Shown in pieces: positions 1 to 44,290 of a DNA stretch of 44,290 nucleotides. The translations under genes and the position numbers were made by a program. The stretch covers positions 1 through 44,290 of the forward strand of contig CAMZKV010000021.1 of the NCBI GenBank assembly GCA_947311445.1, written 5' to 3'. Numbering within the stretch: position 1 is the first letter of the stretch; each line of letters begins with the position of its first letter. Source of the DNA: an uncultured Chlorobiota bacterium. GTDB taxonomy: Bacteria > Bacteroidota > Bacteroidia > Bacteroidales > JAADGE01. The notes beneath the pieces are model-generated. The model did not search any database and was not told the origin of the DNA. It saw only the letters and a program-made list of their open reading frames with translations.

Positions 1-169
1 ATATTGTAAAAGTTGATAAAAATATATTCAAATAAATTAGGCAAGTAGATAAAATTCTTTAAAATTATTTTGGCTCCATAAACTTATATGATTGTATTCT
101 AAGATTATTTTGAGAGTTGGGGAAAGTTTTCTCTGGGCGTTTTCTTACTTTTTCAATCTCCTTTTTAAG

Positions 170-196
170 GTGGTTTAAGTGTTATGGTTAAACCAC
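170..196. repeat. 9-bp inverted repeat (hairpin or operator)
   Basis: GTGGTTTAA at 170-178 and TTAAACCAC at 188-196 are perfect inverted copies around a 9-nt loop. No T-run follows on either strand, so it does not look like a terminator. No function can be assigned. Confidence 0.5.
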
Positions 197-292
197 ACTA
201 CACCAAAACGTAAAAAAAAGAGGTGGATGATCGACTACGAAAACGCGAGGGTACGAACTCCCCCTATAGTATTTTGAGAAAGCCGAAAAAGC

Positions 293-430
293 CTTAGAAT
301 ACTTTCGAAAAACATCTTAGGATACGATGTAAAAAGACTTTAAATACTCAGAAAAAGGTTGAAAATAATTAGAATACGGCAGAAAAATGGCTTAGAATAT
401 ATAGAAAAACATCTTGAAAAACGGTTAAAA
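293..430. repeat. degenerate 22-23 bp direct repeats
   Basis: At least five imperfect copies of a unit beginning (C)TTAGAATAC and containing GAAAAA about 14-18 nt later. They start at about 293, 316, 338, 368 and 391, with a shorter partial copy at 413. Spacings are 23, 22, 30, 23 and 22 bp. The copies fall in different reading frames, so the repeat exists at the DNA level. Confidence 0.5.
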
Positions 431-561
431 ATGTCTTCGACTATAGCAAAAAAAAAAAGTTTTGAAATACAGAAACATTATATAAACGGAAACTAATAAA
501 GGAAGCATGGAAAGAAATTAATAAAGCTCAAAAATTAGCAAAAAAACATGAACGTTTTGGA

Positions 562-1680
562 TTGTTAATTCAAATTCTTGAATGGAAAAAAAATATTGGA
601 TTTCATATTGATACATTTACAAGAGATGATTATTCAGAACTCTCAATAATTGAGAAACAAATAATAAATCAACAGTTTATGTTTTTGAAAATGAAAAATT
701 TATATATGGAAATTTTGAGTTTGAAAAAAGAACATGGATATTTTCCTAAAGACTACGACAAATCAAAGTTCACTAAATTTAGTCCTGAAATTCCCAAAGA
801 AGTTATATCAAAAAGAACAATATTTTACTCAAGAATAACCAAAGCAATTTATTTTTGGATGCAAAAAAAACATGAAGAAGAATATGAATTAACCAAATTA
901 AATATAAAAGAAGCAGATTCAGATGTTGATTATACTGAGTATTTAATTGGTCATCTTGAACATTTAACTTCATGTATTTGTAATGCTTCATTTTCTGAAC
1001 TTATTTCAACTTTAAAAGAACTTAAAACAAAATATAAGAAAGGATATTTTGGCGAAAATTATAACCTTAAATTGAAACTTTTTTACTATGCAGCTACCTA
1101 TGAAATAATGAGTTATGCATTTATGGGAAATGAGGTTTTATTAAGAAAAAAGGTTGATGAAGTTGAAAAAGAAATTTTGTTTTGGAAAAAAAATCTTTCG
1201 AAAGAAATGTACATAATTATATGCACAGCCCTAAAAACAGGCTATTTCTTTTTGGGAGATTATAAAAAATCAAAATTTTATATAAATAAAATACTTGTAA
1301 AGTCTAATAAAACCCTTAGAAAAGATGCTTTTGACGAAGCATTACTTATTAATCTCATAATAGTTTTTGATAAAAAAAATGATTACAATTATAAAAAAAG
1401 TGTTTTAAACAGTTCTCTTAAATATTTTAATAATAATAATATGAACAACAGTTTAGAGAATTTATTTGCAAAAGCATTACAAAAAAATATTTTTGATAAA
1501 GATATATATAAGAAAGTATACAAAAGTCTTGAAAATGAATTTGTAACAAATTTTTATAAATTAAAAGACGGAAGATTATATTCTGAAAGTTATTTACCCT
1601 TATATATTTGGTTGAAATCTAAAATAAAAAACAAAGATTTATTAACAGTAATGAAAAGTTGGAACGAAAATTCTTTATAA
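562..1680 (+). CDS. hypothetical protein, probably 5'-truncated
   Basis: Lys/Glu-rich, mostly helical cytoplasmic protein of unknown function with no signal peptide or membrane segment. The open frame starts after the stop at 463-465, and the residues encoded at 466-561 (rich in K, E, A, ending KKHERFG) look like genuine protein continuing into this ORF. There is no ATG in that stretch: the nominal start at 562 is a TTG inside what looks like a helix, and the first in-frame ATG is near 679. From memory it resembles the C-terminal three quarters of a Bacteroidota hypothetical family of about 480 residues that has an N-terminal SL.K.EKRYFK-type region. That N-terminal region is absent here. I infer that the gene lost its 5' end to the repeat-bearing sequence upstream and may be a pseudogene. 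It converges on tyrA, 6 bp away. Confidence 0.6.
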   Translation: MLIQILEWKKNIGFHIDTFTRDDYSELSIIEKQIINQQFMFLKMKNLYMEILSLKKEHGYFPKDYDKSKFTKFSPEIPKEVISKRTIFYSRITKAIYFWMQKKHEEEYELTKLNIKEADSDVDYTEYLIGHLEHLTSCICNASFSELISTLKELKTKYKKGYFGENYNLKLKLFYYAATYEIMSYAFMGNEVLLRKKVDEVEKEILFWKKNLSKEMYIIICTALKTGYFFLGDYKKSKFYINKILVKSNKTLRKDAFDEALLINLIIVFDKKNDYNYKKSVLNSSLKYFNNNNMNNSLENLFAKALQKNIFDKDIYKKVYKSLENEFVTNFYKLKDGRLYSESYLPLYIWLKSKIKNKDLLTVMKSWNENSL

Positions 1681-1686
1681 TTTGTT

Positions 1687-2523
1687 CTAAACTATTCTTT
1701 TAATCTTATTTGCATCTTCAATCATTTTTGAAATTCCGGATTTATCATTTTCTGCAATTTTTAATTTAAATTCTTGAAGTTTCATTATATATGTATTTAA
1801 AACATCAACAACATTTTCAGAATTTTGGTTGAAAATGGGTGTCCACATCTCAGCAGAACTTTTGGCAAGTCGGACAGTTGAGCGAAAACCTCCGCCTGCC
1901 ATATTAAAAATCTGTTTTTCGTCTTTTTCTTTGTCTAAAACAGTAAGTGCCAAAATAAATGAACTTATGTGTGAAATATGTGAAACATATGCTGCATGAA
2001 CATCATGAGATTTTGCATCCATATATATCATTCTCATATTTAAGCTACCATACATATCTTCAACAATTCTCAATGCTTTTTTTGAGCTTTCGTGTTGGTT
2101 GCAAATAATTGCAGACTTACCATCATACATATGAGATATTGCAGCCCAAGGTCCTGAATATTCAGTTCCTGCCATTGGATGCGAGGCTACAAAATTTTTC
2201 CTTTTCGGATGATTTTTTACGAGCTTGCAAAGTCCATATTTTGTTGAACTTACATCTGTAACTATTTGATTATTAATCTTATCTAAAATACTTGGAAGAA
2301 TTGCTTGAACAATATTCACAGGTGTTGATACAATAATAAGATCTGCAAGTTTTATACCTTCCTCCAAATTAACTATTTCATCAACCAAACCAATACTTTT
2401 TGCAGTTTCAGCGTGTAATTTATTCTTGTCAACCCCGTAAATAATATCAGCAAATTTTCTCTTCTTTAAATCTATTGCCATTGAACCTCCAATTAATCCT
2501 AAGCCTATAATTGTTACTCTCAT
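1687..2523 (-). CDS. tyrA: prephenate dehydrogenase
   Basis: Oxidises and decarboxylates prephenate to 4-hydroxyphenylpyruvate, the committed step to tyrosine, in the cytoplasm. The 278 residues match a monofunctional enzyme. An N-terminal Rossmann domain carries GLGLIGG (7-13) and the strand VTDVSSTK (88-95). The signature SHPMAGTEYSGP (114-125) contains the family's catalytic His115. The helical dimerisation domain has the HDVHAAYVSHISH region (173-185) and GGGFRSTVRLA (210-220), whose Arg is typical of prephenate binding. There is no chorismate mutase fusion and no ACT domain. It is the last gene of the pheA - aminotransferase - tyrA operon, about 70 bp after the aminotransferase, and so falls under the attenuator upstream of pheA. 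Confidence 0.93.
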   Translation of the reverse strand: MRVTIIGLGLIGGSMAIDLKKRKFADIIYGVDKNKLHAETAKSIGLVDEIVNLEEGIKLADLIIVSTPVNIVQAILPSILDKINNQIVTDVSSTKYGLCKLVKNHPKRKNFVASHPMAGTEYSGPWAAISHMYDGKSAIICNQHESSKKALRIVEDMYGSLNMRMIYMDAKSHDVHAAYVSHISHISSFILALTVLDKEKDEKQIFNMAGGGFRSTVRLAKSSAEMWTPIFNQNSENVVDVLNTYIMKLQEFKLKIAENDKSGISKMIEDANKIKRIV

Positions 2524-2592
2524 CTTATTGTTTTAAATTAAATTCTGTTATTTTAAAAACCTTAAAATCTATAAAAAACTAAATTATTTTTA

Positions 2593-3750
2593 TCATTTCT
2601 TTTTAATATCATAAAGAACTTTAAAAAAAACTTGAGTTTTGCTACATAATGAAATTCGTATATATTTTTGACCTTGTGAACCAAAAATTTCTCCGGGACT
2701 AATAAATATTCTATATTTTTTTAGTAAATAATCTGAAAATTGATAACTTGAATCAAAATTACTTGGTATTTCTGCCCAAACAAACAATCCTCCAATTTCT
2801 TTATCAAATTTACAATTTAAAAGCTCTAAAATTTCCCAAACTATTTTTTGTCTTTTTTTATATTCCAAATTCAAATTCTTATACCAAGAATTTTCAACTT
2901 TAAGAGCAGAAATTGCAGCTTGTTGAATTGGCAAAAACATTCCCGAAATCATATTTGATTGAATTTTCTGAATAGGTTTTAAATACTCTTCATTTCCAAA
3001 AACTGCTCCCACACGCCATCCTGCCATATTATGAGATTTGCTTAATGAATTAAGCTCAATTGCTGTATCAAAAGCTCCTTTCACTGATAAAATACTTAAA
3101 TAATCTTCATTTAAAATGAAATTATACGGATTATCATTACAAATTAATATATTGTTCTCTTTTCCAAAACTAATTAATTCTTCAAAGAAATATTTTGTGG
3201 CTTTTTGTCCGGTTGGCATATTAGGATAATTTATCCACATAATTTTAACTTTTGATAAATCTTTTTTTCTAAGTTCGTTAAAATCCGGATAAAAGTTATT
3301 TTCTTTTTTTAAATTATAAAGAATTGGTTTTGCTCCAACAATCTCTGTTACAGACGAATAAGTCGGATATGAAGGATTAGGAATCAATACTTCATCATCT
3401 GCATTTAAAAATGCTTTTGAAATATACATAATCCCAATTTTTGACCCCATTACAGGCAAAACTTCATTTTCAGGATTTATTTTAACACAAAAATATTTTT
3501 TATACCAATAAGAAAATGCTTCTCTTAATTCATAAATTCCTCTGTACGATTGATAAGAATGATTGTTAATATCAGAAGAAAACTTTTTTAAAGTACCAAT
3601 AACTGTTCTCGGAGGAGGTAAATCTGGGCTTCCAATTCCCAGGTTTATAATCTCAACACCTGAATCTCTTATTTCATTAATTTCTTTTAATTTTTTTGAG
3701 AAATAGTATTCTTGTACAGAACTTGCAGCTTTTGAAGGTTCAATTATCAT
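2593..3750 (-). CDS. class I/II PLP aminotransferase of the aromatic operon
   Basis: Fold-type I aminotransferase of 385 residues. Visible landmarks: GIGSPDLPPP near 38-47 (substrate and cofactor end), NYPNMPTGQ near 174-182, ICNDNPY near 203-209 (PLP-pyridine Asp), SLSKSHNMAGWRVG with the PLP Schiff-base Lys238, and YIRISLC near the C-terminus (carboxylate-binding Arg). Its place between prephenate dehydratase and prephenate dehydrogenase suggests that it transaminates phenylpyruvate and 4-hydroxyphenylpyruvate, or prephenate. Sequence alone cannot separate this from aspartate or LL-diaminopimelate aminotransferase relatives. Its ATG overlaps the pheA TAA by one base (3750), implying translational coupling. 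Confidence 0.87.
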   Translation of the reverse strand: MIIEPSKAASSVQEYYFSKKLKEINEIRDSGVEIINLGIGSPDLPPPRTVIGTLKKFSSDINNHSYQSYRGIYELREAFSYWYKKYFCVKINPENEVLPVMGSKIGIMYISKAFLNADDEVLIPNPSYPTYSSVTEIVGAKPILYNLKKENNFYPDFNELRKKDLSKVKIMWINYPNMPTGQKATKYFFEELISFGKENNILICNDNPYNFILNEDYLSILSVKGAFDTAIELNSLSKSHNMAGWRVGAVFGNEEYLKPIQKIQSNMISGMFLPIQQAAISALKVENSWYKNLNLEYKKRQKIVWEILELLNCKFDKEIGGLFVWAEIPSNFDSSYQFSDYLLKKYRIFISPGEIFGSQGQKYIRISLCSKTQVFFKVLYDIKKK

Positions 3751-4607
3751 TATATTTTCGTTTTATGAAGTTTAGTTAAAGATTTATTTGCTTCATTATA
3801 TTCTCCCATAATTTTAAAATTTTCAGTAAGTGGCATAACTGCATTTATAGATTGTTTATATCTTTCAAAATCATCGAAAATTAAATCTACATAAAAAGAA
3901 TATCTTCCGGGAACTCCTATTATTGGGTGAGATTGAATTTTATGAAGATTAATATCATAGAACGAAAAAACCGACAAAACTTTTGACAAACTTCCTGTTT
4001 TATTAGAAAGACTAAAACAAACTGAAGATTTGTTTACGTTTTCATTGCTTGTGTTATCATCCTTTTTTAACTCAAAAAATCTTGTATAATTTAATTTATT
4101 GTCTTCAATGCTTTTAGCAAGAATTTTTAAATTATATCTTTTTGCGGCAAAACTGCTTGCAATTGCTGCTGTATTTTTTGCTCCGGAACTTGAGATGTCT
4201 TTGGCACTTATTGCAGTATCAAAACTTTCAACCAAACGAATATTCGGATACTTTTTAAAAAAATTACTACATTGATAAATTGCCATTGGATGTGAAAAAA
4301 CTTCTTCAATATCTTCTATTTTTTCGCCGTTTTTTGCTATCAAGTTTTGTACTATCCTTAAATATATTTCACCGGTAATTTTTAATTTTGATTTTTCAAT
4401 TAATGAATAATTTGGAAGAATTGAACCTGCAATTGTGTTTTCAATTGCCATAATTCCTGTATCTGCTTTTTCGGTTTCAACTGCTTCAATTAAATCGGCA
4501 AATGTTCTACATTGTATAAGTTCAATGCTGTTAGTTTTATAGTACTTTACTGTAGCTTCTTCATGAAAAGCACCGAGTATTCCTTGAATTGCAACTTTAT
4601 TTACCAT
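3750..4607 (-). CDS. pheA: prephenate dehydratase with ACT domain
   Basis: Converts prephenate to phenylpyruvate, the committed step to phenylalanine. The N-terminal type 2 periplasmic-binding-like catalytic domain begins with KVAIQGILGAFHEEA and contains GIMAIENTIAGS (51-62), SHPMAIYQC (105-113) and the catalytic signature NYTRFFEL (173-180, Thr175-Arg176-Phe177). The C-terminal ACT domain (about 195-275) carries KTGSLSKVLSVF and HKIQSHPI, the region that normally binds feedback phenylalanine. At 285 residues it is a monofunctional enzyme without a fused chorismate mutase. It is the first structural gene of the aromatic operon. The ATG at 4607 lies 14 nt after the attenuator terminator stem. 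Confidence 0.93.
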   Translation of the reverse strand: MVNKVAIQGILGAFHEEATVKYYKTNSIELIQCRTFADLIEAVETEKADTGIMAIENTIAGSILPNYSLIEKSKLKITGEIYLRIVQNLIAKNGEKIEDIEEVFSHPMAIYQCSNFFKKYPNIRLVESFDTAISAKDISSSGAKNTAAIASSFAAKRYNLKILAKSIEDNKLNYTRFFELKKDDNTSNENVNKSSVCFSLSNKTGSLSKVLSVFSFYDINLHKIQSHPIIGVPGRYSFYVDLIFDDFERYKQSINAVMPLTENFKIMGEYNEANKSLTKLHKTKI

Positions 4608-4621
4608 TTTCTTAAAATTAA

Positions 4622-4647
4622 AAAATCCCGATTTTAGTCGGGATTTT
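4622..4647 (-). terminator. attenuator terminator of the phe/tyr operon
   Basis: On the minus strand the stem AAAATCCCGA / TCGGGATTTT is a perfect 10-bp pair with the six-base loop CTAAAA, continued directly into a T-rich tract. It sits between the leader-peptide stop (4671) and the pheA ATG (4607). Its 5' arm contains CCGACT (4641-4636 on the minus strand), exactly complementary to AGTCGG near the end of the leader peptide (4682-4677). Formation of the terminator therefore competes with an antiterminator. Confidence 0.87.
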
Positions 4648-4670
4648 GAATTAGTGAATTATATACACAT

Positions 4671-4736
4671 TTATTTCCGACTGTTGCTTAACAGTATAGA
4701 ATAAAAGAAATAAAAATATGTGTTTAATTTTTGCAT
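4671..4736 (-). CDS. pheL: Tyr/Phe-rich leader peptide of the pheA operon
   Basis: A 21-codon ORF whose only likely role is to measure the supply of charged tRNA. Codons 7-12 (4718-4701) read TAT TTT TAT TTC TTT TAT, encoding YFYFFY, six consecutive aromatic residues. The ORF ends with TAA at 4673-4671. Just downstream of the aromatic codons, ACTGTT (4695-4690) can pair with AACAGT (4685-4680) around a four-base loop. The second strand of that hairpin overlaps AGTCGG (4682-4677), which can instead pair with CCGACT in the terminator arm. A ribosome stalled on the Phe/Tyr codons would cover the first arm, freeing the antiterminator. A ribosome reaching the stop would cover the second arm, letting the terminator form. 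The symbol is by analogy with pheL in Proteobacteria. Confidence 0.87.
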   Translation of the reverse strand: MQKLNTYFYFFYSILLSNSRK

Positions 4737-4755
4737 TTTAGTTTATTTGAGAATG

Positions 4756-4763
4756 TAAAAGTA
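4756..4763 (-). promoter_or_regulatory. probable -7 box for the pheL-pheA operon
   Basis: TACTTTTA on the minus strand is one mismatch from the Bacteroidota -7 consensus TAnnTTTG and is followed by CATTC. It would place the transcription start a dozen or so bases before the leader ATG (4736). No clear -33 TTTG is visible at the right distance. Confidence 0.45.
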
Positions 4764-4789
4764 AATTTTATATTTTAATAAAAAATTTT

Positions 4790-6274
4790 TTATAAATATT
4801 TTTTTAGTACTCCTGTTCTTTCATTAAACTCATTAATTAATTCATCCCAACGGTGGACTTGATTAAACATTGTATTCCAAATATTTCTATCGTTCCAAAG
4901 TTGGTTTAAATCTTCAACATCTTTTTCTTGTTGTTCAACCCAAGTAAAATATTTTAAGTTATGAATTGCTTTTCTGTCATGATAACCAAGTTCTTTCATA
5001 TTATCAACTTGTTGCCCAAGCATACATTTTTCAAAATCTTTAACTGCCTGAATTTCATCATATTGCCCTCTTTCTTCTCTTAATTCATCAACTCTGGATT
5101 TATACATATCAGCACTATCAGTTGCAATTGTAATAATAATATCATCCGAAGTCATTTCAAAATATTTAGCAGTTTTAATTGCTGAAAGTAAGTTTCCAAT
5201 TCCTGAAATTCCTATTAAATGTAATTGGCTAATTAATTCATCAGAAATTCCTATTGATTTAAGATATTTATGTCCTTCCGGCTCATTAAATAGTCTTAAT
5301 AGTCGCATTGGGTCTTCATCATCTATAGCAGTAACAACATCAGTGTTTTTCACATTATGTATCCATGGAATATGTTTATCTCCAATTCCTTCAATTCTGT
5401 GAGCTCCAAAACCGTTTCTTAAAATTGTAGGACATTGTAATGCTTCGGAAGCAACAACTTTAATGTGAGGAAATAAAGTTCTTAAATAATCTCCGGCAGC
5501 AATAGTTCCTGCCGAACCGGTTGCCGAAACATACCCGGCAAATCTGCTGTTTTCATTTTTTATTAAATTATAAATTTCTTCAATTGCACTTCCTGTAACA
5601 TTAAAATGCCAGGCAGGATTTCCAAATTCATCAAACTGATTAAAGATTACAACATCATCTCTGGTTCTTTTAAGTTCCCAACATTTGTCGTAAATTTCTT
5701 TTACGTTTGATTCGCTTCCGTATGTAGCAATTACAGTGGATTTTGCAATATTTTTAAGCCAATCAAAGCGTTCTTTGCTCATTTCTTCGGGAAGTATTGC
5801 AATTGGCTCTGTTCCCATTAATCTGCTGTCGAAGGCACCTCCTCTACAATAATTCCCTGTTGATGGCCAAACTGCTTTGTGGTATGTTGGGTCAAATTCG
5901 CCTGTTGTAATTCTAGGTGCAAGGCATCCGTATGCTGCACCTACTTTATGTGCACCCGTAGGAAAATATTTTCCAACCATCAAAACAATTCTTGCATTAA
6001 CACCTGTAAACTCTTTTGGAAGCTCAATAAATGTAGGGGTTTCAAAAAGTCCTCCTTTTTCTTTTGCTTCATTTTTCCAAGTTATTCTGAAAAGATTTAA
6101 AGGATTAAAATCCCAAAGCCCAATATTTTTTAATTCATCTTTAATTTTTCCGGGAATTGTATCTGGATTTTTTTGTTGTTCAAAAGTAGGAAGTATAATA
6201 CCTTTTTCTTTAAAAACTTTTATTGCATTTTCTAATGCTCTTTCATTTGTTATTTTGTCTATTGGTTTAATCAT
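4790..6274 (-). CDS. TrpB/cysteine-synthase superfamily PLP enzyme, function not established
   Basis: Fold-type II PLP enzyme of 494 residues. The PLP-lysine motif is PTGAHKVGAAYG with Lys110. STGNYCRGGAFDS is the substrate-loop Asn region of this superfamily, and TGSAGTIAAGDYLR is the phosphate-binding Gly/Ser stretch. It is longer than cysteine synthase (about 310) or TrpB (about 400). It matches my recollection of a conserved Bacteroidota family annotated only as PLP-dependent beta subunit. It lies immediately upstream of, and in the same direction as, the phe/tyr attenuator, and no terminator is visible after it, so read-through into the leader is possible. No trpA or other trp gene is nearby, so a role in tryptophan synthesis is not supported. 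Confidence 0.75.
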   Translation of the reverse strand: MIKPIDKITNERALENAIKVFKEKGIILPTFEQQKNPDTIPGKIKDELKNIGLWDFNPLNLFRITWKNEAKEKGGLFETPTFIELPKEFTGVNARIVLMVGKYFPTGAHKVGAAYGCLAPRITTGEFDPTYHKAVWPSTGNYCRGGAFDSRLMGTEPIAILPEEMSKERFDWLKNIAKSTVIATYGSESNVKEIYDKCWELKRTRDDVVIFNQFDEFGNPAWHFNVTGSAIEEIYNLIKNENSRFAGYVSATGSAGTIAAGDYLRTLFPHIKVVASEALQCPTILRNGFGAHRIEGIGDKHIPWIHNVKNTDVVTAIDDEDPMRLLRLFNEPEGHKYLKSIGISDELISQLHLIGISGIGNLLSAIKTAKYFEMTSDDIIITIATDSADMYKSRVDELREERGQYDEIQAVKDFEKCMLGQQVDNMKELGYHDRKAIHNLKYFTWVEQQEKDVEDLNQLWNDRNIWNTMFNQVHRWDELINEFNERTGVLKKYL

Positions 6275-6491
6275 ATTAATTAAATTATTTTTTTCTTGTT
6301 ATTCCGTTATATCTAATTTTAAAATCTAATACAAAATTGAGTTTGTAAAAATATAGTTTTATTAGAATATAATATTAATAAAATGAAAAATTTATTCATA
6401 ATAATGAAAAAGTCTATATATTTAAAAAAAGTATTTATTTTTTTTTGTTTAGCACGATTGTTGCAGAACTGTTAGAAAAAAGTAAATTATT

Positions 6492-8621
6492 ATGAGAAAA
6501 CATGTACTTATTATTACAATTTTATTTTTAGTATCATCAGCAATTTATGCTCAAAGTGCAAAAAAAGCAGAAAAAGCATTATTAGCAGGAAACTTTCCTG
6601 ATGCTATTAAAATGTATGAAAAGTTAATTGAAAAAAGTCCTGAAAAAGCACAGTATCATATGAATTTAGGAGAGTGTTATTTAAGAACTCCCCAGCTAAA
6701 TAATATGGCTATTGCTGCTTTACAAAAGGCAGTTAGTATTTATAAGAAAAAAAAGAAAACTAAGGGTTTTATTGATGCAAAATTCCTTTTAGGAAAAGCT
6801 TATCATGCTAACCATTTATTTAATGAAGCAATTCAAACTTATAATGAATTAGTAATAAACAAAGAATATAAAAAATATAAATCTGTTGATATTCTTGAAA
6901 ATGAAATTAGAGCAAGTGAAGCTGCAATTGAAGAATTTAAGAAGAAAAGAAGGCTTAAAGTTATTTCTCCCGGCGATGGTATAAATACCGAATTTACCCA
7001 ACATTCTCCTTTTTTTGTTGAGGATAAAGGTATTTTTATTTATACTTCAAAAGAAAAGACATCTTTCTTTAAGGATAAAAAAACTAAAGATGGGGAGTAT
7101 GATGAAAATATTTTCTTCATTAATATTGAAAATGAAAATGATAAAGAACCTGATCCTTTTTCAAAACCTATAAATACTAGTGATAATGAAGCAAGTTGCT
7201 GGGTCTCGAAAGATGGAAGTTTTATGCTTATTTATAAAAATAGAGATATTTATTCTAGTGAACAGACAAATTCAATGTGGTCTGAACCTAAGAAATTTAA
7301 ACCAATAAATTCAAAATATCATGAGATGCATGCATCTATGAATCAAGATAGAACACTTGCGTATTTTTCTAGTGATAGACCAGGCGGAAGAGGCGGAAAA
7401 GATATTTATTTTATAAAAAAAGATAAAAACGGAAAATGGTCAGACGCTAAAAATCTTGGAAAAAAAATAAATACAAAATTTGATGAAGAAAGTCCGTTTA
7501 TACACGAAGACGGAACTTTATTTTTTAGTTCAAAAGGGCATAATTCAATTGGTGGCTATGATATATTTAGTGCAAAAGGAAGTAGTAAACCCAGTAAATT
7601 TGGTAAGGCAGAAAATCTAGGAATACCTATTAATTCTGTTGAGGACGATATCTTTTATTTTGAGACCAGTGATAATACAAAAGGATATTTTATGTCCAAA
7701 CGTCCGGAAGGGAAGGGGAGAGGAGATATTTTTATGGTAAATTATTCAGATTCTTCTTTATATCATTTATTAGTGAAAGGTAATGTTAAAAGTCAGAATA
7801 ATTCTGATTGCAATGTTAAAATAAGTAATGTTGAAACTAAAGGAAAAATTTATTCTGGAAATTCTGATAGTAATGGTAATTTTTTCACCAAAGTTAAAAG
7901 AGATAATAATTATTTTACATCTTTAGAATCTGATGGACACTTTTTTGAAGCTTTTACTTTTTCAGCTCCTTTTAGTGAAGAAACTGAAAAAGATTTAGGT
8001 TCTTATACACTGAACAAAATTGAAAGAGGAAATGTTCATAAGGCTTATTCAATGAGTTTTGATTCTGATAAATCTGATTTGAATAATGAAAATAATTTAT
8101 TTTTAAATGTTCTTTATGATTTTATGGCTAAAAATAATGATTTAGTTTTAAATATCTCAACATCAAAAGGAACTGAGACAATAGCCAAAGAAAGGAAGCA
8201 AAATATAATTGAATATTTAAAAGGTGAAGGATTGCCTGAAAATATGATATATGTTGATTTGTTAGACTTTAATAACAGCAGTGATGATGTAATTGTAACA
8301 ATTCTTGACAAACAAGGAGCCACAGTTGCGTTTACAAATGCTGTTGAAAATACTGATACAACTCAGGATGATTTAGATTCAGGAGGCTTTAGAGGAACTT
8401 ACACAATTCAATTAGGTGCTTTTCAACGAAAAATTTCTAAGCAACACAGATTTTTTAAAGATTTTAGAGGTAAGGTAAAAATTAGAAATGGTGTTGACAA
8501 TTTAAATCATTATACATACGGAAAATATAAATACAAGTCTGATGCTGAAAAATATCTTGTAACAATTCATGCAATGGGTTTTACAGATGCGTTTATAAGA
8601 GAAATTTCTTGGTATAACTAA
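6492..8621 (+). CDS. PorE-like TPR/PD40/OmpA-like protein with C-terminal SPOR domain
   Basis: Exported envelope protein of 709 residues. A signal peptide (1-21) ends AIYAQ, with no lipobox. TPRs follow (about 22-150, e.g. AEKALLAGNFPDAIKMYEKL). Then come PD40/WD40-like beta-propeller repeats (about 160-415), recognisable from repeats such as AYFSSDRPGGRGGKDIYF and FFSSKGHNSIGGYDIFSA. A carboxypeptidase-regulatory-like segment (about 430-510) is followed by a degenerate OmpA C-terminal-like module (about 520-610) and a SPOR-like domain starting YTIQLGAFQ (about 637-709). The order TPR - propeller - regulatory domain - OmpA resembles PorE, the peptidoglycan-anchoring part of T9SS. The terminal SPOR domain also suggests peptidoglycan binding. 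It differs from PorE in lacking a lipid anchor. Confidence 0.78.
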   Translation: MRKHVLIITILFLVSSAIYAQSAKKAEKALLAGNFPDAIKMYEKLIEKSPEKAQYHMNLGECYLRTPQLNNMAIAALQKAVSIYKKKKKTKGFIDAKFLLGKAYHANHLFNEAIQTYNELVINKEYKKYKSVDILENEIRASEAAIEEFKKKRRLKVISPGDGINTEFTQHSPFFVEDKGIFIYTSKEKTSFFKDKKTKDGEYDENIFFINIENENDKEPDPFSKPINTSDNEASCWVSKDGSFMLIYKNRDIYSSEQTNSMWSEPKKFKPINSKYHEMHASMNQDRTLAYFSSDRPGGRGGKDIYFIKKDKNGKWSDAKNLGKKINTKFDEESPFIHEDGTLFFSSKGHNSIGGYDIFSAKGSSKPSKFGKAENLGIPINSVEDDIFYFETSDNTKGYFMSKRPEGKGRGDIFMVNYSDSSLYHLLVKGNVKSQNNSDCNVKISNVETKGKIYSGNSDSNGNFFTKVKRDNNYFTSLESDGHFFEAFTFSAPFSEETEKDLGSYTLNKIERGNVHKAYSMSFDSDKSDLNNENNLFLNVLYDFMAKNNDLVLNISTSKGTETIAKERKQNIIEYLKGEGLPENMIYVDLLDFNNSSDDVIVTILDKQGATVAFTNAVENTDTTQDDLDSGGFRGTYTIQLGAFQRKISKQHRFFKDFRGKVKIRNGVDNLNHYTYGKYKYKSDAEKYLVTIHAMGFTDAFIREISWYN

Positions 8622-8641
8622 AAAAAATACAATGTAAAATT

Positions 8642-8677
8642 AAATGCCCAAAAATACATTTATTTTTGGGCATTTTT
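8642..8677 (+). terminator. intrinsic terminator (bidirectional)
   Basis: Perfect 14-bp stem AAATGCCCAAAAAT / ATTTTTGGGCATTT with a six-base loop, followed by T residues. It lies between the PorE-like gene and the convergent trxB-like gene and can serve both. Confidence 0.85.
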
Positions 8678-8709
8678 AATTTATAAGATCTCATAAATAT
8701 GAGATAATT

Positions 8710-9636
8710 TTATTTTGATTGAATGTACTCAATTGCTTTTAAGGCAGATATTGTTCCGTCTGATACAGCAGTTGTAATTTGTCTTATATTTTTTTCTCTA
8801 CAATCTCCTGCCACAAACACGCCGGGAATATTTGTAGCCATATTTTTATCTGCAATAATTTCGCCTCTTTTACTTAACTTAATTATGTTTTTAAAAGGCA
8901 TTGTTTGCGGAACATAGCCAATAAAAATAAATACTCCGTCAATTTTTTTTGTAAATTCGTTAGCTGTTTTTAAATCTTTTATTATAACTCCATCTAATGA
9001 TTGAGAGCCATAAAATCTAACGATTTCAGATTCTAAAATAAAATCAACTTTTTTGTGGTTCTTTGCTGTTTCAATTGCATGTTTAAACCCCTGAAAATGG
9101 TCAAACTGATGCACAATAGTAACTTTTTTTGCATACTGAGTTAAAGCAACAGCTTCTTCCAGCGCTGAATTTCCACCACCTACAACAATTATTTCTTTGT
9201 CCTGAAAAAAATCTCCATCGCAAGTTGCACAATACGAAATACCTTTTCCTGTAAATTCATTTTCTCCTTCAATATTAAGTTTTCTTGACTTTCCTCCGGT
9301 AGCAATTATAACTGCTTTTGCTTCAAACACATCTTTTTCATTAACAGTAATTGTTTTTACTTTACCCTCCAAATTAAAACTTGTAATTTTAATATTTGAT
9401 TTTACAATGCAGCCAAAACTCTCAGCTTGTTTTTGCATATTTCTAGACAACATAAATCCGCTGATAGTATTAATTCCGGGATAATTTGCAATTTCATGGG
9501 TTAATACCATTTGTCCTCCTGAAATCCCTTCGTTTAAAACTAAAACTTTAACTTTTGCTCTTGCAACATAAAGTCCGGCAGTTAATCCGGCTGGACCTCC
9601 TCCAATTATTATAATATCAAATTTTTTATCCTTCAT
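8710..9636 (-). CDS. trxB: thioredoxin reductase-like flavoprotein, atypical pyridine-nucleotide site
   Basis: Low-molecular-weight thioredoxin reductase fold of 308 residues. FAD-binding IIIGGGPAGLTAGLY (9-23), redox-active CATC (Cys136, Cys139), second dinucleotide-binding site VVGGGNSALEEA (151-162), and C-terminal FAD contact GVFVAGDCREKNIRQITTA. In NADPH-dependent enzymes the segment after the second site carries HRRxxxR for the 2'-phosphate. Here it reads HQFDHFQ (176-182), without either arginine pair. That argues against ordinary NADPH use; NADH or a ferredoxin/flavin-type donor are the alternatives known for related reductases. It lies downstream of, and in the same direction as, an equally atypical thioredoxin-like gene, separated by a terminator hairpin. 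Confidence 0.87.
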   Translation of the reverse strand: MKDKKFDIIIIGGGPAGLTAGLYVARAKVKVLVLNEGISGGQMVLTHEIANYPGINTISGFMLSRNMQKQAESFGCIVKSNIKITSFNLEGKVKTITVNEKDVFEAKAVIIATGGKSRKLNIEGENEFTGKGISYCATCDGDFFQDKEIIVVGGGNSALEEAVALTQYAKKVTIVHQFDHFQGFKHAIETAKNHKKVDFILESEIVRFYGSQSLDGVIIKDLKTANEFTKKIDGVFIFIGYVPQTMPFKNIIKLSKRGEIIADKNMATNIPGVFVAGDCREKNIRQITTAVSDGTISALKAIEYIQSK

Positions 9637-9654
9637 TTTATAAAAAAATTAAAA

Positions 9655-9681
9655 AACACCTTACAAAAAAAGTAAGGTGTT
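9655..9681 (-). terminator. intrinsic terminator between the thioredoxin-like gene and trxB
   Basis: Perfect 10-bp stem AACACCTTAC / GTAAGGTGTT with a 7-base loop. On the minus strand it runs into a T-rich tract. It ends 18 bases before the trxB ATG, so little room is left for a separate promoter. Confidence 0.75.
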
Positions 9682-9725
9682 AAAAACATAAAATTATGAA
9701 AATTTTAATTGAAACACTAGTTAAA

Positions 9726-10067
9726 TTAAAATACAGAGTCTAATATTTCAGTAATTTGTTCTCTTGATTGAATACTGCTTGTTGCTTTAACAACTTTTCC
9801 ATTTTTAATATAAACCGTAAAAGGTAAACCCATAAAGCCTGCACATTCGGGCATATTCCTTATAACACCAGCTTCCGGCAGGTCAAAAAGCATATCATAA
9901 AATTTAACATTAGAGTATTCATTTTGTAAATCTTCCATTTCTGCATAAACCGGCACACACATTGGCCCCATTCTTCCGCAACAAATCATTATATTTTCAT
10001 TATCTGAAACAATTTTGTTATAATCTGCTTCTGTTGATATATGCTCCAAGTTTGTTTGTAAATTCAT
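9726..10067 (-). CDS. thioredoxin-like protein with CX6C active site
   Basis: Small cytoplasmic thioredoxin-fold protein of 113 residues with no signal peptide. The place of the usual WCGPC is taken by ICCGRMGPMCVP (28-39). Cys30 and Cys37 are separated by six residues, with an extra Cys29; Cys75 lies in PECAGF. The cis-proline loop is present as MGLPFTVY (Pro82), and the C-terminal strand and helix (NGKVVKATSS...REQITEIL) are thioredoxin-like. It is probably the partner of the reductase encoded just downstream. I recall similar sequences in anaerobes paired with non-NADPH reductases, but have not checked this. Confidence 0.75.
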   Translation of the reverse strand: MNLQTNLEHISTEADYNKIVSDNENIMICCGRMGPMCVPVYAEMEDLQNEYSNVKFYDMLFDLPEAGVIRNMPECAGFMGLPFTVYIKNGKVVKATSSIQSREQITEILDSVF

Positions 10068-10107
10068 TTTTTGTAAATTATTTTTAATATATTTAATTAT
10101 CTAGATG

Positions 10108-10115
10108 CAAAAATA
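10108..10115 (-). promoter_or_regulatory. -7 promoter box for the thioredoxin-like gene
   Basis: Minus-strand TATTTTTG followed by CATC matches the Bacteroidota -7 consensus TAnnTTTG, about 41 bases before the start codon. No clear -33 element is visible. Confidence 0.5.
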
Positions 10116-10260
10116 TGATATTTATGTTTTCTAAAAAATTATTTTTTGTATAGATTAAAAAAAATTAAATTGCGTTCATATTATAAACTTAGTTTTTGGT
10201 ATATTTCAAACAAAAATTAATTGTTTTTATGCTAAAAATAAGATTAAAGTAAAAAAAATA

Positions 10261-11916
10261 ATGGAAATAATTTGTAAAAATACCCAAAGAAAAAAAGAAT
10301 ATGATTTCGGAACATCACTTCATGAAATTCTTAAAGATCAAAAAATAAAAAATAAATATCCAATAGTTGGAGCATTAGTTGATAATCAAATTCAAGAATT
10401 ATCATACAGAATTTATAAACCACATACTGTTAATTTTTTTGATATAACACAACGCGATGGAATGAGAATGTATTTTCGTTCTCTTTATTTTGTTCTAATG
10501 AAAGCAGTTAAATCTGTATATAATGATGTTGATGTTATGATAGAACACTCTGTTTCAAACGGATATTTTTGTCAGTTATCTGGCATTGATTTAACTGGTC
10601 AAACCGAACAAGTTAATATCATAAAAAATAAAATGAATGAAATAATAAATTCCGATTTGCCCTTTGTAAGAAAAGAAATTTTAAATACAGAAGCAATAAA
10701 TATTTTTAAAAAAAATAATTATCATGAAAAAGCAAGACTATTTAAACAAAGCAGATCACTATATACAAGTGTTTATAAACTCGGAAATTTAACAGATTAT
10801 TTCTATGGCTATCTTGTTCCATCAACAGCTTATCTTACTTCATTTGATTTAATTCAATTATATGATGGAATGCTTTTGAAAGTTCCTCAAAGAAAAAATC
10901 CTGAAAAATTAAGACCTTTTATTAAGCAAGAGAAAATGTTTGATATTCTTGAAGAACATAAAAATTGGGTTGAAATTATGAAAACTCCAAATGTGGGAAG
11001 ATTAAACGAACAAATTTTAAATGGGAATGATGGAGAACTAATTAAATTATCAGAAGCACTACACGAAAAAAAAATAGTTGAAATTGTAGAAATTATTAAA
11101 AATAAAAGAGATATAAAACTAATTTTAATTGCAGGACCTTCATCTTCAGGAAAAACAACTTTCTCTAAACGACTTTCTGTGCAATTAAAAGTAGCAGGAC
11201 TAAAACCTGTACAAATTTCTTTAGATAACTATTTTGTAAACAGAGAAAAAACACCAAAAGACGAAAACGGTGAATATAATTTTGAAGCTCTTGAAGCTCT
11301 TGATATTAAAACATTTAATAAAAATATTAATGATTTAAAATCCGGAAAAACAATTGATTTGCCCAAATTTAATTTTGAAACCGGCAAAAGATATTATGAC
11401 GGCACAAAACTAAGTGCAGATAATGATACAATTTTTATTGCCGAAGGAATTCATGCTCTAAATCCGGAATTAACAAAAAATATTGATAATAAAATAAAAT
11501 ATAAAATTTATATTTCAGCATTAACTCAAATAGGTATTGATGGGCATAACAGAATTCCTACAACTGACAATAGGTTAATACGCAGAATTATAAGAGATAA
11601 TAAGTATAGAGGATATTCTGCTTTTGAAACACTTAAAAGATGGGAAAGCGTTAGGCAAGGGGAAGAACAAAATATTTTTCCATATCAAGAAGAGGCAGAT
11701 ATAATGTTTAATTCTGCATTATTATATGAGCTTGCGGTATTAAAAAAATATGCAATACCTCTATTAAAAGAAATAAATCAACAAGAGAAAGAATATGCCG
11801 AGGCAAAAAGATTATTAAAATTCTTTTCATACTTTAAAGATATTAATATTGAAGATGAAATACCTCCAACTTCAATTTTAAGAGAGTTTTTTGGAGAAAG
11901 TACTTTTAGATATTAA
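10261..11916 (+). CDS. TGS-domain nucleoside (uridine-type) kinase
   Basis: Cytoplasmic kinase of 551 residues. The N-terminal TGS-like domain (about 1-60: YDFGTSLHEILK...ALVDNQIQEL) is followed by a ThrRS second-additional-domain-like segment (about 60-240, with EHSVSNGYFCQL). The C-terminal phosphoribulokinase/uridine kinase domain (about 285-500) carries the P-loop AGPSSSGKTTFSKRL. SLDNYFVNREKTPKDENGEYNFEALEALD is split here as SLDNYFVNREKTP and YNFEALEALD, the substrate-binding region of the family. This fusion is common in Bacteroidota and Firmicutes and is annotated as nucleoside kinase; phosphorylation of uridine and cytidine is inferred from the family. coaE starts 6 bp after its stop, so the two are probably cotranscribed. 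Confidence 0.87.
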   Translation: MEIICKNTQRKKEYDFGTSLHEILKDQKIKNKYPIVGALVDNQIQELSYRIYKPHTVNFFDITQRDGMRMYFRSLYFVLMKAVKSVYNDVDVMIEHSVSNGYFCQLSGIDLTGQTEQVNIIKNKMNEIINSDLPFVRKEILNTEAINIFKKNNYHEKARLFKQSRSLYTSVYKLGNLTDYFYGYLVPSTAYLTSFDLIQLYDGMLLKVPQRKNPEKLRPFIKQEKMFDILEEHKNWVEIMKTPNVGRLNEQILNGNDGELIKLSEALHEKKIVEIVEIIKNKRDIKLILIAGPSSSGKTTFSKRLSVQLKVAGLKPVQISLDNYFVNREKTPKDENGEYNFEALEALDIKTFNKNINDLKSGKTIDLPKFNFETGKRYYDGTKLSADNDTIFIAEGIHALNPELTKNIDNKIKYKIYISALTQIGIDGHNRIPTTDNRLIRRIIRDNKYRGYSAFETLKRWESVRQGEEQNIFPYQEEADIMFNSALLYELAVLKKYAIPLLKEINQQEKEYAEAKRLLKFFSYFKDINIEDEIPPTSILREFFGESTFRY

Positions 11917-11922
11917 AAAATA

Positions 11923-12498
11923 ATGATAATAGTTGGACTAACAGGCGGAATAGGAAGTGGAAAAACAATTGTTTGCAAAGTGTTTGAGAAACTGAATATT
12001 CCTGTTTACTCAGCAGATACAGAAGCAAAAAAATTAATGAATTCAGATTATAAAATAAAATCAAAACTTATTTCTGAATTTGGCAACAATGTTTATCGCA
12101 ATAATTCATTAAACAAAAAATTTTTAGCAAATATTATTTTTAATAATAAGAAAAAACTGCTTTTTGTTAACTCTGTTGTACACCCTGTTGTTAAAAAACA
12201 TATTAAAAATTGGATTTCTCAGCAAACTTCAAATTATGTTATAATTGAAAATGCAATATTGTTTGAATCTGGTTTCGATAAAATTGCAAATAAAATCATA
12301 ACCGTTACTGCTCCTGAAGAACTTAGGATTCGGCGAGTTGTAAAGCGAGACAATAGCACATACAAAGAAGTAAAAGCAAGAATAAATAATCAAATGCCTG
12401 ATGAAGAAAAAATAAAAAAATCTGATTTTGTAATTCAAAATGATAATGAACAATTAATTTTACCACAAATTTTAAAAATTCACAAAGAAATATTTTGA
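11923..12498 (+). CDS. coaE: dephospho-CoA kinase
   Basis: Catalyses the last step of coenzyme A synthesis, ATP-dependent phosphorylation of the 3'-hydroxyl of dephospho-CoA. 191 residues, the usual length. The N-terminal P-loop is VGLTGGIGSGKT (4-15), followed by the substrate-binding VYSADTEAKKLM. NYVIIENAILFESGF is the lid/core strand and RRVVKRD the arginine-rich lid. It follows the nucleoside kinase gene by 6 bp on the same strand. Confidence 0.93.
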   Translation: MIIVGLTGGIGSGKTIVCKVFEKLNIPVYSADTEAKKLMNSDYKIKSKLISEFGNNVYRNNSLNKKFLANIIFNNKKKLLFVNSVVHPVVKKHIKNWISQQTSNYVIIENAILFESGFDKIANKIITVTAPEELRIRRVVKRDNSTYKEVKARINNQMPDEEKIKKSDFVIQNDNEQLILPQILKIHKEIF

Positions 12499-12523
12499 AA
12501 TTAAAATAATTGATTTACTTTTG
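12493..12523 (+). promoter_or_regulatory. promoter of tRNA-Val
   Basis: TTTTG at 12493-12497, then 18 bp, then TACTTTTG at 12516-12523, followed by CATCCGC. This is an exact Bacteroidota (sigma-ABfr type) -33/-7 promoter, overlapping the end of coaE and about 40 bp before the tRNA. Confidence 0.85.
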
Positions 12524-12562
12524 CATCCGCTTTTAAGATATAAATATATTTAAAAAGTTAAA

Positions 12563-12637
12563 GGGCGATTAGCTCAGTTGGTTCAGAGCACTTGGTTTAC
12601 ACCCAAGGGGTCACAAGTTCGAATCTTGTATCGCCCA
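12563..12637 (+). tRNA. tRNA-Val (anticodon TAC)
   Basis: Acceptor stem GGGCGAT pairs with ATCGCCC (12630-12636), discriminator A. D-arm AGCTCAGTTGGTTCAGAGC; anticodon arm CTTGG-TTTACAC-CCAAG gives anticodon TAC (valine). T-arm contains GTTCGAATC. The 3' CCA is not encoded. Confidence 0.96.
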
Positions 12638-12663
12638 CATAAATTCTCATGATAATCTTATCA

Positions 12664-12699
12664 AAAAAGCCTCATTTTTAAAGAAAAATGAGGCTTTTT
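12664..12699. terminator. strong bidirectional intrinsic terminator
   Basis: Perfect 16-bp stem AAAAAGCCTCATTTTT / AAAAATGAGGCTTTTT with a four-base loop. T-runs flank it in both directions. It separates tRNA-Val (+) from the convergent TIR gene (-). Confidence 0.92.
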
Positions 12700-12747
12700 A
12701 TTTTTATTGCGAATAAAGTATATTTTTTATACGCTTAAAATTTTTAT

Positions 12748-13731
12748 TTATTGCTTATTAAAAATAATTTTTGTTGTAACTGTCTGAGTTTTACTACCCT
12801 CATTTATTAATTCTGTAACTACAAAAATCATTTCTTTATCAGTTAAACTTAAAATATTTATTTCTTCTTTTTTATTAGTATTTGCAGGAGTTAAAAATAT
12901 TTTTCTTTTTTTATTGTCATATTCCCAATATCCATTTTGAACTTGTGGCGTAAAACCTGCTCTTTTAAATGATCTATCCTCACTAAAAGTAAGAAGAACA
13001 CGTTTTTTTAGTGCTTCAACATTTTGCTCAGTTAATTTTTTTTCTTCGGCACTTAAAATCCTACTATCTTCATAATCAACCATCTTCCAGATACCAATAA
13101 TTTTTTGTTCATCAGAATTAATTTTTGAATTTACAAAATCGGGCGGGGTAGAAACAATGTTTTCATTCCTTGTTTCTTTTTTATTATTGGAAATTATAGA
13201 GTTTTTATTACTATTATTAAAAAACAGCAGATATAAAACAGCTAGAGATAATAAAATAATAATTGCATATAAAAAAGATGGTTTTATGGTAAAATTATTA
13301 TCGGAAGCAGAAGGTTTACTAACCTTATTTTGTTTTTTAACCTTATTCCCGGAAATTTCTTCAATTATCTCAAGCAAAATTTCAAAAGATTCTTTAAATC
13401 CATCTTCGTGAACATCAACCCATTCCAAAGTATGAAGAAAATATTGAATACTCATACTTCCAGTATCAATATTTTCAGTTTTAACTGGAATTATATGGCA
13501 GTTGTTATCATAAGCAAATTTTAGTTGTTCAATTATTTCCTTTGAATTTTGTACACTTTTTGATAAAATCAATATGAAAATATTACTTTTCTCAATTAAT
13601 TCATTTATTCCACCAGAAGACTTGTCTCTTGAACCAATAAGACATTTTACACCTGAAGACTCTAACTTTGAGACCAATTTTTTCGCAAAATTTTTATCAT
13701 TTTTTGTATGGCTTACAAAAACTCTATTCAT
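12748..13731 (-). CDS. membrane-anchored TIR-domain protein with C-terminal lipocalin-like domain
   Basis: 327 residues in three parts. A TIR/Toll_2-type domain (about 1-128) begins RVFVSHTKNDKNFAKKLVSKL, with SRDKSSGG in the loop after the second strand and SKEIIEQLKFA (63-73). Glu65 stands where NADase-type TIRs have the catalytic glutamate, but a true active site cannot be proven by eye. A Lys-rich linker (130-140) is followed by one membrane helix (about 153-171, FLYAIIILLSLAVLYLLFF). Positive-inside reasoning puts the TIR domain in the cytoplasm and the rest outside. The C-terminal part (about 208-327: IIGIWKMVDYED...SFKRAGF...GYWEYDNKKRKIFLT) is lipocalin-like and resembles the neighbouring lipoprotein. 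A sensor-effector role is inference only. Confidence 0.78.
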   Translation of the reverse strand: MNRVFVSHTKNDKNFAKKLVSKLESSGVKCLIGSRDKSSGGINELIEKSNIFILILSKSVQNSKEIIEQLKFAYDNNCHIIPVKTENIDTGSMSIQYFLHTLEWVDVHEDGFKESFEILLEIIEEISGNKVKKQNKVSKPSASDNNFTIKPSFLYAIIILLSLAVLYLLFFNNSNKNSIISNNKKETRNENIVSTPPDFVNSKINSDEQKIIGIWKMVDYEDSRILSAEEKKLTEQNVEALKKRVLLTFSEDRSFKRAGFTPQVQNGYWEYDNKKRKIFLTPANTNKKEEINILSLTDKEMIFVVTELINEGSKTQTVTTKIIFNKQ

Positions 13732-13755
13732 TATTTCAACTTTTGATTAAAAAAA

Positions 13756-13791
13756 GCATGTAATTTTAAATAATCCTATAAAATTACATGC
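13756..13791 (-). terminator. intrinsic terminator upstream of the TIR gene
   Basis: Perfect 13-bp stem GCATGTAATTTTA / TAAAATTACATGC with a 10-base loop. On the minus strand it continues directly into a run of seven T. It ends the lipoprotein transcript and lies 25 bases before the TIR start codon. Confidence 0.82.
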
Positions 13792-13881
13792 AATATTAAT
13801 ATATGGTTTTAGTCAAAAAAACTTTATTATTTTTTTTATCAGTAATTTAACCTTTTAAAACTAAACTCATATAAAGAAAAT

Positions 13882-14280
13882 TTATTTTATTTTACTAAAA
13901 GTAGTTGTTACAGTAAATTCTTCAAAATCTTCTACAATAATTAAACTGTCTTCAGTTAAAGTTTTAATATCGTATATGTGCTGTTGGTCTTTATCTGTTT
14001 CGTCCCATTTAATGGTAAGTTTTGTTCCTGCTTCGTCCATTTCCCATGTTCCTTCTGTTGCAGGAATTTTTTTAGATATTTTTTTATCCGAGAAATTAAA
14101 AATCTCATTATCTAAAACATCTTTATTCATGTTATTTAAAGCTTCTGAATCATCAAAAAATGGATTTTCAATTTTTTCTATATCCCATTGTCCCAAAATT
14201 TTATCTTGCGGAGTTTTATTGCACGAAAAAATAAAAACAAGTAGAATTGTAAATACTGATAATAATTTAATCTGTTTCAT
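13882..14280 (-). CDS. lipocalin-like lipoprotein
   Basis: 132 residues with a lipoprotein signal peptide ending FIFSC (lipidated Cys20). The mature part is a small beta-rich domain: KILGQWDIEKIE, TEGTWEMDEAGTKLTIKWDE, HIYDIKTLTEDSLIIVED. Strand order and the opening GxW match lipocalin-like domains common in Bacteroidota lipoproteins and the C-terminal domain of the TIR protein downstream. Ligand unknown. It is on the same strand as the TIR gene, 150 bp away, with a terminator between them. Confidence 0.75.
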   Translation of the reverse strand: MKQIKLLSVFTILLVFIFSCNKTPQDKILGQWDIEKIENPFFDDSEALNNMNKDVLDNEIFNFSDKKISKKIPATEGTWEMDEAGTKLTIKWDETDKDQQHIYDIKTLTEDSLIIVEDFEEFTVTTTFSKIK

Positions 14281-14403
14281 GTGTCTAGAATTTTCTAATT
14301 AATTTATATTGAATAAGTTGCTTATGTGTTTGTATTTCTAAAAATAATATTTATTTTTGTTTAATTTATTAATAACAAATTTACATTTTTTTTAAATTAG
14401 ATA

Positions 14404-14411
14404 CAAAAATA
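14404..14411 (-). promoter_or_regulatory. -7 promoter box, probably for the lipocalin-like lipoprotein
   Basis: Minus-strand TATTTTTG (followed by TATC) matches TAnnTTTG. It is 124 bases before the lipoprotein start and just after the trkH stop. No -33 TTTG lies at the correct spacing. Confidence 0.35.
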
Positions 14412-14444
14412 TTTTAGAAAGTTTTCTTAATATTAAACAAAGTT

Positions 14445-15905
14445 TTAATTTTTCCAAAAAGTAGGCGAAAATAAAATAAGAACTGTAAATAGCTCCAAAC
14501 GACCAACAAGCATAAGGAAAGATAAAAACCACTTTCCCATATCTGGTACAGAATAGAAATTTCCAGCAGGTCCTAATTCTCCAATTCCCGGACCAACATT
14601 TCCTAAACTTGTAATTACTGCACCCATTGCAGTTTCTAAATCTAGACCCAATGAAGCCATAATAACAGTACCTCCAACAAAAATTAACATATACAATACA
14701 ATAAATGCAAGAATATTAGTTACAATTTGAGCTTTAACAGGATTATGGTTAAACCGTACAGGAATTATTGCCTGCGGATGTATTAACCTTTTAAATTCTG
14801 CAACACTATTTTTTATTAAAAGAACAATTCGCATTATTTTAATGCCTCCACCGGTAGAACCGGCAGAACCTCCAAGAAACATCGAAATAAAAAGTAATAC
14901 TGTTATAAAAGGAAACCATTTTATATAATTTGCAGTTGCATAACCTGTTGTTGTGATTAAAGAAACAACTTGAAATAATGAGTCTCTAAAAGATTTCTCA
15001 ATTCCAAAACTTGAGGTATAGTATAATACTAATGAAATAATAATAGTGAAAATTAAAATAAAACCAAGATAATATCTAAATTCTTCATTTCTAAAAATCT
15101 TTCTAAATTTTAGTTTGAAACCGAAATAAGCCAAAGTAAAATTTGTGCCAGCAATAAACATAAAAAGTATTATTACATAATGAATATATGGAGACTCCCA
15201 ATAGGCTACACTAGCCTGTTTTGTCGAATATCCTCCCGTTGCCATAGTAGTAAACGAATGGTTAATTGCATCAAAAAAATCCATCCCACCAAATATAAGC
15301 AAAATAGTTTCAAAAAGAGTAAAAGCAACATATATTATCCAAAGTCGTTTTGCAGTTTCTTTTACTCTTGGATGAAGTTTATCTGGAACAGGACCAGGAA
15401 CTTCAGCAGCAAATAGTTGCATTCCTCCTATTCCTAATATTGGTAAAACAGCAAGTGAAAGCACAATAATACCCATTCCTCCCATCCACTGAATAAGACT
15501 TCTCCAAAAAAGTAATCCATGAGGTAGTGCTTCAATATCATTTAAAATTGATGACCCGGTTGTTGTAAATCCGGAAATTGTTTCAAAAAAAGCATTTGTT
15601 AAATTAGGAATATATCCACTAATAATAAAAGGTAAAGAACCAATAAATGAGAATATTATCCAAACAAAACTCACAATAATAAAGCCTTCTTTTTTGCCTA
15701 TTTCATTTCTAGATTTATTTGTTAATATTCTGGATGTTAAACCCACTAATATTGCTATTCCAATAGTATAAACAAAAGCCATAGTATCATCTTCTTTATA
15801 TAAAAATGAAACAAACAAAGCAATTGTAAGAAAAAAAACTTCAATAAATATAAGCGATCCTAAAACTTTAAAAATTATATTAAAATTTATATTTCCTTTT
15901 CTCAT
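14445..15905 (-). CDS. trkH: TrkH/KtrB-type potassium transporter subunit
   Basis: Inner-membrane potassium channel-like subunit of 486 residues with about ten hydrophobic helices arranged as four M1-P-M2 units. The four selectivity-filter loops are visible: FTTTGSSIL, FTTMATGGYST, ITTTGYATANY and TSLGNVGPGIG. SMFLGGSAGSTGGGIK is the intramembrane gating-loop region after the third unit. It normally works with a cytoplasmic TrkA/KtrA NAD-binding ring, which is not encoded in this window. Both neighbours appear to be separate transcription units. Confidence 0.92.
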   Translation of the reverse strand: MRKGNINFNIIFKVLGSLIFIEVFFLTIALFVSFLYKEDDTMAFVYTIGIAILVGLTSRILTNKSRNEIGKKEGFIIVSFVWIIFSFIGSLPFIISGYIPNLTNAFFETISGFTTTGSSILNDIEALPHGLLFWRSLIQWMGGMGIIVLSLAVLPILGIGGMQLFAAEVPGPVPDKLHPRVKETAKRLWIIYVAFTLFETILLIFGGMDFFDAINHSFTTMATGGYSTKQASVAYWESPYIHYVIILFMFIAGTNFTLAYFGFKLKFRKIFRNEEFRYYLGFILIFTIIISLVLYYTSSFGIEKSFRDSLFQVVSLITTTGYATANYIKWFPFITVLLFISMFLGGSAGSTGGGIKIMRIVLLIKNSVAEFKRLIHPQAIIPVRFNHNPVKAQIVTNILAFIVLYMLIFVGGTVIMASLGLDLETAMGAVITSLGNVGPGIGELGPAGNFYSVPDMGKWFLSFLMLVGRLELFTVLILFSPTFWKN

Positions 15906-15998
15906 TTTTTCGTAATTTGTAAAAAATACATATATTTACATTTCAAAATAGAAATGAATTTTTAGTAAAAAAAATCTTAACCATCATTTTTTAAAAAT

Positions 15999-18008
15999 AT
16001 GAAAATAAATATTTTTTTTAAAATATCAATGTTTCTCTATATAAATGTATTTATTTTTCATTTAGGCTCCGTTGCTCAAAAATCTAAAACTGATAGTTTA
16101 CTTATTCTCATTAATAATTCAGATAAAGATACTGTGATAATTAATTATTATATTGAATTATCAAAAGAATTTCCCAAACAAGATTCTTCATTATTTTTTT
16201 TAAAAAAAGGGATTGAAATTGCAAAAAAAAATAATTACATTAAAAAAAATGCAGAAATTTTGAAAGTCATAGGTGATTACTATTTTGAAATATCAGATTA
16301 TACTGAATCTTTTAAATCATATCTAAATTCATCAAATCTTTTTTTAAAAATAGCTGATAAAAAAAGTGCTTCTGACTGTTATAATGAAATTGCAAAAATA
16401 AAATATTTCCTTAAAGATTATGAAACCTCAATTGATTATATAAAAAAAGCAATTAAACTTATTGGAAATAACGAAAAAAAGAAAGGTCAATTTTATAATA
16501 ACCTTGCAGTTCTATATAGTTATCTTGAAGATTATGGAAATTCAGTTTTATATTATAAGGAATCATTATCAATAAAGAAAAAACTAAAAGATAGTGTAGG
16601 AATAGCCAATGGATACAATAATATTGGAATTGTTTATCGAAAAACAAAAAGTTTATATTTAGCACTTAATTTTTTCAGAAAATCTTTGGACTTAAACAAT
16701 AAACTTTTGAAAAAAAATAAATTAAAAGATATTTCATATATTTCAAGAACTTATGGAAACTTAGCAGATTTATATATTGATTTTGCACAACAAGAAAAAT
16801 CTAAAACAAAAAAAAGAGAGTACTATTTTAAATCTGCGAAATTCGGACTTAAAACTTTAAAAAATACAGAAACTTTACATTTGCCTAAATTAAAAGAAGC
16901 TGTTAGTTTAACACTCTCAAAAGCATATAAAGGTCTTGGAGATTATAATCAGGCTCTTAAATTTTATGAAAATCATATATACTTAAAAGATAGCTTATTT
17001 GAAAGTAGTAAAATTATTGAAATTCAAAAAATTGAATATAAATTTAAAATTAATCAACAAAAGCAAGAGTATAAAAACCAAATAATTACAAAACAATTAA
17101 AAAACGAAAAAGCAAAAAAACTAAACTATATTTTAGGCATATCATTTTTATCTGCTATACTTTTTATTTATTTTTTTAGTATTAGAAAACATAAAAAAAA
17201 GAATGAAAAACTATATAAACTATACAGTAAAACAATAACTCAAAATAAAATAATTAAAGAAAATAAAGAAAAATATAAATTCTTAGTCGATAATCAATCT
17301 GAAGGAGTTATTATTGTTGATAAAGACGAAAATATTACTTTTTCAAATGCTGCAAGCGATAAAATCTTTGGATTAAACACTGGTGAGCTAACCGGTAAGA
17401 ATTATAAAGAATTTGTAGATAATCAAACTTTTGAATTAATTAAAAAAGAAACAAAAAACAGAATAAAAGGAATTGGAAATTCATATAAAATTGAGATTAA
17501 AGATAACAAAGGAATAAAAAAATATTTACAACTTATTGTTACTCCTTTAATAAAAGATGGTAAGTTTGAAGGTTCAACTGCTGTTGTAAGAGATATTACA
17601 GAAAAAAGAAAAATAAAAAAAGCATTAGAAGAAAGCGAACAAAAATACAGAACTTTATTTAATAATAGCCAAGATGCTATTTTAATTCTTGAAAATAATA
17701 AATTCTCAGATTGTAATCAATCCGCTGTTAAACTATTTGGTTATAATAGTAAAAAAGAACTTATAAACATACACCCTTCTAAAATATCGCCTGAATATCA
17801 AGAAGATGGCACATTATCTTTTGAAAAAGCAGAAGAAGAAATTAATAAAGCTGTAAAAAAAGGATATAACAAATTTCATTGGATTCACAGAAAGAAAAAC
17901 GGAAATGATTTTTATGCTGAAGTTTTACTTACTATGATTCAATATAAAGACGGAAATGTTATACATTCTGTCGTAAGAGATATTTCTTCTGAAAAAAATC
18001 AAAAATAA
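15999..18008 (+). CDS. TPR-membrane-PAS-PAS sensor without a recognisable output domain
   Basis: 669 residues. A signal peptide (about 1-27, ending SVAQ) is followed by a series of TPR repeats (about 50-335; e.g. GQFYNNLAVLYSYLEDYGNSVLYY, given here as GQFYNNLAVLYSYLED), then a coiled Lys/Glu-rich linker and a membrane helix (about 376-395, LGISFLSAILFIYFF). Two PAS domains follow: about 423-545 (KYKFLVDNQSEGVIIVDKD, ending TAVVRDITEKRK) and about 548-669 (KYRTLFNNSQDAILILE, ending VVRDISSEKNQK). Relatives usually continue into a histidine kinase or other output module; here the gene stops right after the second PAC motif. An ECF sigma factor gene starts 69 bp downstream on the same strand. 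Signalling by protein interaction is possible but unproven. Confidence 0.8.
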   Translation: MKINIFFKISMFLYINVFIFHLGSVAQKSKTDSLLILINNSDKDTVIINYYIELSKEFPKQDSSLFFLKKGIEIAKKNNYIKKNAEILKVIGDYYFEISDYTESFKSYLNSSNLFLKIADKKSASDCYNEIAKIKYFLKDYETSIDYIKKAIKLIGNNEKKKGQFYNNLAVLYSYLEDYGNSVLYYKESLSIKKKLKDSVGIANGYNNIGIVYRKTKSLYLALNFFRKSLDLNNKLLKKNKLKDISYISRTYGNLADLYIDFAQQEKSKTKKREYYFKSAKFGLKTLKNTETLHLPKLKEAVSLTLSKAYKGLGDYNQALKFYENHIYLKDSLFESSKIIEIQKIEYKFKINQQKQEYKNQIITKQLKNEKAKKLNYILGISFLSAILFIYFFSIRKHKKKNEKLYKLYSKTITQNKIIKENKEKYKFLVDNQSEGVIIVDKDENITFSNAASDKIFGLNTGELTGKNYKEFVDNQTFELIKKETKNRIKGIGNSYKIEIKDNKGIKKYLQLIVTPLIKDGKFEGSTAVVRDITEKRKIKKALEESEQKYRTLFNNSQDAILILENNKFSDCNQSAVKLFGYNSKKELINIHPSKISPEYQEDGTLSFEKAEEEINKAVKKGYNKFHWIHRKKNGNDFYAEVLLTMIQYKDGNVIHSVVRDISSEKNQK

Positions 18009-18077
18009 TATCTACATTTTTAAAAAAACTTGTAACACTTCTTTCTTTTTATCGTCATTATATTAGAACAGATAAAA

Positions 18078-18641
18078 ATGAATAAAATACATATACACTA
18101 TAAACTTCTGGCAAAGTGCAAAAAAGGTAACACTAAAGCACAATTTGAAATTTATAAATTATACTTTAAAGGTATGTATAATGTTAGCTTAAGAATTATT
18201 AAGTCCCAAGAAGAGGCAGAAGATGTTATGCAAGAAGCATTCCTAGCAGCTTTTTCAAAACTAGACACTTGGTCGCAAGAAGTAACATTTGGTGCTTGGT
18301 TAAAAAAAATAGTAGTAAATAAATCATTAGACTACTTAAAAAAAAGACAAATGCAATTAGTTGAAATTGAAAATAAAAACATTGTAGAAGAAAATTATGT
18401 AAATAATGATGAAAGCATAAAATTAAAAGTAGAATTAATAAAAAAAACAATATCAAATCTGCCTGAAACATATAGAATAGTTGCAACTTTGTTTTTATTT
18501 GAAGGATATACCCACTCGGAAATTGCTGATTTTTTAGATATTAAACCCGAAACTGCAAGAGTTCGTTTTATGAGAGCAAAAAAAATGATACAAAAAGCAC
18601 CAGGATTAAAAAGTAAAATCCATGAAATTATTTTGAATTAA
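18078..18641 (+). CDS. ECF-type RNA polymerase sigma factor
   Basis: 187 residues with sigma region 2 (about 25-90: FKGMYNVSLRIIKSQEEAEDVMQEAFLAAF, shown here as SQEEAEDVMQEAFLAAF) and region 4 (about 120-175: helix-turn-helix FEGYTHSEIADFLDIKPETA then RVRFMRAKKMIQ). Regions 1 and 3 are missing, as in ECF sigma factors. It redirects RNA polymerase to a stress- or envelope-related regulon; the targets cannot be read from this window. The next gene, 12 bp downstream, is a likely anti-sigma factor. Confidence 0.92.
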   Translation: MNKIHIHYKLLAKCKKGNTKAQFEIYKLYFKGMYNVSLRIIKSQEEAEDVMQEAFLAAFSKLDTWSQEVTFGAWLKKIVVNKSLDYLKKRQMQLVEIENKNIVEENYVNNDESIKLKVELIKKTISNLPETYRIVATLFLFEGYTHSEIADFLDIKPETARVRFMRAKKMIQKAPGLKSKIHEIILN

Positions 18642-18653
18642 AAAAACAAAAAA

Positions 18654-19172
18654 ATGAAACATAAAATTGAAATTGAAGACTTTATAAATAAAAACTCTGA
18701 GTTATTTAATTCCGAAGAACCAAAAGAAGGGCATTTAAATAGGTTTCAGTCCAAATTACAAACAAACAATAAAAATATTTTTCTTAAATCTATAAAATAT
18801 GCTGCTGCCGTCATTTTTTTATTTTCTGCATTTTTTATTTATAATAATTATAACGGATTTAGTAAAAATGAACAAATTTCTGACAATACAAACAATGTAA
18901 ATGAAGATTTTTCTGATATTAATAATTTTTATTCTTCTCAATTAGAAGTAAAATATTCAGAACTTGATGCAGTAACTTGCAAACAAGGGAATAAGCAAAA
19001 ACAAAGTATAAATAATGATCTTTCAGAATTAGATAACGAATATGTAAAATTACTTGCAGAATATAATTCAAACCCGGAAAATACAAAAATTAAGAATGCA
19101 CTTATCAACAATTATCGAATGCGCATAAATATTTTAGATATGGTTATTAAAACATTAAAAAACTATTGTTGA
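18654..19172 (+). CDS. probable membrane anti-sigma factor
   Basis: 172 residues with one membrane helix (about 47-64, YAAAVIFLFSAFFIYNNY). The N-terminal cytoplasmic part has EGHLNRFQSKL (25-35), resembling the GHxxRFxxKL motif that I associate with Bacteroidota anti-sigma proteins. The extracytoplasmic part is acidic and helical. No zinc-binding HxxxCxxC motif is present. The role is inferred from the tight pairing with the ECF sigma gene and the topology. Confidence 0.65.
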   Translation: MKHKIEIEDFINKNSELFNSEEPKEGHLNRFQSKLQTNNKNIFLKSIKYAAAVIFLFSAFFIYNNYNGFSKNEQISDNTNNVNEDFSDINNFYSSQLEVKYSELDAVTCKQGNKQKQSINNDLSELDNEYVKLLAEYNSNPENTKIKNALINNYRMRINILDMVIKTLKNYC

Positions 19173-19214
19173 AAATTAAAAAAATCTATGACTATAACCC
19201 AACATACAGAGTAC

Positions 19215-19246
19215 CTGCATAAGAAAGCAAGTGTTCTTATGTGCAG
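19215..19246 (+). other. hairpin in the leader of the KYG-repeat gene
   Basis: CTGC-ATAAGAA (19215-19225) pairs with TTCTTAT-GT-GCAG (19234-19246): 11 base pairs with a two-base bulge and an eight-base loop. It is not followed by a T-run, so it is not a normal terminator. It lies about 75 bases before the next start codon in an unusually mixed-composition stretch. Possible RNA structure of unknown role. Confidence 0.45.
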
Positions 19247-19320
19247 AGCAACACAATTATCTTAAATGTAAATATTAATTCAACTTATTTAATATCAATT
19301 AATTATAAAATTTTAGACAC

Positions 19321-20355
19321 ATGAAAACAAATATTATAAAACTAACACTAGCAATACTTATAAGTTTTGCTCAATTTAACTCTTTCTCTCAAGAATTTGT
19401 TAAAAAATACGAAAAAACTTTTTCTATCAATGAAAAATCACAATTTAAATTATTTAATAAATACGGAAAAGTAAAAATTGAAACAAATAATTCTTCAAAA
19501 CTTGAAATTAAAGTTACAATAGAAACAAAAGCAAAAAATCAGACAAAAGCAGATGAAATTTTTAAAAATATAAACATTAATTTTGAGGAGAATGGTAACT
19601 TTATTAGTGCAATTACAGAAATAGAAGGAAATATCAAAAACACTGAAATCAACTACGAAGTTAAAATGCCCGAAACTTTATTAATTGAATTGTCAAACAA
19701 ATACGGATATATTTTTATCGACAAACTAAAATCTGCCTCAAAAATAAGCTGTGCATACGGAAATCTTCAAATTAATGAATTATTAACCTCAGATGCCAAT
19801 AAAAAAGCACAAGTTCAAATAAAATATTCAAACGGAACAATAGAAAAATGCGACTATTTAAATTTGAATGTAAAATATTCAGAATTAGAAATAAATGAAA
19901 GCAGATATATAGACCTTACAAGCGGATATTGTAAGCTGGATTTTAATAATGCATACATAATTAAGGCAATATCAAAATACGACTCACGATTCAAAATAAA
20001 AAGTATTACAAAACTAAATTTAGAAGGAAAATACTCAAAATATAAAATAAGCAATTTAGAAAATTATCTTAACGCAGATATTAAATACAGTAATATTGAA
20101 ATTGAAAACTTACAAAAAGATTTTGAAGAGGTTTTTATAAACACAAAATATGGTAATGTTGAAATTGAAGTAGAAGAAAATGCATCATACAAATTAAACG
20201 CGAAAGCCGAATACGGCTCATTATCGGCAAAAACAAAAATAATTAATTCCAGCGAAAACAATTCTAAAATTACTAGCAGTTTTGTGGGAAATAATAAAAA
20301 CTCAAATTCAAAAATTACAATAGTTGCAAAATACGGTAATATAGAGATTGAATAA
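19321..20355 (+). CDS. secreted KYG-repeat (DUF4097-like) protein
   Basis: 344 residues with signal peptide 1-24 (ending SFSQ). The mature part is a beta-solenoid-like series of about eleven short repeats with a conserved [K/E]-Y-[G/S]-x-x-x-I-[E/D] core: NKYGKVKIE, NKYGYIFID, CAYGNLQIN, VKYSELEIN, GKYSKYKIS, IKYSNIEIE, TKYGNVEIE, AEYGSLSAK, AKYGNIEIE. It resembles the DUF4097/GIN-type putative adhesins found beside sigma/anti-sigma pairs in Bacteroidota. It follows the ECF sigma and anti-sigma genes on the same strand and may be a regulon member. No catalytic residues are recognisable. Confidence 0.72.
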   Translation: MKTNIIKLTLAILISFAQFNSFSQEFVKKYEKTFSINEKSQFKLFNKYGKVKIETNNSSKLEIKVTIETKAKNQTKADEIFKNININFEENGNFISAITEIEGNIKNTEINYEVKMPETLLIELSNKYGYIFIDKLKSASKISCAYGNLQINELLTSDANKKAQVQIKYSNGTIEKCDYLNLNVKYSELEINESRYIDLTSGYCKLDFNNAYIIKAISKYDSRFKIKSITKLNLEGKYSKYKISNLENYLNADIKYSNIEIENLQKDFEEVFINTKYGNVEIEVEENASYKLNAKAEYGSLSAKTKIINSSENNSKITSSFVGNNKNSNSKITIVAKYGNIEIE

Positions 20356-20376
20356 AATTTTAACATAAATATAAAA

Positions 20377-20410
20377 AAAGTCCAGCTAATTAAATTGTTG
20401 GGCTTTTTTT
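20377..20410 (+). terminator. intrinsic terminator
   Basis: AAAGTCCAGC / GTTGGGCTTT pair over 10 bp with two G-U pairs, a 10-base loop, and a run of T after the stem. It ends the sigma-factor gene cluster. Confidence 0.7.
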
Positions 20411-20472
20411 ATCTATACTTTAAAATTAAAAGCACTAAAAATTATTAACTTTCGTTATATCAAATAATAAAA

Positions 20473-20480
20473 TACTTTTG
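20473..20480 (+). promoter_or_regulatory. -7 promoter box for the GH114-like lipoprotein
   Basis: TACTTTTG matches TAnnTTTG exactly, 29 bp before the ATG. A weak -33-like TTTCG ends 18 bp upstream. Confidence 0.55.
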
Positions 20481-20509
20481 TAACAAAATCATTACTCATT
20501 ATTTAAATC

Positions 20510-21337
20510 ATGACAAAACCAATTTTAGTTATTTTTTTATTTGTTTTTATTTTTTCTTGTAAAGACGAAAATAAAATTGAAAATAAGCCAACCGAAAGCA
20601 GAGCAATTCCGATATATAATCAAGCATATCAAGAAAATTATGAATCTGATAGAATTGAGGATATAATTGAAAATGCAAAAAATGCTTATGTCCTTATTGA
20701 TCCCTTTGAAAACAATGTTCACTTAAAAGTTTCTGAAATTAAAGCAAAAGGAAATGAAGTAGGAGCATACATTAGCATAGGAACCGGAGAAGATTGGAGA
20801 GCAGATTTTAACAATTTACAACCATATTTAGTTGCAGAACAATGGGGAGAATGGGAAGGAGAATATTTTGTAAATTCAGTTACAACAGGAATAATTGATG
20901 TAATGAAAATAAGAATTGACAGCATTGCTAAATGGGGTTGCGACTGGGTAGAATTTGACAATATGGACTGGGCGTTTGATGAAGATTCAAGAGAATTATA
21001 CGGATTTCAAGTAACTGAATCAGAAGGAATTGCCTATTATAATGAATTATGCGATTACGCACATGAGAAAGGAATAAAATGTATGGCAAAAAATACTGTT
21101 GAAAGTGCAATAATTTTTGATGGTGCCCTATACGAATCATATAATGACGATAAAAACTGGTGGAACCAATCAGGAGCTCAAAGTTTTTTGGATGCTGGAA
21201 AGTTAGTTATAGTAAATCATTACAACGAAACAAATTGCGGACAAGTTTATTCCGAATATAAAGGTATTTATAATAATGATTTATCATTTATTTGCGAAGA
21301 TGCAAACAAAGAAAAATACGTTCATTTTAACGAATAA
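20510..21337 (+). CDS. GH114/TM1410-like lipoprotein
   Basis: 275-residue lipoprotein; signal peptide ends FIFSC (Cys17). The mature N-terminus CKDEN resembles the K-(D/E)2 lipoprotein export signal described in Bacteroidota, so surface display is plausible. The TIM-barrel-like domain has AYVLIDPFENN, GNEVGAYISIGTGEDWR and WGCDWVEFDNMDWAFD, with carboxylates in the pattern of the GH114 (endo-alpha-1,4-polygalactosaminidase) family. KCMAKNTVE and the later DGALYESYND also fit. The substrate is probably a galactosamine-containing polysaccharide by family, but this is not shown. The next gene, 60 bp downstream, is another lipoprotein. Confidence 0.78.
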   Translation: MTKPILVIFLFVFIFSCKDENKIENKPTESRAIPIYNQAYQENYESDRIEDIIENAKNAYVLIDPFENNVHLKVSEIKAKGNEVGAYISIGTGEDWRADFNNLQPYLVAEQWGEWEGEYFVNSVTTGIIDVMKIRIDSIAKWGCDWVEFDNMDWAFDEDSRELYGFQVTESEGIAYYNELCDYAHEKGIKCMAKNTVESAIIFDGALYESYNDDKNWWNQSGAQSFLDAGKLVIVNHYNETNCGQVYSEYKGIYNNDLSFICEDANKEKYVHFNE

Positions 21338-21397
21338 GTCCACTCTAAAAAGAACTCTCTCTGGTTTTTTAACCAAACCCATGTATAACTAGTAAAA

Positions 21398-22837
21398 ATG
21401 AAAAAAATTAAAATTATACTTCTTTCATCAGCAATATTAATTCTGATTTTTAGCTCATGCAGAAAAGATAAATTTTCAACCAACGGAAGTCTTCAATTCT
21501 CAACAGATACAGTAATGTTCGATACAGTTTTTAACGGAATTGGCTCGGCAACCAGATATTTTATTGTTTACAATAAAAATAACTTACCCATTTTAGTATC
21601 TGATATTCAAATATTTAAAGGCAATAATTCCAAATTTAGACTAAATATAAATGGAACAGCCGGTAATTCTGCAAAAGATATTGAAATTGATGCAAACGAC
21701 AGTATTTTTATTTTTGTTGATGTAAAAATAAATACAGGAACAGATGATATTTTAGAAGAAGACCAAATTATTTTTAATACCAATAATAACAAACAAACAA
21801 TAAATCTTACAGCTTTTGGAAAAGATGTACATTTGCTCAAAGATTCAATCATTAATTCTCAAACATGGACTAACGATAAACCATACCTCATAATAAATTC
21901 TGTGGCTCTAAATGAAAACCAAACTTTAAATATTGAAGAAGGAACACATATTTATTCACACAGAAACTCACGAATTTTAATTCTGGGAACATTAAATGTA
22001 AATGGCACATACGAAAACCCTGTTATTTTTGAAGCAGACAGACTTAACGGGCATTCATCAATTTTTACAAATGATACATTAGATAATTACTATGATGTTG
22101 CAGGGCAATGGAGTGGGATATGGCTAACAAAACTTAGCAAAAACAACCTTATTAATTTTGCAGAAATTAAAAATGCTATAATTGGAATTCAAGTAGATTC
22201 AATTGGAAATGAAAACTATACTCAGCTAAGAATACATAATTCAAAAATTGAACATCACTCATTTGCAGGAATATACACTCAACAAAGTACAGTGTTTGCA
22301 ACTAACTGTTTAATAACAGATTGTGGCTATTATGACATAGCTTTTACCAGAGGAGGCAACTATGAATTTTACCATAGCACAATAGGTAATTATTGGAGAT
22401 CTGTTAGACAATCGCCTGCCGTTTATATGAATAATTTTTATGAAACAAAAGAAACTGTTTATATTTATCCATTAGTAAATGCCTATTTTGGAAACTGTAT
22501 TATTTGGGGAAATAATGAAACAGAAATAGGAATTGAAAAACATGAAGCAGGAGATATTTTTAATTATATGTTCGACAATTCAATAGTAAAAATTGATTCT
22601 GAAAGTGAAATAAATACTTCAGATACAGAGCATTTTAATAATGCTTTAATAAATAAAGACCCTCTATTTTTAGATTACTATCTCTATGATTTTATGATAG
22701 AAGAAACTTCACCAGCTAAAAATGCGGGAAATATTGATATAATTAATCAATATCCTTCTTTTTTAAGTACAGATTTGAACAATGTTTCAAGAATCTTAGA
22801 TGATGCTCCGGATATTGGTGCTTATGAATTTTTTTAA
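21398..22837 (+). CDS. beta-helix-type lipoprotein
   Basis: 479-residue lipoprotein; signal peptide ends IFSSC (Cys21). An N-terminal beta-sandwich-like part (about 30-150: TDTVMFDTVFNGIGSATRYF) resembles the DUF1573/ASPM-like opening of such lipoproteins. It is followed by a right-handed parallel beta-helix region (about 165-450), read from strings such as GTHIYSHRNSRILILGTLNVNG, shown here as NSRILILGTLNVNG, and IEHHSFAGIYTQQSTVF. The C-terminus DAPDIGAYEFF is the typical end of choice-of-anchor/beta-helix lipoproteins. Polysaccharide or surface binding is possible. It lies downstream of the GH114-like gene, perhaps in one transcript. Confidence 0.72.
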   Translation: MKKIKIILLSSAILILIFSSCRKDKFSTNGSLQFSTDTVMFDTVFNGIGSATRYFIVYNKNNLPILVSDIQIFKGNNSKFRLNINGTAGNSAKDIEIDANDSIFIFVDVKINTGTDDILEEDQIIFNTNNNKQTINLTAFGKDVHLLKDSIINSQTWTNDKPYLIINSVALNENQTLNIEEGTHIYSHRNSRILILGTLNVNGTYENPVIFEADRLNGHSSIFTNDTLDNYYDVAGQWSGIWLTKLSKNNLINFAEIKNAIIGIQVDSIGNENYTQLRIHNSKIEHHSFAGIYTQQSTVFATNCLITDCGYYDIAFTRGGNYEFYHSTIGNYWRSVRQSPAVYMNNFYETKETVYIYPLVNAYFGNCIIWGNNETEIGIEKHEAGDIFNYMFDNSIVKIDSESEINTSDTEHFNNALINKDPLFLDYYLYDFMIEETSPAKNAGNIDIINQYPSFLSTDLNNVSRILDDAPDIGAYEFF

Positions 22838-22930
22838 AACTTTCATTTTTTCATTTATTATCTTGCTAATTTCATCAGCATTATCAACAATTATAAAATG
22901 AATGCCTTTTTTTTTATAATTAAGTTCTTT
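22796..22930 (-). pseudogene. possible gene remnant downstream of ffh
   Basis: On the minus strand a stop-free stretch after an in-frame TAA reads like protein (KELNYKKKGIHFIIVDN followed by ADEISKIINEKMKV). It has no start codon, and a poly-A tract at the junction separates it by one frame from an upstream ATG (22947). It overlaps the 3' end of the beta-helix gene. It could be a decayed 3' gene end, or chance. Confidence 0.25.
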
Positions 22931-22966
22931 TTAGCATCAATTAGCATACATCATTATGTAAAAAAA

Positions 22967-24289
22967 CTATCTTCTTTTCTTTTTCTTCAATTTCTTAATG
23001 CCACCACTTTGCACCATCTTCATCATTTTTTTTGTATCTCCAAATTGTTTTATTAATCTGTTAACTTCCTGCAAGTTAGTTCCGCTTCCTTTTGCAATTC
23101 TTTTTCTTCTGCTTCCATTAATAATTTTAGGATTTACTCTCTCATCAGGTGTCATTGACTTAATAATTGCTTCAATTCCTTTAAACGAGTCATTGTCAAT
23201 ATCAAGATTTTTAACTGCTTTTCCCATTCCGGGTATCATTGAAACCAAATCCTTAATATTCCCCATCTTTTTGATGGAGTTTAGTTGTTTTAAAAAATCG
23301 TTAAAATCAAACTGATTCTTTGCGATTCTTTTTTGTAGCCTTCTTGCCTCTTCCTCATCAATTTGCTCTTCGGCTTTTTCAACAAGAGAAACAATATCTC
23401 CCATTCCAAGTATTCGGTCTGCCATACGAGAAGGATAGAAAATATCAAGTTCCTCAATTTTTTCACCTGTTCCCACAAATTTTATTGGTTTTTTAACAAC
23501 ACTCCGAATGGTTAAAGCAGCACCTCCACGTGTATCGCCATCTAATTTTGTAAGAACTACTCCGTCAAAATCTAATTGCTCATTAAATTCTTTTGCAGTA
23601 TTAACAGCATCTTGCCCCGTCATTGCATCAACAACAAAAAGAATTTCGTTTGGTTTTACAGCTTTTTTAATATTGCTAATCTCTTTCATCATAGCTTCAT
23701 CAACAGCCAAACGACCAGCCGTATCAATAATTACAACATCATGAGCATTTTTCTTTGCAAAATCAATAGCAGCTTTTGCAATTTTAACAGGATCTTTATT
23801 ATCTTCCTCAGCATAAACTTTTACACCTATTTGTTCTCCTAGAACTTTTAACTGTTCAATTGCAGCAGGTCTGTAAACATCACCTCCAACAAGAAGAGGG
23901 TTTTTGCCTTTTTTCTTTTTTAATAAATTTGAAAGTTTAGCTGAAAAAGTTGTTTTCCCGGAACCTTGAAGACCTGCAATAAGAATAACCGTAAAAGTAT
24001 TTTGCAAGTTTATTTCAGCATGATCTATCCCCATTAAGTTAATTAACTCATCATGCACAATTTTAATAATCTGTTGTTTTGGCTTAACAGACTTTAAAAC
24101 ATCTGAACCTAATGCTTTTTCTTTTACATTATTGGTAAAATCTTTTGCAATCTTATAACTAACATCAGCATCAAGTAATGCACGTCTTACATCCTTTAAG
24201 GCATCAGCAATATTAATCTCAGTTATTTTACCTTGTCCTTTTAAAACCTTAAAAGAACGTTCCAGTCTTTCCGATAAATTGTCAAACAT
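22967..24289 (-). CDS. ffh: signal recognition particle GTPase Ffh
   Basis: Protein component of SRP; with the 4.5S/6S RNA it binds signal sequences on the ribosome and docks with FtsY. 440 residues. The N domain (about 1-90) is followed by the G domain: G1 [10 protein letters not shown]2 region [14 protein letters not shown]3 DTAGR, G4 TKLD, then GTGEK. The M domain (about 300-440) carries the RNA-binding [11 protein letters not shown] motif and the GMGxMxxL-like helices. Full length. It ends close to the convergent beta-helix lipoprotein gene. Confidence 0.97.
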
Positions 24290-24391
24290 ATTATTATGAG
24301 TTTACATCTTATTATTCAAATTATATTCTAAAATATAAAAATGAAGTTGATATTAATTTAAAACTTGTTTTTATATATTTTTTAAGGTTTG

Positions 24392-24399
24392 CAAAGATA
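24392..24399 (-). promoter_or_regulatory. -7 promoter box for ffh
   Basis: Minus-strand TATCTTTG followed by CAAAC is an exact TAnnTTTG box, giving a 5' leader of about 95 nt before the ffh ATG. It lies back to back with the tRNA-Gly promoter. Confidence 0.5.
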
Positions 24400-24434
24400 A
24401 AAAAAATATTTGAATGTAAATTTTTAAAAAAAAG

Positions 24435-24465
24435 TTTTGTGAGAAAAAAATATGTTTTACATTTG
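24435..24465 (+). promoter_or_regulatory. promoter of the tRNA-Gly/tRNA-Leu unit
   Basis: TTTTG at 24435-24439, 18 bp, then TACATTTG at 24458-24465 followed by CATCCGC. The spacing and the sequence after the -7 box are the same as for the tRNA-Val promoter at 12493-12523. Confidence 0.87.
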
Positions 24466-24475
24466 CATCCGCAAT

Positions 24476-24548
<73 letters not shown>

Positions 24549-24576
24549 CTTTGATTTTTTGAAAATCCAATTTGTT

Positions 24577-24662
24577 GCCCGGATGGCGGAATTGGTAGAC
24601 GCGCGGGACTTAAAATCCCGTGTCCAGTAATGGACGTGCCGGTTCGATGCCGGCTCCGGGTA
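24577..24662 (+). tRNA. tRNA-Leu (anticodon TAA)
   Basis: Class II tRNA of 86 nt. Acceptor GCCCGGA / TCCGGGT (G1-U72 wobble), anticodon arm CGGGA-CTTAAAA-TCCCG (anticodon TAA), long variable arm GTCCAGTAATGGAC, T-arm GCCGG-TTCGATG-CCGGC, discriminator A. It starts 28 bp after tRNA-Gly and shares its promoter. CCA is not encoded. Confidence 0.95.
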
Positions 24663-24700
24663 CTAGTCCAAAAGTGATTGAGTTCGCTTTTAAAAAAATT

Positions 24701-24736
24701 AAGCTCGAATACCTTGTGTATTCGGGCTTTTTTTAT
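24701..24736 (+). terminator. intrinsic terminator of the tRNA-Gly/Leu unit
   Basis: AAGCTCGAATAC / GTATTCGGGCTT form a 12-bp stem with one G-U pair and a five-base loop, followed by a run of T. Confidence 0.87.
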
Positions 24737-24945
24737 ATGTTATGTGTCTTTATTAAAAAAATAGGCTTAAATCGTATTTATGGAATAGAAGTTATTTCCC
24801 CGAAATAAATATTTTTTATGAAAAATTAGTGAATATTAAGTCTGCTTATATTGTAATATTCTTATTATAAGAGAATTAATAATATATTAGCATTCCTAAT
24901 TCAATACATAAATCCTGAAATACAATGTTCTATAATAAAAAAAAA

Positions 24946-27381
24946 TTAAAATGAAATATTAATTCCCAACATAATTCCATTTTTGCGAATATTAGTTTTG
25001 TTCAAATGGCTTATTCTTCTAAAATAATTTATACTAAAAACATTTAAAATGTTTTCAACTCCTAAGCCTAATTCAATATAAGGTTTTTGGACATCAGATA
25101 GTGAGCTGGGAAATTTAAGAAGCAATTTGTTTTCGGCCTTAAGGCTTCCCCAAACTCCTTTTGCATAAATTACTTCCCTTAGTTTTAACCTTCGAATAAA
25201 CGGAACTCTATTAAAGAAAAGACCATTGAAATGATGTTCTCCAAAAAAACTAACATATTGGTCGCTTGCAAATTCATAATAATTCATTAGGTTAAAAGAA
25301 ATCATCTTATAAAAATAATCTTCTTTTCCTTCATGTAGTTTTAATAAAGGAAAAGGAACTTGTCCCCAAATTTTTCCTGCTTCAATATAATATTTTGTTT
25401 TCCCAATAAACCCAAAAGAAGTTCTATATTTAAGACCAATTATTAACTTAGAATACTCAAAATTACTTTCTAAAAAATTTGGAATTCCGTATGTATATTG
25501 GAACTCAACGATAGGGTAGAGAGAATTTAAGGTTTGTCTATTGAAAACTCCTTCAATATATTCTTCATTAAATCCAAAATGAGCTTTTAAAGTAATTTCA
25601 CTGGATTTGAGATTGTTTATTTCTTCTCCTGCATCAGAAATAAATCGCATACTGTCTGTTGGATTTATTATTTTATGATTAAAATACAGTCCTCCTGTTA
25701 AACTTTTTAAAAGATCTCTTTCAATACCAGCTTCATAATCCTCAATCCAAAGTAATTTATCGTTATTTGTCGAAACTGCAAAAATATTATCTGAGCCGGC
25801 ACCTCCAAGATTTGCTCCAAGCTGAATTAAATCTTTACTATAAAATAAACTTGCTAAAGTCCATGGTTTATTTGATATTTTTAGTTTTGTGCCTATTCCG
25901 TATTTTAATGTTTTGTCTCCAAAGCCATAGGCAAAGTAATTACTAAGCTCAATTTTTTTACTAAAATTATTGCTTGTTCTTGTTCCAAGCCTAATTCTTG
26001 CTCCTTCTATTGCATTTTTGCTATAAATTTTATAATATGGTCCAAATTCAATGTATTTTCTTTTAATATATCCTGTTGTTATAAGATAAATTGTGTTTTC
26101 TATTTTTCTAAACGCAGGTATATTCTTAACAGAATCAACCATATTATAAATATTTTTTTCTTTTTTAGTAAGTTGCTCAGGTCTGTTTTCGTTCCAAAAA
26201 GTTGTATCAAAATCTACTGCATCATCATTTACTAAAATTTCTTTTAATTCGGTAGTAGAAAAGAAGTTTTTAGAAAATTCGGGATTAAGTTTAATATTTT
26301 TTCTAATAGTTAATTTTCTCCCAAAAAAACCGGTTGTTGATTTTGATATATTAAAATCTATGAAAAATTCTTCTTTGAAAGGAAAGAAAAAATTATCGTT
26401 TGTTTTTTTATATTCTTTTTTAACATAAAAGTCAGAAACAAAATCAATGTTTGCTGTTTTTGACATTCTTGCACTAATCTTTTTTAGAGCAAAAACAGTA
26501 TCAGCAATCCACAAATCACCTTTAAATGTATATTCATATTTTCTTTTAGGTTTAAAACTTAAATGATAGCACCAAGAATCATCAATTAATGTGCTGTCAA
26601 GTAAATAAAAATCATAAACCATCAATGCAGTACCGGAAATAGGGCTAACAAATTCTTTGTCTGCAACATTTATATAGTTTTTGTAAAAATTAAAAGGAAC
26701 ATACATTTGTCCTGTATATTTGCTTGCATTAAGGTTTTTAATACCGGCAGTATTAACAGCTTTAATCACTTCTTTTCTATGTTTAGGAAATTTTTTATAA
26801 TAAAAATCAGACATTGTTTCAGATATTATTAAAGGCATATAAACTTTTCCGCTAACAGCAGAAGTATCAATTCCGGCAAATGCAACACCAAAATCTTTCA
26901 TAATACCTCTATTTCTAACATCTGTATTAAAATTATTTATATCTACTTGCATTTTTGTATATTGTTCATATTTATATGAAGTAAGTTTATTAATATTATT
27001 CTCTTTCTTATTTTTTATAACTTTTTTGATAAGTATATCTGCTGGGTTTTCTCCTGCAATTACAATAACTTCTTCAATTCCATATGAGTCTGCTTTTAAT
27101 TCAATTGTAATATCTTGAAATTTATTAGGTGTAATTTGAACAGTGTCAGTAATAAAGCCCATGCAACTTACTAAAATTGTTCTTTTTTTATTGCGAGTTT
27201 CAATAAAAAAATCTCCACTAAATTCAGTTACACAACCTTCCGTTGTTCCGGGGAAAGCAACACTTGCAAAAGGTACGGGTTCTTTGGTCTCTTTATTAAT
27301 AACTTTCCCTTTTATTTTTGTTTGAGAGAAAGATGTACTAAAAAGTAAGAGAATTAAAAAAGATAAAAAGTATTTTTTCAT
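24946..27381 (-). CDS. DUF5686 outer-membrane protein with carboxypeptidase-regulatory-like domain
   Basis: Predicted outer-membrane beta-barrel protein of about 811 residues. The start is set at MKKYFLSFLILLLFS because it begins a normal signal peptide (cut after FSQ); an ATG seven codons upstream (27402) would add a non-signal stretch. After the signal peptide comes a CarboxypepD_reg-like domain (KIKGKVINKETKEPVPFASVAF). A long DUF5686-type region follows, with many alternating beta-strands ending in an aromatic C-terminus (IMLGINISF), typical of barrel proteins. The function of DUF5686 proteins is unknown; they are widespread in Bacteroidota. It has its own strong promoter. Confidence 0.82.
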   Translation of the reverse strand: MKKYFLSFLILLLFSTSFSQTKIKGKVINKETKEPVPFASVAFPGTTEGCVTEFSGDFFIETRNKKRTILVSCMGFITDTVQITPNKFQDITIELKADSYGIEEVIVIAGENPADILIKKVIKNKKENNINKLTSYKYEQYTKMQVDINNFNTDVRNRGIMKDFGVAFAGIDTSAVSGKVYMPLIISETMSDFYYKKFPKHRKEVIKAVNTAGIKNLNASKYTGQMYVPFNFYKNYINVADKEFVSPISGTALMVYDFYLLDSTLIDDSWCYHLSFKPKRKYEYTFKGDLWIADTVFALKKISARMSKTANIDFVSDFYVKKEYKKTNDNFFFPFKEEFFIDFNISKSTTGFFGRKLTIRKNIKLNPEFSKNFFSTTELKEILVNDDAVDFDTTFWNENRPEQLTKKEKNIYNMVDSVKNIPAFRKIENTIYLITTGYIKRKYIEFGPYYKIYSKNAIEGARIRLGTRTSNNFSKKIELSNYFAYGFGDKTLKYGIGTKLKISNKPWTLASLFYSKDLIQLGANLGGAGSDNIFAVSTNNDKLLWIEDYEAGIERDLLKSLTGGLYFNHKIINPTDSMRFISDAGEEINNLKSSEITLKAHFGFNEEYIEGVFNRQTLNSLYPIVEFQYTYGIPNFLESNFEYSKLIIGLKYRTSFGFIGKTKYYIEAGKIWGQVPFPLLKLHEGKEDYFYKMISFNLMNYYEFASDQYVSFFGEHHFNGLFFNRVPFIRRLKLREVIYAKGVWGSLKAENKLLLKFPSSLSDVQKPYIELGLGVENILNVFSINYFRRISHLNKTNIRKNGIMLGINISF

Positions 27382-27447
27382 AGTTGTTTTTAGTGCAAAC
27401 ATTTCAATAATAACATTTTAAACTTTCTTTACTAAAATATCAATATT

Positions 27448-27478
27448 CAAATGTATCATTTTTATTTTTTATTCAAAA
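27448..27478 (-). promoter_or_regulatory. promoter of the DUF5686 gene
   Basis: On the minus strand, TTTTG (27478-27474), 18 bp, then TACATTTG (27455-27448): a full Bacteroidota -33/-7 promoter. It overlaps the 3' end of rlmN. Confidence 0.78.
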
Positions 27479-28484
27479 GTTTCTTAGTTGAAAGCAATCC
27501 ACATGCAGCATCAATATCTTGACCTCTTGAAATTCTAATAGTTGCAGTTATTCCTTTTTCATTTAATCTGTCTCTAAATTTTTCCATACTTTTATCATCT
27601 GTTCCCTGTAAGTCTGTGCCTGGAATCTTATGATATTTTATTAGATTTACTCTAGCCCAAAAACCATTAACTTTTTTTGCAAGTTCGTCAGCGTGTTTCA
27701 TACTGTCGTTAAAATCCTTAAATATAATATATTCAAAAGAAATTCGTCTTTGTCTGCCAAAATTATGATTTTGTACAAGTTTTAACACTTCTCTTATTGG
27801 ATTTGTCTTTTCAATTGGCATTATACTTTCCCGTTCTTTAGAAAATGGTGTATGAATACTAATAGCAAGATTACATTTGCTTTCTTCTAAATACCTTTTT
27901 ATTCCTGAAATTATCCCATTAGTTGAAACCGTTATTCTTTTTGGACTCCATGCAAAGCCATAATCTGCTGTTAAAATTTCAAGACTTTTTAAAACTTCAT
28001 CTAAATTATCAAATGGTTCTCCCATTCCCATAAAAACAATATTGGTTAAGTCTTTATATTCCGGTAAACTTTTTACTTGATTAAGAATTTCATTAGCAGA
28101 AAGATGTGATTGGAATCCTTGTTTTCCTGTCATGCAAAATGAACAAGCATATTTACATCCGGCTTGTGATGAAACACATAGTGTTGCCCTTTCTCCAGAA
28201 GGAATATATGCAGTCTCAATAAAATTACCTCCAATATTATAAAGATATTTTTTTGTACCGTCTGCAGATGTTTCAACAGAAATATGTTTGTTATATCCAA
28301 TATCATATGTTTCACCCAAAAGTTCTTTTGCTTTTTTTGAAATATTACTCATTTCATCAATTTCGGTAATTTCTTTTTTATATAACCAATCAGCAATTTG
28401 TTTAGCAGTAAATTTTGGCAATTTATGTGAAATAACAATTTTAGTTAGTTCATTTAATGTTTTTCCGAATAAGTGTTCTTTCAT
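27462..28484 (-). CDS. rlmN: 23S rRNA (A2503-C2)/tRNA methyltransferase RlmN
   Basis: Radical SAM enzyme methylating C2 of A2503 in 23S rRNA, and A37 in some tRNAs. The cluster motif CKYACSFC (CxxxCxxC) is followed by MTGKQG. VFMGMGEPFDN is the SAM-binding GGE-equivalent strand, RITVSTNG and AISIHTP follow, and the C-terminal DAACGLLS holds the methyl-carrying Cys. The open frame extends to 28559, but the start is set at MKEHLFGKT (28484). The upstream residues are not family-like, and an exact -7 promoter box (28507-28514) lies inside that extension. About 341 residues from this start, the usual length. Confidence 0.94.
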   Translation of the reverse strand: MKEHLFGKTLNELTKIVISHKLPKFTAKQIADWLYKKEITEIDEMSNISKKAKELLGETYDIGYNKHISVETSADGTKKYLYNIGGNFIETAYIPSGERATLCVSSQAGCKYACSFCMTGKQGFQSHLSANEILNQVKSLPEYKDLTNIVFMGMGEPFDNLDEVLKSLEILTADYGFAWSPKRITVSTNGIISGIKRYLEESKCNLAISIHTPFSKERESIMPIEKTNPIREVLKLVQNHNFGRQRRISFEYIIFKDFNDSMKHADELAKKVNGFWARVNLIKYHKIPGTDLQGTDDKSMEKFRDRLNEKGITATIRISRGQDIDAACGLLSTKKLLNKK

Positions 28485-28506
28485 AATTTTTTTATAAAAT
28501 AATTTG

Positions 28507-28514
28507 CAAAAGTA
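28507..28514 (-). promoter_or_regulatory. -7 promoter box of rlmN, deciding its start
   Basis: Minus-strand TACTTTTG followed by CAAAT is an exact TAnnTTTG box about 23 bases before the ATG at 28484. It is incompatible with use of the longer frame starting at 28559. Confidence 0.65.
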
Positions 28515-28535
28515 CGAATAATGTATTAAAAAAAA

Positions 28536-28564
28536 AGAGTTTGAATCATAAAGAAACAAACTCT
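28536..28564 (-). terminator. intrinsic terminator of the universal stress protein gene
   Basis: AGAGTTTG / CAAACTCT, a perfect 8-bp stem with a 13-base loop, running into a T-run on the minus strand. Confidence 0.7.
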
Positions 28565-28618
28565 AACTACTTTTTGAAATTTTAAAACCTTTTTATGTAT
28601 TAGGATTTTTACAAATAA

Positions 28619-29473
28619 CTACCAACCACTATCCCAAGCACTTTTTTTTGTTTCAACAGGATTTATGCATATTACAGGAATTTGTGAGGAATTGTAAATT
28701 ATTTGCTCATCCCATGATGAGAAAAAGAAAGTTTTATCTTTATTTACAAGTGTCATTATTAAATCTGCATTATTTTCTACACTATAATCAATAACTTGTT
28801 TAGCAAAATTACCGGCTTCAGGCGAAGATACCTTATCGTAGAATTTAATTCCGTATTGATTCATAATATCTTTAATTTGTTTGGTAACTGTCATAATTCT
28901 GTTTTTATGGTATTTATCAGATTCAAATTTTGGAATTAAATGAATAGTAGCTTTAAAAGTTTTTGCAATATTAATTGCCCATGCTACTTTTTGTCTGTCT
29001 TGCGTTGATGAAGTTATAGGAAAAACTATGTTTTTATATCCTTCAATATTTGATTCCTTTTGCACAACAATTGTTGGAGTATTAGTTAAACTTGCTATTT
29101 TCAAAACGTAGCTACCGGCAATTCTTTGAAAACCTATTTTTCCGTGAGTTCCCAAAATAATTAATTTTGCTCTTAATTTTTCATTAACAATATCTATCAT
29201 CTCAAATAAATTTCCGGAAGTAATATATGTGTCAACTTCGACATTGTACTTTTTATAATATCTGTCTGCAATTTCTTGCAACATTTCTTCAATTTTGCTT
29301 TCATCTAAATTATTTTCTTCCAAAAACTTATGAGTATCTTTGTTAATAACATGTAATAGCCAAACACGACTTTGCATTGCATTGGCAAGTACAAAACCAT
29401 GATTTATTGCATTGTTACAAACTTCAGAAAAATCCGTTGGAATAAGAATTACATTTTGAGTATTTTTTTTCAT
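28619..29473 (-). CDS. universal stress protein (tandem UspA domains)
   Basis: 284 residues with two UspA-fold halves. The first (about 1-145) begins NVILIPTDFSEVCNNAINHG and contains the ATP-binding signature GTHGKIGFQRIAGSYVLK (G-2x-G-9x-G-S). The second (about 146-284) starts NIVFPITSSTQDRQKVAWAI and lacks that signature, so probably only the first half binds nucleotide. Cytoplasmic; role in stress or energy-limited survival by family. It appears to be a single-gene transcript with its own terminator. Confidence 0.87.
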   Translation of the reverse strand: MKKNTQNVILIPTDFSEVCNNAINHGFVLANAMQSRVWLLHVINKDTHKFLEENNLDESKIEEMLQEIADRYYKKYNVEVDTYITSGNLFEMIDIVNEKLRAKLIILGTHGKIGFQRIAGSYVLKIASLTNTPTIVVQKESNIEGYKNIVFPITSSTQDRQKVAWAINIAKTFKATIHLIPKFESDKYHKNRIMTVTKQIKDIMNQYGIKFYDKVSSPEAGNFAKQVIDYSVENNADLIMTLVNKDKTFFFSSWDEQIIYNSSQIPVICINPVETKKSAWDSGW

Positions 29474-29721
29474 CTCTGTATAATTAAATAATTAATTGAA
29501 TGTTTATCTCTTTTATCAAGCATATTTTTTCTGCGTGTAATCGATATTATGTCATATAGTCATTCTTTTGGTATAAAACATATGTCATGGATCTTTCATG
29601 GCTTCAAATTTTCAATAAAAAAACTTTAGACTAAGTTACTAATATTATGTTAATTATGCAAGTTTTTACGAAACTTTTTTAATAAATTTTATTGCAAAAA
29701 AAAAAGAAAATCACATTTGTT

Positions 29722-29740
29722 ATTTAGAATTAATCTAAAT
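29722..29740. promoter_or_regulatory. palindromic candidate operator upstream of the yyaL-like gene
   Basis: ATTTAGA-ATTAA-TCTAAAT is a perfect 7-bp inverted repeat with a 5-bp spacer, 22 bp before the start codon. A -33-like TTTG (29716-29719) abuts it and a -7-like TATATTTA (29745-29752) follows. Its general shape resembles metal-dependent DtxR/MntR-type sites, but in such AT-rich DNA chance cannot be excluded. Confidence 0.4.
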
Positions 29741-29762
29741 AGATTATATTTACAAAAAAAAA

Positions 29763-31868
29763 ATGAAGCAAATAGTAATTTTAATTCTTGTAATTTTATC
29801 CACATCTTGCCATAACAAGGTAAGCACACAAACAAACAATATGAAGCATAAATATAAATTTACTAATAAACTAATTGATGAAAATAGTCCATATTTAATT
29901 CAACACGCACATAATCCCGTTAATTGGTATCCATGGGGAGAAGAAGCATTGCAAAAAGCAAAAGATGAAGATAAACTTATTTTAATAAGCATTGGTTATT
30001 CTGCATGTCATTGGTGTCATGTTATGGAGCATGAGTCTTTTGAAAATGAAGATATTGCAAAAGTTATGAATGATAATTTTATTTGTATTAAAGTTGACAG
30101 AGAAGAAAGACCCGACATTGACAATACTTATATGACTGCTGTTCAATTAATTGCAGGTAGTGGCGGATGGCCTTTAAACTGTTTTGCACTTCCGGATGGA
30201 CGACCGGTATATGGAGGAACATATTTTAGACCAAATGATTGGAAAAAAATGCTGCTTTCTTTGTCGAAATCATATAAACTTGATAAAAACAGGTTTATTA
30301 AATCTGCAGAAAATATTCATGCCGGAATAAAACAATCTGAATTTTCATTTAAGAATTTATCTAATCAAGAGTTTATTTTTGACAATTACAAAAATGCAAT
30401 AGACAAACTAAAATCAAGTTTTGATTATAATGAAGGAGGTTTTAACAGAGCTCCAAAATTTCCAATGCCTGTTTTTTGGGAATTTTTGAATGAATATGTT
30501 TATTTTTCAAAAGATAAAAATATTAAAAAACATTTAATCCTTACTCTTGACAAAATTGCAAATGGTGGAATTTATGATCATCTTGAAGGTGGTTTTTCAA
30601 GATATTCAGTAGATGCAAAATGGAAAGTGCCTCATTTTGAAAAAATGCTATATGATAATGCACAAATGCTTAGCCTATATAGTAATGCATACAAGCAAAC
30701 AGAAAAAAAACTTTATAAGAAAGTTGTTATTGAAACAATATCTTATCTCGAAAACAATATGATTTCAGAAGATAATGCTTTTTATTCGTCATATGATGCT
30801 GATAGTGAAGGAGTAGAAGGAAAGTACTATGTTTGGACAAAAAAAGAAATTGAAAGTTTACTTGGCAAAAATTCAAATTTATTTTGTGATTATTATAATG
30901 TAAAAAAGACAGGAAACTGGGAAGATGGAAAAAATATTCTTCATATAAAAAACATAGCAAAAGTTTTAAAAAAATATAATATTTCAGAAAATGAAATCGA
31001 AAAGATAATAAATATATCAAAGCAAATTCTCCTTAAAGAAAGAACAAAAAGAATTAAGCCGGGATTGGATGATAAATCAATAACTTCTTGGAATGCTCTT
31101 GCAATATCTGGTTATTTGGATGCATATCAAACTTTTAATAATAATAAATATCTTATTCAGGCTGAAAAAACTGCCGAATTTATTTTAAATAAAATGTTAG
31201 CAAAAGATTATAGTTTAAAAAGAAGCTATAAAAAAAGAAATTCTAAGATTAATGGTTTCTTAGATGACTATAGTTTTACAATTGAAGCATTTATTAAATT
31301 ATTTCAAGAAACAGGGAACGAAAAATATTTATTAATTTCTAAGCACCTTACTGATTATGTTATTACTCATTTTTATGATAATGAATCAGCTATGTTTTTT
31401 TATACATCTAATAATGACAAAGTTATCACTGTAAGACAAAAAGAAGTTTCTGATAATGTAATACCGGCATCAAACTCTTCCATGGCAAATAATTTGAACA
31501 TTTTAGCCTTGTTTTTTCTTGAAAATAGATATTCTGAAATTGCAAGAAAAATGACTGCTAATATCCAAAAAAATACAATAGCAAATCTTAATTATTTTGC
31601 AAATTGGGCATCTTTAAGTATGTATTATTCAAAACCATCTTATGAGCTTGTTATAATAGGGGAAAATTTCACCAAATTTCAAAAGGAATTAAGAAAAAAA
31701 ATCAGGCCGGATATTATTTATGCAGGCACAAAAATTGAAAGTAATATTCCTATTTTTAAGAATAGATATAAAAAGAATGAAACATTAATTTATGTTTGTA
31801 AAAATAATGTATGCAATCAGCCTGTAAACTCAGTAAAAGAAGCTTTAGAATTACTTAATATCAACTAG
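29763..31868 (+). CDS. YyaL-type thioredoxin-domain protein (DUF255)
   Basis: 701 residues of the YyaL/SPATA20 family. The N-terminal thioredoxin-like domain (about 28-190) includes [33 protein letters not shown] (Cys82, Cys85), DREERPDID and [10 protein letters not shown]. The rest is an (alpha/alpha)6-barrel-like domain related to N-acylglucosamine epimerases ([25 protein letters not shown], shown as [14 protein letters not shown]). The biochemical role is not established. Unusually for the family, the first 16 residues form a hydrophobic segment ending STSC, so the protein may be a lipoprotein; starting at Met27 would give a cytoplasmic form. It overlaps the convergent transporter gene by 8 bp. 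Confidence 0.86.
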
Positions 31869-32775
31869 TTTTATTCTTTCGAGAATAATAAATATTTAAA
31901 CTTATTAACCAAATTAGGACCAAAATACTCATAATAGTAGCAGGAACAGCAGATTTTTGATCGAATAAAATTAATGTAACAGCAATTGCAAATCCCGAAC
32001 TTTTAATTGTTAACATTAAATTTTTACTAATCTGCAATTTTTTATTTTTATTTTTTCTAGTAATAAATAAAAAGAAGATTCCAGTTAAAAATATAGGAAT
32101 AATCAAAATTCCTGTAATTTTTGCAACATAAATCCAATCAGCGAAAAGAATATCTCTATTTATTGCAATAGCAGTATAAATAATTAATGCAAATCCCCAA
32201 TCCACAACTTTTCCTCTTATCTTTTCGGTAGTTGGATATATTTTTTTTATTAATAACAATCTTGATAAAACTATTGGAATAACAATAGTTTTTGCAATAA
32301 CACTAACAACTAAAACTGGGTCTAATGATGCATCTCCTGCAAATAATGAAATTATTAACGGAGTTAAAAAAATTGAAATTAGATATGAACCTAAAATACC
32401 TTTAAAAGAATAGTCTAAATCTCCTTTAAAAGCATATGAAAAAGGAATTATTGCAACCCCTGGTGGAGTTGCAGCAATAACAACAAAACCATAAAACATC
32501 TCACCTTTAAAAAAAAGGTAAGCTACCGACAATAAAATTATACCATGTAATACATAATTTAAAATAACAGATTCAACAGTTACTTTTAACACAGATTTTA
32601 AATCTTTCAGCATTCTAAATTTTATTCCTGTTGTAGAAAAAGTCATAACAACACCTAAAAAATAAATTGTATATTCCTTAAAATGTTGTGCAAAATCTGG
32701 AAAAATAAAAGCTAAAACTAATGCAGATATTAGTATAAAATTTCTATCTTGAATTATTTTCAATAAAAAGCTCAT
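31861..32775 (-). CDS. BASS/SBF-like sodium-dependent transporter
   Basis: Integral membrane protein of 304 residues with about nine to ten hydrophobic helices. Family-like features: TFSTTGIKF after helix 2, [23 protein letters not shown] (shown as [17 protein letters not shown]), which corresponds to the conserved substrate/sodium loop of bile acid:sodium symporter-type carriers, and [14 protein letters not shown] in the second half. The substrate is unknown. It could instead be grouped with AEC-type carriers; the TPPG loop favours BASS. The 3' end overlaps the yyaL-like gene by 8 bp in convergent orientation. Confidence 0.72.
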
Positions 32776-33156
32776 TATCTAAAATTTTTGCAAATATTAT
32801 ATTAAAATTCTATTTTAGAATTACGAATTAAAAAATATTACGAATTTTGTTTCAAATAATTTAAAACTCAAAAAACTTATACTCTATTAAAATTCTTATT
32901 AATCTAGGTAAAAGTTTGAAAGACAACATAATATTTACAAATAATTTAAAATTGAAAATAGTCATTGCGCATAATATAGCAATTTTCATGCACACAATTG
33001 ACAAAGCAACTATTGACAATATAAGGAAAAGAAGAAAATTAGTAATTTATTAAAATTATAAAAATCATTTGCTTTTAAAAAGTTTAATCTTTTTTTGTTA
33101 AGAAAAATATACTATTTTTGCAAGCTTAATATTTTATATAATCTAAAAAAACAGAA
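32776..33156. other. 381-bp intergenic region between the transporter and rpsO
   Basis: Divergent spacer with no credible ORF. It holds a short direct repeat, ATTACGAATT at 32820-32829 and 32837-32846, and two ATTGACA copies near 33000. A -7 box TATTTTTG at 33113-33120 lies before rpsO. Nothing else is recognisable. Confidence 0.5.
33113..33120 (+). promoter_or_regulatory. -7 promoter box for rpsO
   Basis: TATTTTTG followed by CAAGC matches TAnnTTTG, 36 bp before the rpsO ATG. An upstream TTTTTTG at 33091-33097 is nearer than the usual 18 bp. Confidence 0.5.
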
Positions 33157-33426
33157 ATGTATTTAGACGCAGAAAAAAAACAAGAGATTTTTGGACAGTA
33201 CGGAAAGTCTAATAATGACACCGGTTCAGTAGAGAGCCAAGTAGCATTATTTTCCTACCGTATCACGCACTTGAATGAACATCTTAAAAGAAACAAAAAA
33301 GATAATCATACAAGAAGATCGTTGATAAAATTAGTAGGAAAAAGAAAAAAGTTACTTAAATATTTAATGAAGAATGATATTGTAAGATATCGTAATTTAA
33401 TTAAAGCTCTCGGATTACGTAAGTAA
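33157..33426 (+). CDS. rpsO: 30S ribosomal protein S15
   Basis: 89 residues, the standard length. Binds 16S rRNA in the central domain and forms an intersubunit bridge. Family signatures are visible: NDTGSVESQVALFSYRITHLNEHLK (shown as DTGSVESQVALFSYRI), KDNHTRRSLIKLVGKRKKLL and YLMKNDIVRYRNLIKALGLRK. It is followed by a terminator and then pnp, the classic rpsO-pnp neighbourhood. Confidence 0.98.
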   Translation: MYLDAEKKQEIFGQYGKSNNDTGSVESQVALFSYRITHLNEHLKRNKKDNHTRRSLIKLVGKRKKLLKYLMKNDIVRYRNLIKALGLRK

Positions 33427-33437
33427 TCTTCCCTTTA

Positions 33438-33467
33438 AAAAAAAGGCATATTTTTATGCCTTTTTTT
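33438..33467 (+). terminator. intrinsic terminator between rpsO and pnp
   Basis: AAAAAAAGGCATA / TATGCCTTTTTTT, a 13-bp stem with a TTTT loop, 12 bp after the rpsO stop. It either ends the rpsO transcript or limits read-through into pnp. Confidence 0.82.
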
Positions 33468-33530
33468 ATGTTTTACTTTCAATATATAAAATTTAAACAC
33501 TTCCCTTAATTAAATTACAAATAAAAAATA

Positions 33531-35663
33531 ATGAATATAATAAAAAGAACAATAAATATAGGTGATGGAAGAGAAATTACCATAGAAACAGGAAAACTAG
33601 CAAAACAAGCAGACGGTGCAGTTGTTGTAAAACAAGGAGATACAATGCTTCTAGCAACAGTTGTTTCGTCAAATGATGCAAGACCGGGAACAGATTTTAT
33701 GCCTCTTTCAGTAGATTATAGAGAAAAATTTGCTGCCGCAGGTCGCTTCCCCGGAGGCTTTAGAAAAAGAGAAGGAAGACCTTCTGATGAAGAAATTTTA
33801 GTTGCTCGTCTTGTTGATAGAGCTCTACGCCCACTTTTTCCAAGTGATTTTCATGGAGATACATTTGTAAATATTGAACTTATTTCTGCTGATAGAAATA
33901 AAGAAATTATGCCTGATGCCTTAGCAGGTTTAGCTGCCTCTGCTGCATTGGCTGTAAGCACTATTCCTTGGAATGGACCAATTTCTGAAGTTAGAGTTGC
34001 AAGAATTAATGGTAGTTTTAAAATTAACCCTACAGTTTCTGAACTAGAGCAAGCAGATATTGATATGGTAATTGCTGCAACCCTGGAAAACATTCTTATG
34101 GTTGAAGGCGATATGAAAGAAATTTCAGAAGAAGAAATGGTTGAAGCTATTAAATTTGGACATGAAGAAATTAAAAAACACTGCAAAGCTCAAATTGAGA
34201 TGGCAGAAGAAAAAGGTGTTCAACTGAAAAGAGAGTATAGCCATGAAGAAGAAGGTGACGAAGAATTATTTTCTAAACTTGAAAAAGCCGTAACGGAAAA
34301 AATTCATAAAGTTGTATTGTCAGCTTTACCTAAACACGAACGTTCTGAAAAATTTTCTGAAATTAAACAAGAATTTATTGATAGTTTAGATGTTTCAGAA
34401 GATGAAGAAATTAATGAAGGTTTAATTGCAGTTTATTTTCATGATATTGAGAAAAAAGTTGTAAGAAATGTTGTACTTAATGAAAGAATAAGACTTGATG
34501 GTAGAAAATTAGATGAAATAAGACCCATTTGGTCAGAAATTGATTATTTGCCTGGAACACATGGTTCTGCTATTTTTACAAGAGGAGAAACTCAATCTTT
34601 AACTTCTGTTACACTTGGCTCTCCACTTGATGTTCAAATTATTGACAGACCTTTATTTAGAGGAAAATCAGCCTTTGTTTTACACTATAATTTCTTGCCA
34701 TTTTCAACAGGAGATGCAAGACCATACAGAGGAACCGGAAGAAGAGAAATTGGACATGGAAATTTAGCACATAGAGCAATTGCACAAGTTTTACCAAATG
34801 TCGAAGATAATCCATATACAATTAGAGTCGTTTCTGATATTCTTGAATCAAACGGTTCTTCATCAATGGCAACAGTTTGTGCCGGAACATTAGCACTTTT
34901 AGATGCTGGAATTCAACTTAAAAAACCTGTTTCTGGAATAGCAATGGGGCTAATTACTGATGATAAAGGAAATTATGCTGTTCTTTCTGATATACTTGGC
35001 GATGAAGACCATCTTGGAGATATGGACTTTAAAGTTACAGGAACAGAAGATGGAATAACAGCTTGCCAAATGGACATAAAAGTAGATGGGCTTTCTTACG
35101 AAATTTTAACTGAAGCATTAATGCAGGCAAAAGAGGGTAGAGCTCACATTCTTAACGAAATGATGAAAACAATTTCTGAACCAAGAGCTGAATTTAAGTC
35201 TCATGTTCCAGGTATAACTTCTATATTTATTCCACAAGATTTAATTGGAACTGTAATTGGACCAGGAGGAAAAATGATTCAACAAATTCAAAAAGACACT
35301 GAAACTACAATTACTATTGAAGAAGTTGATGGGCTTGGAAACGTTGTAATTATGGGACCTACACAAGATTCAATTAATAGTGCAAAAGATTTTATTAAAG
35401 GTTTAACTGCCGTACCAGAAGTAGGCACTGTTTACCAAGGTAAAGTAAAAAGCATTAAAGATTTTGGTGCTTTTGTTGAGATACTTCCCGGAAAAGATGG
35501 TTTGCTTCATATTTCTGAAATTTCTCACGAAAGAACGAATAATGTTGCAGACGTGTTGAAAGAAGGACAAACAATTGAAGTTAAATTAATTGGTTTAGAC
35601 CCAAGAACTAAAAAATTGAAATTATCGAGAAAGGCTTTATTGCCAAGACCTAATAAGAAGTAA
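33531..35663 (+). CDS. pnp: polyribonucleotide nucleotidyltransferase
   Basis: Phosphorolytic 3'-to-5' exoribonuclease. 710 residues in the standard order: RNase PH domain 1 (about 1-220, [20 protein letters not shown]), helical linker, RNase PH domain 2 (about 310-540, with [16 protein letters not shown] and [17 protein letters not shown], the catalytic Asp region), KH domain (about 550-615, [15 protein letters not shown]) and S1 domain (about 622-695, [20 protein letters not shown]). Full length. It is the second gene of the conserved rpsO-pnp pair. Confidence 0.97.
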
Positions 35664-35687
35664 AATAAAAGTTTATATTTTTTAATT

Positions 35688-35723
35688 CGCCCTTCAATTT
35701 TTTTATTTGTTGGGCGTTTTTTT
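35688..35723 (+). terminator. intrinsic terminator of pnp
   Basis: CGCCC (35688-35692) pairs with GGGCG (35712-35716), extended by CAA/TTG across a 2x2 internal loop and followed by seven T. Confidence 0.75.
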
Positions 35724-35769
35724 ATATATCTATGCAAACAAATGGTGGGAATTAATAAATAAATGACAA

Positions 35770-36633
35770 TTAGCTAATTTTTACATGCTTTTCTGCATGA
35801 TATGAAGATCTAACAAGTGGAGAACTTTCAACAAATTTAAAACCTTTTTTTAAAGCAATCTCTTCCCATTTTTTGAAGATGTCAGGATGTACATATTCTA
35901 CAACTTCAGCATGTTTTGGTGTAGGCTGTAAATATTGTCCAATTGTAAAAACTTTGCAATTAACAGCTCGTAAATCATCCATTAATTCAATAACTTCTTC
36001 AAAAGTTTCGCCTAATCCAACCATTATCCCAGATTTTGAGCTAATTCCTGAGTCAGAAATTTGCTTGATAACTTCTAAGCTTTTCTCATATTTTGCTTTG
36101 CTTCGTATCTGCGGACTAATTCGCTTCACTGTTTCTAAATTATGAGAAATAACTTCTGGTCTAGAATCTATAACTTTTTGAATAAGTTCCGGGATAGCAT
36201 CAAAATCCGGAATTAATGTTTCAATTGTAGTATTAGGCATTAATTTTTTAACTTCAAAAACAGTTGAAGCCCATATTGTAGAACCTTTATCATCCAAATC
36301 ATCTCTATCAACAGAAGTTAAAACCACATGTTTTAAATTTAGAGCTCTAACTGAACGTGCAATTTTTATAGGCTCATTAAAATCAGGCAAATGAGGTTTT
36401 CCTGTTTTTACCGCACAAAACTTACAGGCTCGTGTGCATATATCTCCAAGTATCATTAATGTTGCCGTTCCTCTGTCCCAACATTCTCCTAGGTTTGGAC
36501 ATTTTCCACTTGTACAAATGGTATTTAATTTCTGTTCGTTTAAAATATTATGAACTTTTGCATATTTATTACTTTGTGGAAGTTTAATTTTTAACCAATC
36601 AGGTTTTCTTCGAGTATTTTGTTTTTTGCTCAT
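35770..36633 (-). CDS. lipA: lipoyl synthase
   Basis: Radical SAM enzyme that inserts two sulfurs into octanoyl-lipoyl domains. 287 residues. The auxiliary cluster motif CTSGKCPNLGEC (CxxxxCxxxxxC) lies near 40-51. The radical SAM motif CTRACKFC (CxxxCxxC) is followed by AVKTGKP. The C-terminal RSSYHAEKHV carries the serine that ligates the auxiliary cluster. The middle part holds VLTSVDRDDLDDKGS and GIMVGLGETFEEV. Complete. No lipB is nearby. Confidence 0.96.
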   Translation of the reverse strand: MSKKQNTRRKPDWLKIKLPQSNKYAKVHNILNEQKLNTICTSGKCPNLGECWDRGTATLMILGDICTRACKFCAVKTGKPHLPDFNEPIKIARSVRALNLKHVVLTSVDRDDLDDKGSTIWASTVFEVKKLMPNTTIETLIPDFDAIPELIQKVIDSRPEVISHNLETVKRISPQIRSKAKYEKSLEVIKQISDSGISSKSGIMVGLGETFEEVIELMDDLRAVNCKVFTIGQYLQPTPKHAEVVEYVHPDIFKKWEEIALKKGFKFVESSPLVRSSYHAEKHVKIS

Positions 36634-36648
36634 AACTTATTAAAAAAG

Positions 36649-36676
36649 TCAAAATTCACTTAAAGTGAAACTCTGA
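36649..36676 (-). terminator. possible weak terminator after the T9SS cargo gene
   Basis: TTCACT / AGTGAA form a 6-bp stem with a 3-base loop (36655-36669), with weaker outer pairing. On the minus strand it is followed by TTTTGACTTTTTT. Confidence 0.4.
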
Positions 36677-36710
36677 TTTATAATTATACGGATAAAAAAA
36701 TATCAATTGG

Positions 36711-39200
36711 TTATTCAACAATAATTTTTTTACTATACTTTTTATTCTCAACTAAAAAATTACAAATATAAATACCTTTTGGTAATTTATTATCTGTTTT
36801 AAAAGAATAAGAATTATTTATTTTGCTTTTAAATAAAATCGTTCCCGAAATATCAGTAATCCAAAAATCAATATCCGACTTTATATTTTTTGTGAAATTA
36901 ATTTTAAGTTCACTTCCTGCTTTAACAGGATTTGGATAAATTCTTATTAAATTTTTCTTTTTATTTTTTTTAATGAAATCAGACTCCAATGGTATTTCTA
37001 CTTTATATGCACCTATTCCATATGTTCCTACAAATAATTTTCTTTCGGCATAATGAAATTCTAATGCAAAAACTGGAACATTAGGAAGTTCCGATGAGAT
37101 AAATTCCCAATTTGATCCACTATTATTTGTCACATAAATTCCAGCATCAGTTCCAATGAAAATCCTACCTTCAACATCAGGGTCTAAAACCATAGCATTA
37201 ATAGGTATTTCCGGAAGATTACTGTCAATTGCCGTCCAATTTTCTCCTAAATCAACAGATTTAAAAATATGAGAATAATGTTCATCCCATCTGAATCCGG
37301 AAACTGTAACATAAATTGTATTCACATCAAAAGGGTCAGTTTTAACTCTTGTTATCCATCTGTCAGGCAAACTGCCGGTAATATCTGTCCAAGTTCCACC
37401 GTCATTTTCCGTAATGTAAACTTTACCGTCGGCAGAACCTGTTATTAAAATATTAGGGTTAATTTTTGAAATGTCAATTGTTGTAATTGTATGGAAATTA
37501 TTCTCTCCACCTTTTGTTAAATCTCCACTAATTGAAGTCCAATTATCTCCTTTATTAGTTGATTTATTAATCCTGTATGTTCCTGCGTATAAGATGTTTG
37601 GATTTGTTGGGTGCAAAATATAAGGAGTTGCCCAATTTGTTCTTTCATTATAAAAACCAATATAATAATTAGCTCCATTCTCTATTCTATATATATTTCC
37701 CCATTGATATTCACAATAAAAAGTATTAGGATTTGTGTAATCAACAAGACAATACATTCCATCTCCTCCTAATAATGCTTCCCAATCATTAATATTTCCT
37801 GTTGCAGTTCTTATGGAATTATTATCTTGCGTTCCGCCATATAATCTGTTTACATTTGTTGAATCAATAGCAATATCATAAAATTGGGTTAAAGGTAAAT
37901 TATTAACTTTATTCCAATTATTTCCATTATCTGAACTATAATATAATCCTCCATCATTTCCACACCAAACTTTATTGTCCGTAAATTCCATCGCATGATA
38001 ATCAACATGCATATTGCCAGATGATTCAGTCCAAGAAGTTCCGCCATTTTCAGTTTTATAGAAAAGTTGCCCCATTGCAAAAACTCTGTTTTCATTTTGC
38101 GGGTCAATGTTTATTTGTCCGAAATACCAGCCAAAAGTACTGTTCATATCACCTAGAGTGCCGTCATTTGTTTCAGTCCAAGAGCTTCCACCGTTTGTAG
38201 TTTTATATATACGAACTATATTATCTTCCATATCATAAATTGCATATAAAACATCAGGATTGGTTTCCGAAATTGTAATGCCTATTCTACCAACATCACT
38301 TCCTGTGGGTAATCCTGTCATAAGTTCTGTCCAACTATCTCCGCCGTTAGTTGTTTTCCATATTCCGGAGCTTTCTCCAAACGAACGGCGATATTCTTTG
38401 CCACGGAATCTTTCCCACATTGCTGCATAAAAAATATCAGGATTTGTTGGATGTTGCACAAGGTCAATTCCTGAAGTTGAATCTGTTAAAAATAAAACTT
38501 GTTCCCAAGTTGAACCTCCGTTTGTAGTTCTATATATCCCTCTATCGGAATTTTTTGTGAACAAATTACCACAAGCTGCTACAAAAATTCTAGCAGTATT
38601 ATTATAATCAACAATAATTCTTCCTATAAAAGCAGTATTTTCAAGACCAATATTATTCCATGAATTACCTGCATTATCAGATTTATAAATCCCACTTCCC
38701 ATAAAAGTATTACTTGAAGCATTTGACTCTCCTGTTCCTGCATATATTACATTATCATTATCAGGGTCTATGGCAATATCTCCAATTCCAATTGTGGGAA
38801 TATTACTAAAAATATTTTCCCAATTTGCTCCTTCATCAGTTGTTTTAAATACACCTCCTGATGCTGATCCTAGATATATAGTATTTGGACTATTCGGATT
38901 AATTTCAATATCAGAAACACGTCCTCCAATATTTGTAGGACCGGCAAATTCCCAATTTAAATCATAAATTGACCTTTTTTGTTCAGCAACTACTTGTTTC
39001 ATTGCAGTTAAATAATTCTTTTGTTTTAATTTTTTATTGGGATAAATTCTTTGGTAATCATACCATTCCGAAGGGTAATTAAAACTATTCTCATTTTTTA
39101 ATTTAAAAAGCATTTTTTTAGTAGTATAGTTTTTTAAGAAAATTAAACCTAAACCAATTAGAATAAAAATAGAGACAATTACTAATATTTTTTTTAACAT
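36711..39200 (-). CDS. T9SS-secreted BNR/sortilin-like repeat protein
   Basis: Large exported protein of 829 residues. An N-terminal hydrophobic segment (about 4-22) acts as signal sequence. The body (about 60-735) is made of BNR/Asp-box repeats of the form YKTTNGGSSWTE, FKTTDEGANWENIF, YKSDNAGNSWNNI, FKSVDLGENWTAID, typical of VPS10/sortilin-like beta-propellers. The C-terminal 75-80 residues are a T9SS type A sorting domain: RIYPNPVKAGSELKINF, then ISGTILFKSKI, and KGIYICNFLVENKKYSKKII. It would be exported by Sec, moved across the outer membrane by T9SS and released or attached to the cell surface. Ligand or substrate unknown. Confidence 0.87.
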   Translation of the reverse strand: MLKKILVIVSIFILIGLGLIFLKNYTTKKMLFKLKNENSFNYPSEWYDYQRIYPNKKLKQKNYLTAMKQVVAEQKRSIYDLNWEFAGPTNIGGRVSDIEINPNSPNTIYLGSASGGVFKTTDEGANWENIFSNIPTIGIGDIAIDPDNDNVIYAGTGESNASSNTFMGSGIYKSDNAGNSWNNIGLENTAFIGRIIVDYNNTARIFVAACGNLFTKNSDRGIYRTTNGGSTWEQVLFLTDSTSGIDLVQHPTNPDIFYAAMWERFRGKEYRRSFGESSGIWKTTNGGDSWTELMTGLPTGSDVGRIGITISETNPDVLYAIYDMEDNIVRIYKTTNGGSSWTETNDGTLGDMNSTFGWYFGQINIDPQNENRVFAMGQLFYKTENGGTSWTESSGNMHVDYHAMEFTDNKVWCGNDGGLYYSSDNGNNWNKVNNLPLTQFYDIAIDSTNVNRLYGGTQDNNSIRTATGNINDWEALLGGDGMYCLVDYTNPNTFYCEYQWGNIYRIENGANYYIGFYNERTNWATPYILHPTNPNILYAGTYRINKSTNKGDNWTSISGDLTKGGENNFHTITTIDISKINPNILITGSADGKVYITENDGGTWTDITGSLPDRWITRVKTDPFDVNTIYVTVSGFRWDEHYSHIFKSVDLGENWTAIDSNLPEIPINAMVLDPDVEGRIFIGTDAGIYVTNNSGSNWEFISSELPNVPVFALEFHYAERKLFVGTYGIGAYKVEIPLESDFIKKNKKKNLIRIYPNPVKAGSELKINFTKNIKSDIDFWITDISGTILFKSKINNSYSFKTDNKLPKGIYICNFLVENKKYSKKIIVE

Positions 39201-39247
39201 ATTATTTTTTTTTATGAAGATTAATTTATGTTTATGATTTAATGATA

Positions 39248-39255
39248 CAAAAATA
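39248..39255 (-). promoter_or_regulatory. -7 promoter box for the T9SS cargo gene
   Basis: Minus-strand TATTTTTG matches TAnnTTTG, about 48 bases before the ATG at 39200. No well-spaced -33 element. Confidence 0.4.
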
Positions 39256-39311
39256 GTTTATTAGTTGCACAAAAAAATATGAGTCAAATTATAAAAATAT
39301 GAATACTTAAT

Positions 39312-39319
39312 TATCTTTG
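39312..39319 (+). promoter_or_regulatory. -7 promoter box for lysS
   Basis: TATCTTTG followed by CATAT is an exact TAnnTTTG box 29 bp before the lysS ATG. The -33 region is not recognisable. Confidence 0.5.
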
Positions 39320-39348
39320 CATATTAAAATAAAAATTAGACCAAAGAA

Positions 39349-41067
39349 ATGAGTTATACAGAATTATCAGAACAAGAAAAAATAAGAAGAGAATCTTTAC
39401 AGAAAATTATTGATTTGGGTATAAACCCTTATCCTGCTGCAAAATACGAACTTACTGCATACAGCCAAGAGCTTAAAGATAATTTTTCAGAAGAAAAAAA
39501 TAATTATAAAGATGTTAGTATTGCAGGAAGAATAATGACACGAAGAATTATGGGAAAAGCATCTTTTGCGGAAATACAAGATGCACAAGGTAAAATTCAA
39601 GTTTATTTTAACCGTGATGTAATTTGCCCTGATGAAGATAAAACTTTATACAATACCGTTTTTAAGAAGTTATTAGATTTAGGTGATATAATTGGAATAA
39701 GAGGAGAAGCATTTAAAACAAATGTTGGCGAAACTTCAATTCGTGTTAAAGAATTTACAATTTTAAGTAAATCAATTCGCCCACTTCCTGTTGTAAAAGA
39801 AAAAGATGGTGTAACTTACGATGCCTTTTCCGACCCAGAGCAAAGATACAGAATGCGTTATCTTGATTTAATGGTAAACCCACACGTAAAAGAAGCATTT
39901 ATAAACAGAACAAAACTTACAAACTCAATGCGTGAGTACCTTAACGGGAAAGGATACCTTGAAGTTGAAACACCAATTTTACAACCAATTTATGGAGGAG
40001 CAGCTGCTGCACCATTTAAAACACATCATAACACACACGACCAAACTTTATATTTGCGTATTGCTAACGAATTGTATCTTAAAAAGTTAATAGTAGGAGG
40101 TTTTGATGGCGTATATGAATTTGCAAAAGATTTTCGTAATGAAGGAATGGACAGATTTCATAATCCGGAATTTACGCAAATGGAACTTTATGTTGCATAC
40201 AAAGATTATTTCTGGATGATGGATACCGTTGAAGAAATGGTTGAAAAAATTGCAATGGATATTCATGGAACAACGAAAGTACAAGTAGGAGAGAACACAA
40301 TAGATTTTAAACGCCCATGGAAACGCTATACAATGTTTGAAGCAATTGAGCATTTTACAGGAATTGATGTTTCAAAAATGGACGAAGCAGAACTATTAGC
40401 AACAGCAAAAAAACTTGACATCCCTACCGACGATTCAATGGGAAAAGGAAAACTAATTGATGAAATATTTGGAGAAAAATGTGAAGCAAAATTAATACAA
40501 CCAACTTTTATTACAGACTATCCTGTTGAAATGTCGCCACTTGCAAAAAAACACAGAAGTGTTGATGGTTTAGTTGAACGTTTTGAAGCAGTTTGTAATG
40601 GAAAAGAAATTTGCAATGCCTATTCAGAACTTAACGACCCAATTGACCAAAGAAAAAGATTTGAAGACCAACTTGAACTAGCAAAAAGAGGCGATGACGA
40701 AGCAATGATGCTTGATGAAGATTTTCTTAAAGCAATTGATTATGGAATGCCACCAACATCAGGACTAGGAATTGGAATTGACCGCCTTGCTATGATTATG
40801 ACAAATTCTCACTCAATACAAGATGTACTTTTCTTCCCACAAATGCGACCAGAGAAAAAGCAAGAAAAAACAATAGAGTTAAACGACGAAGAAAAAGCAG
40901 TTTACAATATTGTAAAAAAAGAAGAACAAATTGAACTTTTAAAATTGAAAGAACAAACATCACTTTCAAATAAGAAATGGGATAAAACCATAAAATCATT
41001 AACTAAATTGGAACTTGTTGAAGTTGTAAAAAAAGGTGAAGTTTTGATGGTTAAGTGTATAGGATAG
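39349..41067 (+). CDS. lysS: lysyl-tRNA synthetase, class II
   Basis: Charges tRNA-Lys. 572 residues. The N-terminal OB-fold anticodon-binding domain (about 55-160: [20 protein letters not shown]) is followed by the class II catalytic core: motif 2 [19 protein letters not shown] with the adjoining AKDF, and motif 3 [16 protein letters not shown]. The protein is about 70 residues longer than E. coli LysS. The Lys/Glu-rich C-terminal tail (about 505-572) looks like a winged-helix extension ([16 protein letters not shown]), as I recall for other Bacteroidota LysRS. First of four closely spaced plus-strand genes. Confidence 0.95.
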
Positions 41068-41083
41068 TAATTAAAACCTTTAA

Positions 41084-42901
41084 ATGAAAAACCTAAAAAA
41101 AATATGGAGATACATAAAACCCTATAAGTGGAATGCTTTTGGGAACATCACATTTAATATCTTTCAAATAATATTCTCACTTTCGGCATTAGTTTTAGTA
41201 ATTCCTTTTTTAAATATATTATTTAACCAACAAGAATCTGTTAGTGTTTCACCGGAATTCAATTATTCACTTGAAAGTTTAAACCAAATATTTAACTATT
41301 ATGTAAGTGATTTAATAAAAACCAGCGGAAAGCAAAAAGCATTACTTTTTGTAAGTTTAATAGTAGTATTTGTTATTTTATTGAAAAATACATTCCTTTA
41401 TTTTGCAAATTTCTTTATGGCTCCACTTCGTAATGGAATTGTAAAAGATATTAGGAATAAGATATATTCTAAAATTCTTGTTTTACCCTTGTCCTATTAT
41501 TCCGACGAACGTAAAGGAGATATAATTTCTCGTGTTTCAAATGATGTAAAAGAAATTGAATGGTCAATTATGCGTTCAATTGAAACAGTTTTTAGAGATC
41601 CTTTTACAATTATTTTTTATTTGGGAACAATGATATGGATGAGCCCCGAACTAACAATTTTCCTTTTAATTCTTTTACCTATAAGTGGTGCAATTATTGG
41701 TATTGTAGGTCGTTCGCTAAGAAAAGACTCTAAAATTGCACAATCGAAACTTGGGGACATTTTATCAACTGTTGAAGAGTCATTGTCAGGTTTAAGAATT
41801 ATAAAAGCATTTACTGCTGAAAAAAAATCGGAAAAACGATTTTATTCAATTAATTCTGATTATACAAGGATAATGAATAAAATTACAAGAAAACAATATC
41901 TTGCTTCACCAATGAGTGAATTTCTTGGCATAATTGTGATGATTATTATAATGTACTATGGAGGTTCACTTGTTTTAAATGATGAAAGCAGTTTGTCGCC
42001 ATCGGAATTTATTGGTTTCATTGCGATTTTTTCACAAATTATTCCTCCTGCAAAAGCTTTTTCAACAGCTTTTTATGAAGTTAGAAAAGGACTTGCATCA
42101 ATTGACAGGATTAATATAATTTTAAATGCTGATGAAAAAATAACTGAAAAAAAGGGAGCAAAAACAATTGATACATTAAATTCAAAAATTGAATATAAAA
42201 ACGTTTCTTTTAAATATGAAGAGAAATATGTACTTAAAAATATAAATTTAACTATTGAAAAAGGAAAAACAGTTGCATTAGTTGGGCAGTCTGGCTCAGG
42301 AAAATCAACATTGGTAGATTTATTACCACGTTTTTATGATATTGAAGAAGGTGAAATTCTTATTGATGGAATAAACATTAAAGATTTGAAAATGAAATCA
42401 TTACGTTCTTTAATGGGAAATGTAAATCAAACACCTGTTTTGTTTAATGATACCATAAAAAATAATATTGCATTTGGAATTGATAATGTAAGTATAGATG
42501 AAGTTAAAAAGGCATCTGAAATTGCAAATGCACTTAATTTTATTGAAGAAACAGAAAAATCTTTTGAAACAAATATTGGAGACAGCGGAACAAAATTATC
42601 AGGAGGACAGAGGCAACGGTTAAGTATTGCCAGAGCAGTTCTTAAAAACCCGCCTATAATGATTTTAGATGAAGCAACTTCGGCATTAGATACGGAATCG
42701 GAAAAATTAGTGCAAGATGCTCTTAATAGTTTAATGAAAAATCATACATCAATTGTTATAGCACATCGCCTTTCAACAATAAAAAATGCAGATATGATTT
42801 GTGTTTTACACGAAGGAGAAATTGTTGAAACAGGAAATCATTCAGAATTAATTGCAAAGGATGGTGTTTATAAGAAATTACATGGTTTACAAAGTTTTTA
42901 G
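41084..42901 (+). CDS. MsbA-like ABC exporter (fused TM and ATPase domains)
   Basis: 605-residue half-transporter acting as a homodimer in the inner membrane. Six membrane helices (about 18-330) contain the coupling-helix region LPLSYYSDERKGDIISRVSND (shown as YYSDERKGDIISRVSND). The ATPase domain (about 365-600) has Walker A VGQSGSGKST, Q-loop NVNQTPVLF, signature LSGGQRQRLS, Walker B IMILDEATSALD and H-loop IAHRLST. Closest in style to MsbA/lipid-A or multidrug exporters; the substrate is not defined by sequence. It lies 16 bp after lysS and 8 bp before a glycosyltransferase gene, which favours an envelope glycolipid role. Confidence 0.87.
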   Translation: MKNLKKIWRYIKPYKWNAFGNITFNIFQIIFSLSALVLVIPFLNILFNQQESVSVSPEFNYSLESLNQIFNYYVSDLIKTSGKQKALLFVSLIVVFVILLKNTFLYFANFFMAPLRNGIVKDIRNKIYSKILVLPLSYYSDERKGDIISRVSNDVKEIEWSIMRSIETVFRDPFTIIFYLGTMIWMSPELTIFLLILLPISGAIIGIVGRSLRKDSKIAQSKLGDILSTVEESLSGLRIIKAFTAEKKSEKRFYSINSDYTRIMNKITRKQYLASPMSEFLGIIVMIIIMYYGGSLVLNDESSLSPSEFIGFIAIFSQIIPPAKAFSTAFYEVRKGLASIDRINIILNADEKITEKKGAKTIDTLNSKIEYKNVSFKYEEKYVLKNINLTIEKGKTVALVGQSGSGKSTLVDLLPRFYDIEEGEILIDGINIKDLKMKSLRSLMGNVNQTPVLFNDTIKNNIAFGIDNVSIDEVKKASEIANALNFIEETEKSFETNIGDSGTKLSGGQRQRLSIARAVLKNPPIMILDEATSALDTESEKLVQDALNSLMKNHTSIVIAHRLSTIKNADMICVLHEGEIVETGNHSELIAKDGVYKKLHGLQSF

Positions 42902-42909
42902 AACTTATT

Positions 42910-43782
42910 ATGAAAGTTACCGGGTTTACAATAATAAGAAATGCAATTAAATACGATTATCCTGTCGTTGAAGCAATAAATTCAATACTACCTCTTTGCG
43001 ATGATTTTGTTGTTGCAGTTGGAAATTCAGAAGATGAAACTTTGAATTTAATAAAAAATATTAATCCTGATAAAATAAATATAATTGAAACTGTTTGGGA
43101 TGATACTTTAAGAAAAGGAGGACAGGTTCTTGCTATTGAGACAAATAAGGCGTTTCAGGCAATCAATAAAGATGCAGACTGGTGCTTTTATATTCAGGCA
43201 GATGAAGTATTACATGAAAAATATTTTGATGCAATTAAAAAAGCAATGAAAACTTATAAAAATGATAAAAACGTTGATGGCTTACTTTTTAAATATTTGC
43301 ATTTTTATGGTTCTTATGATTATGTTGGTACCTCATCAAATTGGTATAGAAATGAAATAAGAATAATAAAAAACAATAAAAAAATATATTCGTATAAAGA
43401 TGCCCAAGGCTTCAGAAAAGACAATAATTTAAAGTTGAAAGTTAAACATATTGATGCATATATGTACCATTATGGCTGGGTAAAAACACCCGAAGCAATG
43501 CAAAGAAAACAAGAAAGTTTTCATAAACTATGGCATTCTGACGAATGGCTTAAAAAAAATATAATAAAAACAGACAAGTTTGACTATTCTGAAATTGATG
43601 CTTTGAAATTGTTTAAAGGAACACATCCTTTATGTATGCAAAAAAGAATAAATGATAAAAATTGGAAATTTAATTATGATTTATCTTACAATAATTTAAT
43701 ATTTAAAGAAAAAATTAAGAATTTTGTTGAAAAAATTATCGGGATAAGATTAGGTGAATATAAAAACTATAAAATTGTTTAA
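42910..43782 (+). CDS. family 2-like glycosyltransferase
   Basis: 290 residues, GT-A fold. The opening KVTGFTIIRNAIKYDYPVVEA is the typical start of glycan-chain GT2 enzymes in Bacteroidota. DDFVVAVGNSEDET is the nucleotide-sugar region. DWCFYIQADEVLHE carries the metal-binding acidic motif (the QADE variant of DxD). HYGWVKTPEAMQRKQ is a conserved C-terminal stretch. No membrane helix. It probably adds a sugar to an envelope polysaccharide or glycolipid; acceptor and donor are unknown. It starts 8 bp after the ABC exporter and its TAA overlaps the recN ATG by one base. Confidence 0.8.
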   Translation: MKVTGFTIIRNAIKYDYPVVEAINSILPLCDDFVVAVGNSEDETLNLIKNINPDKINIIETVWDDTLRKGGQVLAIETNKAFQAINKDADWCFYIQADEVLHEKYFDAIKKAMKTYKNDKNVDGLLFKYLHFYGSYDYVGTSSNWYRNEIRIIKNNKKIYSYKDAQGFRKDNNLKLKVKHIDAYMYHYGWVKTPEAMQRKQESFHKLWHSDEWLKKNIIKTDKFDYSEIDALKLFKGTHPLCMQKRINDKNWKFNYDLSYNNLIFKEKIKNFVEKIIGIRLGEYKNYKIV

Positions 43783-44290
43783 TGCTTAAACAACTAAAAA
43801 TACAAAACTACGCACTAATTGAAAAACTTAATATAGATTTTCAGGCAGGTTACTCCGTAATAACAGGAGAAACAGGAGCAGGAAAATCAATTTTGCTTGG
43901 TGCATTATCTTTAATTTTAGGAAATCGTGCAGATACAGGAATTCTTAAAAATAAAGATAAAAAATGTATTGTTGAGGCTGAATTTGACATTCAACGCTTC
44001 TCACTAAAAGTTTTTTATGATAAAAATGACATTGATTATGATGAAATTACAATAATTAGAAGGGAAATATCTCCTTCTGGTCGTTCCAGAGCTTTTATTA
44101 ATGATACTCCTGTTAATTTAGCAGTACTTAAAGATTTAAGTAGTCAATTAACAGACATTCATTCGCAACATCAAAATTTAAATTTGAACGATAACTCATT
44201 TCAACTGAATGTTTTAGATGCCTTTGCGGGTTTATTGCCAAAAGTTGAAGATTATAAAAAAGACTATTTTGAGTATCTTAAAATAAAAAA
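43782..44290 (+). CDS. recN: DNA repair ATPase RecN (5' part, cut by window end)
   Basis: SMC-like ATPase for double-strand break repair. The first 169 codons are visible. MLKQLKIQNYALIEKLNIDF is the RecN N-terminus, Walker A is TGETGAGKSILLGAL, and the segment IIRREISPSGRSRAFIND is the RecN-type GRSR(A/S)xIN motif followed by LKDLSSQLTDIHSQHQ. The coiled coil and Walker B lie beyond the window. The ATG shares its A with the TAA of the glycosyltransferase gene. Confidence 0.94.
   Translation, partial: MLKQLKIQNYALIEKLNIDFQAGYSVITGETGAGKSILLGALSLILGNRADTGILKNKDKKCIVEAEFDIQRFSLKVFYDKNDIDYDEITIIRREISPSGRSRAFINDTPVNLAVLKDLSSQLTDIHSQHQNLNLNDNSFQLNVLDAFAGLLPKVEDYKKDYFEYLKIK

Follow-up and report, generated by a model that had tools for sequence, protein, structure and literature searches.

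The pheA-aminotransferase-tyrA operon on the minus strand of the 44,290-nt stretch of DNA analyzed here (the window) is very probably preceded by a ribosome-mediated transcription attenuator acting as a joint sensor of charged tRNA-Phe and tRNA-Tyr. Sequence comparison and computation establish its parts, their conservation and covariation, the specificity of its codons, and the logic of its fold. A leader ORF rich in codons for the operon's products and an intrinsic terminator before the first gene are read directly from the sequence. The antiterminator (2:3) and terminator (3:4) pairings are mutually exclusive and covary in 50 leaders, the window included, that were chosen for alignability. 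Masked folding shows segment 2 blocked when the ribosome sits on the leader stop codon, and the codons agree with the amino acids that the operon produces. A Phe/Tyr attenuator that is conserved and covaries across Bacteroidia would offer a straightforward, testable example of transcription timed by translation, in a phylum prominent in the gut and in the environment.

Table 1. Features of the operon and its leader in the window, with the evidence for each.
Feature	Position	Strand	Sequence or partner	Evidence or remark
-7-like promoter box (putative)	4756-4763	-	TACTTTTA	7/8 letters of TAnnTTTG
Leader ORF, 21 codons plus stop	4671-4736	-	MQKLNTYFYFFYSILLSNSRK	Sequence; leaders kept upstream of pheA
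Six Tyr/Phe codons, predicted to be regulatory	4701-4718	-	TAT TTT TAT TTC TTT TAT (Y F Y F F Y)	
Segment 1, outer strand	4718-4723	-	ACACAT, partner 4670-4665	Minimum-energy dot-bracket
Segment 1, inner (segment 1 of the sequence-only reading)	4690-4695	-	ACTGTT	Sequence and fold
Segment 2	4677-4685	-	AACAGTCGG	0/100 shuffles as strong (L001)
Part of segment 2	4680-4685	-	AACAGT, partner of ACTGTT	
Antiterminator left strand	4677-4682	-	AGTCGG, partner CCGACT	
Segment 2b	4665-4670	-	ATGTGT, partner of ACACAT	Minimum-energy fold
Segment 3	4636-4647	-	CCGACT (4641-4636) pairs with segment 2	
Terminator left arm, within segment 3	4638-4647	-	AAAATCCCGA	Pairs with segment 4
Segment 4 with end of T-tract	4620-4631	-	TCGGGATTTT	Right arm 4631-4622
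pheA, prephenate dehydratase	3750-4607	-		PF00800 8.3e-57; PRK11898 3.5e-61
Class I/II aminotransferase of the operon	2593-3750	-		PF00155 4e-52
tyrA, prephenate dehydrogenase	1687-2523	-		PRK08507 6.2e-104, above cut-off

Anatomy of the leader

The pheA product scores 206.8 bits with PRK11898 against a cut-off of 219, and its ACT domain match stays under the Pfam cut-off. The next gene upstream (4790-6274, minus strand) encodes a PALP-domain, cysteine-synthase-like protein, and 53 nt separate its end from the leader ORF. Counted over both strands, the window has 21 terminator-like sites, only one of which, at the pheA leader, forms an aromatic leader-plus-terminator unit.

The -7 promoter consensus of Bacteroidota is TAnnTTTG. 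The -7-like box, the AGTCGG/CCGACT antiterminator pair, and both arms of the segment 3/4 terminator with its T-tract lie on the minus strand exactly where an earlier sequence-only reading had put them; the 21-codon ORF with its uninterrupted run of six Tyr/Phe codons agrees with that reading in every base, and pheA begins at 4607, 14 nt past the terminator stem, as that reading had it. Its segment 1:2 pairing, ACTGTT with AACAGT, has the right sequences and coordinates, but the 1:2 pairing is larger: in the minimum-energy fold the outer strand of segment 1 pairs with segment 2b, part of the codon run (4713-4706) pairs with 4678-4671, and the ACTGTT/AACAGT hairpin is nested within this composite. 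Folding the leader had been suggested as a check, and the region 4600-4763 is indeed far more stable than its shuffles (z = -3.95; 0/200 equally good).

Conservation and covariation among relatives

Regions upstream of pheA were taken from the genus, family, and order of the window, from 80 named GTDB contigs, and from 89 further genomes of the order, class, and phylum drawn from 336 others with a pheA match. Within the genus, six of 14 genomes, including that of the window, have a pheA match. Four duplicates were removed, as were three loci whose upstream sequence was short, leaving 190 loci in this first set. With a unit defined as a leader that has six or more aromatic residues within 10 and, after it, an intrinsic terminator, 147 of the 190 loci across the phylum carry one upstream of pheA, compared with 0 of 950 dinucleotide shuffles, and the central claim of the earlier reading, a Phe/Tyr attenuator for a joint pheA/tyrA operon, is borne out by this conservation of leader, codons, and pairings. 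Units are found in 143/165 loci within the class of the window. By group, they occur in 24/27 loci from genus to order, 64/74 named contigs, and 53/59 loci of the same class; further loci of the same order have the unit in 2/5 and the leader in 5/5, and other classes of the phylum have the unit in 4/25. Part of the 43 loci without a detected unit have GTG starts or terminators overlooked by the detection rule.

A second, partly overlapping set of 211 loci has a leader in 195 under a looser leader rule, and at least one unit in 179 of the 208 loci with at least 300 nt of upstream sequence (0/624 shuffles). In 109/161 loci the 75 nt preceding the leader contain the full TAnnTTTG motif, compared with 247/3220 shuffles; the window, whose box has one mismatch, is not among the 109. 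Two loci titled Chlorobi or Chlorobiota (L029, CAMZKL010000060.1, and L030) have upstream sequences identical to L002 and L003 of the window's genus, and these titles look outdated or wrong; the genus shares its order with species of Bacteroidales, and the host of the window probably belongs there too.

Aligning relatives had also been proposed as a check, and besides the conserved leader, codon run, and pairings it reveals compensatory changes. In alignment A2 (50 leaders including the window, picked for alignability), 95.4% of the pairs in helices 1:2b and 3:4 are standard and 11 of 17 pairs show two-sided changes, with 98 such cells; shuffled means are 85.3%, 5.7 pairs, and 30.9 cells. None of 500 shuffles reaches either the pairing percentage or the two-sided count, and slid controls are 35-49% paired. 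The antiterminator helix 2:3 has 91.6% standard pairs (0/500 shuffles) and two-sided changes in 6 of 9 pairs (1/500), the shuffled means being 84.3% and 3.9. One position changes jointly in segments 2, 3, and 4 (GCG in 28/50, ATA in 12/50, other combinations in 10/50), the pattern that a need for both 2:3 and 3:4 pairing would produce. Unit by unit, 80/100 have a 2:3 pairing that outdoes 95 or more of 100 shuffles; a looser test of 1:2b is better than shuffles in only 36/100 units, and for the window's own 1:2b 12/100 shuffles did as well. The flanking ACACAT:ATGTGT helix of the window is two bases out of A2 register, with a helix at the equivalent place covarying in relatives, and the ACTGTT inner hairpin is, by eye, only partly kept in five aligned relatives of the same genus.

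These results bear on a plainer explanation in which the hairpin is the constitutive terminator of the PALP gene, pheA has a promoter downstream, and the aromatic ORF is an accident of AT-rich DNA. The PALP gene does lie close upstream on the same strand, and at the window's 27.8% G+C Phe and Tyr codons are common. We nevertheless hold this highly improbable, as units occur in none of the shuffles and are conserved in the class, segment 2 covaries with segment 3, which a simple terminator would not need, codon content tracks operon content (see below), and just 14 nt separate the stem from pheA. Translational control or reinitiation, with the leader acting mainly on pheA translation and less on termination, is likewise very unlikely. 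Leader ORFs that aid reinitiation have been proposed, with a distance peak at 11-14 bp in Bacteroidetes (PMC4833913), and the leader stop codon here precedes the pheA ATG; its distance of 63 nt is, however, far from that peak, leader and gene are separated by a strong terminator with T-tract, and covariation links strands 2, 3, and 4.

A covariance model (R1) built from A2 was used to search 60 genomes. At E <= 1e-4 it found 21 places, of which 16 are upstream of pheA, four upstream of an aminotransferase or tyrA gene, and one off target (G002:C137); eight of the 21, including the window, are training sequences. The four aminotransferase or tyrA matches (G048, G038, G033, G058) include no training sequence and come from genomes in which these genes lie apart from pheA or pheA was not found. 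Three weaker R1 matches (G010:C109, G033:C86, G052:C99) have no aromatic gene downstream by tblastn, and none was seen by eye downstream of four others (L224-L227). With a model like R1, annotators could label this element, for which no Rfam family came up to its gathering score in the window.

In an Rfam scan of the window only two tRNAs reached gathering score, and no riboswitch or T-box did. Phe_leader (RF01859, gathering 55 bits) has no match in the window; among 15 loci its best score is 31.3 bits, with four relatives at 28.8-31.3 bits and L001 without a match up to E 1. Bacteroid-trp (RF01692, gathering 49 bits) matches neither the window nor, at E <= 0.001, its own genome. Sub-threshold matches of L018 to Leu_leader (33.8 of 50 bits) and of L015 to Thr_leader (27.5 of 55 bits) were set aside as generic attenuator likeness. 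In other phyla, riboswitches and T-boxes ahead of aromatic genes do likewise combine antiterminator and terminator pairing, and such an element could bind a metabolite or uncharged tRNA here with the ORF incidental. This we regard as scarcely credible, given the Rfam result, the absence by eye of a large conserved aptamer fold in the alignment, and the fact that the conserved feature is a frame of Phe/Tyr codons whose identity tracks the operon. We rejected the readings as plain upstream-gene terminator, riboswitch or T-box, and reinitiation-only device.

Leader codons, operon content, and tandem units

To find partner genes downstream of pheA, tblastn was run with three queries: the aminotransferase and the tyrA of the window, and a fragment of DAHP synthase. 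Among the 211 loci, 195 have a partner gene (185 with a leader), 13 have none in the sequence searched (8 with a leader), and three could not be assigned. Any of the three genes counted as a partner, a definition set after the result of an aminotransferase-only linkage test in which the Tyr fraction did not differ (p = 0.15), because 16 of 20 "unlinked" pheA loci precede DAHP synthase or tyrA. Partners include the aminotransferase in 142 of the 184 leader-bearing loci given a partner at the first assignment, and consist of DAHP synthase alone in 32. The Tyr share, Y/(F+Y), was taken from the most aromatic ORF of each locus, the last ORF being a false leader in L059 and L293; L028 and L045 were excluded from the comparison for having less than 150 nt of downstream sequence. 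L337, a candidate mixed-codon exception among stand-alone loci, has an aminotransferase match 2 nt past the pheA match and was placed in the linked set.

Codon identity follows operon content. In the 185 pheA leaders with partners the Tyr share is 0.11-0.78 (median 0.40) and Tyr is present in all, compared with 0-0.2 (median 0) in the eight stand-alone pheA leaders, five of which lack Tyr. Operons of aminotransferase and/or tyrA without pheA have shares of 0.36-0.80 (median 0.57; 13 leaders from 11 genomes). Stand-alone leaders differ from partnered ones with p = 1.8e-6 and from those of pheA-less operons with p = 1.7e-4, where the eight stand-alone leaders represent four families of the order, or about four independent cases, and partners of five of them were sought in 1.3-1.5 kb downstream only. 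A codon make-up that tracks the operon fits a sensor of the operon's own products, unlike a chance ORF, and agrees with the earlier proposal that joint sensing of Phe and Tyr suits a pheA/tyrA operon. Two partnered loci, L290 and L296, have unusually few Tyr codons (1/9 and 2/11 of Phe plus Tyr).

Genomes with split operons link the leader codons to the products of each operon. In G038, the leader of pheA is MTRFFTHFFFFFTQQ and that of tyrA-DAHP synthase is MNNTFGYYAFYYYFFYNN. The pheA leaders of G663 and G505 are dominated by Phe, and in both genomes aminotransferase-tyrA is preceded by two successive Tyr-rich leaders (L389, L387), each followed by a hairpin and T-run as judged by eye. The match of leader codons to operon content amounts to a natural experiment and is the strongest argument for function. 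Stand-alone pheA has no leader in 5/13 loci. Four stand-alone pheA loci of the same order have no detectable leader (L334, L338, L355, L365); the leaderless stand-alone genomes have a Tyr/Phe leader at the aminotransferase in three cases (G691, G543, G512) and at tyrA in G481.

At least 19 of 208 loci have two complete aromatic units in tandem upstream of pheA (L003-L006, L009, L026, L028, L034, L039, L056, L080, L101, L297, L303, L307, L311, L329, L330, L339), a lower bound since for part of the loci only about 320 nt of upstream sequence was available. Both units carry Phe/Tyr codons and a terminator, and some also have Trp codons. L003-L006 belong to genomes of the window's genus; the window and its closest relative have a single unit. 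On balance we favor the idea that Bacteroidia have an ancient family of Phe/Tyr attenuators, spread through the class, with codons tuned to the operon and repeatedly doubled on one transcript. Leaders of such a family would be wholly or almost wholly Phe-coding where pheA has left the operon, and Tyr-richer before aminotransferase/tyrA operons without pheA. The tandem arrangement perhaps gives a steeper or a two-input response.

Switch logic and known systems

The switch was modeled by folding the window RNA up to segment 3 with the ribosome represented as a 30-nt mask, an assumed size, placed on each aromatic codon in order. The probability of 2:3 pairing is about 0 in free RNA, 0.23-0.93 with a stalled ribosome, and 0 with the ribosome at the stop. 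The sequence-only reading had the stalled ribosome cover segment 1 and so release the antiterminator. Stalling does free 2:3 in the model, but with the ribosome at the first Tyr codon ACTGTT remains uncovered and the probability is 0.23, rising to 0.93 at the last codon; the 5' strand removed by the stalled ribosome would, in the model, consist for the most part of the codon run together with the bases immediately 5' of it. Over 96 units the mean probability is 0.62 for free RNA, 0.85 under stalling, and 0.04 with the ribosome at the stop; the stop value is lower than the stalled one by more than 0.2 in 88/96. While the 1:2 helix closes segment 2 in the window's fold, protection in free RNA varies among relatives, and the mean of 0.62 means that their 1:2 helix is not uniformly protective. 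The modeled folds suggest that the conserved logic is stalled versus finished translation, the untranslated state differing between relatives. The window's antiterminator has 6 bp only, and with full-length RNA the terminator is in the minimum-energy fold of every state tried; therefore the choice must be kinetic, made during transcription, as in known attenuators.

For the cell, we infer the start site, ribosome stalling, and termination as follows. RNA polymerase would start near 4750. When Phe and Tyr are ample, the ribosome would run through the codons to the stop, 3 nt past segment 2, and hide that segment, so that 3:4 forms and transcription ends before pheA. When either is scarce, it would stall in the codon run, holding the 5' strand of helix 1:2; segment 2 would then be free to pair with segment 3 before segment 4 is made, with read-through into pheA-aminotransferase-tyrA. 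If the leader is not translated at all, the composite 1:2 helix of the window should keep segment 2 closed and lead to termination. A class-wide family of such attenuators would imply tight timing between transcription and translation, at any rate within these leaders. To our knowledge, the phylum is mostly without Shine-Dalgarno sites. The same has been noted for flavobacteria (PMC9723704).

The earlier remark that such attenuation is not well described for aromatic synthesis in this phylum was overstated, given Bacteroid-trp and a structured 5' element of pheA in Flavobacterium psychrophilum. The latter, like the element here, lies upstream of pheA; it has no Rfam hits, is conserved in other genera of Flavobacteriaceae, and is accompanied by clues for leader-peptide attenuation at amino-acid operons (PMC9723704). 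The two elements are likely identical. The section of that account concerned with it (section 19) gives neither the anatomy nor an analysis of Phe/Tyr codons, and treats neither tandem copies nor occurrence outside the family (PMC9723704). In Bacteroides thetaiotaomicron, small ORFs reminiscent of leader peptides have been noted (PMC7366714), and a 2010 survey states that, to its authors' knowledge, leader-peptide systems were unshown outside Proteobacteria and Actinobacteria, bar a Firmicutes case of their own and the ermC leader (PMC2965389). In the literature searched, largely outside subscription journals, we recognized no account of the extent, anatomy, or tandem form of a joint Phe/Tyr attenuator, nor an earlier one of the codon-operon match of Phe/Tyr leaders.

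The tandem loci resemble the mgtCBR leader of Salmonella, which has two short ORFs and proposed attenuation control but belongs to a Mg2+ transporter and virulence operon and not to amino-acid synthesis (PMC3641672); in the tandem loci here both units have aromatic codons and a terminator. Within the phylum, RF01692 is a trp motif (PMC2864571). Two examples (L228, L231) have a short Trp-rich ORF and a terminator-like hairpin, followed by a gene judged by eye to be TrpB-like, and the motif differs from the window element in its Trp codons and trp genes. L231 (G022:C26) scores 48.5 bits as Bacteroid-trp, against the cut-off of 49, and is also a weak R1 match (E 0.008), a double match hinting at an attenuator layout common to trp and phe/tyr in the phylum.

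Ribosome-mediated attenuation is usually taught from enterobacteria, where the pheA leader (pheL; RF01859) has, like the element here, a leader peptide rich in the product and mutually exclusive antiterminator and terminator before pheA. In Escherichia coli pheL is Phe-rich, and the stand-alone pheA leaders of Bacteroidales are likewise Phe-only or Phe-dominant. The element described here differs in lacking Rfam membership by the scores given above, and in the mixture of Phe and Tyr codons found in leaders of operons that unite pheA with further aromatic genes.
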